A stretch of DNA of 64,000 nt, taken from the NCBI GenBank assembly GCA_025765595.1, contig JAIVFH010000150.1:1-64000 (forward strand). The letters are read 5' to 3'. Made by a program: the position numbers and the translations under genes. The stretch is from Obelidium mucronatum. Lineage: Eukaryota; Chytridiomycota; Chytridiomycetes; Chytridiales; Chytriomycetaceae. Under the pieces are notes generated by a model. That model was not told the origin of the DNA, made no database searches, and saw only the letters and a list, made by a program, of their open reading frames with translations. Shown in pieces: positions 1 to 64,000 of this stretch. Positions within the stretch are counted from its first letter, which is position 1, and each line of letters starts with the position of its first letter.

Positions 1-465
1 TCGAATATTGTGTCGTCGAGATGTCGCCACTTGGCCTCAAACTCGTTGCTTCCGATCAGCGTCACGACTCGGCCTGGCTGTGACGGCGTTCCTCGGTGAT
101 CATGCGACCCCTGATTGGATGAGGATAAAGGCAGTTAAATCATGAAGAGATCGAACGTGGACCCCTCAAACCTGCCAGAAGCGGCGATGCATCGATCGCA
201 CATAGCTCACAACCCGTCTTTCGTAAGGAAAGTCTACTTTCCAGATCAGAGACCCGTAGCCGAAAACCCAAAAGCCAGGTTCTCCGTTGTCGTTGGTGGA
301 AATTGGTTGGGTATCATCCCGTGCAAGTGACATCTGATTTAAAATAATAATAACAATATAAATATATGTATATTTGTATGGACTTCAACGAGCTAGTATT
401 TTGATAAGTTATGATTTGAAAAAGCAAGATCTTGACTTCACAAAAACAAAACCTCATCATCAGAA
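1..465. other. Left-edge region without a confident gene
   Basis: Apart from the weak family fragment at 142-330, this stretch holds an AT-rich block (about 331-430) that probably serves as the promoter of the sterol reductase gene starting at 466. I see no RNA gene or repeat. Confidence 0.5.
142..330 (+). pseudogene. Possible C-terminal fragment of the unknown family at 37.8-39.7 kb
   Basis: The open frame contains a stretch '[13 protein letters not shown]' followed by hydrophobic residues. It resembles the segments 'RNPTFIKDLYF' and 'HPDFIQTLSGYWY' in the two tandem genes at 37808-38767 and 38897-39706. The upstream part of the frame has stops at about 100-140, so this is either a broken copy or the last exon of a gene lying left of the window. 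No other domain is visible. The match is short and was judged by eye, so the call is weak. Confidence 0.2.
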
Positions 466-2348
466 ATGCCACTGACAAAAGACCTCATGGATCGACTGCA
501 TTCACTCGCAGAACATTGGCTCACGTTGGAGCATGCGCCAGAAGGAATCCTGCTGCTATCAATCATCAACTTGGCAATTGGAGTCTCACTGCCAGTTCAA
601 ATAATTGGCTGTCTAATTTACGCTGCCGTGTTTACTTGGATGGTGATCAAGAGATCTGACCAGAGGAACTTGGAAATGTTTGTGCGTCAGTTAACTTTAA
701 TCAGTTGTACTAACAGTGCCATGTGTGTGTGGTGAAAACAGGCAACACGATAACATCAAACATCAGAAAGCTGCTGGATGGACTATCGTCAGTCTCCTTG
801 CTTCTGTCTTTATCCCTCTTTCATTCAAGTATTTGTTCCTTGCTATGGACTTTCTTATCGCTGGAATCTTGCCGTTATTACAAGTGAGTGGCTCTGACCG
901 CTTATCCAAATCAGTTCATCATTATCAACTGAGAAACTGAATGTGCCACCTCTCCCTTCCTAAGGTTATCGAAATATTTTCGGTTATTCACGTGCTTTTA
1001 ATGATTGTACCCGGCTCGAAAGTGACTGGATATGTCTGCTCTTTTGATGGGAAACCGCTTGAATACACATTGAATGGACTCAATGTCCTCATCGTAACCG
1101 CAGCTTTTTACGGCTTCCTTGTGCATACTGGAGTTAAAGATGCAACTTACTTGGCTTCTCATTTCATCGAATGTTGGTTTTGGGCGGCTGTTATTGGTCT
1201 CTCTCTGGCTTATGGTTGGTGTTTATTTTTTGAGTTTTCCCTACACAGACTTCTGATCGAAGCGCGTTACTAGCTGCTGATTCCGCGGCACAGAAAATCA
1301 AACCTATTGATTCAAAATACTAACGCTGCTTGACTCGTGACCAACTGTCCTTTGCAACACAGAAGGATGATGGGTCAATTGATGTGGAGCCATTGCTGGC
1401 CAAATTACCTACCAACAACAATAGCATTTGGGCATTGGAATACTTTAATGGATTGTTTTTCAACCCGCGTCTTTTCAATGTGGATGTCAAAATGGCTCTT
1501 TACTGTCTCGGTGCAGTAATGCTTCAACTCAATATCCTCTCGATGGTGGCTCTGCATCTTCACAGCAACGGTGGTGTATTAGCAAACGCGGCCCTTGTAT
1601 ATGCTTCGTTATTTACTTGGTTCTTGATTGAGTACAGGTATTGTTCACGAATTCGCGATTTCCCGCTTTTTTTTTTTGATTTGATTGGTTGAATATCAAC
1701 TTTGTCTTCAACAACAGTTATTTTGAAAAAGTACACCTCTACACGTACGATCTATTTTGCGAAAAAGTCGGTGCAAAGTTAATTTTCGGTTGCCTCGGAT
1801 TCTATCCATTATGCACTGGAGGAATGGTTCTCTCTCATTTCGCACCCCACCAGAACCCCGAGCTATATCCCTCCGATCTTTCCATCATCTCGTCACTCTT
1901 GATTTCAATCCTTTTTTTCTGTGGCTGGACTCTAACACGCGGCGCCAACATGCAAAAGTTTTACTTTAAACTGGATCCTACTGCAACCACAGTTTTTTTC
2001 GGTCTGGTGCCTCAACAAACGATTCCTGGGTCTCGGATTTTGTATTCTGGATTCTGGGGTGTGTCTCGACATGTCAACTACCTTGGTGAGATCCTTCAAG
2101 GTGTTGCGTTGGCGCTTCCTGGGTTTTTGGTCTTGTCAGCAGCTGTTGCTGCTGCTACTGTTGTCGATGGAGGTGGCGGGGTTTCAGGGTGGTTGGCTTG
2201 GGTTCCTTGGATTTATCCATTGTACTACGTTTGCTTATTTGTTCCCAGGGAGAGAGACGATCATGTGATTTGCAGCAAGAAATACGGAGATACCTGGGTT
2301 GAATACTGCAAGCGTGTTCCTTACCGGATCGTTCCTTTTATATACTAA
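466..2348 (+). CDS. ERG24: ERG4/ERG24-family sterol reductase (probably C14 reductase)
   Basis: This is a polytopic ER membrane enzyme expected to reduce a sterol double bond with NADPH in sterol synthesis. Exons read as 466-681, 767-883, 965 to about 1218, 1363-1637 and 1718-2348. Family marks are 'VPGSKVTGY' with 'DGKPLEYTLNGLN' in exon 3, 'NPRLFN' in exon 4, and 'GFWGVSRHVNYLGE' plus 'YGDTWVEYCKRVPYRIVPFIY' at the C-terminus. These are typical of C14 sterol reductases and the lamin B receptor family. The join between exons 3 and 4 could not be made in frame: a TACTAAC branch-like site at 1318 and an acceptor at 1362 are clear, but the matching donor is not. It may be a Delta7 or Delta24(28) paralogue, since the family members look alike. 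An AATAAA signal follows the stop. Confidence 0.8.
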
Positions 2349-2492
2349 ACTTTCGAATAAAGAGGTTGTGTAACATTTTTTTTTGGTTTATTTGTCTCGT
2401 TGAATCTTCTTGTTATCAAACATCAACAAAGATGAAATATAAAATAAAATAAAAATAAAAATAAAGAGAAATTCAGGTAGCATCACCTTTTC

Positions 2493-4173
2493 TCAGTTTG
2501 TTTTGGATACTTGTACCTCAGAATCTACCAATATTTCACAACTACACTTGTCAGCTCTGACGACCAGCGCGCAGTTGGGGTCCACACCCAAAGCCTGTGC
2601 AGTCAGAGCAGCCAACGGACAGCCAGGGTCAAGCATCGAGTCTACGTCATTTGTAAGGAAACAGTCGTTGCTGAGGCCAGAAGTACTGCGCGCAAACCCC
2701 TCAGGGAGGTGCAGGGACAGTTTCGTGAGGACGACACTATCGAGGTCAGGCGCAACTGCTGTCTTGAACGCAGCCAAGAGATTTCCAACAACGGGCTCAA
2801 TACCGGCAAGCACAGCAGGAAGCGTCTGCAAGACAATCGCGATCATATTGCTGTCATGGGAAACATGAAGCAGTGGCATTTCCCTTTCTTCGTCATCCTT
2901 CCTATTGAGAGTTTTGAAAGACATTTCCGCCCAGCGTTGCTCGTGTTCACTCACGACACTCGTGAGAGAAAAAACTGCTGGGATGACACATGAATAACTG
3001 ACAATATCATGAATATTCCCATCGCTTGTACCCGCACAAAGACAAACGGGTCTTTGATGGGTGTCCAATCGAACCATAAGGATAGAAAGGCCCGTATGAA
3101 AAAAAGTAATTTTTTCACGGAACTTGGACGGAATTTCAGTAGATTTGCACAGAGTCTGAACTTCATCAAACAGAAACACCAGGGGCGCGTCAGATCTGAC
3201 CCCAAACGCAAGGTCCGTCAGTCGCATAAATTCTTTCATAACATGGTCAGTTGAAGACACCCACACAGAATCAAGCCATTCCTTGAACTTATGTTGGCCA
3301 GTCTCAACCTGTGCATTACATGGAAACTCTCGGAATTGAAAATGAATTCCATCCACTTCGCACCCTGCAAACATCCGACACAGAAAAAAAACCATGAGCT
3401 GTTTCAGAAAGGAGTCTGCCTCAAATACACTTGTAATCTGAATCAAATGCTTCGAGAAATCAAAGGAGAGCACACGGCCAATAGCGGCGGCTTTTACAAG
3501 ATCAGGGCATTTCAGAGAAAGTCCAAGCCGCTGGGATCCAACGCACTTCAAAAAAAATGTTTTCCCGGTTCCTTGACTCGAACAGACAATCAAAGGACGA
3601 TACTTCTGCCAGCGACGTCGCTCGCTGAGGATGTCATTCATTTCCTGAATAGTAATCCTATCTCGACCCAGCAATGAAATGTTCTCATTGAACTCATATT
3701 CAGAAGAACCAGTGAAGAACGGAAATTCCAATTTGTAGCTGGCAGGATCAAACGGCGGCCCTGATTCTGCTGCTTTGAAGCCCTGTGTTTAGTAAAAATC
3801 AGCAGACCAAAGAGACTTTCCACTTACGCTTCTCCACTTTGATGACCAGTGCGCACTTTGAGTCAACACCCAGAGTTAGCGCAGTCAGAGCAGCCAGCGG
3901 ACAGCCAGGGTCGAGCATTGAGTCCGCCTCATCGACCGCAAAGAAACAGTCTTCGCTGAGGCCACAGCTGCTGCGCGAAACACCCGCAGGGAGATGAAGA
4001 GACAGTGGTGTGTTTGTGGGAAGCCCAAGCAGCCCTTGCGAAGGCTGCACTGCACATGCAGACACCAGATTTCCAACAACGGATTCGATGCCTACAAGCA
4101 CGGCGGGAAGACTCTCCTGCGGAATCGCGATCGTGTTTTTTCCGTGGGAAACCCAAACACGAGGTTTCATCAT
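2493..4173 (-). CDS. CRN-like P-loop NTPase flanked by two copies of a header-like domain
   Basis: The model has two exons, 4173-3828 and 3772-2493, joined by a short intron with donor GTAAGT and a TACTAA branch site, giving about 541 aa. The first exon encodes a domain of about 110 aa with 'LPAVLVGIESVVGNL', 'LSLHLP' and 'DSMLDPGCPLAALTA'. The middle carries a P-loop ('SSQGTGKTFFLKC', preceded by 'RPLIV') and a Walker B-like 'LVFLFDEVQ'. The last ~115 residues repeat the first domain at roughly 60% identity by eye. Crinkler proteins of oomycetes and chytrids have an N-terminal header followed by such an NTPase; I infer relationship to that class from the order and motif style. A C-terminal second header is unusual. 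It could also be a damaged tandem array of header-NTPase units. Confidence 0.5.
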
Positions 4174-4249
4174 TTGTAGAAATTGTTTGTGAAATAAAAA
4201 AAAGAAAGATTGGTTCAACATTTCATTAATTTCAAACACCCAACAGACA

Positions 4250-7200
4250 CTACTGATTCGGCGGTGGTCGCTGCTGGTTTGCATTTGGACGCACGCGAAT
4301 GTGGGGGCGGATCCCTGGGGGCCGCACGGAATTGCTGCTAACAACCCCTTGGCTTTGACTTTGTGCATTTTGCGATGGGGAAATTACTGGACGCGGTCCT
4401 CGAGGCCGGATATTCATTCCTTGCTGCTGCAGCATCCGTGCTGCGCTGCCGCCTTGGCCAGAAGTAGCAGCAGCGCCACTCGGACTCGCCTGAGGGCGCA
4501 CTTGCTGAGGGGACTGTCCAGGGGGTCGTTGAAGACCTGGTCGCGTTGGCAGTGGCTTGATAAAACGTCCCGTTGGCGTTCCAGGCGGGGCTTGGGCGGC
4601 TGCGCCTGGGTGTTCTGTGTTGATTTTCCTTGTTAAAAATAGTGTGGCAAGGAAACAAATATAGGGTTATCACGTACGCGCTGGGATGGGTGCCATCGCT
4701 ACTGGACTGGGAGCAACTGATACCGAGGTCGAAGATACCAGAGGGTTTCCAAGAGTTACCACTCCAGCCGCCGTTTGTTTTTGATTTTTCATTGCCTGCA
4801 GCTTCTGCTTGAGCAAAGTCGTTTTATCGTTGGGTGGGGATGTGGCTGGAACCGCCCTTGATCCTGTTTGTGCAGCTGGAGTCGTATTAGGCTTATTAAG
4901 AACTCCTGGTTTCGGTGTAGGAGTTGCAACAGCAGTAACTCGCGGCACAATATTAGTGGCTACTGTGGTGGGCGTTCGTTGAATCTTGATTACAACTGAC
5001 GGCGTTGGCACATCCACTTGCGCCTTTACTTCCAGTATTGACGCTTGAGCTTTAGTCTCTGATGGCACTGACGAAATTTGGCCAGACTCGGCTGTGTTTG
5101 GACCAAGCGGCAGTGGTGTTGAAACAGACTTCACTTCGGTTGCATGAGACTCTGAAGCCGAAACATTTGCACTGGCGCCGTCCACTGACTCTTGTATCAC
5201 ATTAGAAGCATCCTTAGTTGCATCATCCCCCAATTCCCCTTCCTCGGCAGTTTCGTCTGTGCCAGTAGTATCCATGGAAGCAGCATCGAATTGAGGAATA
5301 AGTGGGCCGTCGTCATCAATCGACATTTGATTCGCGTCGCTGATACCCTCCGTGATGACTTCCCCAGCAGCAAGCACCACAGAAACAGCATCTGTCGTTT
5401 TGATCGCCGCTTCATCCATAACAGCATCTTCGCTGTTTTTTGCCACAGTTTCGACTGCTGTATCCACGACTGCAGCCAAGGACTCGTCAATTTTGATTCG
5501 TTTCGGAGAAGAGGCAGCAACGATATCATTGGTCGCATCAGCCGCAGCAAGTACCGCTGGTTGTTGCTCAAGATCAGAGGAGACAACCATAGTGTGTTCA
5601 TCGTCTCCTTCACGTTGGCGTTTTGGGCTCGGCACTGCAGCGTCTGCCAAGGGAAGAAGGATGGACTTCAAGACTGCAGGAGTTGCTGCAGGCAGCAGCG
5701 GTGAAGATACAGAATTGGATTCTTTATCCGCGCCACCTTCTTCAAGATTTTCTGTCATTCCGAACGATGCTAATGGCGCATCTGTTGCTGATGTTGCTAG
5801 TGCCGCAGCTGGTGCTGCCGGAGTCAATGATGATAATGATGGCGTCTCAGCAGCCGCGACTGTGGACTCAGTAGTTGCTGTAATTGGCTGCATCCCTGCT
5901 TTTTGAAGCTCTTCAATCTTCAACTCCATAACGCGAACTGTTTCCGTCAAATCCTTGACTTTGGTGTTGGATTCTTTGAGGCGGTCAATCATTCCCTTCA
6001 TTTTGGTGTTGGCAGTGGAGATGGTATCCTTGAGCTTTGCTCGCACTGACTCCAATTCGTTTGCAGTCTACCATAGCATTTTTTTGGAACAATCGAGTCT
6101 AAATCAGAAAAATATTCGGTTCCATACTTTTTTTTTTACCTCAACAGACTGTCCCGCAGCAGAAGCCTTCAGTTCCGCATTTTCCGACGCCAGATTCGTC
6201 AGTGAAGCTTTCGCCTCATTCAATTCGAGCGAGAGAGTTGCGATTTTCTGTTCAAGTGTGTTCTGGCTTGCCACCAACTCGAGTTTCTCGGCTTCAAATA
6301 CGCTCTGTACAGAATCGTATTTTACTGTCAGCGCAGAAATTTCGTCCTTCAACGCTTGATGTTCGAGTGGATCCACGCGCTATATATATAAATAATCAAA
6401 CACACACCCCATGTTGCTTTTTAGATTTTTTAAAAAAAGGGGATGCAACATTACACTATATTTTCCTAGAATTTGTGCAGCCCGATTCACAAGACGGCCA
6501 TTTTCCTCTTCTAGCGCATGGATTCTCGTGGTAAGAGATTCAATTTGGGTAATCATAACTGTGTGCTGGTCTGCAAAAAAAAAACGTCAGAACCAAAAAA
6601 AAAAAAAAAAAAAAAAGAATAAAAAAATAAGCAAACCTCTCAATGGCCCGACTTCAGAATCTTTGGTCTTGATTTGAGCTTCCAGCGATCGGATTTGGTT
6701 AGCCAAAGTGTTATTTTGAGTTCTGAGACTCGTGTTGGATTCAGTCAACAAATTGACACGATCGATTTTGCTCATCAACTCGGCATGGAGTGATGCGGAT
6801 TCTGAATTGAGATTCTTTTGACGCTCCTGATACATTTGTTTTCCAGCCAAAGAAAATAATATCAGATTGGTTGGTTGTGTGAAACGAAAAAAAAAACGAA
6901 CCGCATTCAAAACAGCCCGTGAATCATCCAGCGACTTTTGCAAATGATCCAACTGCGCTTGCATTCGATTCACTTTTTGCACAGATAACTCGTTTTCGCG
7001 TTCCAAAATGTCTTTTTCTCGGCGAAGATGTTGAATCAAAGAAGCTGCCCGTTCAGGCTCTTTCAAAGCCGGACTGGCCTCCTCAATGTCCCCCTTTTGG
7101 TGCTGATGCATGGATTTGAGGCGTTGTGAAAGCGCTTCAAACTGTTCGTGCAATACGGCATTTTGGGAGACCAAATCACGATTGCTGTTGAAACTAGGCC

Positions 7201-10200
7201 ATTTAGAAGAACGGAAACAGGACAGCAATTTTTTTGGTTACGTTTGCTGAGCCGCTTGGATGTCATGTAGGGACTGATTCAATTTTGCTTCGTAGGTTTG
7301 TTTCTCCTGTACCAACTTTTGCTCGGCTGAATTCGCCTTGTGCTGAATAAAACACAACACACGGTTAGAAACTTTAAAAAACAGGCTTTAAAAAACAAAA
7401 ACCTGCAGTTCCGCCGCAAGAGCATTCGCTTTTACAACATCTCCCCTCAAAGCCTCCAAACTCTTGATTCGCTCACTTTCCAGCAAAACAACTTTCTCAT
7501 AATCGATTCTCGCCTCTGACAGCCGCTGTTTGTACTTTTTCACTTCATTGGAGATGGCTTTGTAGTTGTTTTGCATGGAGTTCTCTGAAGTCCGTAACCT
7601 TTGCATTTCATCCTCCAGACGGCTTCTCTCCAGCAAAAATTCGATCTGGTCCTTGTCAATCTGGGTACGCTGCTCGGATAATTCTTCGAGTGCTTGAGAT
7701 AGTTTGCTTTCTGAATCAAGTCGGATTTTTTCAAGGCTGGAATTCATTCTCTTTGAGAGAAAACAAGTCAGGTAAATCATAATCCCAACGGCTTCTTTTT
7801 CTTTTCATTTACCTGTAAATTAGAAAGCTTTTCATCTGTTTCTTGGCGGTATTTGGCAAAGGTGTCGTCAAACTCTTGCATCTTTTCAGCCAGCTTATCT
7901 TCGGCAGCTTTGGCGATAGCTTTATACTGCTCAATGTGCTCTTTATGAGATTCCAGCGAGGACTGTGCAACTTGCAACTTGATCCTTTCAAACCCACAAG
8001 TCAGCTGCTGAACTTCAAAAATTGTAATTAAAAAAAAATCAATTACTTGGTGCTCGCCAAATCGTCCTGCAGAGCTTGAACTGAACCAATGTCTCCGGAA
8101 GCATTACCCCCAGGTCCAGTTATTTGGCCGACTTCCCGACTTGTGTATCTCGCTAAACTCTCTTCTGATTCCGCAAGTTTCACTTCAGTGTGCTCAATGG
8201 TTTTCGCAAGCTTTTGCTCCACGGCTTTTAGGTTGGTTACTTCGCTCGTCGCTTCTTGCAGTTGCGACGTCTTTGTACTCGTTTTTTTAACAACCATTTC
8301 CAAGAAATATGACTTAAAAAAAAACTCACCAGTCGTTCCATTTGAACTTGCAGCTCTTTCACTTCAGATTCAGCACGAAGCTTGAACATGTCAAACTCTT
8401 CACGGACAGTTAGGTTTTCTGACCGAATGGAGGCCCTGTTCAGGAAAAAAAAACGTCAAAACACAATACTTTGGTAGTACGATGGGAACGAAGAACTCAC
8501 AATTGCGCTTCATATGCCTTTTGAATTTCTTTTCCCTTTTCCGCAGATTCCTTCATGCGCAACTCGCCATCTTCAAACATTCCTTGCAACCGCTTCAAAT
8601 GCTCTGTCGCCAAATCTCGTTGCACAATCAGTTCTTGATTTTCAGTCTGAAGCCTCAATTCGCTCGCTGCAATGACAGATTTTTCGCCATTTACATGCTG
8701 GAGTTCGTTATTGGCGGTGTCCAGACGTTGTCTTATTTCCATGTATTGATTGGTTAGTTCCTGCATTCGGGCTTCTTGTGATGACTGAAGATCCATTAAT
8801 GAATTGATTCGGTTGTGTAGCTCGTCTTTTTCCTTCTTTTGAAAATCAGAATGTTCATTGAGACTCTTGTACCTCTCTTCAGGCCAAAAAAAAAAAAAAC
8901 AGCCCCTGTAAACAAAAGTCCAAGACAAAAAAAAATTATAGCAATGTACCTTGCAAATGATCCAACGACGAGTTCAACTTTACAACATGTATCTCTAGTT
9001 CATTCTTGGACTTCATCAATTCCTCATTTCTTTGTTTCAACGACTGCGTGTCGGTACCCGTCTCATTGCGGAATTCATCAAACTCAGTCTGAAGCCGTTT
9101 ATACATGGACTCATAGTCATTGCTGTTTGCAGGCTCGCCGTTCTCTGGTTTATCTGAAAGAGACACACCGTCACCAACCCCGCTAGCAGAACCAGAAACA
9201 CTGTTTTCCTTATTGTTATAGTTGTCTAGCAGCCACTTGATTTGATCTCGTTCACGTTTATAAGACCCAGCCTTTAATTCACTGACACGGAAATTCTCCT
9301 TCAGCTCCTGGCATTCCGCGCGGATTTCTTGCAGCTCAACAGTAACAGATTTCATGCGAGAAAGCGCCTCCTTTTCTTGTGTCAGCTTTTCTATGAACTC
9401 CTGGGATGATTGAAGGGCACTTCGGAGGTGCACGTTTTGGGACTGCAGTTCTTGAATATTCGAAAAGAGGGTATCGTTTTCCAATAATGGAGCTGATGGT
9501 TCCACTGCGCCAGTGCTGATGCGGCTTGTTTCTGATTGAAGCAAAAGATGTTGAATTTGCTTGCTCAGATTCTCGCTTTCAAGGACGCTGGCTTTGTATT
9601 TGGATTCGAGACATGAAAGAGATGTTTGAAGAGAAGTGATGGTGGTCTGAGACTCCTTTTGTTCGGCATGGGACATATCAAGTTGTGACGAAAGCCGCGC
9701 GACTTCCTTTGACAAGTTGCGCTTATCAGTTATTGCTTGTTTGATCAACGGAGCCTATGGTTTTTGTTGTCATTTTTGAGTTTCTGCAGATTTATGTGTT
9801 CAAAACATCCACTAACTCGTTCATTGATATCAGCCACGATCGAGTTCAGGTTTTCATTGAGACGGAAAGTCTCGCTTTTGAGCCGAAGGTTTTCTTCCTT
9901 GAGTTCGGAATACTCTGAATACTGAAGCCGAGTTATTAGCAAACGAACAGAAAAAATCGTAGAAGCTTACAATCTCAGTGAACGTTTTCCCAAACCTTTG
10001 ACTAGACATTGCAGCCTGGGACGCTGGATTTAAGAGGGATAACTGAATTTTATGACGATAAGCCCAAGTCTTTTAAAAACATCAAACATTCGTTACCGTA
10101 GCATTTTCTCCTCCCCTTTGCCTTAAAGTCTCAACAGTGCTATTCAACTCATCAATCTTTTCGTCTCGGCTTTCCAAATCCCGTTTTAAATCTCTGACGG

Positions 10201-11442
10201 AAGACTCCAGTTCCAATCGTGCCTGAATTGCTTGACTAATCTCGTCCTGGGCTTTATGGGCGGTCTCCAAGCACTCTTGCATTCGTTGCGCATACTCTTC
10301 TGATTTCGATTTGTAAAGATTCGCCAGGGATTCTTGCATGTTGAGTTCGGTTTTGAAGGATTCTTCATGCTGAATGAGGCGCGACTCAGACTGGAGTTGA
10401 AAACGGATGATGAGTTATAAGGACAGGAGCAAATACAAACACTCACATGCTCCAGTTTTGAAATGAGTTCCGAAATTCGAGTTTCGTTTGCATTTGTTTT
10501 TTCAATCAAGGCCGCGGACTTTTGTTCAAGAGAAGCTTTCTCCTGCGTCAAAGTTTCCACTGTTTTGGAAAGGAGGGCAACTTCTGCTGTCTGATTGAAG
10601 GTGTCAATAGAGGAGAAATATAGGAAAAGAGGGATCCCAACCTTACTTTCCCGAAAAGCAGAAGACTCTAGAGACTTTCTCTCTAACTCGGAATTCAACC
10701 AGTCTACATTCTTCTTCAATTCCACCCTCTCCTTTTCAAAAGCCACCATTTGAATTCGAAAACGAGTTTCCTCGGACTGGCTAGAATGGGCCAGAGCGGA
10801 CGATGCATGCATATCTGAATTCATTGTTTCCAATTCTTTTTGAAGCCTGGTTATTGTGTCTTTGAAGAGAAATGAGTTGAGGTGTTTGGCCAGAATCGAC
10901 TGAAACCTTTCGCATCGGATGCTTCCTTCTCCTTCAACTCGCGATCTCGCTTCAAAACCTCCGCTTCTTTTTCTTTTTCATCAATGATTCGTCTTGCTTC
11001 AGCCAGTTGAGCTGCACTGTGCTCCAACCCACTTCGAGCATTTGACACGGAAGCTCTCTCTGATTGGAGCTCAAGTTCTGTCAGAAACCATTTAGAAACA
11101 AAAGAGTAAGAACAAGAGAAGAAAGCAGGACAAACCCAAGGAGGCAACTTTAGCCTCTAGAGACTTTGCAGAATCCAGTTTCGACCTCAAGGCCCTTGCC
11201 TCCGCTTCCAGCAAATGCGCTCTTGATTCTGAAGAAGAAATCAAAGCATTTTTTGATTTTCAGTTCCTGATGCAAGCCGCCATGTTGGATTTCAGTTTTG
11301 TACCGAGTTCATCTTCGTCGCTAACGAGAGGCTTCTGGAGCACTGGCTCTGCTTCTGAGGCTTCTTTCGCTTTTTGGGCTTCGAGCTCTGCTTTTCTTTT
11401 TGCCAGCAAAGCTGCGAGTCTGGAAACCGGGTGTGCCTCCAT
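4250..11442 (-). CDS. MLP1: Nuclear pore basket protein TPR/Mlp1-like
   Basis: This is a long coiled-coil scaffold of the nuclear pore basket. I could chain 21 exons in consistent phase: 11442-11304, 11228-11136, 11077-10907, 10859-10647, 10586-10447, 10390-10097, 10042-9971, 9921-9817, 9754-8950, 8876-8501, 8435-8330, 8270-8047, 7984-7813, 7750-7403, 7342-7242, 7193-6902, 6826-6637, 6570-6455, 6379-6140, 6067-4678 and 4614-4250. The total is about 1,983 aa, close to yeast Mlp1. Nearly all of it is heptad-rich. The family's central motif is seen as 'LLNPASQAAMSSQRFGKTF' followed by 'TEIYSEY' across two exons, and 'AKLKDTISTANTKMKGMIDRL' resembles the conserved end of the coil. The C-terminal ~460 residues are acidic, Ala/Ser/Thr-rich and then Pro/Gln/Arg-rich, as in TPR tails. 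Some acceptors (for example at 7184/7193) have close alternatives. Confidence 0.88.
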
Positions 11443-11498
11443 TTAATTCTGAAGTTAAAACTATTATTTATTATTTATTATTTATTTTTAAATCGAAA

Positions 11499-12317
11499 AT
11501 GGCATCTGACGACAATTTCAACATTGACACGTATCTCCGGGTGGAGTCCACAAGCTTCACCCAGGACAAGGAAGCAGAACGCATCCTCGCTCTCGCAGAT
11601 AAAGCCGCAAATCCCTTGGAAGTATTGGATCTAGACCACAAGCCATGGCTGCTTGGGAAGCTTGAGGAGAAGGACATCAAAGCCACTTACCGTAAAAAGT
11701 CGCTCTTGCTGCACCCCGACAAGTGCAAGCATCCGCGTGCACAAGACGCATTTGAAATGCTCAAGAAGGCGGAAAATGAGCTGATGGAGGAGGGCAAACG
11801 GCAGTGGCTGCTGGGTCTTGTTGGTGCGTTTTCTCGTCTTGTGAAACCCTGTTTGGATGTACTTTTTCATTCATACTGCAACTGTTAGGTGAAGCTCGAA
11901 TTGCTGTTTTCAAAAGGAAGAACCTCATCAAACAGAATGCCACCACTACCAACAACATACCACTTCCAGACCCCGAGAAGGCTTCTCAAGAATTCAATAT
12001 TTTAGTTGCAGCTGTTAAAGTCGAGACGAGAAAGCTTTTGGTTGATCAGGGACAACGTGATTCAGTGCGACTGAAGAATGAAGTGGAGCGAAAGAAGGAA
12101 GAGGAAATCCGTGTTGCCGATGAACGCAAGCGAAAACTGGAAAACGATTAAAACTTGGGAAGAGGTGAGCTGCATGTCATGGTATTGGGCCTCTTCCAAC
12201 CGTTTTTATTTCCAGGGACGAGAAGTACGAGTCAATGACTGGCGCAAGTTTGTAAAGAAGGGCGATGCAGCGGCCAAAAAGAAGAGAAAAGGAAATGGAC
12301 CGGAATTACTTGGATAA
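11499..12317 (+). CDS. DNAJC8: DNAJC8/Spf31-like J-domain protein
   Basis: This is a small spliceosome-associated J-domain co-chaperone. Exons are 11499-11823, 11889-12164 and 12216-12317. The J domain has 'LEEKDIKATYRKKSLLLHPDKC' with the HPD motif, and the family's leading segment 'FTQDKEAERILALADKA' is present. The C-terminus has the family pattern 'TWEE' then 'REVRVNDWRKF' split by the last intron, ending in a Lys-rich tail. Between 'KRKLEND' and 'TWEE' (about 12148-12152) the frame shifts by one base: removing a single T restores it and no intron fits. That is more likely a sequence error than loss of the gene. The stop lies 64 bp before the TFB1 start. Confidence 0.85.
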
Positions 12318-12381
12318 TAATAAAGAGTTTGAAGCTTGAAATCTTGTTACTATTTATTACTAATAAGAATAATAGTAAATA

Positions 12382-13390
12382 ATGTCTCAATATTATTCCG
12401 TTCAACTCAAGAAGAAAGACGGCCGCCTCTCTCTGACTCCAGCGGCAATTGTCTTTGCTGCAAACAACTTCAGCAGCAGACTCAGTCTCGGTGCCAACCG
12501 CCAGAGTAAAGTCGCAAGCTGCCAATGTTGTTTCGGAAAAGAACCCAAGAGTGGTCCTCAAGATCACTCTGGTTGATGGCGAAGCACTCAACTTTGTCTT
12601 TGTGGGTCAAGGCGCTGAAGCGTCAAGGTGTGGTTTGCAATTGGCTTTTGGCCCTTCCTACACGCTAAATATACTCAAACAGGACCCTCTTTTCAAACTC
12701 ACTCAAAGCCGCCCTGGCAATGAAACAACAGCAGCAACAGCAAGTATCTGATTCCAGGCCGAATTCAGCGTCCTCTGGTTCAATCACTGCCCACGATATC
12801 CAAATCAGACAGGCTCTCTTAATGAACCCAAAATACAAGGATCTCGCTCAACTCCATCGCGATCTTGTAATTGGCCAAATTATTTCAGAGCACGACTTTT
12901 GGCTGTCTCGAAAAGAACTGCTTGTGAATCAGGATTGGGTTTCGGGAATGAAGAAGGGCCAATCATCAGCTTCCCTTGTCGATGTCGTTCGCGCAGCTGC
13001 AGGGAGCTCATCGAATTCTTCAGGAAGTGGTGATAATGGTGAGCACAGATTCGAACGCTTAATTGAACTCACTATTCGTCATCAGAAGTGGAAAAGCAAG
13101 ATCCTTCACACCCAACAACGACAACAGTCAAATTCACCCCCGAGATTATCCATTCTATTTTTGTGCAATCTCCTGCCGTTCAAGTCGCCTATGAGAAGTA
13201 TGTTCCAGAAAAAATGAGTGAACGAGAGTTTTGGACAAAGTATTACACGTCCAAAGCGTTCCACGCTCTGAAGGCTGGAAAATCATCTAGTGGCGATCGA
13301 TCTGAAATTTTCAGTGAAGGGGAAGCTGAGATTGAAGATGGTTGGTTATTTATTATTTCATTTCTTGTCATGCTTGTGTTTACCCTCTCC

Positions 13391-13450
<60 letters not shown>

Positions 13451-14357
13451 CAAGACTTGCTACCCATCCCGAAAAAACTCAAAAAAGATCCAACAAACAA
13501 ACTTCTTGACCTGAGTGCAACAATGGAAGACCACTTGGATTATGGAAACGCGCCAGATACCACAATGAAACCAGGATCTTTCCGGAATGCGCTTCCCATC
13601 ATTCGAAGACTCAATCGCCATTCCACAATCGTTCTCAAGAGTGCTGGTGATGCTGTTGTTTCTCAGCCCACAAAGTTTTACGAACAAGAGACTGTTTTGG
13701 AAGATTTAATGCCTCCTCAAAAGTTGGAAACGCGGGAACTGCGTATTCTCCAAGCATCAAGTTACTTTGGTGGTGTCGTGGACGGAAGTGCCGGGAAAGA
13801 AGGAGTCAACTCAGCTGGATTGGTGTCTGCGTCGTTGAATGGATGGCAACCAAAACTAATGACTGTAAGGAGGTTCCTCACCTTCTCGAGTGTTTTCCTT
13901 TTGCTCATCATTGTTATCCAAAATAGGTAGCTGTGAATCCGGTGGTCGGTGGTAAAGTATATGCCGCCTTGAATCGAGCATCTTTGAAGCGAAAAGTTGT
14001 CATTCCAACGTGCAAAGGTATATTTTGCATCGCATCATATTGAATGCATCGAAATCACAAGTAATCCAAAAAAATATAATCAAATCAGAGACCTTGAATC
14101 GCTCAATACGTGATGACATTCATCAAATTCAAAACAGCGCGAGCGAACTACTTCGTCACTATTGGGCATTCAAGCAGAAAGCAGAGTCTGCATCTGGGGA
14201 AGCTGCTGTAATGATTGCGGGCAAGTTGGAGAAATTGAGAGTGGCCATCGTCAATGTTTATTCCCACATTGTCCAGTTTCAGCAGAGTTTTGAGGGAGGA
14301 GAAGACGCGAAGTTATTGGAAGGGATCAAGATTGCGATGGCATACGTTTCTCAGTAA
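12382..14357 (+). CDS. TFB1: TFIIH core subunit p62/Tfb1
   Basis: This subunit of transcription and repair factor TFIIH has an N-terminal PH-like domain followed by two BSD domains. Exons are 12382-12627, 12683-13038, 13101-13340, 13455-13864, 13927-14017 and 14089-14357. The PH-like start is 'KKKDGRLSLTPAAIVFA' and continues in another frame as 'VSVPTARVKSQAANVVSEKNP', a fungal Tfb1 hallmark. BSD features are 'HDFWLSRKELL' and 'EREFWTKYYTSKAFH'. The C-terminal 'SELLRHYWA' matches the conserved end of p62. A single-base shift near 12470 (an extra T before TCAGCAGCAG) breaks the first exon and has no intron explanation. Intron 3 contains a 55-base A run. Confidence 0.85.
13394..13448 (+). repeat. 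55-base poly(A) homopolymer in TFB1 intron 3
   Basis: The sequence reads as A from 13394 to 13448 without interruption, inside the intron 13341-13454. Length in the true genome is uncertain because such runs are often miscalled. Similar shorter runs occur at about 6596-6616 (A), 25410-25428 (T) and 31877-31903 (T). Confidence 0.9.
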
Positions 14358-14531
14358 TTTCATTGTTTCATACTCTCTTCAATTTGCGACTCTTTTTTGA
14401 GATGGGAGAATTCCAGGAGAATTCAACGGAACACCTCAGCTTTTCCAGTGAAAGGATTTTTTGGATGCAGGATAATGAATAAATTATTCGAAAAAGAACT
14501 GGAACTATTATAATAAATCACATGGGCATCT

Positions 14532-16187
14532 TTATTGACTATTCCCAAGTTCTTCTGATTCTCTCGACCAATCCGTGCAGTTATACCGTGCTGGGAAAAC
14601 TCCAGCCGCATATCCGGGAAGATCCCCAACAATTCTGTGTGGATGGTCCTTCAAAAAACACAACTGCTTATCATATGCGAAATCCCACGCAACACAGTCG
14701 GCCTCTGCAAAACAAGCCTGTCGACATTTGTCTTCATGGTCCATTTGGATTTGTGTGAAATGTCCTCCGGGTATATACGCGTTTTTGACATGTCTCGGTT
14801 CAGAGGAAGCAAAAACTTGGTAAACGTCCCCCATCGTAACCAGTCTTCCTTCTGATTCTGTCGCTTTTTCCAGTTGGAATAACTTTTGCATCTTTTTATA
14901 AAAGCTTTTTAATCAGATTTCTACTGCCACTCAACCTTAAAATAACAAACCTGTTTCGGAAGTGCGTGATGAAAACTGATTGGCAATTCACATGAGTCCA
15001 TGTTGTAACTAAACTGGAAAACGAATAAGTTGGTATTCAACGAAAGCCCAACAAAATCAACTTACGTCCTTATTCGGCCTAAAAGATTTCATATGGGCGG
15101 GTTTAAGAGTTAAAAAAAAAGCATGAATAGGGCAAGGAAAGCTCAACTTACGGCTCGCCATGAAAACCTGGGAGAGTTTGAAGAAATATATTGGCATCGC
15201 GCAGACACAAACTAACTCTGATATCCCCTCCCCAGCATTCTCTGTAGTGAATGATACACTCATCAACAAGATCCATCAGTTGAATCATTGCTCTCCTTGA
15301 AATCACAATTCCAGTACCACCTGTGCACAAGTTGAAATTCCTTTTAAAAAAGCTGACATCTCAAAATTCTTCACACACACCTTGGGCAAAGTTGGGACTA
15401 TCCTCGAACTTGGTTATATCATCGCACCCAATAAACTTATTTGCTTGGCCAAAGTAATAAGGCTCCGAAGCGTTAAACTTTCTCAAGGATAATGCAAGAT
15501 TATCAATCATCAGATAGGAGTCGTCGTCCACCATCAAATACCAGTCCGCATTTGGAAACTGCTTGAATAAGATTTTAAATCCTGGCAGATTCTGATTTTT
15601 TTCGCCAAGTGTCAGAAAGTGGTAACAATGAAATGTACAAGCCCTGTTTTGTAAACTACCTTGTGCGCATCAGCAGCCCATCCTGCCGACCAAGTATCTT
15701 GTCCTCCCTCAACGCGCTCAGAGTCTCTCCTTCGTATCCTCCGCGGCCGCACCTCTTGTTTCGGTAAAAATCCCTCCAACACATCTGCACCACTCAACTC
15801 TTGAAACTTATGAATCAAAACTTTCCTAGAGGTATCATATGCATCCGTATAGACATCAATCATTTTCGTTTCTCCCACAGCTTGGTCGGGGCTATCTCCA
15901 ATCAGCAGGACATTGGATACATCGCGTAGAAATGTGAGGAGTTGGATCGGGGTTCGAGAGAGGAGGGTTTCTCGACCAGTCTTTAGCGCGATTGCAATAT
16001 TATCGTGTTTGGTTTTTCTGTTGCTGTTGCTGTCGCTGTTGTTGATTGGTTTGACAGGACTAGTTTTGGACATGATTGCCTCTTTGGAATAAGTAGATGA
16101 AATGTTGATGGCGATAATGAATGACAGAATGCAGAATATGAGAAGAATGACGAGCCGTCGGGGAGGCGGTGCTAATATCTTGGCCAT
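14532..16187 (-). CDS. Fringe-like glycosyltransferase with C-terminal PAN/Apple-like domain (copy A)
   Basis: This type II Golgi membrane protein of about 447 aa has exons 16187-15660, 15591-15381, 15320-15152, 15078-15066, 15013-14951 and 14891-14532. A short cytoplasmic start is followed by one membrane anchor (about residues 10-30). The lumenal part has 'ADWYLMVDDDSYLMIDNL' with the metal-binding DDD, 'YYFGQANKFIGCDD', 'GGTGIVISRRAM' and 'CWGGDIRVSLCLRDA', the pattern of Fringe/C1GalT-type GT31 enzymes. The last exon is Cys-rich ('CRQACFAEADCVAWDF'), resembling PAN/Apple folds that bind protein or sugar. The acceptor sugar cannot be told from sequence. The fourth exon is only 13 nt (Pro-Asn-Lys-Asp). 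Its place in the protein matches 'PNANFYF' and 'PTNPDFVYG' in copies D and C. Confidence 0.8.
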
Positions 16188-16394
16188 GTGGTTTTGGAGG
16201 ACGTCGATTCAATTGGGTTATTGATATTATGAACCCAGGCCTTTTCAATTTTTCCCGCCGATAAAGAGCAGGAGAGAAATTGTCTGATATTATCTGATAT
16301 TATTATATAAAACCAAAAAAGAATTCAGCAGGTCAATTATCATTTCTAATAGATAGAAACAGAAAAATAAACATAAATTAAGAGGATAATTTAA

Positions 16395-17197
16395 TCATGT
16401 CGATTCTCTAGCTACATTATGGCATTCATATTTCCCATTTATCACGCCACTTGCAACCCCCACTTTTGCGATTCCCAATCCAGGGAAAGCCATCAAGGAA
16501 CATTCCCCGCTAGCGCGTTCGAAATTCCAAGAAATGCAAGATTTTTCGCTTTGACAAACAGAGAGACATGCTTTTGCACTCGGAGTGCCCAACAGGAGTT
16601 TGTAACCTTTCCCTAATCGCAAACGTGTCATCGTCAATCATGATGTACCAGCTAGCATCAGGATACGATTCATAGAGCACTCGAAACCCAGGTAAGTTCT
16701 TGTGGGCATCTTTTTTCCTATTGGCGCAGATGTGTAATCAGCTGACTTTTCCTTTGTGGTATCACAGTCCAATAAAGACGAAATAAGTAGAAGCAACGAA
16801 CCATCCATCTGTTTTGAGATCTTGTCCGCTTGTTACTCTTCCTGAATTGACAGTATTGGCGGCAGCTCTTGTTGGTTGTACTTGTTTCGGAAGTTTTTGT
16901 GGTTCCTGTCCCGCCTTCATGCCACCACCTTGGATGATCCCGAGCCTTTCCTTCGTCTTTTCATAGAGCCCCGAATAAACATCAACCACTTGTCGGTTTC
17001 CAATTTCCCCTTGCACATCATCTCAAAACCAAGTTTTCAACGTCAGCGAGAAAGGTCATGAGTTGGATCGGCACTCGGTCTGCGACTGTTTCTCCGCCTG
17101 TTTTGAGAGCTATGGCGAATTGGGGGAACCCATGGCGATTGCGGGTTTGGTTGCGCTGGGATGATATTATATTGGTTGATGGAGATTTGGGTAAGGC
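16395..17197 (-). pseudogene. Broken Fringe-like/PAN copy (copy P)
   Basis: Segment 16622-17197 is a close copy of 17632-18211. It lacks five bases near 17020 ('ccgat' in the other copy), which shifts the frame of the first domain. At about 16622, just after the DDD codons, the sequence jumps directly to a PAN-like tail (16395-16620, with 'CLSVCQSEKSCISWNF'). That tail is in a different frame from the DDD segment. The middle of the catalytic domain is therefore deleted. There is no membrane-anchor exon: the 5' side runs into an inverted piece of copy D. I see no way for it to encode an active enzyme. Confidence 0.75.
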
Positions 17198-18211
17198 ACC
17201 CATCATCAGTATTCGTCCTCAGCCGTTCCTCAGCAGCATCATAGACGCCAGTATAAACATCTTCCAAGACATTATCCCCCACTCGAAAACCACCCGATTC
17301 CGCAACCACCAACACGTTTTTTGCATGTTTAAGGAAAGTCAACAGTTGGATGGCAGCACGAGAGGCAGCAGTTTCGCTTCCAGTTTTTAGCGCAAATGCA
17401 ATGTTTTCCGCTTTAAAGTGCTTTATCGGTAACACAAAGCAACACGAATATCACCGCTCCAGCATGAATTGTACGTTACAATACACGAATCCATGATTTC
17501 GAGCATTGGTTTGATGGCACGACGCCAACAAAACTTAGCACGTACTTTATAATAGTTATTTCTGCCGGTGAAATAGGGGATATCTGGATCTCGATCTTTT
17601 AGGAACGCTTCCAGATTATCCAGGATCATGTACGTGTCATCGTCAATCATGATGTACCAGCTAGCATCAGGATACGATTCATAGAGCACTCGAAACCCAG
17701 GCAAGTTCTTGTGGGCATCTTTTTTCCTATTGGCGCAGATGAGTAATCAGCTGACTTTTCCTTTGTGGTATCACAGTCCAATAAAGACGAAATAAGTAAA
17801 AGCAACGAACCATCCATCTGTTTTGAGATCTTTTCCGCTTGTTACTCTTCCTGAATTGACAGTATTGGCGGCAGCTCTTGTTGTTTGTACTTGTTTCGGA
17901 AGTTTTTGTGGTTCCTGTCCCGCCTTCATGCCACCACCTTGGATGATCCCGAGCCTTTCCTTCGTCTTTTCATAGAGCCCCGAATAAACATCAACCACTT
18001 GTCGGTTTCCAATTTCCCCTTGCACATCATCTCCGATCAAAACCAAGTTTTCAACGTCAGCGAGAAAGGTCATGAGTTGGATAGGCACTCGATCTGCGAC
18101 TGTTTCTCCGCCTGTTTTGAGTGCTATGGCGAATTGGGGGAACCCATGGCGATTGCGGGTTTGGTTGCGCTGGGATGATATTATATTGGTTGGTGGAGAT
18201 TTGGGTAAGGC
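16622..18211. repeat. Direct duplication of ~576 bp within the glycosyltransferase cluster
   Basis: Positions 16622-17197 and 17632-18211 align nearly base for base in the same orientation. Differences seen include a five-base gap near 17020 and scattered substitutions. The units cover the stem region and the exon with the DDD motif, plus the intron between them. They are separated by an inverted fragment of copy D (17198-17429) and a fragment like copy C (17433-17518). Confidence 0.85.
17198..17429 (-). repeat. Inverted copy of part of copy D exon 1
   Basis: Read on the minus strand, this stretch matches the plus-strand sequence around 20432-20662 almost perfectly; I noted one base change ('gtataaac' against 'gtctatac'). 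It encodes 'HFKAENIAFALKTGSETAA' in frame but has no start or continuation of its own. It sits at the junction between copies P and Q, so it marks a rearrangement or gene-conversion event that used the gene at 20256 as donor. Confidence 0.85.
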
Positions 18212-18304
18212 GGTTTTGACAGACGGCGTCCGCAGTATTGCGCTTGTCAAGAGCAGGAAAGCTATGATACTGAGGGTCAAGAGTAAGATCTTTTGCGTTC
18301 GCAT
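17423..18304 (-). pseudogene. Truncated, mosaic Fringe-like copy (copy Q)
   Basis: The first exon (18304 to about 17815) is intact: a membrane anchor and a stem with 'FAIALKTGGETVADRVPIQL'. The second (about 17735-17423) has 'ASWYIMIDDDTYMILDNLEA' but then lacks the usual 'GCDD...GGTGI' block. It passes through 'FCWRRAIKPMLEIMDSC' into a stretch (17433-17518) nearly identical to copy C at 19211-19296. It stops at 17423 after entering the inverted copy D fragment. No PAN domain follows. It may be transcribed, but the catalytic fold looks incomplete, so I call it a pseudogene. Confidence 0.65.
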
Positions 18305-18631
18305 TCGACTGCTTTGCGCTTTGATCCGAGGCAGGGCTTGAGTTTGGGGAAGGAAATGGATTCAATTTTATTGTTCATTTCTTGGCATTCGGCTGCCTTC
18401 TCATATCGCTCAATCTACCAGAAGACGATCAATTTTTAAGCGGAAGCTGTCTTTTATCTGTGCAAAACCCCAACAGGTGATAGACCAGCGCTTCAATCAT
18501 GAACCCCAAATTATCCCATAGAACAGTTGGGTAGAAAACGTTTATTGCGCTCAAGAACGTACTATTGACATTATTATACTATTACATCAGGTTACTAGCT
18601 GACATCATCCAGCGTTATCTAGAAACCATTA

Positions 18632-20190
18632 TCATCCAGAAAAACACTGGAACCGATCCATCAAAACTCCACTAAAAAAACCGTCTCGTGATTTCGCAAT
18701 CTGTGGACCACCTCTTTTCAGAATACATTTCTTTGTATTGTCCAGAACCCAGGCTGTACAAGGCTCCTTTGAGTCCCTGACGCAGGCTTCTTGGCACTCT
18801 TGCGGGGTAATGCTTGAGTTTTTTGGTAGATGCTTGTATTCTCCTCCAATTCTATCCATATCTTGTTGAATTGAGGGCTGCGAAGAGTGGAAAAACTTGT
18901 AGATGGAGCCCAGTGTGATTAATGGTTTGATTGTTTCGTCGTGCTGCTGGTGATGGGTTTGGCGGGATAATCGTTCTCGCTCTTGCTGAAGTTCGCTAAA
19001 CTGTTCCATTTCGTTCAGCGTAAGGTTTGTGAATGTTATTGGACGAATACAAGGGTCTGAACCATAAACAAAGTCGGGATTTGTTGGTCTGTATACATGC
19101 TTGAATCAATATCACACAAACGAGATCCCAAAAGAAAGAACGGATTCGAGACTCACGAATCCCCAGTGAACCCTTCTTGAGGTAATCCTATTCTGATCCC
19201 GGCATCTCGCAAACACAAAGCAACACGAATATCACCGCTCCAGCATGAATTGTACGTTACAATACACGAATCCATTATTTCGAGCACTGGTTTGATGGCG
19301 CCTTTAGAAAGAAGAATTCCTCCTGCATCGGTTGCCATTGTGGGACCATTACCAAACTCTTCAACACTGCATCCTTTATAATTCACACTTTGCTTTCCAA
19401 TGTAGTGAGGTTCTTCTGGATCCAAGTCTTCAAGCAGTCGCTCCAAGTTCTCCATGAGTACATAACTTTTGTCACTGACGATGAGAAACCAATCGGCATG
19501 AGGAAACTTTTCGGCGAGGAGTTTGAGTCCGGGAAGATTTTTGTGAGGATCCAAATCCTGTTTCGTTTTTGCGGGTTGGGGCAGTTTTGGTTCTGGATGA
19601 TGAGGTTGTACTTCAACTTTGTCTGGTATGAGCGATTCATCATCCTTGCTGGCACCGGTAGTTGCAGAATCCAAAGAACTTCTCTTTCTCCTTCGCAGAT
19701 TGGTTGTATCATCAAAGCCATCTGTAACCTTTCCTGGCTTCCTTCCTCGCTTAGTACCCCGCTTGCCACCATCGTAAACTTCATCAGCCAACTCCTTCTT
19801 CTTTTGTATCCGATTCAGCGCCTGATCATAAGCTCCAGTAAACACATCATGGACTGGCCATTTGCCCACCACTGGCCCACCATCGTCCCCGTCATAATCA
19901 TCACCCCCTAGGAACAGGAGCTCTTCCCGCCCCTTCAGAAACGTCAGCAGCTGAATGGGAACAAACGAATGCATTGTTTCGCCAGACGTCTTTACGCCAA
20001 TCGCCACCACTTTCTTCTTTTTGCGGTTGACTTGGTGCGAGTCTTGCTCCAAGTTTGCCAGGTTTGGTCTGAGCATCACTGGCGCTGAGGAATCGTCTTC
20101 GGGAACATTTGTGCTCATTACGAAAGAGATCACAACAAGCAGCGAGGCCATGACTAAAGCGACAAGCACAAGCAGCCGGAATTGTCGCAT
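18632..20190 (-). CDS. Fringe-like/PAN protein with altered DDD motif (copy C)
   Basis: Two exons, 20190-19157 and 19088-18632, encode about 496 aa. The start at 20190 puts a membrane anchor at residues 5-28. The stem is longer than in the paralogues and rich in Lys, Arg and Asp. Family blocks are present: 'HADWFLIVSDKSYVLMENLE', 'HYIGKQSVNYKGC', 'GGILLSKGAIKPVLEIM' and 'CWSGDIRVALCLRDAG'. The DDD of the relatives is replaced by Ser-Asp-Lys, so metal and nucleotide-sugar binding may be lost or changed. The second exon carries the PAN-like tail ('CQEACVRDSKEPCTAWVL'). It could be a catalytically dead, regulatory or lectin-like member. Confidence 0.72.
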
Positions 20191-20255
20191 GGTGAAAAAT
20201 AAAACAAAAAAAATAAAGTTGTTCAATTTGTCAAGCTTGTCTGTCTGTCCACACC

Positions 20256-21860
20256 ATGAAGCGCTGGATTCGATGCGCATCGACAGCTTTGGCTGTTGTT
20301 TTCATCGCGTCGTTGGCTCTTTTTGCTGCAATTGCAAATACTCCCTTGGAATCAAGTCGGGGAATCCACCCTGCCAGCGACTCGGACAGCCAACCACAAC
20401 CGTATAAAATACATCAACAAACTACAGCACTGATAAAGCACTTTAAAGCGGAAAACATTGCATTTGCGCTAAAAACTGGAAGCGAAACTGCTGCCTCTCG
20501 TGCTGCCATCCAACTGTTGACTTTCCTTAAACATGCAAAAAACGTGTTGGTGGTTGCGGAATCGGGTGGTTTTCGAGTGGGGGATAATGTCTTGGAAGAT
20601 GTCTATACTGGCGTCTATGATGCTGCTGAGGAACGGCTGAGGACGAATACTGATGATGGGTCGATACCGCGTGTTTTATCGAAACGTGGGTTAGTACCCG
20701 ACCAAGTTATTCCTGGACAAAAAAGTAGAACTAGAGGATGGTAAAAACCAAGTTGCGACCATTTCCCTGTCTTAACTCTGTTTTGATGCGTATCCCAGGA
20801 CTTTGGATGCGCACAAAAATCTTCCCGCGTTTCAGCTGCTTAAAAAACGGTTCCCAGATGCGGAATGGTACGTCATGTTTGATGATGACTCTTTTGTATA
20901 TCTGGATAACTTGCAAGAGTTCTTGAGCACCCTAGATCCGGGTAAAGTCATTACTCGAACCCCTTGACGCAAGTTATTTCGCGATTTTACTTAGTTTATC
21001 TCTACAGATAAACCACATTACTTGGGACAAGCGAATCGTTTCAAAGGATGTGATGGAGTCACTGTGATTGGTCAAGGCCCTAAATTCGCTCAAGGAGGAG
21101 CAGGTATTGTAGTTTCGCGTGGCGCAATGAATGCCATGAGTCCGATACTTGACAAGTGCATTTTAAAATATCGTACTTGCTGGGGTAAGGAACTTAGGCA
21201 TTTTAACTGTCATTTTCTTGCCTCTTATTCCTTTTTTCTATCTCGTATACAGCCGGAGATATACGTGTAGGACTTTGCACGCGAGACGCGGGAATTTTGG
21301 CGAAAGACACACAAGGGTTCTATGGAATTCCGTACGTCTTAAGTATCAAAAAAATACTCTTTCGATATTTAATCTTATTTCCCCTTTTTTCCCTTTTGTA
21401 TTGTTTTTGCAGACCAAACGCAAACTTTTACTTTCCAAATGATCCTTGTGTCAAGCCATTCATTTTCCATCACGCCCTTCCTCATCAAATCCAATCCCTC
21501 TATGATATTCAAATTTCAAAACAAGCTCAAGCAAACAACACTCAGAGTTCTCCTCACGTTACGATGGCGGATGTATTCCACTACACACATTTCATTGATC
21601 CGCGGTCGACAAGGAGTACCCTGCCAGAATTACGAATGCAGAATAATACGGATATACGTGGTCGAGCTGTGAAATACAAGGAAGTGGGAACTCCAAAAGA
21701 GTGTTTAGAGATTTGCGAGTACATCAAAGAGTGCGTGGGCTGGACATGGGACGGAAAAGTGTGTTGGACAAAGAACGGGCCGGGGAAAATGGAGACAAAA
21801 GAGGGAATGTGGGGCGGAGTGTTGGCAGAGAGGTATCGCTGTAGCAAATCAGAGCACTAA
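20256..21860 (+). CDS. Fringe-like glycosyltransferase with PAN/Apple-like domain (copy D)
   Basis: Five exons (20256-20740, 20799-20941, 21008-21184, 21253-21331, 21413-21860) give about 443 aa. A signal anchor at residues 8-30 is followed by the stem, then 'AEWYVMFDDDSFVYLDNL' with the DDD motif, 'HYLGQANRFKGCDG', 'GGAGIVVSRGAM' and 'CWAGDIRVGLCTRDAG', and a last exon with 'CLEICEYIKECVGWTWDGKVCW' (PAN-like). It is the only cluster member on the plus strand. It lies head to head with copy C, the starts only about 65 bp apart, so the two probably share a promoter. Part of its first exon was copied in inverted form to 17198-17429. Confidence 0.82.
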
Positions 21861-21948
21861 GTATTCTCAATATACATTCGGTTTTTAATTAAAAAAAAAA
21901 CGACAAAAGAAATAATAACGAACTCCAGTTTAAAAAGGATTATCCCGT

Positions 21949-23543
21949 TTACAGCCAAGTTGGTGGACATACATATCGATTTGGCATGACGCCACTCCAA
22001 GCGCCTTTCATCTCATCTTTACCTCCAGGTGTCTTTTTCAGCCAACACCGTTTGTTGAGATCATGGAACCATGCAACACAGGGCTCGTAATAAATACACC
22101 GTGCTTCACACTGCTCCCATGTATCGATCCTGAAATTCATCCACGGTTTTCCTTTCCGTTCGACATTCTCATCGCGAATCATGAAAGTCTTGGCACTCGT
22201 CTTTGCAGAAGGTGACTCCGTGGTGGTGTAGTTTTTGATTGGATTCAAGAACGTGTGATACATGTGTGAACTAGTGAGGCGAGTTTTCGAAGTTGTTGCT
22301 GATTCTTCGATTTGACGCAGTTTGTACATTTGAGCGGGCAGTACGTGATGGTACGTGAGAGGAGTTTCGCAAGCGTTTGGACTGAATACAAAGTTCTCCT
22401 GTGGCCTTAACATGTACTTTCAAAAAAAAAAATGTATGGAAAAAAGAGCATGGGCACTTACGGCCATCCATTAAATCCTGGAATATGCTTGAGCTTGATT
22501 TTCATATCTCTTAAGCAGAGCCCCACGCGAACGTCTCCAGCTGTTGGCAGGCTTTTGTTAAGGACAATATCTATGACTGCGAAAAAATCTCACCCCAACA
22601 ATCTTCATATTGAACTATACATTGATCCACAATTTCCATCATTGTTTTGATGGCGCCTCTTGATAAAAGAATACCAGTCCCACCTTGAGCAATAGGAGGA
22701 CCATCTCCCATTTCAGTGACATCGTCGCATCCTCTGAATTTATTGGCTTGACCGAAATAGTAATTCCTATTCGGATTGTATCGCTTTGTGAATTGGTGTA
22801 ATCCGTCCAAGAATAAATAGGAATCATCGTCAATCATCATGAACCAATCTGCATCTGGAAATGTGTTGTACAAAAGCGCAAATCCAGGAAGATTCTGGAT
22901 ATACAGTTTTCAGACTCCTTATTTCAGACATTGCTTCTCGATTTACCTTGTGAGCATCAACACGCCAACCCTCATTTGAAAACCACCCAGCTTGAACCGT
23001 ATCGTTTCCGCTCTTGCCGTCTGTACTCTTACCGCCGTTTCCCGCTCCCATTTCTCCCGAAGTATCCAAGACCAATTTTCCCTTCCTTGCCTCTGCCAGC
23101 TGGACTTTCCTGGGCCCGAGCCGCTTCTTTGCATCCTCCAATGCTCCGTGATAAACATCGACCATCCTTCGGCCAATTTCGCTGTTGTTTCTGTTCGCTT
23201 CTCCAATCACCAGAACATTTGCGACTCTATTCAAGAAAGTGTCAAATTGCGCTTTGGTTCGAATGGGAAATGTTTCGCTTCCACTCTTTAGCGCAATTGC
23301 AAAGTTGTTGTATTTAGGATTCACCCTTTTGAAAAGAGTTTGTTGGATCGATGCGTTTGTAAAGAGACTGGGTATTGATACTGGTTTTGTTGGTGGTCTG
23401 ACTGATGTCGTTGTGACTAGGTTCTTTGATCCAAACGTGTTTGAGGCAATCAAGAGGCCAATCAGAACAAAGAACAAGAATGCAATAAGTCTTCGTCGCC
23501 GAGGAAGTGAAGGAACTGAGAAGCGACGGAAGAGTCGCTCCAT
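21949..23543 (-). CDS. Fringe-like glycosyltransferase with PAN/Apple-like domain (copy E)
   Basis: Four exons (23543-22947, 22894-22594, 22540-22462, 22405-21949) give about 477 aa. After an Arg-rich start there is one membrane anchor (about residues 19-36). The catalytic blocks are complete: 'ADWFMMIDDDSYLFLDGL', 'YYFGQANKFRGCDD', 'GGTGILLSRGAIKTMMEI' and 'CWAGDVRVGLCLRDM'. The last exon is PAN-like ('CEARCIYYEPCVAWFHD'). Intron positions match copy D, supporting descent by duplication. Copies D and E converge tail to tail with about 90 bp between their stops. Confidence 0.82.
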
Positions 23544-23924
23544 ATTTTAATTTATGGTTTTTCTATTTTTAGATTGGTTATCGCTCTATTATTGTTTCTT
23601 CTTATTTCTTCTGATTTTATATAATTATGTCAAATCGACAACTAGGTTTAAATCTTTTGCAGGTCGTTTTTCGGATTGTTTTTTTTGTGATTGTTTTTTG
23701 TTGTTCTTTTCTTGGACTTTTTCTGCAGTGTCAACAACTTACTGTTGTTCTCATTGTAGACGATGATCCTTTTATTGATACGTTCATATCTTCAAGGTTT
23801 CCAGTGGATGCAATTGGGAAAATTCCTATCTTAGTCTTCCTATTGAATGGTTTTATGCGAACTTTTATGCTTTTCTTTTGAGCGCAGCTCAAATTATATT
23901 CTATTGATTATAATTCTGAGATAA
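23544..23924. other. AT-rich intergenic region
   Basis: Long T-rich stretches on the plus strand produce Phe/Leu-rich open frames that look like low-complexity noise. I see no gene or repeat before the tRNA. Confidence 0.5.
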
Positions 23925-24006
23925 GTCCCGTTGGCGGAGTGGTTAACGCGGCGCCCTGCTAAGGCGTTTCCCTTTGGGAGCGCAGGTTCGAATCCTGTGC
24001 GGGACG
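23925..24006 (+). tRNA. tRNA-Ser(GCT)
   Basis: The 82-nt cloverleaf has an acceptor stem GTCCCGT/GCGGGAC with discriminator G at 24006. The anticodon loop CTGCTAA sits between GGCGCC- and GGCG-type stem strands, giving anticodon GCT. A long variable arm (around TTTCCCTTTGGGAGC) is typical of serine tRNAs, and the T loop is TTCGAAT. There is no intron. It decodes AGC/AGT. Confidence 0.95.
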
Positions 24007-24102
24007 AGTTTTGCTCCGCACTATTATTAATATTGTTTATCTGTAAAAATCGAAGAATTTATGCTGACACCATCACTGTTCAAATATTAATGATAGTATC
24101 AT

Positions 24103-24582
24103 TCATTTCTTCTTGTTTCTACTGATATCGCGATGATCCAAAACAACTTGGACATCTTTATCCCACGTCCACACCGCCAACCTTTCACAGATTGCAACAC
24201 TGCGATGTCTTCCCATTTCGCAACAAACTGCCACATGAATGGGTCCATTTTCAATGTCTAATGCCCTTACTATCACCTCGACAGCATGTGTGAAAAAAAC
24301 TTGAACCTCCGGGATGGCAAAGAAACTTTCCTGAAGCGACTTGTTCTGCCCAGTGCATTTTAGTCGTATATTTTTTGGTGGATTTGGCAGTGTTCGAGCA
24401 TTGAAGTGGAGTGATGCAGATGATGATTCAGACGGAGGAGGTGTCACCGCAAGAGGTCCAAAGCGGTGTCCAAAAGATTGTATCTTGAGGATTCTCGATT
24501 TACTTTGGAACGGAAAAGAGTTGTTTGATACGTGGTTGCGATTCAGTGGAATTGGGGGAAGGTCATCTTCAGAGTCAGACAT
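24103..24582 (-). CDS. RapZ C-terminal-domain-like protein
   Basis: The 159-aa protein, starting at the ATG at 24582, matches the C-terminal domain of the RapZ/YvcJ family and lacks the N-terminal kinase-like P-loop domain. Visible family blocks are 'KIQSFGHRFG', 'NARTLPNPP', 'TGQNKSLQE', 'IHVAVCCEMGRHRSV' and 'VQVVLDHRD'. In bacteria the glycine-rich block reads GCTGG before the HRSV; here Cys-Glu-Met-Gly precedes the conserved Arg-His-Arg-Ser-Val. In bacteria this domain binds RNA and small ligands; its role in fungi is not clear from sequence. The gene ends close to the tRNA and begins 31 bp after the prephenate dehydratase stop. Confidence 0.75.
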   Translation of the reverse strand: MSDSEDDLPPIPLNRNHVSNNSFPFQSKSRILKIQSFGHRFGPLAVTPPPSESSSASLHFNARTLPNPPKNIRLKCTGQNKSLQESFFAIPEVQVFFTHAVEVIVRALDIENGPIHVAVCCEMGRHRSVAICERLAVWTWDKDVQVVLDHRDISRNKKK

Positions 24583-24613
24583 GTGGATAAGTTTCTTAAC
24601 AATTAACATCGTT

Positions 24614-25690
24614 TCATTGCAACTGCCTCACATCAGCAAATGAGCCAAACACGATTATGCTTTGACAAATCGTCTGTAACTCTGCCAGAGCCTCCCGTAC
24701 ATTGCAATCTTCAATATGACCCACCACTTCGACGAAAAAGAAATAATTCCAAAGCGCAACTTTGCTGGGCCGAGAATCCACTTTAATCAAGTCTATGCCG
24801 TTCTTTTCTAGAGCTTGAAACGCGGCCGTAAGGGAACCAGACTGGCGATTGTCGATGGTCAATCCTAGAATTGTCTTATTCCTTTGTTCGTCACGTCGTC
24901 CCGTATGGTTTCCAAAAATTAAAAAACGCGTTGTATTATCTATGAGAGATATTAAGTAAGGTTTGTTAGGGATTATTGAGAAAGCAAAACGCACTTTTCA
25001 TGTCCTCGATATTTCGCTCCAACAAGTTTAAGGAATACAAATCAGCACATAGCTCTCCAGCAATCGCTGCAGCTCCCAATTCTTTTGATGCAAGTTGAGC
25101 CGCTGCACTATTGCTTGGTACTGCAATTCTTTCGACTCCTTTCAAGTGGACAGCACACCAGCTCGCTGTCTGCCCCAGAGACTAGTTTTTGACAAAATAA
25201 AAACAAGACGTCAAGCTATCGAGTAAATCATGGATATGTATTATATTACCTGTATGTGACTGTAAACTCTTTTGATTTTAGACTTGCTTGATTCTTTACT
25301 CAACAAGCAGTGGTGGATTGGAAGATACTGTTCAGCAATAATCTGCACACTTCCTGGATATTCGGCAGCTAACTTTAACAACGCATCGAACGTTGCATCG
25401 ACATTGCCCCTATTTTTTTTTTTTTTTTGGCAGTTGACGTCAACCCCACGCAGCCACGTTGTCAAAAGATGATAAGATAGCAGCCAATACATTGTAGAAT
25501 TCTCGACAGGAACGACTCCAAACTCGACAGATTTCGATGCAACCGCTTCAATAACATCGCCAATTGTTGCCTTATCAAGGCACTCGGCAGTGTTGCCAAA
25601 GCGATCTGTGGCGACTTGAGAAGTGTATGAGCCAGAAGGGCCCAAGAATGCAACACGACTCTTGATCAAAGGTTCATCAACGTTGGTCAT
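24614..25690 (-). CDS. PHA2: Prephenate dehydratase (monofunctional)
   Basis: This enzyme converts prephenate to phenylpyruvate in phenylalanine synthesis. Four exons (25690-25491, 25409-25250, 25182 to about 24995, 24939-24614) give about 290 aa. Marks are 'VAFLGPSGSYTSQVA' at the start, 'GVVPVENSTMGNVDAT' across the first intron, 'EQYLPIHHCLLS', and 'GVERIAVPSNSAAA'. A C-terminal ACT-type regulatory domain follows, with 'SGSLTAAFQALEKNGIDLIKV', 'SRPSK' and 'YFFFVEVVGH'. ACT domains of this family bind phenylalanine for feedback control. Introns fall at the same codons and phases as in the fused paralogue at 41289-42705. Confidence 0.9.
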
Positions 25691-25745
25691 TCTAGGTTTT
25701 TAACAAACAGTGATTGTGTTTTGCGTTATCTTTTTTTTGTTTTGT

Positions 25746-26903
25746 TCAATTTCTCAAACACTCTTCACAAGCCGCTTCGCTCAAGTCCCATAGTTGTTTA
25801 GCGAGAGCTGTATCGGATCCTTTCGGGTGATAGTCTTCGGAAACAACACCGAAAGGAATAATGTACTTTCCCCGAATATCAGTCCGAGTTGTTGTTGCCG
25901 CAAACAAGGCAGAATAAGCTCCCTTTTCAACCGACAAGAGCTTCCCCATCGACAAGAGCGTGAAAAAAGATTTCGGGATCCATGAAGTAAGTAGCCACAA
26001 AATACTGAATAGTGGTGGGCGTAAAAGGTCGGAAGCAACTGCACCAGGATGAACTGCGTTCACAATAATTTTGGATCCATAGAGTTCATGAAGGCGGTTC
26101 GAAAAAAGGAGATTCGCGAGTTTTGATTGGCCGTAATAGTGGAAAGGGACAAAATCACAGCGTTTCTCCTTCAAGCTGTCAAAATCGATACCACATAAAG
26201 GGGCACGCCACGTAGCTGAAGAGGACAAAACAATTATCCGCGGTATTTCTGGAGACTGCAGAAGCACTGGGAGAAGTTGTTTGGTGAACATAAAGTGACC
26301 CAAGTGGTTTGTTGCAAACATATTCTCCCAACCGTCCTGCCACATATTTTTAACCGCCTTATCAAAGCCCAAGACAAATGATTTTTTTGCTTTTTACCTT
26401 TGAAAGAGAAAACGAGTCCTTTCCTAAATATCCATCACTCCGGCATTGTTTACCAGAATATCGATCCTGTCAAGCCGTTGAGCCAGTCCAACGGCAGCTT
26501 CCCTTGTCTGCTTCAAATCTGCCAAATCCACACGAAGAAATTCCACACTGATGGATCTGTTGGCTTTTTTTGCTTCCTTCTCGAGTTGAGAAATGGCCTC
26601 GTCAGCCCTTTCTTTTGATCGTGCTGCCAGAAACACTTTGGCGCCATTAAACGCCAAGTTCTTTACGATTTGGTATCCTATGCCGGTGTTTCCGCCAGTG
26701 ACAATGGCAGTTTTTCCTTTGAGAGACGGGATTGAAGTCAGGGAGAATGATGAAGGTAAATAAGTTGTAGTGGCCGAGGGACCCTTCCGAAAGTCGAGGG
26801 CGCTTGCTGCGAGCTTTGCTTTTGCTCTTGGTTGTTTGAGTCTAAATGCAACTGCTGCTACAAAGACAGCGGTGGCCAAAGAGGCTGCGATGGTGGAGTC
26901 CAT
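25746..26903 (-). CDS. Short-chain dehydrogenase/reductase, RDH/WWOX-like
   Basis: This is an NAD(P)-dependent oxidoreductase with an N-terminal hydrophobic segment (residues 5-22), suggesting membrane attachment. The first part has the cofactor motif 'TGGNTGIGYQIV', 'FLAARSKERADEAI' and 'ILVNNAGVM'. The second exon (26357-25746) has 'NHLGHFMFTKQLLPVL', 'IVLSSSATWRAP', the active-site 'YYGQSKLANLLFSNRL' and 'NAVHPGAVASDL'. Between 'NNAGVMDI' and 'KDSFSLSK' (about 26425-26435) the frame is off by one base, consistent with a missing T in ATTT. An intron with donor GTAAAA follows. Substrate cannot be read from sequence; retinol-dehydrogenase-like enzymes are the nearest in style. Confidence 0.8.
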
Positions 26904-27318
26904 GTCTGATTGATGCAGTGTTTTTTCTTATATTATTATGTAAATAATTATAGATTGTCTTCTATCATCTTCTTTAAGCTCATAATCTACATTTATTATA
27001 GATAGTTTGCCGAGTCATAAGTCGCGTGAATGAACATTGAACAGAGTGTCAGGAACTTGGAATCCTCCTTTCGCTCTCGTCCAAACCACAGAAGACAACA
27101 ACGAGATAACAGTTCACAAGTTAAAATCATCGATCAACAAATGCAAGTCTTGATGGATCTCGCCTTTAATTTCATCAATTTGAAAAATCGGCTGAGAAAA
27201 GTTACAACTTACAAGCTTGAACTCATCAACTATGAAGGTCTTCGATCGCGCACGGAACGGACTCTATGACGCCAAAACTCAGGTGAACTTTAGAAGTTGT
27301 GAACACACCTCCCCGACA
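26904..27318. other. Divergent intergenic region with one unassigned small ORF
   Basis: An AT-rich promoter-like stretch lies between the SDR gene and the UNC93-like gene. A 79-codon plus-strand frame at 27030-27269 is basic and shows no recognisable family or clear splice link to the next gene. I do not call it a gene. Confidence 0.4.
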
Positions 27319-28041
27319 ATGACTTATCAGTCATCATCCATTCCTTTGGACTCTGCACAGGTCATCATTGTCGCTATTGTATGCTTCCTCTGTCCTGGCA
27401 TGTTCAATGCGTTAAACTCAATCCAAGGCGAAAGCAATGAAGTCGAACGTATCAAAAGCCTTCAGACTGCTGTCTTATACCTTGCCTTCTCGGTGTTCAG
27501 TTTATTGGCGGGTGGTCTCAACAACCTGGTTGGACCCCGGGCTCTGCTAGTATTTGCCGGATCAACTTATTCACTCTTTGTTGCGTCAAAGTTTGCGATT
27601 CATTTGCAAGACATGGCAGACAAAGTTACGAATCGGACGACCCGAATTGATTTCCTGGAGACCGCGAATCCAATGTGGCCATTATGGATCTTGGGACTCG
27701 GTCTCTACATGTCTTATGGTGTCTATGATGCATTTTTTCAAGCCTACACTTACTGGCTTCTTGGTTCGCTTTCACATGACGCTGCAATTAATTCTCGATA
27801 TGCTGGATTTTATAAAGCCGTTCAGTCGCTGTTTGCTGCAATATCATGGGTGTTGGGAGATAAGACTCTTCACGCGTCTTTCCCAAATATATTCCCTTCA
27901 ATGAATATATCACCGATACAAATGTTTTTGATCACAATGACTCCCATGGTTGCATCTTGTTTCTGCTTTGCTGTTTTTGTAAAAAAGTTTGTCATTGATA
28001 TCGATGAAGAGGGGGAATGGGTGGAGTATGAGGAGGAGTAA
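27319..28041 (+). CDS. UNC93-like (MFS-type) membrane protein, internally shortened
   Basis: The 240-aa frame, if begun at the ATG at 27319, joins two parts of the fungal UNC93-like family. The N-terminal part has 'VCFLCPGMFNALNS' and 'LAGGLNNLVGPRALL'. It then passes after 'SKFAIHLQDMA' to what is normally the C-terminal part: 'YDAFFQAYTYWLLGSLSHD' and 'RYAGFYKAVQSLFAAISW'. Family members usually have about 450 residues and some 11 membrane helices, so the central helices are missing here. There is no stop or frame break at the join. Either this is a real short form or a deletion allele with doubtful transport ability. An upstream in-frame ATG at 27217 is possible. Confidence 0.6.
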   Translation: MTYQSSSIPLDSAQVIIVAIVCFLCPGMFNALNSIQGESNEVERIKSLQTAVLYLAFSVFSLLAGGLNNLVGPRALLVFAGSTYSLFVASKFAIHLQDMADKVTNRTTRIDFLETANPMWPLWILGLGLYMSYGVYDAFFQAYTYWLLGSLSHDAAINSRYAGFYKAVQSLFAAISWVLGDKTLHASFPNIFPSMNISPIQMFLITMTPMVASCFCFAVFVKKFVIDIDEEGEWVEYEEE

Positions 28042-28161
28042 GGGTAGACTTGTGTTCTCTTTTGTGTTTTCGATTTCGTTCTTCGTTTGTCTATATTGTT
28101 GTATGATTTGTATTCACATGTATTGTCTCCAGCATTCGTAAATAAATTAAAAAGTAGTAGT

Positions 28162-30632
28162 TCATGGTGGAGGCAACTCTTTTCGACAGACAGGGCACTG
28201 TTAAATTAAAGTTGATCAATAGACATCAGGACGTACAAAAAGGACACATAGAATCACCTCCATTTTCATTTCCATCCACCTCAGCAAACAATCCGAATGA
28301 AAAACGTGTAAACAAGGCGTCACCATGTACCTTTTCCTCTCAACAGCCAAGGCATTACCATTGAATCCGCTTGGTCTTCCTTTTTTACTGCTTTTACTTG
28401 ATTCCCTGCCATCTTCAACGAACAAATCGCTGAAACAGATGGAGCATTCCCTGGATTCCACGCGGACATATGAATCCCGTCGTCTTCCGAATCTTTTCAT
28501 CGGAGATGAATCTGGCGATGTGGCTGCGGATTCACGGCGACCAGGAAATACCGATGGCGGGCCAAACTCCAGAATTGGATGATAATCATATCGGGCGGGA
28601 TAAAGCTGTAATAAAAGAAGTGAGGTCATCGCGCTAATGCTTTGAGGATGGAATATTTACCAAATCGGGAATAAACGCGCGGGCGCCAATTCGATCCTGT
28701 ATGAATAAAACTGCAGTCTGGAAAAAAATCCAGGAAATAAGACTTGCAGCAAGCCAATAGTTTGGGCTATCCAGCAATAGCGTTGTTGTCAAGATATTTT
28801 TTGGACACGCCAGAAAGTAGATGGGCAGAATCAAGCGAGCTCCGGAATTCAATATTATATAATTTGGATGCAGAGCGTCAATCGTATTTCGATGAATATT
28901 CCTTTTGGAAACAAAAAACTGAAGTTCAGCCAGGATGCTCAATAAATTCAAGATGTCACAAACACAAAGATCTGAGGAACCCATAAAGAACTCATGACGA
29001 CTCCCGTCACTGTCGCAATAAAAGGAGACGATGACCCAAACTGGTAAAAGAAGAAGATACCGCCAATCAAATATGTGCAGAACCGCGAATAGAAAATCCC
29101 AATCCCAGAATCTGCACTATTTCCGGGACCTCTTGATTTGCACAGATCCAAAAGGTAACGGATGCCAAACACAGCAAATCCGAGAAACTTTATGAAGGAA
29201 GCGCCTGCAAATGCCAAGAATGCATCCCCACCAAGAACGCCGCCAAGAATAAAGTGCAGCATAGCTAGGTATGCATCATAACAAATCATGATTACGATTG
29301 TGGTTTGGGAGACTTTGGATCGTTTGCTGGGCGTGCTTGAATATGCCATTTGAGTGAAGAGGGCATAGAGCTCAACGCCAGATGATAGCCACACCAGGGC
29401 AGCGTAGTTTATCATTTTTCGCCGGTATATTTCAATTTTCGTCCCTATAGCTGTGGAAGTGAGGAGCAGCTGGCAATCGGGTGAGTGAATGCTGATATTT
29501 GTCATGATAGGGCCCGGCTGGACGTTTGATTCAGGAAGACCTCTGGTATCAATGAGTTCTATCTCCATAGAAAATTGGCATTCTTTCTCTTTAATTGTAG
29601 GTATCGTACCTTGCTCATATTCCTGAAGTTCGAATTGAGAGTACTTTTTGATGCTCCTCATTTGAAGAACCATGTTGAACCGACATTTGACATCAGACAC
29701 GAAAGCCGGAACTAATAACCGGGAAGTTTAGAACATTCCATGCCCAATTTTCTGGAGATACCAATGTCATCAGCATCTTCCATTTCTTCAGATATAAATC
29801 GCAGTCTTTCTAATGCCTTCTCGTAAAATGAAACAACAAGGCCTTTGGCCATAGTATATTCGTGCGGCGAAGGAATTATGGACAGAATTTTATCAAGGTT
29901 TGCTGTCGCTGAAGTGTTTCTGAAGAATAAGAAATCAGTTCCACGATCAAAAAGGAAGAAGCTGAAAAAATAGAGATAACGACACCCGTGTGCAATTCCC
30001 GTCAGATAAAGCCGCCCATTGTCAAGAATGTGAACTCCAGCCACCGAAACAGCGAGAACGCGCGACCTTCGTGCATTCAAAACCCGCCTTCCACTCGCAG
30101 CTACTTTGTACTCAATTCCCTGACCAGGAACTTTAATGCGTACGATTCCATCGACAAATGACGCTTTTTCATTGAAGCTGTGATCGTCAAACAGATGGAA
30201 TGATATTGCTCCTGGTGTCGACCAATCAAAACTGCCGCGGCGGAGTCCTGATTCGGCGGATATATTTTCAGTTTGAACGACGGGTGAGTATTTTCCTGGC
30301 GTTGCGTTTCATTTAGTTGGTGTTGACTTGAAATAGATAAGTTGACCAACCTTTGAATAATGCTGTTGTATTCATAAAGAAAGTCTTCTCTCCTGAATTA
30401 GATGCATCTTCAAAACGATGCTTCGTTTGCTGGTATGATTGGTTTCTGAGCTGTAGTGTCTGTGCTTCTAATTCCGACAGAGCAACTTCAACTGGGGTTG
30501 TTGTTGGACTCTTTGATGTATCAAACAGCTCCTGCAAGTGAAGCGCATCAAATTTACAAATATTGTTATTGGTTGGGGACAGACCAGTGCGAGGTACAGC
30601 ACCAAAAGAGCAAACACTGTTCTTGAAGACAT
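28162..30632 (-). CDS. TUL1: DSC E3 ubiquitin ligase subunit Tul1-like (RING, multi-pass)
   Basis: This membrane ubiquitin ligase acts in the Golgi/endosome. I chose the ATG at 30632 because it gives a signal sequence ('TVFALLVLYLAL') split by a 53-nt intron from the lumenal part. Exons read as 30632-30585, 30531-30351, 30295-29986, 29919-28966, 28918-28661, 28605-28258 and 28197-28162. A lumenal domain with 'ISAESGLRRGSFDW' is followed by several membrane helices. The C-terminal RING has 'CSICFSDLF', 'PCLHVFHSDCLLRW' and, in the tiny last exon, 'CPVCRKELPPP'. A one-base shift near 29720 (between 'CSKLPG' and 'VPAFVSDVKC') interrupts exon 4, probably a sequence error. Confidence 0.82.
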
Positions 30633-30699
30633 TTGGATGCATTACTCAAATAGAATAACGAATAATTGTATGCATATTATTGCATGCATTAAAAATATA

Positions 30700-31761
30700 T
30701 CAATATTTGTTCAACAAATCCACGACACCTGTGAAATTCTCCTTGATGGCCCAATGCATTGCGTATTCTCTACAGCTTTCTAAATCCACGCGTTTGTCTT
30801 TCAACAGTAATTCTACAGTACCTGTGTGACCATGTGCCGCTGCAGCCTTCAGAGCGAAGTTATTCTGCGCCGAAGGATCCACATTCCCATCTTTCAGCAA
30901 AAGTCTCACGACTTCAGTGTACCCGTGCCTCGAAGCCCATCGAATCGCGTAATTATCATCAGCAGATACGTCTACTTTCCCAGTTTTGAGCAAGAAATCC
31001 ACCACCTCAACATGTCCTTCTGCTGCAGCATGACGAATGGCACAATTATCTTTCATATCCACATTGACCAACTCCTTTTCAACCAAAAACTTGATAAATT
31101 CAAGGCGCGAATTCCACGCCGACCAAAGAAACAAGGAGCCTTGTGGATCTGGATCATATTCCTGGCTGGGGCGATCTCGCTCCTTCCCAAGATGTTTGTG
31201 GTTCAGGAGGAACCAGATCATACGCTCCCTATTCCGTTCCAGAGAATATTTCATATATGAAGAAAGTTTCATCCCTTCTAATGAAATGCGACCTGTTGCC
31301 ATTAGAGCTTCGGCTACCGCTGCATCTGCCTTCTCAAACGCCCACTCGATGGCCTTGTTATTCTGATCACACGGATTCACACGGGAATCTTCCAAGAGAC
31401 AATTGATGACGTCTACATGCCCTTCACGAGACGCCCCCACTATAGCTGCGTTGTGGTTATCTGCTGGATTGACTCGATCATCTTGCATCAACAAGCGCAC
31501 GATATCCAAATGCCCTTCCGTTGCTGCCCTTCGTATTGCCAAATTATTGGAAGCTGTAGGATCAAATCCAGCATCCAACAAGAGTTTAACTGCATCAGCA
31601 CCGAAGCCAACAGTACAGGCCCAGTCCAGTAATTGCAGCCGTGCCCCTTCTTCCAACTCTTCGAAACCAGCAAAAATTTGTTTAATGAAGACAAGGGCAC
31701 TTTTTGGACTGGTTGGACAGAGTCTCGGATACATGTACTTCGTTTGTTGGTGGTTCTGGAG
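30700..31761 (-). pseudogene. Ankyrin-repeat gene, 3' part (disrupted by retrotransposon)
   Basis: The frame encodes about ten ankyrin repeats, such as 'NNLAIRRAATEGHLDIVRLLM' (residue pattern typical of ANK) and 'DNYAIRWASRHGYTEVVRLLL'. Its start is missing: upstream codons up to 31860 belong to the retrotransposon terminal repeat. The matching 5' part lies at 37429-37677. Joining the two across the element through one shared ATA codon gives an uninterrupted frame of about 437 aa. Its paralogue is the intact gene at 39758-41218. This 3' part ends without the C2H2 finger found in the paralogue. Confidence 0.85.
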
Positions 31762-31807
31762 TATACCAATAAAATCACTAGGTTCAGTAATGTGAGAACC
31801 GACGCTC
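31762..31807. repeat. 46-bp terminal repeat, outer copy (B2)
   Basis: It is identical by eye to 32175-32220, beginning TATACCAATAAAATCACTAG and ending GACGCTC. It marks the 3' end of the element in coding direction. Confidence 0.9.
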
Positions 31808-32062
31808 CCGGGAGGGGTCCCCGCGGGAGCGTCGGCGGCCTGCACTGAACGGCAGCCCAAACTTTATTTCTCTTTGGTTTTTTTTTTTTTTTTTTTTTTT
31901 TTTGAATAAAGAATATGTTGTTGTTTGTCTATGGTTTGAGGTTGTTGTTGGTTGGTTGTGCGGGAACGTGTGGGTTGCCGCGAGAAAGGAAGTTTGGGTT
32001 GCCGTTGAGTGCAGGGCGGCGGAATAGGGTGGATGAGGGTGGGTCGCTCGAACGAGCTCCGT
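31808..32062. other. Unique spacer between terminal repeats A2 and B2
   Basis: The spacer contains a GC-rich inverted repeat near 31797-31835 (GACGCTCCCG against CGGGAGCGTC), a long T run at about 31877-31903 (a poly(A) on the coding strand) and Gly/Val-rich filler. I find no match to the element's coding part. It may be the 3' untranslated part of the element or the inside of a short non-autonomous relative. Confidence 0.5.
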
Positions 32063-32177
32063 GGTTTGGAAAAGGGAAAAGTGTCCTAAATTGGACACCA
32101 TACGGCTTGACAAGGCTTGCCTGGTGGGATCTCTCAATATATCGATCCCACACAGCTAACCCTTGAACGCGTATTAT
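32063..32177. repeat. 115-bp terminal repeat, internal copy (A2)
   Basis: It is identical by eye to 37314-37428, from GGTTTGGAAAAGGG to GAACGCGTATTAT. It overlaps the next repeat by the shared TAT at 32175-32177. Confidence 0.9.
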
Positions 32178-32220
32178 ACCAATAAAATCACTAGGTTCAG
32201 TAATGTGAGAACCGACGCTC
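32175..32220. repeat. 46-bp terminal repeat, internal copy (B1)
   Basis: This is the internal copy of the 46-bp repeat at 31762-31807. It abuts the 115-bp repeat, forming the joined B1-A2 block. Confidence 0.9.
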
Positions 32221-32278
32221 TGGGTCGGAGCCCTTACTAAGGCCATTACTGAATTGAGGGTTTTATTGGTGTTACGTG

Positions 32279-33650
32279 TTATTGAAAGTAGGAATATCGT
32301 GTGATATTCGTGAGCCATTCGTGGGCTGTGGTGATCGGGTTCTGCCCCTCGCCCACATGTGCGGCTGCTATCGCGAACTGGCTGTAGTGCCTGGCTGAGT
32401 CGGCTGTGCGCCAACCGCCGGCGGCCATGATTACCGCGTCGCTCTCGCGTTCGAGGGCGGCGGAGATGGCGTTTTCTACGCGGAAGCCGTATAGGGTTTC
32501 GCCGTTGAACATGTCAAGTTCTTTGAGGCAGTTCTGGAAGTCTCGGACAAACGCGTCCGAGTCCGCGTGTGGGCGTGGGTTTGTGGTCCCGTGACGCAAG
32601 TTGAAGAATACGAAAGGGCGGCCGAACGCGAGGTTTGCGTCGCAGAGGGCGCAGTCCCTGGTGTACAGGCGCAGCGCCTCCAGGCAGCTGGCGTCCTGGA
32701 TGGTGAAGCGGTCGGGGGTTTTGGCCGCCGCCGTCTTTCCCGTGATCATGGTGATCAGGACGCCTGAGCGGTCTGGTAGCCAGAGGAAGCAGGAGGTGCG
32801 AAGCCTGACCAGGTCGCCTGGGCGCCGGCCTGAGGCCTGGCACATGAGTAGGAAGCACCAGAATTGGCGCCAGCGTAGGCGGTCCCACGAGGGGGCGTCT
32901 GCGTTTGACCAGCGCGGTCTAACGAGGGTGAGGATGGAGCCCAGGTAGTGGGGGGGGACTGGGATGGCTTGGAGGGGCGTGACGCCGTGAGTGTCGGCCT
33001 CCTTGTTGAGTCTCTCGACGTGGTGGCGTACGAGTTTCGCGTCGGCTGGGTTGCCTGTGCCGGCGCGCGGGTCCCATGGGCCCGGGAGGCCTGCGTCGGC
33101 CATGCCGGAGCGGAGTTTGCTGGCGGCGGTCTGTATGGAGGACGGCGCGGCCTTGATGCGACAGACGGTGGGGTCGCATTCCTTGTTGACTCGGTTTCCG
33201 AGGCGGGCTGCGTTCTGTTTACCACAGGTGTCGCCGTGGTATTGGGTGCGGCCGTTGAGCTCCTTGGAGATCAAGTAGTCGACGACGTCGACGGGCGTGG
33301 CGTTGTAGATGGTCGCGGCGCCTGTCGCCATGAAGGATGTGAAGTGGTTGAGTTCGGCGGTGGCGGCCGTTGGGATGGTGGGTAGGGTTGCGTGCAGGGC
33401 TTGTCTGCGCGCAGCGATGTAGGGTTCGTTTACCTCCACGATGGGTATGTCGCCTACGTCCCTGACGAACCGGGCGCCGCACTGCATGCAGTAGCGAGCT
33501 GTGCGGGGGTTGTTGCGACCGCAGACGCGGCATCCAATGTCCCCGTCTGGTGGGAGGGCGCAACTAGCGCAGAGGATGGGGCCGCTGTTGGGCTGTAGGG
33601 GTATTGGCGTTAGTGGTGTGTCGTTTATTGGATGATAAAACACCAGAGGT
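32279..33650 (-). CDS. Tyrosine recombinase of the DIRS-like element
   Basis: It is expected to integrate the circular DNA copy. The frame is open much further upstream (to 34267) but overlaps the RT in another phase. I place the functional part from about 33650, next to the RT stop at 33625, where zinc-ribbon-like pairs occur ('CASC', 'CRVCG', 'CMQCG'). The core shows 'CQASGRRPGDLVRLR' (first catalytic Arg), 'LYGFRVENAISAAL' (second Arg block, without the usual His) and 'GGWRTADSARHYSQF' with the likely nucleophile Tyr. No ATG precedes the zinc ribbon, so expression may need frameshifting or reinitiation at the RT stop. Confidence 0.8.
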
Positions 33651-35772
33651 TGTGGGGGTTTGGGATGGGGGCTATAGATTTGGAGGGTTTGTGGTACCCT
33701 AGGATAGTGTCGGTCTGGCCCGCGCGTGCCAAGCGCGTCACGTGGGTTGCGGCTTGGTGGAGCTGCGGCCACCAGCTCTCCATGATCTCGGGCACCACGA
33801 TCACGGCGGTCGCCTTCGATTCGATGGCGTACTGGGTGGTTGCGGCGATCATGGAGAAAGGCGGGAAGAAGTAGGCGGTGTCGTCCGCCGTGAGGGTTAC
33901 CGATAGGATGTTGGTGCCGGCGGCGCCGGGCGTCTCGTAGCGGCTGTAGAAGCGCGGGAGCTTCGTGTTCATGGACGACGCCATGGCGTCGATGTTGCAG
34001 GGGTGGCCGATGGCGGCTTGGGTGAAGGCCTGGACCTTGACGAATGCCGCCGAGGTGAGGCGGTAGTCGTTGCGCGCGTCTTCGCGGGTGATGCCGTCGG
34101 CCACGTCGTTCTCCTCGGACCGGAGGTGGTGGACGACGAGGTGGCAGTTGATGTGGCGGCAAAGCCGCCAGATCAAGGTGAGGTAGCCGTTGATCAGCGG
34201 GGAGGTGGACGAGCCTTTGTTGAGGCAGTGGACGGCGACCATGCTGTCGAGCCACACGTCGACCCATCTGTTGCGGAGTTGGTCGGAGAACTGGCAGAGG
34301 GCGGCGAAGAGCGCGAACACCTCGCGCGCGTTGATGGACACGCCGGCGCTGGGGAGGAGGTGGTCTGGGACCTCTTCTCCCGCGTGGCGGGTTCCGCCTT
34401 CGGTGACGAGGACGCCGCCGTGGCGGTTGTCGTTGGCGTCGGTGTTGAGCTTGGGTCGGGCGTCAATGGCGACGTGCGTGGGGGATAGCCATTCGGCACC
34501 CCTCCAGTGCTCGGGATGGTTTGTGTCGACGCAAAGCCACTCGTGGAGCTCCTCGCGTAGCGCGGGGGAGATAGCGACTGCGTGACCGCGGGCTTGTGCG
34601 GCAAGCCCTTCGTACTGGAGTCGGGTAAATGCCATGCCGCCCTGGAGGGCGAACGATAGGTGGACGCACTTGCCGACGAAGGATTCGAGGGCCGCGTATG
34701 GGGCGGCGTCTTCGTCGATGAAGGACCGGAGAAGCGCTAGGAAGCGCTCTCGCTTGTCGTCTGGGAGTTCGAGGCGCCTCTCGAGCAGCATGAGGATGAA
34801 ACCGAGGTATCGCGGTGTGGTGGAGGGGTTGACTTGGGACTTGCGTCCGAAGAACAAGCCTAGCTCCGTGCCCAGGATGAGCAGCACGTATACCGAGTTG
34901 CTGACGCGGGCGGGTGCGGTCAGCGCGCCTCGGAGCTCTCCGAGACCAAAGTCGTCGAAGAAGACCATGAGCGGCAGCTGGTGGGCGCGGAGGTAGCGCG
35001 CGATCGCGTCGGTGAGGATGAAGCACACGAAGGATGCGCTGTTCCATCCGAACACGAGCACCGTGGACACGAAGAAGGTCCAGCGGCCTTTGTGTCGCCA
35101 GCGGAAGCCGAAGTATTTCCGCGAGTTTGGGGCTAGGCGGAAGTTGTAGTAGCACGCTTTGACGTCGATGACGGCCATGTGGGTGCCGATCCATCGGCTG
35201 AGCTGCCGGAGTGATTCCGGGTGGTGTGGGGGTGCGGCGGTGTATTCGTTGAGTCGCCGGAGGTCGGCGATGCGGCGAGGCTTGGTGGGCTCGACTCCGA
35301 TCGGGTAGACCACGTGGGGTGGGGCTGTGCTGTCGCACGGGCCCAGCGGGATGCATGCGCCCGATCGGAGGTCGTTCTCCAGCTCCTTGTTTAGGAAGGT
35401 GGTGAGGTGCGGCGGTGTGCCGCCGTGGTTGTCTTGGTAGAGCGGTGGTGGTCGGGCGTCCGACTTCCAGAAGTCGTCGATGTCGACGCCGTGTTCAACG
35501 ATGCGGAGGATGAGCTTCTCGTGTGGGGAGAAGGCTGCTACCTTGCGCCAGGCGTGGAGCCGGGTGGCGTTGACGTTGCCCGCGCGGAATGCGTCCGGGC
35601 TTGGGAGGAATAGGGTCGCCGGGTCGCCATTGGTGCGGCCGGCGAGCACTTCCTCGACTGGTGGGTTCGGCTGGACTGGTGTGGCGGATACGGTGTTGTC
35701 ACCGAAGATCCGCTGGTAGACGATGCGGTCGTCGTGCTGTGGTGATGGTGTTAGCGTCATGTGATGAGTCAT
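33625..35772 (-). CDS. Reverse transcriptase-RNase H of the DIRS-like element
   Basis: The 715-aa frame has RT blocks 'RRIADLRRLNEYT', 'MAVIDVKACYYNFRL', 'FGFRWRHKGRWTFF' and the catalytic 'LPLMVFFDDFGLG' (FFDD variant of YxDD). RNase H follows, with acidic residues in 'NTDANDNRHGG', 'NAREVFALFAAL', 'WLDSMVAVHCLN' and 'ENDVADGITRE'. The C-terminus has 'IDAMASSMNTKLPRFYSRY' and 'YFFPPFSMIAATTQYA', a block commonly found after RNase H in DIRS-group elements. The frame has no stops or shifts, supporting recent activity. Confidence 0.9.
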   Translation of the reverse strand: MTHHMTLTPSPQHDDRIVYQRIFGDNTVSATPVQPNPPVEEVLAGRTNGDPATLFLPSPDAFRAGNVNATRLHAWRKVAAFSPHEKLILRIVEHGVDIDDFWKSDARPPPLYQDNHGGTPPHLTTFLNKELENDLRSGACIPLGPCDSTAPPHVVYPIGVEPTKPRRIADLRRLNEYTAAPPHHPESLRQLSRWIGTHMAVIDVKACYYNFRLAPNSRKYFGFRWRHKGRWTFFVSTVLVFGWNSASFVCFILTDAIARYLRAHQLPLMVFFDDFGLGELRGALTAPARVSNSVYVLLILGTELGLFFGRKSQVNPSTTPRYLGFILMLLERRLELPDDKRERFLALLRSFIDEDAAPYAALESFVGKCVHLSFALQGGMAFTRLQYEGLAAQARGHAVAISPALREELHEWLCVDTNHPEHWRGAEWLSPTHVAIDARPKLNTDANDNRHGGVLVTEGGTRHAGEEVPDHLLPSAGVSINAREVFALFAALCQFSDQLRNRWVDVWLDSMVAVHCLNKGSSTSPLINGYLTLIWRLCRHINCHLVVHHLRSEENDVADGITREDARNDYRLTSAAFVKVQAFTQAAIGHPCNIDAMASSMNTKLPRFYSRYETPGAAGTNILSVTLTADDTAYFFPPFSMIAATTQYAIESKATAVIVVPEIMESWWPQLHQAATHVTRLARAGQTDTILGYHKPSKSIAPIPNPHNLWCFIIQ

Positions 35773-35825
35773 GTGGAGGGGTGTTTATTGGGGTGGGAGA
35801 CGACGGCGCTGACTGGGCCGGTGGA

Positions 35826-37282
35826 TCAACGACGATCGTCGCGGTTGCCGCTGCTGCTGGAGCCGGCGGGTGGGGTGCGGTTGTTTCTGCAGCGGGAGCG
35901 GGTGCAGTTGGCGGAATCGCAGTAGCTGCGGCAGTCCGATGGGGCGTGGGGCGGGATGCCGTTCCGCTTGCAGTGGGAGCAGCCGCTGCCGCCGCGGGAG
36001 GAGCTGCCTCCAGCGGCGTTGTTGGCACCGCGCTTGGAGCGGGTGGCGTCGGCGACCTTTGACTGCTGGATCGCGTGCTTGTCGATCCTCGAGAGCCACG
36101 CCTCGTCGAGACCGTTGTGGGCGGGCGTCTCCTTGAGGTGTTTCATGAGGAAACGCTGGACCGCGTGCGGGGTGCAGCCCTTCTGCGCGGCTGTGTCGGC
36201 GATGAGGGCCGCCTTGCTGTAGTTGTTGAAGGCCGCCATGTCGCCCGCGTGGGATGCTGCTCCCGTGACGGCGGCGATGGCGGTGCGGATGTCTGGGTTA
36301 CTGGTGTAACCCAGGGTTGTGATCGTCGCACGGAACGACTCGTCCAGCATCTCGAAGCGCCCCTATTGACAACTGGTCAGTACGGGGTGAGAGACGTGGT
36401 AGGCTGCTGTGGATGGGGTCGCGGTGTTGGAGACCCCTAAGTGGGGGCCATGATTCCTCACGCATGCCGCCGGGTGCCTACCCCGACGGTGCCTCTTACG
36501 GCGAGAGGGCTTAAGAGCGCGGAGCTCACCGGAGCGCAAGGCTCGACCTGTGGCATAAAGCTCGCCAGGAGAGTGGGGCCCGCACGAGTGTGGTGCTCGT
36601 TGGGGGACTTTCACCCCCGTTGCGTTGGCATCGCCACGACGTGCACGGCTTCGCCGAAAAGTGCGCGGCTTCGCCGCGTGAGAGCCTGGGGCGGTTGCCG
36701 TTCCGCTGACGCCAGGACACGAGGGGAAGAAATGCAAGGGGGTTGAACGAAAGGTGAACTAACCTGGAGTCTGGTGGCGGAGCGCATGTCGACGGTGGCA
36801 TCCGAGGCGGCGTCGTCGGCGTCGTCGGCGTCGTCGGAGTCGGCGTCGTCGGCGGGTGGTGGTGGTGGGTGTCGCTGTTGTTGCTGCTGCTGCTGTAGTT
36901 GCTGCTCGCGCTGCCGCTGGGCAGCACGGATGGCATCCGCGGCGGCGCGGAAGCCTTGTAGGCGACGGGGCGGGGCTGGAGGTGGGGGGACAACGGCGTT
37001 GGCGGCGTTGCTGTCGCGGAGGGCGACGTACTCGTCCCAGTCCGGGTCTTCGGGGGCTGGCGGGTTGACGAACGGGACCGAGAGGCGGAAGCGTCCGTCC
37101 CAGGCCAGCGCCGGATTGGCGTTGGCGGGGTGGTCCACCAGAGCCTGGAAGACCTCGTCGGCTGGCGTGTCGTCTGGGAGGTCCATGGCACCTGCTACGA
37201 TACCTACCATGTCGGCGTCGAGGGAGGCGAAAGGGAACGTTAACACGTTGGTGTTTGCAGGGGCGGGTTGGGCGGCGGCCAT
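35826..37282 (-). CDS. Gag-like protein of the DIRS-like element (two exons)
   Basis: The first part (37282-36764) begins at an ATG 32 bp inside repeat A1 and is Ala/Pro/Gln-rich with an Asp-rich end. After 'SATRLQ' comes a good donor (GTTAGT). After a stretch of about 400 bp an acceptor at 36365 leads to 'GRFEMLDESFRATITTL' in the same phase, ending in a Cys-rich tail ('CSHCKRNG', 'CRSYCDSANCTRSRC') that may bind nucleic acid. If the intron is real, the spliced product is about 353 aa. Otherwise there are two separate Gag-region ORFs. The intervening 36365-36763 has no other recognisable content. Confidence 0.7.
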
Positions 37283-37313
37283 CGGAGCGTGAGCGGTAGC
37301 GAGTGAGCGGAGG

Positions 37314-37428
37314 GGTTTGGAAAAGGGAAAAGTGTCCTAAATTGGACACCATACGGCTTGACAAGGCTTGCCTGGTGGGATCTCTCAATATATCGATCCC
37401 ACACAGCTAACCCTTGAACGCGTATTAT
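37314..37428. repeat. 115-bp terminal repeat, outer copy (A1)
   Basis: This is the 5' end of the element in coding direction, just upstream of the Gag start at 37282. It is identical by eye to 32063-32177. Confidence 0.9.
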
Positions 37429-37677
37429 GAACTCGAATATGACTGTCCGGTAAGTCAACGGCAAAGCCGCCCAGTCAATTTCCTCTCCCAAAAAGTCCCG
37501 GCAATCAATGTTCTTCTTCTTCAGCGCAATGTGAGTGTGAGCCGCAGTTAAATCGTGGAGGATCAAAGTGGAAAAAGCAGACTTTGTTGCCAGGGCAAGG
37601 TTCTGCAGGTCACTTCTAAGTGGAAGCTGTTGGATGATGACTGTAGCAACTTCTGGAAGAACTGATTTGAGTGACAT
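37429..37677 (-). pseudogene. Ankyrin-repeat gene, 5' part (disrupted)
   Basis: The 83 codons start with 'MSLKSVLPEVATVII' and 'LALATKSAFSTLIL', closely matching the N-terminus of the intact paralogue at 41218 ('MSLKTVLPEIAALI', 'LALATKSAFTYLIL'). The frame reaches the retrotransposon border exactly at a codon boundary. The next native codon, ATA, is shared with the element's terminal TAT. The remainder of the gene is at 30700-31761. Confidence 0.85.
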
Positions 37678-37807
37678 TATTACTGTTTCTTTAGATATTT
37701 GTCTGTTAATTTGTTATCTGTTGGAGTCCACCCAAGTCCGCCACTGTGAAACAGTTACACCTCCACTCACACAGCAACAGTCGAACCAAAATCAAAGAAA
37801 ATCAGCA

Positions 37808-38767
37808 ATGAACCGCTGGATTACCGAAGAAGCAAGATGGACAGTTGTCGATATCCCGTTCGAATCCAGTCAAGGCTTTCGCTATTACCCGCTAACCCGA
37901 TCGCTTGTCTTTGTGCATGGCATTGGATCTGACTTCTTGAGGCTTCCAACGAAAGACAGTTTTGCAGTCATCAAAGCAACATTCAATGATGGCGATGAAG
38001 GCCAAACCCTCAACTTGTCACTGCCACTCAGGGACACAGACCGTATCCAACTGATTCATTTCGACAAGGACTCCAGAACTCTGCAGATTCTTTTGGATGA
38101 TTTTGACTCGGAAGGAAGAGCCAAAGTGAAAAAATTAGTTCCTGAGGCGGACTCTTATGCTGGAATTCACTTTGAGTTTATCCCAGAAGAACCAGTCCGC
38201 CGTATTGCGTACAAAGTCTCAAGAAATCCTACTTTTATAAAGGACTTGTATTTCGTGTGGGATAATTGTGATGCGAAATGTGCGGCCGAAAAGCTGTTGA
38301 TGGCTGAATTCGAAACACTACCACCAGCACCCGTACCGCTGGCGAAACCAAGCGACGGAAGTTACAGAAGATATGCCAAGAATGCGCAAGGCTTTATTGC
38401 GGAGCAGATTATTCCTCGAAATTGGACTGACGGGACTTACAGATTCTATGCACCAGATGATCCAAAGACGGTCATTTCCGAGATTCTAGTGAATCACCAC
38501 AGCAACCACAGCATTCAAGCTTTCGATGGGAATTATGTGCTGTTACCCAATGGGCGGAATGAGGATTTCATGATGGACGTGATGCATTTGCACAATTGGC
38601 GAACGAGGGAGTATTTGAAAACGATTCCACTCCCAGAGACTCATACATTTCTTTACAATGGCTGGGGAGAATTAATGCCCGGTGCTCCATATATATTTGT
38701 GGGATTAACAAATGATGTGATTTGCTTTTACGGTGTTGGTCATCTGCAAGAAGAAAGCATCGAATAA
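37808..38767 (+). CDS. Uncharacterised protein, member 1 of a local tandem family
   Basis: I do not recognise this 319-aa protein. It has no signal peptide or membrane segment and reads as a soluble, probably beta-rich protein. It shares a block with the next gene: 'LLDDFDSEG' followed some 20 residues later by 'GIHFEFIPEEPVRRIAYKVSR' and 'PTFIKDLYFVWD'. A further similarity is the early 'PLTRSLVFVHGIGSDF'. The C-terminal part has its own aromatic-rich pattern ('RNWTDGTYRFYAPDD'). The two genes lie 130 bp apart in the same direction. The start at 37808 follows a stop-rich leader; the frame is open upstream to 37568 without similarity. Confidence 0.6.
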   Translation: MNRWITEEARWTVVDIPFESSQGFRYYPLTRSLVFVHGIGSDFLRLPTKDSFAVIKATFNDGDEGQTLNLSLPLRDTDRIQLIHFDKDSRTLQILLDDFDSEGRAKVKKLVPEADSYAGIHFEFIPEEPVRRIAYKVSRNPTFIKDLYFVWDNCDAKCAAEKLLMAEFETLPPAPVPLAKPSDGSYRRYAKNAQGFIAEQIIPRNWTDGTYRFYAPDDPKTVISEILVNHHSNHSIQAFDGNYVLLPNGRNEDFMMDVMHLHNWRTREYLKTIPLPETHTFLYNGWGELMPGAPYIFVGLTNDVICFYGVGHLQEESIE

Positions 38768-38896
38768 ACAGGGACTGATGATTTTTGATAATCATTGCTT
38801 TATTTGGGGTTTCGTGGTCTCACAAGTCTGACCGAGTGCGAATGCTGAATGGTTTTTAAATCTCAAGCTTGACCACTTGACGGAAAAACGACAGAA

Positions 38897-39706
38897 ATGC
38901 CGTGGACTTCAGTCACAATACCACTCTGCCAGCAGAAGGAAGAGCATGTGCCAGTGCATCCAGTATCGCGATCTCTGGTCCTTATCCGCGCAAGCTCCCA
39001 ATTCGATAGGAAATTCACGAGCTGCCTGCCCTCAAAAAGCGACTTTTGGCTTGTTTGCGCAAACACCTCTTCTGGGCATAATTCCCTCAACTTGCCGCTT
39101 TCTGGCTTGTGTGACACCGACGGCCTCCAAGTGGTTCTCTTTGACGAGGAAACGCTGTTGCTGAAAGTGCTTCTGGACGACTTTGATGCCAATGGCGCTT
39201 GTGAGTTCCAAGAATACAAACTGGTTATTCCAGACGAGAATTCGGTCACTGGTGCCCACTTTCAGCAACTCCCTTCGCCCGAACCGCAACGAATAGTGTA
39301 CAAGGCGACATTGCATCCCGATTTTATACAGACGTTGAGTGGATATTGGTACCTTCCGACGGATCAGGAAAAACAAGACTATGATCAAACAGTTATTCTG
39401 ATGGGCGGTGCGTTGCCGGCTCTTTTCTCTGGGCAAAAGAGTCATCCATACAAACTGGAGCTTAATCATTCATGGGAAAACCCTGAAAGAAGCTCGTACA
39501 TTGTCCATCACTCAGATGATCCCGATCAGGTTGTTTTTGAGCTTGCTTTGGTTGCTCTGGACGGTGTGGACCGGCGAGATGGATTACCCATAGCACACGA
39601 CTATGGAGCCAGAAGACTGCTCCCGGAATCCAACATAATTTGTATTTTTATTGGAACTGATTATAACGCGCGGTCCGAAAGCATTATATGTTTTGGGCAA
39701 CAATAA
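38897..39706 (+). CDS. Uncharacterised protein, member 2 of a local tandem family
   Basis: This 269-aa protein is related to its upstream neighbour. Shared parts are 'PVSRSLVLIRASSQFDRKF', 'LLDDFDANG', 'GAHFQQLPSPEPQRIVYKA' and 'HPDFIQTL'. It then differs: its C-terminal half has 'SYIVHHSDDPDQVVFELALVA' and 'ARRLLPESNIICIFIGTDYN', which correspond loosely to 'YRFYAPDDPKTVISEILV' and 'LMPGAPYIFVGLTND' in member 1. No catalytic motif is evident. A possible third member, reduced to a fragment, is at 142-330. Confidence 0.6.
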   Translation: MPWTSVTIPLCQQKEEHVPVHPVSRSLVLIRASSQFDRKFTSCLPSKSDFWLVCANTSSGHNSLNLPLSGLCDTDGLQVVLFDEETLLLKVLLDDFDANGACEFQEYKLVIPDENSVTGAHFQQLPSPEPQRIVYKATLHPDFIQTLSGYWYLPTDQEKQDYDQTVILMGGALPALFSGQKSHPYKLELNHSWENPERSSYIVHHSDDPDQVVFELALVALDGVDRRDGLPIAHDYGARRLLPESNIICIFIGTDYNARSESIICFGQQ

Positions 39707-39757
39707 AGACTGGAATACCAATAACGCCTTCAAGCCTCTTCAAAGCAAAGCTCTATT

Positions 39758-41218
39758 CTATTTCAATGTACACTTCATCTCATGAGTTTTCAGCCCTCCA
39801 ACTGTTCCAAACCGTTTTCCACATATGCTACAAAGATCAAGAGACTTTTGGTACTCCTTCAAAATCCGAATGACACGTGTATATCCGCGCTTAGTAGCCC
39901 ACTGCATTGCATAGCAATCGGGTGTCACCTTGTAATAGTTTTGCCAAAGCCGACGGTCCTTTAACAGAACTTGAAGGGTTTCAGAATGACCATGTGCGGC
40001 AGCAGCTTTCACGGCAAAAAAGTCCATAGCACATGGATTGACTCCAGGGACCTCTAGTAAGATGCCGACGGTTTCTGTGTGGCCGCCGCGACATGCCATT
40101 CGTATTGCATAATTATCGTCTGCCGAGGCGTCAACTGTGGGGCATTTCAATAACAACCGAATAATTCCCAAGAAACCACCAGCAGACGCGTGTCGTATCG
40201 CAATGTTGTCTCGAATAGAAGGATCAGCAACTAATTTCTTTTTCAAGAGTATATCCACAAACTCTTCATGACCATGCCAACAGGACCACAAGAGAAGAGA
40301 CTCTTGGGGATCATCAAAGTTTTCATTCGGATAATCCAAGAGAAAACGCCGTCTGATGGAAGGGTCCGATGGATGGAATCCCAACTTGGTTTTCGCCAAC
40401 AAAAAGCGAATGACTTCCAAATTGCCTTGTGACATGGCGTGAAACAAGACTCCATCATAGACGATGGACACTAGATTCATTCGATTCCCCAACAGATTGG
40501 CTATTTCTAGAAATCCCCCATACAACGCTCCCTCTATAGCCCTTCTCGTTCCATCTGTTATCGGAAGCGGTGTATTCGGTAAAAGTAGCCGCACAATCTC
40601 CAATTGTCCATGCTCGGCTGCAACTGCCAGTGCAAGATTTTGTTGAGCCAATGGATCAACTCGCGGATCTTCAAGGAGAAGCTGTACAGTTTCCACATTT
40701 CCAGTTCTGCATGCCAAAACAAATGAATTTGATTCCCCTGCAGCAGGATCAATAGATGGGTGTCGCAGCAATTGTCGGATTGTTTCTGTATTCCACTTTG
40801 ATACACAAGCCCACTGAAGAAGAGCGCTGTTATTGACTGCTGCATCAAACATTGGATTACTCAAAAGATCTTGAACAAAGAAAGCCCCTGTTGCCGGACT
40901 GCTTGGCCAATTTTTGATGTTGTAGATGACGTTGGTAAAATCGGCGTACTTTGCAACTTGGAGGATGAGCTGAAGAAAATGCCTCCGATAGATATAGGAG
41001 ACAGAACGCCAGCAATAGAAGTTGTAGCAATAGTCTATAGGCGATAGCTGAGAAGTTTTCAACTTGTGGTTGATGTGTCGCACTGCAAACGAGGCATTGT
41101 CCAAGATCAAGTATGTGAAGGCAGACTTGGTTGCCAGCGCAAGGCTTTTCAAATCGGATGTTTCCAACTGAAGTGTAATCAGTGCTGCAATCTCAGGTAG
41201 AACGGTTTTCAGTGACAT
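39758..41218 (-). CDS. Ankyrin-repeat protein with C-terminal C2H2 zinc finger
   Basis: This single-exon 486-aa protein opens with a leucine-rich leader ('LPEIAALITLQL', 'LALATKSAF'), perhaps an F-box-like segment. About ten ankyrin units follow ('NSFVLACRTGNVETVQLLLED', 'DNIAIRHASAGGFLGIIRLLL'). It ends in one classical C2H2 finger, 'CSICGKRFGTVGGLKTHEMKC'. Ankyrin repeats bind proteins and the finger may bind nucleic acid or protein. It is the intact paralogue of the gene broken by the retrotransposon 2 kb away. Confidence 0.85.
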   Translation of the reverse strand: MSLKTVLPEIAALITLQLETSDLKSLALATKSAFTYLILDNASFAVRHINHKLKTSQLSPIDYCYNFYCWRSVSYIYRRHFLQLILQVAKYADFTNVIYNIKNWPSSPATGAFFVQDLLSNPMFDAAVNNSALLQWACVSKWNTETIRQLLRHPSIDPAAGESNSFVLACRTGNVETVQLLLEDPRVDPLAQQNLALAVAAEHGQLEIVRLLLPNTPLPITDGTRRAIEGALYGGFLEIANLLGNRMNLVSIVYDGVLFHAMSQGNLEVIRFLLAKTKLGFHPSDPSIRRRFLLDYPNENFDDPQESLLLWSCWHGHEEFVDILLKKKLVADPSIRDNIAIRHASAGGFLGIIRLLLKCPTVDASADDNYAIRMACRGGHTETVGILLEVPGVNPCAMDFFAVKAAAAHGHSETLQVLLKDRRLWQNYYKVTPDCYAMQWATKRGYTRVIRILKEYQKSLDLCSICGKRFGTVGGLKTHEMKCTLK

Positions 41219-41288
41219 TTAACTTCACCACAACATAAAAGGAGAGTGATGGATTTTTATCATCTTGAAACACACACCGCAGACATCC

Positions 41289-42705
41289 TCAGCTCTGAGA
41301 AGGCCTTTGATCAGGATAAGATCCCAAAACATGAACCTCCAAACAAAAAGCCTTCATCTCCTCCAAAGCAACCCGAACATTCTTGTCCTCCCAATGGCCC
41401 GAAAATTCAATAAAGAAAAAGTAATTCCACGGAGACGCGCCGCTCGGCCGTGAATCGATCTTAGTTAAGTTGATTTTACGCACTTTCAAGACATTGAGTG
41501 CATCGACGAGAGATCCTGGTTGACGATGGTCTACTGTGAAGTACAGAATGGTTTTGTCGGATCCGGTTGGAGGTTCACACTTGTCTCCCAAGATGAAGAA
41601 ACGGGTCGTGTTGTCTGTTGTCAGTTTTTTTTTGGTTTGTTGAGAGTTACACTTTCCAGACGATGATGCTATTAAACATACTCTTCTTGTCTTCAATGTT
41701 TCTTTCGAGCACATTCAGTCCATACATTTCGGCACACTGTTCACCACAAATGGCAGCACTTCCTGGTTCTTTGCTGGCGAGAACGGCAGCAGCACTGTTG
41801 CTGGAAACAGCGATTCGTTCAACTCCCTTCATGTTGGATTCATACCATTGTGAAGTTTGGCCGATGGACTGGAAATAATGATTCAATCGGGATTAATTCC
41901 TCAACACTCAAACAACGCAAAACACACCTGTGCATGGCTATATACTTTCTTAATTGCAGATTTGTCGGTTGCGGTACTCAAAAGACAATGATGGATTGGC
42001 AAGTAATGCTCAGCACGAATCTGAACCTTATTTTCTTCAGTCGCGTCCTGAGTGGCCTTCACAAGAGCATCCAGAGTAGCATCCACATTTCCCCTTTAAA
42101 ATTCATGAATCGAAACGTGTCGTTTAGTTCTGGGTTGAATCTCATAGCAGGGAATTTACATTGTGGAATTCTCGATGGGAACCACACCATAAGTCACAGT
42201 CTTTGCCAATACAGCTTTGATAACATCGCCAATCGTTGGCATGTCACTGTAGGCAACAGAATCTCCAAAGCGATTGCTTGCCACTTGGGCAGTGTAAGAG
42301 CCACGGGGACCCAGGAAGGCAACGGTGATTTGGCGCTGGAGCGAGATGGAAGCACTCATGATTTCTCTGAAGCACAGCAAAGAGCATCAGAAGGGGCTGG
42401 TTTGAGTTGTTGAGTCGACGTCACAAACACCTGTATATCGCCTCGATTGCATTGTCCTTCAGCGGCCCGTGGTTAAGCTTCTTGACCCGTTCGTATACTT
42501 TGAGCTCCCTTGCGGGTTGGTGGATGTGGTCCTGCTGGATCTTTCGCTTCGTTGATCTTTCTTCAGGCGTTCCGCCAGTAGGTTCACTCGAAGCTGAGCC
42601 CTTTGCCAGGCCAATGTTGATTGACACCTGCGCTCTTTCGTTGAGAAGCTCAACAAGCTGCGAATCCAAAGAGTCGATTTTCGTACGGAGAACGTTGAGG
42701 TCCAT
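41289..42705 (-). CDS. pheA: Bifunctional chorismate mutase-prephenate dehydratase (P-protein)
   Basis: Five exons (42705-42431, 42366-42160, 42093-41928, 41868-41682, 41614-41289) give about 386 aa. The first exon is an AroQ-type chorismate mutase: 'LRTKIDSLDSQLVELLNERAQ' and 'VYERVKKLNHGPLKDNAIEAIY'. It is spliced in frame into 'REIMSASISLQ', the linker typical of bacterial P-proteins. The dehydratase follows ('VAFLGPRGSYTAQVA', 'VVPIENSTMGNVDATL', 'AEHYLPIHHCLLS'), then an ACT domain ('PGSLVDALNVL', 'SRPSG', 'YFFFIEFSGHWED'). It thus turns chorismate into phenylpyruvate in one polypeptide. Fungi such as yeast use separate enzymes. The three dehydratase introns match the monofunctional gene at 24614-25690 in place and phase. 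Confidence 0.9.
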
Positions 42706-42760
42706 TATTATTGGTTAAAATAAAAATAAAAAAAGATATTTAACATTAATAATTCAGTTA

Positions 42761-44932
42761 ATGGATATCGTCTCTTGGAACGTTAACGTACTATTGAATG
42801 CCTTCTTACTTTGAAATCGCTGAAACTGACTCTAGGGGTTCATGGCTCTGAAGGTTTGGCTGTTGTCGTTGATTTCTTCAACATCATCGATTTGACAGAG
42901 CAGAGAAACCTTCCAATCCAGAAACTCTTTCCCAAAGAATCAAACAAAGATCTTTTGGATAAACTGGTTCCGTCAAAAACAAGCATCGCAGACACAGTCT
43001 ACTGCTTCCAGGAATTCAAATGCACCAAAGATCGAATCATTCGCGAAGGCTTTGCTTCAATCGACGGATTTCACTCGTTTCATGCATACAGTAGAGTATG
43101 TGATTGCTCCTCTACCAATAGTGGCCTAATCTAAAAATGTATACATATTTTAGCACAAGACGGGATACAGTGGCGTTTCAACAATTACTCCCAAAACATT
43201 ACTGGCAACTCCTTTCTCGTCGCAGCAAGGATTCGTTGGCGGATGTACCGTTTCTCCACTCAATGGCACCTTATCCGGATTCTCCTGTCCTGAACTTAAA
43301 ATCGCGGTCGATTCCATTCTTTCAGCTTCAAAAGGAGATATGTTTACAATCAAAGAGTTAAAAGATATGGATGAAGAAGGACGCCTAGTTATTTCCGATC
43401 ATGGATTATTCATCCTGGTGAATGTGAGAGAAAAGAGTATATCTCGACGCTTCTCCTTTGTTAACTGCCAAAAAAGGGATACTTTCCCCGAGCATGTCCG
43501 GACGAAGAAGCTCGCTTTCATTTCAAAACGCGATTCCAAAGGGCCATTTCCCTTCTCATCAAATCCCTCACTCAAACCTCCAAACGCAACGTCATTCTAT
43601 TGGGCGATCTCAATGTGTGCCATAAACCAATCGATCACTGTGATCCAGGAAACAATGTACGCGAAAACAAGCTGGATGAGTTTGGGGATACAGCTGGTCG
43701 GAAGTGGATGGATGAGTTGATGGAGCCAACGACTCAGGGAAGGGAAGAGTCATCTGAACCCGTGCTTGTGGATTTATTTCGATGGTTTCAGCCAGATCGA
43801 AAAGGGGCTTTTACTTGTTGGAATACATTAATTGATGCAAGGTAAAACGAAATCCTCCTTCTTGAATCGATCGTTTTTTTCACTCACAATCATCACGTTA
43901 GACGAGCCAATTTTGGAACGCGTCTTGATTACATTCTGGTTTCTCCGACGCTATTACCTTGGTTCGAAGGTTGCGATATCCGACCTGACGTGATGGGTTC
44001 GGACCATTGTCCTGTCGTTGCAAGGCTGGCTGCAAAGAATCCAGAAACACATCAACTACTGAGCGACGTTATGGGACATTCTGTTTCGAATCTCTCAGCC
44101 CCTACACCAGCACCTCCAGGATGTGCAGAGTTGTGGGATGAAGTATCTGGAAAAGGCCGCCAAACTAGTTTAAAGGGATGGTTCGGGAATACGACGACTG
44201 CAGTATACAATAGCCATACCGGCAGCCATGGTGTGCAATCTAGTGGCCTGAAAAGGAAAGCCGAGGACGAAAGCATAATCCAAGGCCAAATTGCAAGTGT
44301 CTTTACCGCTCCCGCGACGATTGCAAGCAAACCAACTACAAATCCTACCAAGAAACCAGCGACAGCTGTAAAACAACCATCCATCTCCGCATTTTTCAAA
44401 AAGGGACCGTCAACCTGCAAGGAGCCACTGCCTATCCAACCAGCAAAATCCGCTTCTTTACCTGACAATGAATTCGAAGAATATTCCTCTCACCAATTCA
44501 CCTCTGCTGCTACCTTGCCCTCCTCTTCTTCTTCATCAGCAACTACCAAACTGGAAAGTGTCAATGCATGGAAATCCCTTTTGAAAAAACCAGAGAATCC
44601 GAAATGCTACCACGGAGAAGAAACGAAAGAATTTCGGGTATGATACAATCTCTCAGCTTGAACACAGTTTGTTTGGATTTCTAAAGCAGTTTTTGCGTTT
44701 GAAGGTGAACAAAAGTGGACCGAATCAAGGACGCATGTTTTATCTCTGCGCTCGAGCTGTTGGTCCATCAGATGCAAAGCCGTTATCGTTTCCGGAGAAT
44801 ACTGTCGCTGGTGTCAGTGGCGAGGAACAACGCCAAATGCGAGACTCAAAATGGAGCAAAACAGTGACTGAATTTCGATGCAACTATTTTCAATGGAAAA
44901 AGACGGCTGGAGGCAGTGGATCCAAGGCATAA
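42761..44932 (+). CDS. APN2: AP endonuclease Apn2-like (ExoIII family, PIP box, GRF finger)
   Basis: This DNA repair nuclease acts at abasic sites and blocked 3' ends. Exons are 42761-42787, 42836-43095, 43154-43423, 43477-43841, 43902-44637 and 44690-44932. Motifs are 'MDIVSWNVN', 'VYCFQEFKC', 'GYSGVSTI', 'DEEGRLVISDHG', 'VILLGDLNVCHKPIDHCDP', 'ANFGTRLDYILVS' and 'MGSDHCPVVA'. A PCNA-binding PIP box 'QPSISAFFKK' and a C-terminal GRF zinc finger ('PKCYHGEETKEF' then 'GPNQGRMFYLC', 'CNYFQWKK') complete the Apn2 layout. Exon 1 joins exon 2 only if one G is added at about 42788 (AACG-GTAC), a likely sequence error. Confidence 0.9.
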
Positions 44933-44999
44933 AGAAGTGATGAATAGACTTGGTGTATATTATTCCGTTTTCCCCCATCATCAAAACAAACGGTTCCGA

Positions 45000-45379
45000 A
45001 TCGTTTCCATGATAAAATTAAAGAGTCTTTCCAAGTCGTAGTTTCGCCAGTTTCTTGTTGATATCTGAAACTGAAGACGTTTTTGCTGTTTTCATCTGCA
45101 ATCACTGTCAAAACTTGGTCTCAACAAGTGAAACAGAATAGAACTCAACTGGAGCCGCCATACACACAGCCAAAGCCTTTGCTGATTCAGTGCATCCTTT
45201 TGCATCCACATCAAGAGCTCTCCAGCAGTTGAAGAGAGTTGAGATTTCAGGAGCACAAGGAGCAGCCTTCATTGTCTTTGCTGGCCGCATGGTCAGTGGT
45301 CTGTTGATCTTTTCGATAACCTAAAAAGAGGAGCAGTTATTAGTTTGGGTCGGCGTTGGCTGGGTCTACTCACTCTCAT
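45000..45379 (-). CDS. MRP10: Mitochondrial ribosomal small-subunit protein mS37 (Mrp10-like, CHCH)
   Basis: The first exon is only six nucleotides (45379-45374, Met-Arg) before a GTGAGT donor. The second begins at about 45321 with 'VIEKINRPLTMRPAK' and carries the twin-Cys pattern 'CAPEISTLFNCWRALDVDAKGC' (split as C-x9-C), then 'ALAVCMAAP'. Such CHCH proteins are imported through Mia40, and Mrp10 sits in the mitoribosome. After 'CMAAP' an intron starting GTTGAG seems to lead to a last exon near 45064. Its reading frame is uncertain ('ISTRNW...' or 'NKKLAKL...'), so the 3' end given is approximate. Confidence 0.6.
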
Positions 45380-45805
45380 TCTAGTGATAGAGTTTATTAT
45401 TGAGAAAAAGAAAACTCTACACGTTTCAAGTGATAAGTACAGTCAGTCTTTACTGCTTTTGCAAATCAACACTTCCTTTGCAAAATCCAGAGACACACGC
45501 AAGCCATTAACCAAATCACCATCCCTAATTTTCTCAATGCCACTGATCACGTCTACGGTCTTCAACATCAAATCCTTTTACAACATCCAGCAACGCTAAT
45601 TTTTTTGACCAGCAGATCAAATACCTCGATTCATCAAATTATTCAGAATTAAAAAACGTTTTCCACCCTGCACTTCAATGAGGTTTTACATAATGAGCAT
45701 TTTTTCCAACAATCACCAGATACACTAGATATTTCCAACACAAAATCGATTTATTTAATATTTTGAATAACATATTGTTCTTTCTTTTTGCTCTGTTTCC
45801 TTAAA
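45380..45805. other. Intergenic region between divergent mS37 and BTB-TLDc genes
   Basis: This is an AT-rich stretch with no convincing ORF or repeat. It is presumably a two-way promoter region. Confidence 0.45.
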
Positions 45806-47216
45806 ATGATTGCTTCAGATACCACATTCAATATTAGCACTACCAACCACAGCACCAAGATCCTTTCCTCTCTTCGAAACAATTCAGAATTTGCTGATGT
45901 TCTTTTGTTGATTGGCCAAGACGAAGCGCCAATGTTGGTCCATTCAAATATCCTCGCTTGCTCCTCCGAGTATTACAACTCTGCTCTCTCTAACCGCTGG
46001 TGCCCCAATGACGAAATTGAACTCCCTCTCGAAGTGGATGATAATGCTCGAATCCATGTTGTGTTGGCACATCCCGATGTTGAAGTTGATGTTATGAATT
46101 GCGTTCTGGACTATTTGTACACTGGTGCGGCTACTATTCCACAAGCTTTGCTTATTAAAGTCGCTTTGTTTGCGAATCAATATCTTTTGGATGGGCTCAA
46201 ATTCTCGATTGATGGCCACTTGACTTCAAGAAAAGGATTGACATCCGCCAACGCACTCGAGTGCTACTGTTGCAGTGAAAGACTTGGCCCGCTTCACTCG
46301 CAATTTGAAGAACACGCTTTAGATGTTATGGCCGCTGATTTGAAGGATTCATTGGTGGCGGGAGTCGGGACGCGAGTGGTTGGGAAAAATGGATAGTCAG
46401 GCCATGGCCAAGTTGTTGGAGGCCAGATCGCATTTATCAGCAGCCCACCGATGGGAGATATTGGTCAGTTGGTCAAAAGTCCGTCAAAGCGTAGTGGATA
46501 TTGGGCTGGTATCTGACCTTCCTTCGGACTTTGACAAGGATGCTGCCAGAACCGACATGAAAGATTTGGTGAATTTAGTTGGGGTGTGTGATTTGAGCTG
46601 CAACCAATATGTGACTCTTGTTGAGCCAATCCAATTCCTCCTGCCAGAAACCACTCGAGAGTTTATCCAAGCTCACTTTTCAAGAAAGCGTACACCTGAG
46701 AGTACTTGCATCTCCAACATCTTGGATGCTCAATCCTTTGGCAAATTTATGCTTAAATTGACTGGGCAAATCAACGGAATAGAGCCAGAAAATACCTTGT
46801 TTGCTGCCAAGCTATTGTTTCGTGCTTCGACTGCCAAGTTATCCGCAGCGTCTTTTCATGCCGCATGCGATGGAAAGACGCACACAGTGACTCTTATAAA
46901 GCATGAAGATGGGAAGATTGTTGGTGGTTATGGAGATGCAGCCTGGCATTGTCAAGGAGAGGAAATCCCGGTGCAGGAGTCGTTCATCTTTTCAGTTCAC
47001 CAAGACCTAGTACTTCATGCCGAATTTTTTCATGTTCAACCGCATTGTAGAGAACGGGGAATGTTTGGTTGCGTCTTTCTGGGTCCGACGTTTTACGGGC
47101 TAGAAGTTAATGAAAAGCATTGTATGATTTCTACAAGTTATCTTACCAACGGAGAAACGTTTCTTAGAAGGGGTATATATGAGGTTGTTGAATATGAGGT
47201 TTTTCAGTTGTCATGA
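45806..47216 (+). pseudogene. BTB-BACK-TLDc protein gene with a 7-bp frameshifting duplication
   Basis: The first frame (45806-46396) has the BTB domain ('NSEFADVLLLIG', 'VHSNILACSSEYYNSAL', 'VLDYLYTGAA') and the BACK start. The second (about 46371-47216) has 'AAHRWEILVSWSK' and a TLDc-like end ('FHAACDGKTHTVTLIK', 'GKIVGGYGDAAWHC'). In the intact paralogue the join reads 'LVAGREWLAGM'. Here 'LVAG' and 'REWLGKM' are separated by seven bases (GTCGGGA at 46364-46370) that nearly repeat the preceding GCGGGA. Removing them restores one frame. It may be a recent pseudogene or an assembly error. Confidence 0.7.
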
Positions 47217-47349
47217 AGGTGTTGACACAAGCAAATGTGACACAATTTATAAAATATCTTTTAAGAATACGATTTTATACATTCCTTGTGATTAATCTAT
47301 TGGATATCTCAGCGCAGCAAAAAATAGGGCTTATCCCTTCTCAAGTCTT

Positions 47350-48873
47350 TCAACTCAACTGACAGACTTCATACTCGGTAATGTCAGCCGCACAGCACGA
47401 ATTGTCACTCCCTGAACAACCAAGAAACTCAGCCGATGTGATCCCATTCCCCAAATACCCACACCCCAACTGCGATGAGCACTTGTTTTTACAAATACAC
47501 AAATCATGACCACTCCCAAATGCTGGCCCATACCCATGCAACCCAGCCATCTGAAACTCCTTGACTTCCGGGTCAAGCGCATGTATATCCAACACCATCA
47601 CGCCTTGATTCTTGAACTTGATTGAAAACAAAAACGCCTCCTTGACTGGAATATCTTCTTCCTCCGAAGACCACGCGGAATCGCCATACCCACCAACCAA
47701 CTTCCCATTTGCCAACTTGATCAACGTGACGGTATTCACTTTCCCATCACAAGCCTCGTGGAACGCGCGGGCCGAGAACCCAGACCCCGAGCCACGAAAC
47801 AAGAGTTCAGCTTCCAACGACTTTTGCTGTAATCTGGGCTGGATTCCATTGATTTCTGCGGTCAGGCAAGTCAACAACTTTTGAATGTTTTTGCGGCACA
47901 ATATTTTGGATTCCCAGAGTGGGGGCGCGTTTGCAATCGATTCAAAGTGATCACGGATGAAATCGCGGAGGTATTCGGGGAGGAGAAAGTGGTATGGAGT
48001 TACAAGTGATTGGTATTCCTGGAGAGAGAGGGAACATAACCCGACGAGTGAGAGAATGGGTTTTGTATCTTTTTGTGCGGTTTCGATATTAAAGTCGGCT
48101 GTTATACCGGACCCAACGGAAATATATTCGGTTTCTTGTAAGGATTTGGACCATGCAATCAAGACTTCCCAGCGATGCGCGGCTGTGAAGGAAGGAGTGT
48201 TTTGGAAAAACTCCTTCACGTTTTCAGCATTCATTCCTGCGAGCCATTCGCGGCCGGCTACCAATGATTCCAGGAGGTTGGCTTTCATGATGGAGGCGGC
48301 GTGTTCCTGGGGATGAGGCATGTTTAACCGTCCACAGAAATGGTACAACTCAAGAGCATTTGAAGCCGTGAGTCCTCCTCCGTTTCCTCCTTCTTGTTGT
48401 GAGAACATATGATCAACACATTGAATTTTGAAATCCTCAAGGAGGATCTGGTCTGCAAACACAGCAGCCTCCATCACCAAGTCAGACTGAATCTCAGCTG
48501 AATCTGAATATAAATACTCGAGAATGCTATCCATCACTTGCACACGAACATCAGGGTGTTTGAGCACCGCTCGGATATACATGAATTCACTGCTTGTTTT
48601 GAAATCGGCGAGGACGGACTTTGGGATTTCCAACTTTGATTTTGACTTCCAACGAGACGAGAGAGCGCTCTTGAAATATTCGGACTTTGAGGCGAGAATG
48701 TTTGCGTGGGTGTAGAAGGGCGTTTGGGACTTTCCGACGAGGAGGAGGACATCGGCAAATTGCTTATCGTTTCGCAGTGATTTAAGTGTTTTTGATGCAT
48801 TTGAAGTTTGGTTTGTGATGCGGAGGCAAGGGAGAGGTGTGGGACTTTGAAGGGGTGCGTTTGGACCAAGCAT
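47350..48873 (-). CDS. BTB-BACK-TLDc protein
   Basis: This 507-aa intact single-exon protein has an N-terminal BTB domain ('DKQFADVLLLVGKSQTPFYTH', 'ILASKSEYFKSALS', 'VMDSILEYLYSDSA'), a BACK-like helical middle ('LESLVAGREWLAGM', 'TAAHRWEVLIAWSK') and a C-terminal TLDc-like domain ('FHEACDGKVNTVTLIK', 'LVGGYGDSAWSS', 'AFLFSI'). Near the end are several Cys ('CICKNKCSSQLGCGY', 'CSGSDNSCC') within the TLDc region. BTB domains often recruit Cullin 3, and TLDc proteins are linked to oxidative-stress defence and V-ATPase regulation. Its function here is inferred only from domains. It is convergent with the broken paralogue at 45806-47216. Confidence 0.82.
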   Translation of the reverse strand: MLGPNAPLQSPTPLPCLRITNQTSNASKTLKSLRNDKQFADVLLLVGKSQTPFYTHANILASKSEYFKSALSSRWKSKSKLEIPKSVLADFKTSSEFMYIRAVLKHPDVRVQVMDSILEYLYSDSAEIQSDLVMEAAVFADQILLEDFKIQCVDHMFSQQEGGNGGGLTASNALELYHFCGRLNMPHPQEHAASIMKANLLESLVAGREWLAGMNAENVKEFFQNTPSFTAAHRWEVLIAWSKSLQETEYISVGSGITADFNIETAQKDTKPILSLVGLCSLSLQEYQSLVTPYHFLLPEYLRDFIRDHFESIANAPPLWESKILCRKNIQKLLTCLTAEINGIQPRLQQKSLEAELLFRGSGSGFSARAFHEACDGKVNTVTLIKLANGKLVGGYGDSAWSSEEEDIPVKEAFLFSIKFKNQGVMVLDIHALDPEVKEFQMAGLHGYGPAFGSGHDLCICKNKCSSQLGCGYLGNGITSAEFLGCSGSDNSCCAADITEYEVCQLS

Positions 48874-48941
48874 TTCAAAACACGTTTTTATTCTTCCTCT
48901 ACAAACGAACGAAAAAGAACGATTCCATCCAAAAAGAAAAA

Positions 48942-50716
48942 CTACTTCTTGACTTCCCGAATAACCGCATCAGACGGTTTATCTGCATCAATCCGTACAC
49001 ACACAAACGAGGGAAACCGTGGGATCCCATCATTCGTCAATTCCTGAAACCGATACGTAACAATAGCCCCAATCTTGGGTGGATCCTGCCTCTCCTTATC
49101 ACTCAACCCAGTCCCAATTTTAAACTCTTTCCCACTCGCCATTTTGCATTTGAGACTTCCAGTTACATTTGCGTTCCTCCCCTTTCCCGGCTCGTAACCC
49201 ACCACGATCGCTTCTGCGTCGTAGAAGCTCTTGACTTTGAGTAACGTGGTGCTGCGTTTCCCAATGTAAAGAGATTTGGGTTCTCGGAGCATGAGGCCTT
49301 CTCCGCCTTTTGATTCGACTTGTTTGAGGGCTGTGAGAATGTGGTCGGCGTTTTTGCATTTTTCGTGGTGGACGATTTTGACGTGGCTTGCTTTTGTTGA
49401 TGTTGAGGAGGAGGAAGCAGAGTCTGTTGTATAGTCGGTGTTGGGATATAACGCCTTGAGTTTTTCGATTCGCGTTTCGAATGGGAGATCTGCCAGAGTC
49501 GGAGAATCAAAAACTTGATAATCAACCTTTTTCCAGTGTGGAGAATTGATGGTCTGGAAAAAAAACATGAGTTCGTGAAGAGCCAACTCGAAAAAAACAC
49601 CAACCTTGACGACAGATATCGTTTCACTGAACTTTCCCCTACCTCCGAATAACTCTCCATCCAAACTCAAATCTTTAGGCATAGCGTCCTTGAACCAATC
49701 TGGAGCAGTAAAAGGGTTCCCCAACCGAGATACAAATTCCCGCCTCTCATGATCCCAAAACGCGCGAACTCCATCGAGCTTTTCGCTAATCCACCATCCA
49801 GTCGGATCAAGTGATCCCGGTTCGTATTTCTGAGCAAGGAGAAGTGCTGGTTGTTTGAGTTTGATTTCATCACGCTTTGCTCTGTTCTTTGCCGTAAATT
49901 TCTCTGCGGCATCTTCATCGTCATCTTCTGGGTCGGATTTTTTAGAAGCCTTCTTCTTTGATGCGGCTTTTTTGGATCCGGATGGTGTATCGTCGTCTCC
50001 ATCTGAATCGGAAGCTTCGGCTTTTCTCTTCTTGGGTTGTGGAGCTGTCGCCTGAAGTCCAGGGCGCAAGAGTCCTTGAGGGTTCTTGAATTTCAACCGT
50101 GCGTTTTCGTATGCATCTCCAAGAATGATTTTCAAATGCTTACAGGAACGAGCTATATTTTTGTGAGTGGATGTTGTGATTAAGGAATGAGTCATCTCTT
50201 TTTACATAAACGCCTTTTCTTACCATCGATGGGAAGTTTGTTCATTCTCCATCCCTGGCAAGTACAATAATAATGGTCGTGTGTTCGTTTGATTGTGTAG
50301 TTTCCTTCTTGGATCTTTTCACCGTCCGCCAAGAGAGTTTTGGGTTTGATTCCATTAATGTTTGTGATATCTGTTGCGGGAGAATCTGAATCGTCATTCG
50401 ATGTTGAAGTTGAAGGGTCTGCCACCGGTGAACTTTGTGGTTTTAATATTGAGGGGCTGGGTGGAGACACGGCATTATTGACTGGTGGAGGGGCAAGAGT
50501 AGAGACTGGTGGAGCAGTTGTGATTTTCTTTTTTGCAGCTGCTGTGGATGAGCTTGTAGAGAGTTGTGCTGGGTGGCTAAAGTCCAGCAAGTGTTGCGGG
50601 TTCTTCTGGATCAGTCACAAATATAACTTACAAATATGCTGTATAGTATATTATTCATCGATGCTTACTCTGAAGCAACTGGCTCCGTATTTGCAAGGCT
50701 GGATGGACAAGGACAT
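48942..50716 (-). CDS. PBZ-SWIM ATP-dependent DNA ligase
   Basis: Four exons (50716-50669, 50605-50224, 50152-49605, 49553-48942) give about 529 aa. Exon 1 plus the start of exon 2 encode 'CKYGASCFRKNPQHLLDFSHP', an exact C-x5-C-x6-H-x5-H PBZ finger, the poly(ADP-ribose)-binding motif of APLF/CHFR. After a Ser/Pro-rich linker comes a SWIM finger ('YYCTCQGWRMNKLP' then 'CKHLK', CxC...CxH) split by intron 2. A Lys/Asp-rich linker leads to a compact ligase core: motif I 'SEKLDGVRAFWD', 'LSLDGELFGGRGKF', 'GGEGLMLREP', 'LLKVKSFYDAEAIVVGY', and an OB-fold part 'FKIGTGLSDKERQDPP'. The core resembles small bacterial LigE-type ligases. It probably seals nicks at PAR-marked damage in nucleus or mitochondria. 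Confidence 0.85.
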
Positions 50717-51043
50717 GGCAAGAACTGTTGGGCGAATCAGATTCAACGAAACTGAACGAAATCTGTTTTGAAGAGAAAACATTTCCTTTCAAACATTCTC
50801 AATTTCGCTTTATACTTTCGGACTTGCTTTGCCACACTTGAACTTTTCTGGACGTTGTTGCTAAACCCACAATCTTGTGTTATTTCCAGATTTATGAATA
50901 ATTTATTCGAGTTCACTCGATAAGATCACAAGTCAGAGCGATGACTGCCAGTAAAGTCTCAACGTCCACCGGAAGCTTCCGATGTTTTCCGCTGTTAAAT
51001 TTTCTTTTCTTTTCCCCCAAATCACTTTCAACGCAACGCAAAA
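50717..51043. other. Divergent promoter region between ligase and GCV3
   Basis: The two genes are transcribed away from this stretch. No ORF of note, repeat or RNA gene is seen. Confidence 0.45.
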
Positions 51044-51606
51044 ATGTTTGCCCGCATCGTCACCCGCTCCCTGCGCGTCCGTCCAAGCATCCTCACCCTG
51101 CGCGGCTATGCCACCAAGCGCTTCACAAAGGACCACGAGTGGATCTCAGTCTCTGACGGCATTGGCACTTTTGGCATTTCCGACTATGCGCAAAAGGCGC
51201 TGGGCGATGTTGTGTTTATCGAACTGCCAGCGGTGGGAAACACTTACGCCAAGAAGGGTGGGTGCTTTTTTTTTGAGTGTTGTGAGTGTGTGTGTGTGTG
51301 TGTGTTTGACAACCAAGAAACAACAGACAACATTTCTGCTGTTGAATCCGTCAAGGCAGCTTCTGACATTTACGCTCCAGTCTCTGGAGAAGTCGTTGCC
51401 GTCAACACTGAACTCGCTGATGAACCATCCCTGATCAACTCGAGCCCAGAAGAGAACGGTAAAAAAGCGTGATTTTTGAGTCATTTTCATGATACTGACC
51501 CACCCTTGAAATCACAGCATGGATTGCAAAGATCAAATTGTCAAACCCAGAAGAACTCGAATCTCTGTTGGACGAAGTTGCCTATGCAAAGCACATTGAC
51601 GAATAA
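51044..51606 (+). CDS. GCV3: Glycine cleavage system H protein
   Basis: This mitochondrial lipoyl carrier of the glycine decarboxylase complex has three exons (51044-51257, 51327-51458, 51518-51606) and about 144 aa. The N-terminus is Arg-rich without acidic residues ('MFARIVTRSLRVRPS'), a mitochondrial presequence. The H-protein core has 'FTKDHEWISV', 'GISDYAQKALGDVVFIELP', the lipoylation site 'VESVKAASDIYAPVSGE', and 'PSLINSSPEENAWIAKIKL' across intron 2. The first intron contains a short TG repeat (about 51287-51304). Confidence 0.95.
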
Positions 51607-51652
51607 ATCATAAATTTAAAAAGTTGTTGTATTTAAAAAAAAAAACAAAGAA

Positions 51653-52984
51653 ATGACTTCCACCGACTGGTTCAGTCTCGAACAAGACATTACATCGATG
51701 CTCAGGAATCCTCAATGGGATGATGGTTCAATTGGACCAGTCCTTGGTTAGCTTTTCCTTTCGTTGTTTCTTGTAAAAGGTGTTCGTCAAGTAATTACCA
51801 ACCACAGTCAGACTCGCCTGGCATGCATCAGGAACATATTCCAAGAAGGATAATACCGGTGGATCCGACGGGGCTACAATGAGATACAGCCCAGAGTCAA
51901 CTGATGGAGCGAATGCAGGTTTACTTAATCTCAAAATATTCCTCTGTCTGTTCCTTCTTCCCAATTGGAACAAAAAAAAAATCAGGTCTCGAGAAGGCTC
52001 GCGCTATGCTGGAGCCTCTCAAGAAGAAATATCCGTCTGTTTCTCGTGGTGATTTGTGGACTTTGGCTGGAGTTGTTGCCATTGAAGCAATGGGTGGGCC
52101 ACGAACACCTTGGTTTCCAGGTAGGACTTTTTTTGTTTGCCTTTCGAATCGAAGACTTTGTTGTATGGCTGGGAGGAGAGGAAGTGTTGAGTGTTTCTGG
52201 AAATCCAACGCACAGGACTCATGGGATGCTCATGGGTCACGTCAGAAATTCCATGATACACTCCACATCCCATTTTTTTCGACCTATACGCGTCTCTCGT
52301 TTTTTTTGAACTCGTTCCTTTTTTTTCGTGGGTGGGGAACAAACAAACAGGAAGAACCGACAAGGAAAAGCCCAAAACAAATGAAATCCCACCAAACGGA
52401 AGACTTCCTGACGCGTCTCAAGGCGCCTCCCACATTCGCGACGTTTTTTACCGAATGGGATTCAACGACCGCGATATTGTTGCTCTTTCAGGTGCTCATA
52501 CCCTGGGTCGCTGTCACACGGATCGGTCGGGATATACAGGTCCTTGGACAAATACTCCGACTCGTTTTAGTAACCAGTATTTTAAGGTGTGTATTTTTTT
52601 TTTTTGGTGTTGTTGTTGTTGTTGCTGCCTGTTTTTAAATTGCGTTGGGTTCCTTGTCTCTTTTCTCACGACCGTTTTCCTCAGCTCTTGGTCAACGAAA
52701 CATGGACCAAGAAGGTCTGGAACGGGCCAGAGCAATATGAAGACTCTTCAAAAGAGTTGATGATGCTTCCGACTGATTTGGCGCTGATCAAGGACTCTAA
52801 ATTTAAACCCATCGTTGAAGAGTACGCAGCTGACAAGGAAGTGTTTTTTAAAGGTACACTAAACGGTTGCGGACCGTCTCGAAAAGTTGTTATGTCGTCG
52901 TTTTCTTACCTTTTTTTTTGTTTAGACTTTGCTGCCGCTTTTGGAAAACTGTTGGAGTTGGGAGTGAGACGATCCAAATTGTAG
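51653..52984 (+). CDS. CCP1: Cytochrome c peroxidase-type class I heme peroxidase
   Basis: Six exons (51653-51746, 51808-51918, 51986-52120, 52351-52586, 52685-52853, 52926-52984) give 267 aa. The distal heme site is '[11 protein letters not shown]' with catalytic Arg, Trp and His. The proximal ligand is in '[13 protein letters not shown]', and the Trp radical region is '[10 protein letters not shown]', as in cytochrome c peroxidases. It reduces hydrogen peroxide, probably with cytochrome c or ascorbate as electron donor. There is no mitochondrial presequence, so this may be a cytosolic form. The gene follows GCV3 by 46 bp. Confidence 0.9.
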
Positions 52985-53403
52985 GGACCTGCTTTTGTGT
53001 ATTCGCTCAAAAAGATTGAATCAATGAAATAAACCTCCCCTGTTTACTTTTTTTTTTTTGACCCCGGCCGGAAGGAACACGGAACGGAAGCGAATATTCA
53101 TGTCATGGGACCATCACCAGGGTGGAATTCAAAGTGTGTCTCGCCACCCTTGGTTATTACCTTCCAAGAGAAAAAGAGGCATGATTGTATTCCAGAAGAC
53201 TCCGCTTGTCCTGTAGCTATTGCGCAATGTAATTCCGGGCAGGTCTTGGCAAGCGGTTTTTTCGGTGATTGAAAACCAATCGCCACCTAAACCACCTCAT
53301 GACCATTTTTTCACGTGCCTGCAGCGATCACACAGAATTTAGGTATAAATGCAAGGGTCTGCCCCACCATTCCCCATCCAAGCCACTCACAAGCACCTTC
53401 TGA
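52985..53403. other. Promoter region of the secreted-protein gene
   Basis: This region contains a T run at about 53049-53060, and a TATA-like element near the right end. No gene is seen. Confidence 0.45.
53344..53350 (+). promoter_or_regulatory. TATA-like box
   Basis: TATAAAT lies 54-60 bp upstream of the ATG at 53404, a plausible core promoter position for a strongly expressed secreted protein. Confidence 0.45.
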
Positions 53404-54485
53404 ATGATAGCCAACATCCTCTCCCTCACTCTTGCCGCCCAAGCAGTCCTTGCTTTCGCTCCAGTCAACGACGGCCACAACAAAGCCGCCTACGGAGGTC
53501 CCTTAGTCTACGGCGGCGGCCGCCTCCTCCCCAACGCCAAAATCTACCCAGTCTACGTCGGAAACGCCCGCGACCAAGCCAAAACCAACGCCTTCTACGC
53601 CAGCATCGGGGGCTCCGCCCACTACTCCATGCTCACCGAATACAACACCAACGGCTACCAATTCGGCCCCTCCCAATTCGTGAAATCCTTCACAGGCAGC
53701 GTTTCCGGTGGAACCGATCCAGCCGCCGTCGTCAAGACCCTCTTGGCGTCCGGCGTGGTCGGCCCGATCCCTGCGGATGCTTACTTCCCTGTTCACTATG
53801 GTCCTGAATACGATGCCAGTGTGGCGAGCAGTTGTTCCTCGTACTGTGCGTATCACGCGTCGTTTACTTATAATGGACAGAAGGTTGCGTATGCAATGAT
53901 GCCGGATTGTTCTGCGACGACGTGTCATAATGGGTATCCGGGGCCTACTCAGTTTGATTCCATGACGTGTATTGCGGCTCATGAGTTGTTGGAGGCGGTT
54001 ACTGACCCGGATCCTACGTCGGGATGGAATGGGAATGGTGAGATTGGGGATATTTGTTATGGACAATGTGGCGGTGTTGTTGGTAAGAACTGTAGAGTTG
54101 TGAACTGTGAGAAAACATTCGGCTGATATTTTTTTGATATTTATTAGGTGGAGACGGTGCAACCATCAATGTTCAATACGAATACTCTAACCGTGAAAAG
54201 AAGTGTATTCTTAACCCAAGCGGTGTGGTAACCAAGACCACAACAACGACTACAACCACAACCAAGGCCGCTACCACCACCACCACCAAAGCCGGCACTA
54301 CTACAACCACCACCACCACAAAGCCTGTCACAAAGACTACCACCAAGGCCGCTACCACCACCACTGGTTCTTCTGGTGGCCCAGTTGTTGGTGGTGCTTG
54401 TACCCAAGGTGTTTCGCAGTGCTCTGCTGGGACAATGTACTACTGCCAAGGAAGCAAGTGGATTGTTTGGTACGTTGGCTGTTGA
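53404..54485 (+). CDS. Secreted protein with HELLEAVTDP motif, Thr-rich linker and Cys-rich tail
   Basis: Two exons (53404-54082 and 54148-54485) give 338 aa. A signal peptide (residues 1-18) is followed by 'GGRLLPNAKIYPVYVGNA', 'CSSYCAYHASFTYNGQKVAYAM' and 'MTCIAAHELLEAVTDP', then 'GEIGDICYGQCGG'. The His-Glu pair and the style resemble EXORDIUM/Phi-1-like or metallopeptidase-like secreted proteins; enzyme activity is unproven. A Thr/Lys linker (likely O-glycosylated) leads to a short module 'CTQGVSQCSAGTMYYCQGSKW', which looks like a carbohydrate-binding tail common in chytrid secreted proteins. The first 350 bp use mostly C-ending codons, the rest are AT-richer. Confidence 0.65.
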
Positions 54486-55399
54486 AAAAAGATTCGTCAA
54501 ACAGAGTTGGAGGGGGTTTGTTTTTTTTTTGGAGCCATCTATGACCTTTTGAGAGAATAAAAAGACGAAGTAGTATTAAATAACTTTTGGATTTTATTAA
54601 AACTTGAATATAACAACTCAAGTTCACACCCTTTATTTAGTCGCAGGCGGAAGAAATTTCACTGTAATCCAGAATACTATTTACGAATAAAATTCTTGAG
54701 GGATTGTTTTTAGACTCTTTTTAGATTTTGGGCTTTGACAAAATTTTTCAAACTCCGCCATGATGGACCGGCAAAGCGACCGCCTCACGGCTTTGGAACC
54801 TGAAAAAAGTTTTTCAACTTCCGCGATGGGTGAGAAATGTAAGATTTTTCTTGACTTGCAGTTTGAAGAACTTTGGGTAAGTTCGTAAGAAATTTTTTTT
54901 TTTAATGTAATCAACGATTAATTTCTGTTTTTACGCTTTGCGTTGTCCATCTTCCGCGATTTTGTATCCCTGAATCACTACTGCATCAGAAAGAGAAAGA
55001 GTCTTTTTTGATGACCGTTGACCCACGCGTCGGAAACTTTAAACAGATATTAGAACCAGTACACTTACTCTTGATGCAATCGCCAGGCTGAGAGACTTCA
55101 GCGCCAGTGAAAATCATGTTCACAGCAAGGCAAAAAGGAGGGAGGCATGGAATTGGCAAAACGAAGTAAAGAAGCATTTACTGGAACGATGGATAAGACA
55201 GCGGCAATTGACGTGACGGCAGGGAAATCCCAAGAACTGCGCCGCACAGTTCAACTTTCGCTGCCGCATTGGGCGGGCGTTCAATCAAATCATTGAAATC
55301 AAGGATTTTTTTTGCACAGGAACTTGCCCTAGACACCATCACTCTCAAATTCTCAAACAACAAGCACAGTATTATTGAGATAAAAGACACGGAAAGAAC
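54486..55399. other. Low-confidence region with decayed coding traces
   Basis: The minus strand between 55390 and 54986 has short frames: 'ERPPNAAAKVELCGAVLGISLP' and, in another frame, 'VNMIFTGAEVSQPGD'. These faintly recall the PGD region of M17 leucyl aminopeptidases. No complete catalytic motif is present, so I treat it as a possible decayed fragment only. The rest is AT-rich. Confidence 0.25.
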
Positions 55400-56086
55400 T
55401 TAAACTCTGAATGCACTCAAAATAGTACTACACTGTTCGCCAAAAGCGGCCGCATTTGACTTGAACCACTTGTTACCAGCGGCAATTTGATCCTCGGCAC
55501 AGCCCTTCTCCACACACAAGCCGTCGCCTTCCCCGGCACCCTCGGACATGTTGTTCACGTGCATGCAGATGGACGCCAGAGACGACTTGTCCAGCAGCGC
55601 GTCGCTCACCAGACACGAGGCGAAGCACGGCGGCGTGTTTGCGAGCATGCCGTAGGCGGCCAGGATGGCGACGGTGTTTCCGAACAAGTGGTACTTTTCG
55701 CCGTCGACGGGGCGCGCGGCGTCGTAGACGCGCGCAGACAGCTGCTCTTCCGACACGCCGAAGCACGCGGACGCGACGCCCTTCGCGAACGCCGCGTCGA
55801 GCAGCGCCGCCGCCGCGCGCGGAAGCTCAGCGGCGCCGCACGCCGTCTGCAGACACGTCGCCACGAAGCCGACGCTGCGGCCCGTCGTGCCGCCGATCAG
55901 GTAGCACACTTCGGGGATGCCCGCCAGTGGCTTCGGCGCGTGCTGAGCCCCGAGGGTAATGAGGCACTGCGTGAGGCACGCGGGTGCCGCGGCGAGCGCC
56001 GCAGTGGCGGCATCGGAGGCGGGCGTTGGTTCGGCGACGGGCGCTGCGAATACACTGGCGGCGAGGAGAAGGAGCAACGATTTCAT
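55400..56086 (-). CDS. Secreted CFEM-like cysteine-rich protein
   Basis: The 228-aa protein starts with a signal peptide ('MKSLLLLLAASVFAAPV'). It has two Cys-rich halves: 'CLTQCLITLG', 'CYLIGGTTG', 'CLQTACGAAELP' and then 'CFASCLVSDALLD', 'ICMHVNN', 'GLCVEKGCAEDQI', 'EQC'. The spacing resembles fungal CFEM domains, known for heme or surface roles, but Cys pairing and the iron-binding Asp cannot be confirmed by eye. The central part (about 55640-56050) is far more GC-rich than its neighbours, with many CG-ending codons. Confidence 0.55.
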   Translation of the reverse strand: MKSLLLLLAASVFAAPVAEPTPASDAATAALAAAPACLTQCLITLGAQHAPKPLAGIPEVCYLIGGTTGRSVGFVATCLQTACGAAELPRAAAALLDAAFAKGVASACFGVSEEQLSARVYDAARPVDGEKYHLFGNTVAILAAYGMLANTPPCFASCLVSDALLDKSSLASICMHVNNMSEGAGEGDGLCVEKGCAEDQIAAGNKWFKSNAAAFGEQCSTILSAFRV

Positions 56087-56511
56087 GGTCTGGTAATATT
56101 CCGTCAGCGCTATTATTTTGCGGCTTATACATCTTGGTACTAAGTACTTACATTCGTGTGTTGAAGGATGATTTTTGCGACGCGTTTGTTTGTTTGGAGA
56201 ATTGTCAGACAGTACTAAGGTTCAATACCACAACTGAACAACAAACGAATGCAAATCAGCTAATAATAAAGCAATCTTTACTTCACTTTGTATATGACTC
56301 CAAAATTATTATTGAACTGGAGCTGATTTTGGGGATCATGGGATCTTATGGAAATTTGGCAGTGTACGCGAAGGGTTCATCGAATCATAACTTCAGCAAT
56401 ACCAGAAAGAATGCCGTAATGGCTGTTGGTGGAATAAGTTTGAAGGCATGCGGTAGACTTTCTGAAAGTGTTCAACGGGTTGACAGAGTTTTGCGGTTGA
56501 TCGTAAAACAA
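56087..56511. other. Intergenic region
   Basis: This AT-rich sequence has no recognisable gene upstream of the BTB pseudogene. Open frames here have no family features. Confidence 0.4.
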
Positions 56512-57229
56512 TGCCCAACCAGCCCGAATCCTCTTTGCTCCTCTGCGACGCCACAAGTCCCGTGTCAATTCTCGCCGCAATCCACGGCGATAAAAATTTT
56601 GCCGATGTTGTTCTTTGCTGTATATCTACACGGGCTCGGTCTCGTTCCCCCAACATCTCCTTATAAAAGTGGCTTTATTTGCGGATCAAATTCTACTGGA
56701 AAGATTGAAGCTTTTGTGTTTGAAGCATCTCTCGTCTTTCGCTGGCATCACTCCAAGCAATGCCCTTCATTTTTACGTATTCTGCGAGGAAATTCGGGCT
56801 GAAAAGACTAAAGAAACGGTCATTGATAGTGATGTCCAACAATATGAGCGAGTTGTTTGGTGGCTGGGCGCGAATTTCTTCCAGAGTTGAGCGTGGATCG
56901 CCGAGTTTCTTCTCACCTGCCCATTGCTATTAGGAGCGGCATGTGAAGATACTATAGCACCACTCATTATCTATCAAAAAACCGCCACTGGAAGAATAAT
57001 CGGAGAATGCAAAGTACCAAGATCTTTTCGACAACGGCTACCATTTTGTGTTTTATGTGGATGCAGACATGAAATGTACATTTTCACCCTTACAGATAAT
57101 GCATTTTTTTTTTGGCTTGATGGGAATAACGTGTCGCTTGAATCTTGGGCTTGGATACGATGCAAAGCCTGCAAGAGTTTTTTAGGTTCCTGCATTCGAA
57201 CTGAAAATGGGGGGGATGCGAAGCGTTGA
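56512..57229 (+). pseudogene. Decayed BTB-domain gene
   Basis: Pieces of the local BTB family occur in different frames. 'HGDKNFADVVLCC' lies near 56585. 'IYTGSVSFPQHLLIKVALFADQILLERLKLLCL' (two adjoining stretches, near 56620-56720) corresponds to 'LYTGAATIPQALLIKVALFANQYLLDGL' of the gene at 45806. 'GITPSNALHFYVFCEE' follows. The part between the first and second block is missing, and later sequence (to 57229) is only weakly reminiscent of the family. There is no intact frame. Confidence 0.6.
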
Positions 57230-57772
57230 TTGAGGCTTATGGAGATTTACGTTATTTAAATTAATCTGTTTTGATGGCATATAAAGTTTTAATGGCGTTG
57301 TGACGTCCACTCTAGGGGTGGTCACTTTTGTTTTTCAAAGTCTCGAAAAGCCTTTTTTGGGGATGTCGAAAAACAGCTTTTCAATTGAAAAGCGAGACCA
57401 AGGCAGCTTTTCGTTTTTGTTTTTCAATCCGGCACCAAAAACGCTTTTGGAACCATTTCAACCATAGCTTGCACCAACAGCAAAATCAAACAATGATGAC
57501 ATACTCACAATCACTGTCAGAACACGCTATCATATGAGCCGCTTCCGCGTCATTTTGTGTATGAATGTCAATAAAGTGTTCTAGAGACTGTAGCAAGTGC
57601 GGTTACTCACTGAGAACTTGCATGTTTCAAGGTGAACTTTGACCGGCCTCTTTGCGAAAAACGCTTTTCATGACCTCCAAATTCTGCTTTTTTCAAAACC
57701 TTCTATTTCCCAACATTGACCACCCCCAAGTGATGCCGGAAAAAGTTTCTTTCGTTTTCAAACATCACCAAA
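57230..57772. other. Intergenic region with repeated GCTTTTC/GAAAAGC words
   Basis: Several copies of AGCTTTTC or its complement lie at 57345-57460, including a perfect 18-bp palindrome at 57376-57393. No gene is seen. Confidence 0.5.
57376..57393. repeat. 18-bp perfect palindrome
   Basis: The sequence GCTTTTCAATTGAAAAGC equals its own reverse complement. It may be a protein-binding site or chance in an AT-rich region; nothing else identifies it. Confidence 0.6.
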
Positions 57773-58614
57773 ATGACTGCCACAGCCTCCCGCGTAGCCA
57801 TATTTTGGGATTACGAAAACTGCCAGGTACCAAAACTCGCGCAAGGCTACGACGTTGTTGGTCGCATTCGCAAAGTTGTTGGTCCTCAATTTGGACCAAT
57901 CACATGCTTCCGAGCGTATTTGGACATCACTCGCTACTCCCCACAAGCTATTCTTCAACTATCAAGATCGAACGTAGATGTCCTTCATTGCCCACACGAC
58001 AAGGAAAAGGATATTGCTGACTTCAAGTTGCTGGTCGATATGCTCTCTTTTGCCATTGACTTCCCCCCCACCTGCAACGATTGTTTTGATTAGTGGAGAC
58101 AAGGATTTTAGCAATGGACTGGGGGCATTGTCCAGCAGAGGGTACAAGGTGGTATTGATCACGCACAACGCAACACCTGTTATGGAAGCTCAAGCAGAAG
58201 TTGTCCTAGACTGGAAACTTGATGTTTTAGGCGGTGGTGTCAACGAGGCTGTGGAGGATGTTGATGCTGACGTGTTTCACGGCAGGCCATACAGCGAAAC
58301 TGCCCCCCCCCCCAGCGAACGAAAACGTCGCTATTGCAGAAGCTATGAGATCGGACTTCTTTAAGCCTCTCGTGGATGCTCTTGTGGAAGAGTACAATGT
58401 GGAAATAACTCAGCCGCGATGTAGCAAAGTTGGCGCTGAGTTGAAGAGGAAGATTCCGACAATTTACACACGAGGTCATGCGCGTGACTTAAAGGATTTG
58501 ACGCGAAGAGCCCAAGAGGCAGGAATTGTGGAGCTTGGTGGGGAAAGTGGCTTTGCCTGGGTTTCTCTCTCGCAACCCGTTTTGAAATTGTTGCACCACA
58601 GCAAAGAAGAATAA
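57773..58614 (+). CDS. NYN-domain RNase-like protein with C-terminal LOTUS-like domain
   Basis: The N-terminal NYN domain shows 'VAIFWDYENCQVP', 'HDKEKDIADFKLLVDM' and 'VLISGDKDFSNGLGALSSRGYKV', the spaced Asp residues of PIN-like metal nucleases (MARF1/limkain type). The C-terminal part ('FFKPLVDALVEEY', 'VGAELKRKIPTIYTRG', 'RRAQEAGIVELGG') looks like an OST-HTH/LOTUS winged helix. It is likely an RNA nuclease or RNA-binding factor. Two frame breaks occur, both in poly(C): C7 at 58063-58069 and C11 at 58303-58313. Dropping one C at each site gives a single frame of about 280 aa, so both are probably homopolymer errors. Confidence 0.75.
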
Positions 58615-58695
58615 ATAACAAGTGTATAGATGATTTGTAAGAAAAAAACGTGGCAGAGTAAGAGCAAGAACAATAATAAGAAAACTTGACCTAAC

Positions 58696-61600
58696 ATGGG
58701 ACCCAACCGCCAACCACGAAAGTCAAACAAACACAAAAGCAACACGAAAGAAGGCAAAAAGAAGAGCAAAAAGAGTTCACCAAAGAAGCCAGAAAAGGAC
58801 AAGCGGAAAAACTACAAGGAGAAACTGGTTGAAGCATTGAAGGCAAAGTCAAAGTTGCGAGAAGGCCTCCCCCAACTGTCTCTGGACCGCAACACCATCA
58901 ACAGACTCAGTCACATTCTCGACAAGTATGAACGGGCAAAGAGGGTGTTTGGAATGGAAATGGTGGGAGAAGACGAGGATGATGATGATGAAAGTGAAGA
59001 CCTTGAAAACATGGACGATGACGAGCTTGAACGCTGGATTAGCGAGAATGTGAAGGATTTTGATGATTTTGATGATGAAGATTCGAGTGATGAAAGCGGC
59101 TCAGAGAGTGACGATGATGTCGATGAAGATGATGATGAACTCGATGCTGAAATACTCAAGGATTTCAGGGTAAGGCATTCATTCCTTGCGCGCCGTGTTC
59201 GATAAAGCCCTTGCTTTATGACAGGACAACATGGACCGAGATTCTGATGAGTTCGAATACGAAGTAGATGACATTGAAGAGTTGGAAGGAGACGCGTTTG
59301 TTGACGAAGACGATATTCCCGAACCACCGCCAGATTTCCTTGAAAGCAATCTATCAGCAGCAGCAAATGATGTGGTTTCATTCCAAGATCTTACGTGGCT
59401 CCAAAGTCTTGGCTTTCCTCAATCGCGTGCTGTCAAGGCCCTGAAAGGTAAAACTTGAGAGTTCAGTAATGGCGTCTCATTCTCAAAATTAACACGAATT
59501 CTGCTAGCTATTGGGGATAAAGATCCCCTCGAAGCGGTGCGCTTCCTTTACAACATTGCGCTCGGAAAACCAGGCGCCTCTGCGCCGTCAGGGCCGGAAA
59601 GTCTATCCCTTTTTGGAATTTCGGTACCTGAAATGCTTGCAACTCGACAAGAAGAAGCAATTGTGTTGTCGTCCATGTTTGGAGATGATTTCGAAGCCGT
59701 ATCTGACTCTCTTTGGAGAATTCATGTCGATGCTGCAATCCCTTCTGAGTTTCTATCAAAGTTTGGGCGGCAAGGGGCCTTAGTATCTAATGTACCGCAG
59801 CAGTTTATTGAGATTTATTTTACGGAAGACTGTGTGTATCCCTACGAGACTCCGATTGTTGTTTTTCAGGATGAATCTGGTGAGGAGGAACCCTTTTTCG
59901 GTTTCTAAATATTCTTTGCGTGATTTTAACCAATTTGATTTTCAAAATATTGTTACCAGAACGCCTCGCATCTCGCTACGTCTTGGCCATATCACTCGCC
60001 TTACAGGCCGCCACTCGCAATTGGATTGGCCAATCAATGGCATTTGACCTTGTTTCATGGTTGCAGTCAGCCGAAGAAGTCAGAAATCTTCTCATGAATC
60101 CCCCACAAGAATATTTAAAACTTGCGCAGGACGATGGGTCAACTGCTACCATCGATTGGCCTCGCATCGCCTTCCACAGCAAAAGCTTCCACAAAGCAGC
60201 CCAGTGCAAAAACTTCGGGACCGCTTCCGAGGTATCATCAACTGGGGCCTGGAGTTGGAGTGGCTGTTACTTTGAAGAAGGACCAAGGAAGTGGGAGAAC
60301 GGTCAATGGCTTTGTTCAAGACAGTTGAGTTCCCTATCTATGATGCCCAGCTGTTCTAGTTTCTCACTCAACCGTTCTCACTCAACCGTTTCTGTGTGAC
60401 CCAGTTTTAACAGCTGGAGATCATCCTCGTGGAATTAAAGTCCGAATGCGCGATGGACAAGTCGGCAGAGTCCAGTTTTTAACAGGTCTCCAGTATCAGC
60501 AACAACCTGCTCCTGTCAAGAAAAATACAGCAACGGCAGCAGCAGGCAAACAAGGATAAGTACCAATAGTCTTCCCTCCGGTTTCAAAAACATGTCTCTC
60601 GTGGATTCTCCCAAAGCAAATTTCAAAAAGCTTCGAGATTCAGTTTAAAAATGTGCCTGAAAAACCTTTTATCACGGGTCTAGCTGCAGCAGGGTCACAG
60701 CAACAGGCTCGGTCAAGAAGCCCTTCACCTATCCGTGCAACAACCATAACCGCAACCCCGAGAAAAACCAAAACTTTTCAATCTCGGATTCCTGAATCCC
60801 AGCTTAAATCAATTCAGCAAAGAGATATTGGTTGGATTTCAAGCCCAGCAAAAGAAGGAAGCGTATATCAAAATGAAGGCTCAGAGAGAAGGGCTTCCCG
60901 CGTTTCAGTTGAGAGAAACTGTTTTGAAAACAATTCGCGAGAATCGAGTGGTGATTGTGAGTGGAGGTAAGCGAGACATTCTTGGTTGTGAGTCTTCTAG
61001 TCTAAATACTTTACACCCGTTTTTCCAATCCAATAGAAACGGGATGTGGAAAGAGTACACAAGTCCCACAATTCATTCTGGATGACGCCATTCTCAAATC
61101 TCAAGGTGCCCGTTGTAAAATCCTGGTGACTCAGCCACGTAGAATAAGTGCCATTGGTCTCGCGGACCGTGTTCTCTTCAGAACGCGGTGAGATCATGGG
61201 GAATAGCGTCGGCTATCACATTCGATTGGAAAACAAAATGAGCGATGCGACGAGGATTCTGTTTTGTACGACTGGGATTCTGTTGAGGCGGTTGGAGGAA
61301 GGTCCAGACGGGGAAGGAGTGGATGGTGGGATTGATGATGTTAGTCATATTATTGTCGACGAAGGTGAGAAGAGACTGCTTTTTTTCAAATCACCGCGGC
61401 TGATGCCTTTAATTGTCAATAGTCCACGAAAGGAGCTTGGATAGTGATTTTTTGTTGATGGTTTTGAAAGACTTGTTGGAAGTTCGGTACCTATACTCGC
61501 GTTTTTTTAATTTTGCTTCTCATTTATCACTGGAAATTATAGCTCATTCGTTTAAAATCAACAGGCATCGACTTGAAGATTATCTTGATGAGCGCGACTC

Positions 61601-64000
61601 TCAATGCCGGGCTTTTTGCGTCGTACTTTTCAGGAGCGCCGACTGTTCACATTCCTGGGCGAACTTTTCCTGTGAATGCTCTGTTTCTTGAAGATGTGTT
61701 GGCGAAAACGAAATATATGCCTGAAGGAAAGGACTTTGCCAGGAAAGGTGGAAAACCAGCCCACCATCAATCTCCTTCGACCCCTGCAAGTGGGACCGGC
61801 AAACCTCAAAAACAAAGCCAACCGCCTGATTCGCCCGGAAACGGAAAGGCAAAGAAAGGAAAAGCTTCCTTCCGAGGGCCAAAAGGAAGAGCATTTGATG
61901 TCGTTTCTGATGAAGAAAGCGGTAGTGATGAAGCATTTGGCGCTGGATACTTCCACCAAAAGTCAAAGCAGATTGACTTTGAGCAACAACGAGACGAAGA
62001 GTTGGATGTTTCTGGTCTTTTGCGCAGGTATCCTAAGCTTGGTGACTCTGGAGCCAAGTCGCTGATGGCGATGGATACTGATAAGATCCAGTATCCGCTT
62101 ATTGAAATTTTGGTTTCTGGAATAATCGACAAGTTGTTGGGCGGTTCCAAAAGAGCTGCTGTTCCTGGAAGCGCACCAGTTCCAGATGTTGGAGAGAGCA
62201 AACCGCAACGAGGCCGCGGTGGTTTCAGGGGAGGGCGAGGAAGTTCTAGGGGTGGACGAGGACGTGGCGGCAAAGCCGGTAGTGCTTCACACCCCGAAGA
62301 TATTTATTATTCAGGGCCAGATGCTGAGGAAGGTTCCGCAAATAGCTCGCAAGCTCCAAACCGCGGAATTTTGATCTTCTTGCCTGGATTTGCCGAAATA
62401 GCGACTCTTCACGAACTGTTACTCCAAAATGCCAAAATCCGATCGGGAACTCAAAATGGGCGGCTTTGTCTTGCATTACATAGCACCCTTTCTTCTGAAG
62501 AACAGATGCGGGTATTCAATCGACCTCCTGATGGATGCGTGAAAGTTGTCATTGCAACAAATGTGGCTGAAACGAGTATCACTATAGATGATGTTGTATT
62601 TGTCATTGACTCTGGGAAAATGAAGCAAACTCAATTTGATCCAATGAAGGGAATGGCTTCTTTGGAGGAATGGTAATAATCCTTTTTTTGGTCTTTTTGT
62701 TTTTAATTTGAGCGAAACTCAGTTGGGTATCCCAAGCCAACGCTACTCAACGTCGCGGTAGAGCCGGTCGTGTTCAAGAAGGAACCTGCATCCACATGTT
62801 CACCTCTCACAAGTTTGCGAATTTAATCGAGCAACAACCACCTGAAATCCATCGAACGCCTTTGGAGCAGATTTGTCTCCGCATCAAGATTCTTCCGTTT
62901 TTGAAGGGTTCGATTGCTCATGTGTTGAGTAAAGTCGTTGAACCACCTTCAAAAGAATCTGTTGAAGCAGCCATTTCCTCTTTGCGTATTTTGAGGGCGC
63001 TGACGCGGGAGGAAGATTTGACACCGCTTGGGTTTCATCTGGGCCGTTTACCTGTCGATGTTCGAGTTGAGTGGAGGTTCGAGTTTCTGATCACAGGTTA
63101 TATAACACTGGATATCCTTTTAGATTGGTAAACTTATTCTTTTTGGCTCAATGTTTGGTTGCCTGGACTCTGTCCTCACAATTGCATCCGCAATGAGTGT
63201 AAAATCGCCTTTTGTCGCCCCTTTTGAAAAACGTGGGCTGGCGGATAAAAAGAAGCAAGAATTTGCGACTGGAATTAGTGACCACTTGACGCTATTGACT
63301 GCATACAATAACTGGCTCGCGGCTCGACGTGATGGATTCCCAGCAGAACGCGCCTTTTTGTATGACAACTTCTTGTCCGGCAAGACGTTATCAATGATTG
63401 CGAGTGTGAAGCGACAACTTGCCGAGCTTTTATCGGATATAGGCTTCATTGGAGTCAAAATCCGGGCCAAGGAGTTGGAGAGGAAGGGAGGGAGAATGTC
63501 GGATGGTGTTGCTGAAGCGTTGGAGGAGAATAAGAGAGGTGATGATCAGGAACTGATCAAGGCAGTTTTGGTGAGTGCGCTTTATCCGAATGTCATCAAG
63601 ATTGAAAGCCCGAGAGGAGGAGGAAAGGCGGCTGCTTCGGCCCAGGAACTTAAGTTGTGGGTGAAGGGGAATGAGGCAGTTTTTATTCATCCCTCGTCGG
63701 TGGTATGTTATCACTTTTTTGTCTTCTGTAGTTGATTTACTGCTGATTTATTCCCTGCTGCAAAATAGAACTGGAAAGTTGGAAAGTATCCCAGCGGATT
63801 CTTGGTTTACCATGAGAAAATCAAGACAACAAAGGTGTATATTAGGGATTGCTCGTGTGTTTCGGCATTCGCGTTAGCCTTTTTTGGTGGGAAACTTACT
63901 TGGGACAAACGGCAACGACTTTTGAACTTGGATGACGGTTGGATTCGGTTCTCTGCCAACCACAAAGAAGCGGCCATTATTGAAGCGACGCGGACTGCGT
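58696..64000 (+). CDS. DHX57: DHX57/YLR419W-like DEAH-box RNA helicase (right end beyond window)
   Basis: A Lys-rich then Asp/Glu-rich N-terminus is followed by a UBA-like part ('[20 protein letters not shown]'), an RWD domain ('[19 protein letters not shown]') and the DEAH core: '[19 protein letters not shown]', '[15 protein letters not shown]', DEVH split by an intron, '[19 protein letters not shown]', '[12 protein letters not shown]', '[16 protein letters not shown]' and 'QRRGRAGRV'. A Lys-rich and RGG-rich insert (about 61740-62280) interrupts the core. HA2/OB parts follow to the window edge. Early exons are 58696-59169, 59225-59447, 59508-59879 and from 59960. One-base breaks occur near 60831, 61174 and at the intron about 61489-61564. 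A YwbE-like gene occupies the space between RWD and helicase. Confidence 0.85.
60134..60559 (+). CDS. YwbE-family (DUF2196) small protein inside the DHX57-like locus
   Basis: Two exons (60134-60323 and 60405-60559) in consistent phase give 114 aa. The core reads '[22 protein letters not shown]' (in two overlapping halves) and, after the intron, '[24 protein letters not shown]', the full YwbE signature. Fungal homologues have a basic N-terminal extension with 'SGPLPR' before the core, seen here. It lies on the same strand as the helicase, between its RWD and DEAH parts, so it is either nested in a helicase intron (about 60076-60643) or inserted as an extra domain. Function of the family is unknown. 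The intron contains a tandem repeat of CTCAACCGTTCTCA-type words at 60363-60391. Confidence 0.75.

What the first reader, a model, noticed from the sequence alone, without database searches (positions are those of the whole stretch)
48942..50716. DNA ligase with an N-terminal PAR-binding zinc finger and a SWIM finger
The first exon, too short to stand out alone, supplies the two Cys of a PBZ finger. The next exon supplies the two His, giving an exact C-x5-C-x6-H-x5-H with the usual 'RKNP...FSHP' residues. A SWIM finger and a compact LigE-like ligase with motifs I-V and an OB fold follow. A ligase that reads poly(ADP-ribose) directly would combine damage recognition and sealing, which in animals is shared between APLF or XRCC1 and LIG3. 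I do not know of this combination as a described fungal system.
Basis: partly seen in the sequence, partly recalled or inferred. Interest (0 to 1): 0.85.

Follow-up and report, generated by a model that had tools for sequence, protein, structure and literature searches.

The report
PAR-reading DNA ligase in chytrid fungi
A chytrid fungus carries a DNA-sealing enzyme with a built-in finger for poly(ADP-ribose), a chemical flag of DNA damage, so one protein could both find a break and close it; similar enzymes are described in a few animals and soil fungi, and this is a further, SWIM-finger-bearing form of that kind.

Summary
On the minus strand (50716-48942) four exons encode 529 residues: a PBZ finger (Pfam 46.8 bits, cut-off 22.7), a SWIM finger, and a Lig E/Lig K-type ATP-dependent ligase. 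Introns split both fingers. The second allele keeps exon 1 unchanged. Of 21 listed zoosporic-fungus homologues, 13 show the whole PBZ and two more show it broken by gene-model errors at this intron. The genome also encodes WGR-PARPs, PARG and a CHFR-like PBZ protein.

Best reading: a nuclear ligase recruited to PARylated breaks. PAR binding is inferred.

It is not wholly new: PBZ on Lig K/E is in print for bdelloid rotifers, other animals and Mortierella (PMC6264785, PMC10665377). Neither main text mentions SWIM or chytrids, and a 2014 survey found no PBZ in Fungi (PMC4245714, passage).

The boldest by-product: bacterial relatives are SWIM-ligase(-WGR) proteins. Five sequences are fused to a PARP catalytic domain, and in the 15 bacterial WGR-PARP loci fetched a macrodomain gene follows, usually with retron type XIII-like genes. 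So this ligase core is repeatedly coupled to ADP-ribosylation. New variant of a known kind.

The parts
50669..50716 (-). Exon 1, ATG at 50716; first half of the PBZ finger (C8, C14, R16)
   Evidence: identical in allele C51
50606..50668 (-). Intron 1, GT-AG, phase 0, splits the PBZ
   Evidence: same position retained in P0006
50224..50605 (-). Exon 2: second half of PBZ (H21, H27), linker, first half of SWIM (C130, C132)
50573..50695 (-). PBZ finger C-x5-C-x6-H-x5-H, residues 8-27 (interrupted by intron 1)
   Evidence: Pfam PF10283 46.8 bits
50136..50266 (-). SWIM finger, residues 130-149 (interrupted by intron 2)
   Evidence: pattern; invariant Cys/His in A1; below the Pfam cut-off
50153..50223 (-). 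Intron 2, GT-AG, splits the SWIM finger
49605..50152 (-). Exon 3: second half of SWIM, basic NLS-like PKKRKA (residues 183-188), ligase motifs I and III
49554..49604 (-). Intron 3, GT-AG
48942..49553 (-). Exon 4: ligase motifs IIIa, IV, V, OB fold, stop
49230..49808 (-). DNA_ligase_A_M adenylation domain, residues 259-434 (interrupted by intron 3); motif I EKLDGVRA at 49784-49761
   Evidence: Pfam 48.2 bits
48993..49190 (-). DNA_ligase_OB_2, residues 448-513
   Evidence: Pfam 104.7 bits
50717..50782 (-). Possible in-frame upstream extension of exon 1 (22 codons from ATG 50782) resembling a mitochondrial presequence; speculative

Best explanation
It is a nuclear, ATP-dependent, Lig E/Lig K-type DNA ligase that brings itself to damage. 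A DNA-dependent PARP modifies proteins at a break. The N-terminal PBZ finger, on a long flexible tether, binds the ADP-ribose chain and raises the local concentration of ligase. The SWIM finger beside the catalytic core gives this compact ligase, which has no usual N-terminal DNA-binding domain, extra grip on DNA or on a partner. The core adenylates and seals the nick. Shown here: gene structure, domains, conservation, and PARP and PARG genes in the same genome. Inferred: zinc and PAR binding, recruitment, nuclear location, the role of SWIM, nick sealing by this protein.
For: PBZ over the Pfam cut-off with both zinc pairs. PMC6264785 (Fig. 12 legend, passage) names APLF Y381, Y386 and R387 as PAR contacts; by my own mapping the first and third are kept here (Y10, R16) and the second is Phe (F15). 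Mean identity of the window protein to 11 chytrid relatives is 62% over the PBZ, 13% over the adjoining linker, 59% over the adenylation core (the 11 were chosen because their models hold a PBZ). SWIM Cys/His and catalytic residues are invariant in the 40 rows of A1. AlphaFold on P0028 (Gonapodya) with A1: mean pLDDT 86, block means 82-89 over PBZ, 91-97 over SWIM, 89-98 over the core, linkers low. Foldseek: the four best are Lig E; 6gdr TMt 0.92. PARP catalytic and WGR matches lie together on C5, C215 and C16; PARG on C43, C246, C113. Relatives bear other ADP-ribose or break-sensing modules on the same core: macro, BRCT, FHA_2, C-terminal PBZ, and in bacteria WGR and PARP. The C-terminal-PBZ relative AvLigE-B is reported to be a functional, radiation-induced ligase (PMC10665377, abstract and passages).
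Against: No expression, binding or localisation data. A single PBZ should bind PAR far more weakly than a tandem pair (PMC6264785, passage: 1000-fold). F15 replaces a Tyr; P0004 has Ile there. Apart from the 21 zoosporic fungi, only 1 of the other 99 rows (P0119) has a full PBZ; most of those rows are mushroom-forming fungi with the SWIM-ligase, so the enzyme works without a PBZ in many lineages. The genome also has LIG1, LIG4 and a diverged third ligase, so the role may be redundant. The NLS is by eye. SWIM is below the Pfam cut-off.
Confidence: 0.68

Rival explanations
1. The PBZ is a structural or protein-binding finger (or binds mono-ADP-ribose or another partner) and does not steer the ligase by PAR; recruitment goes through SWIM and the core.
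For: Single finger; the second aromatic contact is Phe here and Ile, Thr, Lys, Ser or others in some relatives. Most listed non-chytrid fungal homologues lack PBZ and keep SWIM.
Against: Zinc ligands are exact C5C6H5H in all 51 N-terminal copies matched (my search pattern allowed looser spacing); the position after the second Cys plus one is Arg in 42 of 51 and C1+2 is Tyr or Phe in 48 of 51. PARP and PARG genes are present.
Confidence: 0.17
2. Dual-targeted ligase, LIG3-like (recalled analogy): translation from ATG 50782 adds a mitochondrial presequence, translation from ATG 50716 gives a nuclear form; the main role may be mitochondrial.
For: In-frame 22-residue extension MFSLQNRFRSVSLNLIRPTVLA, no acidic residues, also in allele C51. 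Only 0.7% of 20,000 simulated leaders had such an extension (criteria set after seeing it). Kinetoplastid Lig K is mitochondrial (recalled). No LIG3 with zf-PARP was found: the zf-PARP and ligase N-domain matches lie on different contigs.
Against: Listed chytrid models start close to the PBZ, except P0118 and P0031, so conservation of the extension could not be tested. A nuclear PAR-binding finger makes little sense for a purely mitochondrial enzyme. An out-of-frame upstream ATG is also present (sequence).
Confidence: 0.1
3. The first exon is not part of the mature message; the true protein is a SWIM-ligase without PBZ, as the annotated Obelidium model P0002 suggests.
For: P0002 (95% identical) starts inside exon 2 at MNKLPID.
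Against: That start would cut the SWIM finger in half; exon 1 and the splice sites are kept between alleles; the finger recurs in 13 of 21 models.
Confidence: 0.03

Closest known systems
AvLigE / LigK of bdelloid rotifers and Mortierella Lig E (PMC6264785, PMC10665377)
   Same: Lig E/K core (PF01068 + PF14743) plus PBZ; implicated in DNA repair
   Different: There PBZ is C-terminal and no SWIM pattern was found next to the core in the rotifer and Mortierella rows looked at; here PBZ is N-terminal with SWIM between. In the core tree those rows fall in a different group (100/99, 20 rows) from the chytrids, though a single eukaryotic clade is not rejected (AU p 0.377).
Lig K of molluscs and a hemichordate with N-terminal PBZ
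   Same: N-terminal PBZ plus SWIM plus Lig E/K core (P0126, P0271, P0281, P0284, P0288, P0339); N-terminal PBZ was noted for animals in both papers
   Different: Two PBZ copies there, one here; SWIM is not mentioned in either main text
Bacterial Lig E (6gdr, 8u6x, 4d05)
   Same: Catalytic core and OB fold
   Different: The PDB Lig E chains are 258-297 residues, without room for PBZ, SWIM and linkers; Lig E is usually described as periplasmic (recalled)
Bacterial SWIM-ligase-WGR proteins (Planctomycetota, Myxococcota and others)
   Same: SWIM immediately before the same ligase core
   Different: WGR after the ligase instead of PBZ before it; 3 listed proteins and 2 loci also carry PARP_reg and PARP
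LIG3-XRCC1 and APLF of animals
   Same: Couples PAR recognition with end sealing (APLF PBZ is the closest solved finger)

Membership tests
Lig E / Lig K ATP-dependent DNA ligases | PF01068 adenylation domain followed by PF14743 OB domain | tested here: met
   48.2 and 104.7 bits, both over cut-off; relative P0028 passes NCBIfam PRK09125.1
Lig E / Lig K ATP-dependent DNA ligases | No N-terminal ligase DNA-binding domain (PF04675) | tested here: met
   not among the families reported at E up to 1
Lig E / Lig K ATP-dependent DNA ligases | Fold of solved Lig E | tested here: met
   tested on homologue P0028: 6gdr TMt 0.92, rmsd 1.8
Lig E / Lig K ATP-dependent DNA ligases | Nick-sealing activity | not testable with these tools
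   motifs intact only
PBZ finger | C-x5-C-x6-H-x5-H and Pfam PF10283 over cut-off | tested here: met
   46.8 bits against 22.7
PBZ finger | PAR-contact residues (two aromatic, one Arg, after APLF) | tested here: inconclusive
   Y10 and R16 kept, F15 in place of Tyr (contacts from PMC6264785 passage, mapping mine)
PBZ finger | Binds PAR | not testable with these tools
   needs protein
SWIM finger | C-x-C-x(n)-C-x-H | tested here: met
   residues 130-149
SWIM finger | Pfam PF04434 over cut-off | tested here: not met
   not reported at E up to 1; 14.6 bits in P0001, cut-off 19.6
LIG3 | zf-PARP, ligase DNA-binding domain, BRCT | tested here: not met
   none among the families
APLF | FHA plus tandem PBZ, no ligase | tested here: not met
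   one PBZ, no FHA, ligase present

The most novel reading that the evidence does not exclude
The SWIM-ligase is an old, cross-domain 'ADP-ribosylation-coupled' ligase. In bacteria it is SWIM-ligase with WGR, and sometimes one chain of SWIM-ligase-WGR-PARP, i.e. sensor, writer and sealer together, in an operon with a macrodomain protein and retron type XIII-like genes. In eukaryotes the writer was split off and replaced by readers (PBZ on either side, macro, BRCT, FHA).
Probability: 0.4. Interest if true: 0.82.

Novelty: new variant of a known kind. Interest (0 to 1): 0.55.

Why it matters
A single-chain reader-plus-sealer makes the question whether PAR directly recruits a ligase testable without XRCC1 or APLF, in a fungus. 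It also mends a point in the literature: PMC4245714 (passage) reports that PBZ follows PARP everywhere except Fungi, where none was found; this genome has PBZ in a ligase and in a CHFR-like RING-CRD-PBZ protein. The bacterial PARP-ligase fusions, if confirmed, would tie ADP-ribosylation, end sealing and a retron-type operon together, which bears on the origin of PAR-based repair.

Tried and rejected
Conserved neighbourhood of free bacterial SWIM-ligases with PARP: rejected; in 65 of 80 fetched loci the ligase stands alone, with no WGR-PARP match within the DNA held (0 of 65). One of those loci (L069) has RT and SWIM genes like those of the operon, one (L086) a weak ADP-ribosylglycohydrolase match.

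Two independent eukaryotic origins of the PBZ-ligases (N-terminal with SWIM, C-terminal without): suggested by the tree but not established; one eukaryotic clade is not rejected (AU p 0.377), and the branch joining the N-terminal group is weak (83/53).

XRCC1 absence: PF01834 gave no match, but no control genome rang either, so inconclusive. PF20266 was a wrong accession of mine and says nothing. Single-sequence AlphaFold was useless (pLDDT 33); the run with alignment A1 replaced it. Literature on retron type XIII was not held. No fungal genome DNA other than the window's own was reachable, so exon 1 in the shortened models P0002, P0003, P0008, P0087 could be checked only for P0002 (allele C51).

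The PBZ/SWIM tally rests on patterns and a 150-residue limit: it misfiles P0126 (has SWIM), P0252 (has a C-terminal PBZ) and several fungi whose SWIM lies further off.

Full report
The gene. Three GT-AG introns removed from the minus strand of 50716-48942 leave a 529-codon frame. Pfam finds PBZ at residues 7-29 (46.8 bits), DNA_ligase_A_M at 259-434 (48.2) and DNA_ligase_OB_2 at 448-513 (104.7). A SWIM-type C-x-C...C-x-H stands at 130-149, below Pfam's own detection here, and a basic stretch PKKRKA at 183-188. Intron 1 splits the PBZ and intron 2 the SWIM finger. The short first exon is easily lost by annotation: P0002, named Obelidium mucronatum and 95% identical over 71% of the query, starts inside exon 2 at MNKLPID.

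Which genome. The only other OB_2 match of the window's genome lies on a contig of 248,776 bases, the contig length listed for P0002, so the window is very probably Obelidium mucronatum or the same assembly. That copy is an allele: 97% identical DNA over the 2.2 kb compared, same neighbours, exon 1 unchanged, and intron 1 longer by 12 bp at its end but still ending AG before AAG. Its reading frame is broken near the start of the OB domain; I cannot tell an allele lesion from an assembly error.

Is the finger conserved. One search found 2157 proteins at E up to 0.001 among 7993 scored candidates (a capped set) and listed 120. I judged 21 of the 120 to be zoosporic fungi by their source names. 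Of these, 13 have the exact PBZ, 2 (P0001, P0006) have its second half with the first half replaced or pushed away by a mis-modelled intron at the same R|KNP junction, and 6 show none: P0002, P0003, P0008 and P0087 begin near or inside the SWIM region, P0009 and P0095 have neither finger and look like a second Chytriomyces copy. Of the other 99 rows one, P0119, has a PBZ. Against 11 chytrid relatives chosen for having a PBZ, identity is 62% over the PBZ, 13% over the next 67 residues, 55-58% over the SWIM region, 59% over the adenylation core and 70% over OB. A finger conserved like the catalytic core beside a freely drifting linker is under constraint. All 51 N-terminal copies matched are exact C5C6H5H although the search pattern allowed other spacings.

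Fold. AlphaFold on Gonapodya P0028 with 40 sequences gives mean pLDDT 86: ordered PBZ, ordered SWIM, ordered ligase, disordered linkers. Foldseek's four best matches are Lig E chains; 6gdr fits with TMt 0.92 and 1.8 A. No PBZ or SWIM match appeared among the 50 rows shown.

Is there PAR to read. The genome has PARP catalytic matches on C16, C5, C215, C6 and C36, WGR beside the PARP matches on C16, C5 and C215, and PARG matches on C43, C246 and C113; some are probably allele pairs. C80 holds, on one strand within about 1.6 kb, a RING, a CHFR-type zf-CRD (75.6 bits) and a PBZ (26.2 bits), i.e. a CHFR-like gene, with a second PBZ match on C274. Other ligases: C13 is closest to LIG1, C14 to LIG4, C16 is diverged. 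zf-PARP matches on C24, C1 and C255 lie on other contigs than the ligase N-domain matches, so no LIG3-like fusion was seen; XRCC1 could not be judged.

Wider family. In 336 proteins with the core gathered from three searches (each a list of the best 120, plus the window protein and two Lig E fragments), the script counted 30 with N-terminal PBZ and SWIM, 2 with N-terminal PBZ and no SWIM (one of them, P0126, does have SWIM), 38 with C-terminal PBZ and no SWIM, 232 with SWIM and no PBZ, 34 with neither by its limits (known misfilings in Tried and rejected). So PBZ occurs on either side of this core, and SWIM goes with the N-terminal form. The bacterial rows share the same SWIM (C-x-C-PAW-RNQ...R-T-CKH) directly before the core and most have WGR after it (Pfam columns). 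A tree of 91 cores puts the chytrids together (91/95), the window gene with Siphonaria (100/96) and Rhizoclosmatium (100/95), the C-terminal-PBZ rows with rotifers, amoebae and Mortierella in another group (100/99), next to bacteria (93/86). Long branches, two poor outgroups and weak deep support mean that the number of PBZ gains is open; one eukaryotic clade is not rejected.

PARP-ligase fusions. Three listed proteins (P0202, P0208, P0211) read SWIM - ligase - OB - WGR - PARP_reg - PARP. A scan of bacterial and archaeal genomes with P0208 gave 188 related stretches, 80 kept; L040 (Thermoanaerobaculia MAG) and L041 (Acidobacteria MAG) encode the fusion in one frame of 964 and 914 codons without stops. 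The catalytic part is closest to PARP4 (175.5 bits; PARP2 93.7), and the residues I recall as the H-Y-E triad can be read in it. In all 15 loci with a WGR-PARP gene (2 fused to the ligase, 13 not) a macrodomain gene follows; a HEAT-like gene is matched in 13, a SWIM gene in 12, an RT in 10 and an ADP-ribosylglycohydrolase in 3, several loci being cut by contig ends. Pfam confirms Macro, RVT_1 and ADP_ribosyl_GH in L040; PADLOC names the RT, SWIM and HEAT genes RT_XIII (543 bits), SWIM_XIII (589) and WGR_XIII/HEAT-ARM_XIII (356/183), i.e. parts of retron type XIII. Both fusion loci are metagenome-assembled, and the other 65 loci, which hold a SWIM-ligase, have no WGR-PARP match in the DNA held. 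By Rosetta-stone reasoning the fusions tie this ligase to ADP-ribosylation; that is inference.

Literature. PMC6264785 (2018; passages and section 9 read) describes Lig K with PBZ, usually N-terminal to the core, in A. vaga and others. PMC10665377 (2023; abstract, outline and passages read) shows AvLigE is functional and induced by radiation, and reports PBZ in few eukaryotic Lig E. In both main texts SWIM, chytrid, Planctomyc- and WGR have no occurrence; supplements were not open to me. PMC4245714 (2014; passages) found PBZ with PARP everywhere except Fungi. PMC5966428 (passages) on bacterial PARPs has no occurrence of ligase or SWIM. Ten searches of the library showed me no paper, by title and abstract in the listings, on a chytrid PBZ-ligase, a SWIM-ligase or a PARP-ligase fusion; one search failed and is not counted. 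The library lacks most subscription papers.

Verdict.

Noticed in passing
L040:8001-18632, L041:8001-16759, and L042-L054: Bacterial operon: WGR-PARP (in L040 and L041 fused behind a SWIM-ligase), macrodomain gene, HEAT-like gene, SWIM gene, RT, sometimes an ADP-ribosylglycohydrolase; PADLOC labels place it with retron type XIII. An ADP-ribosylation arm of this retron type deserves its own study.
   Followed up: partly
window 50717-50782 (-): In-frame upstream ATG giving MFSLQNRFRSVSLNLIRPTVLA ahead of the PBZ, presequence-like, also in allele C51; 0.7% of simulated leaders match criteria set afterwards.
   Followed up: partly
L030:4215-5772 (-) (contig C80), with a second PBZ match on C274 (L031): CHFR-like RING, zf-CRD, PBZ gene in the same fungus, against the statement that Fungi lack PBZ.
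   Followed up: partly
L029 (contig C51:113800-117800): Second allele of the ligase; its frame is broken near the start of the OB domain, and the public model P0002 lacks exon 1.
   Followed up: partly
P0222: Protein with BRCT, Lig E core and a C-terminal macro domain: another ADP-ribose module on this core; source unnamed.
   Followed up: no
P0122, P0123, P0144, P0279: FHA_2-like domain plus PBZ plus SWIM-ligase, i.e. APLF-like modules on the ligase chain; P0144 is Diplonema papillatum; FHA_2 is below its cut-off in P0123 and P0144.
   Followed up: no
P0199, P0171: Bacterial SWIM-ligases with 5 and 4 matched WGR stretches.
   Followed up: no
L123 (contig C24) and L124 (contig C1): zf-PARP on an ORF that looks by eye like FHA-RING, and on one that looks by eye like DnaJ-zf-PARP-BRCT.
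   Followed up: no
window 50999-51472 (+) and 47353-48849 (-): Neighbours: a glycine cleavage H-protein gene, divergent from the ligase about 0.3 kb away, and a BTB-TLDc gene on the same strand downstream.
   Followed up: no
L062, L101: Records titled Comamonas and Klebsiella pneumoniae hold SWIM-ligases otherwise seen here in Myxococcota and Planctomycetota; the titles may be misassigned.
   Followed up: no
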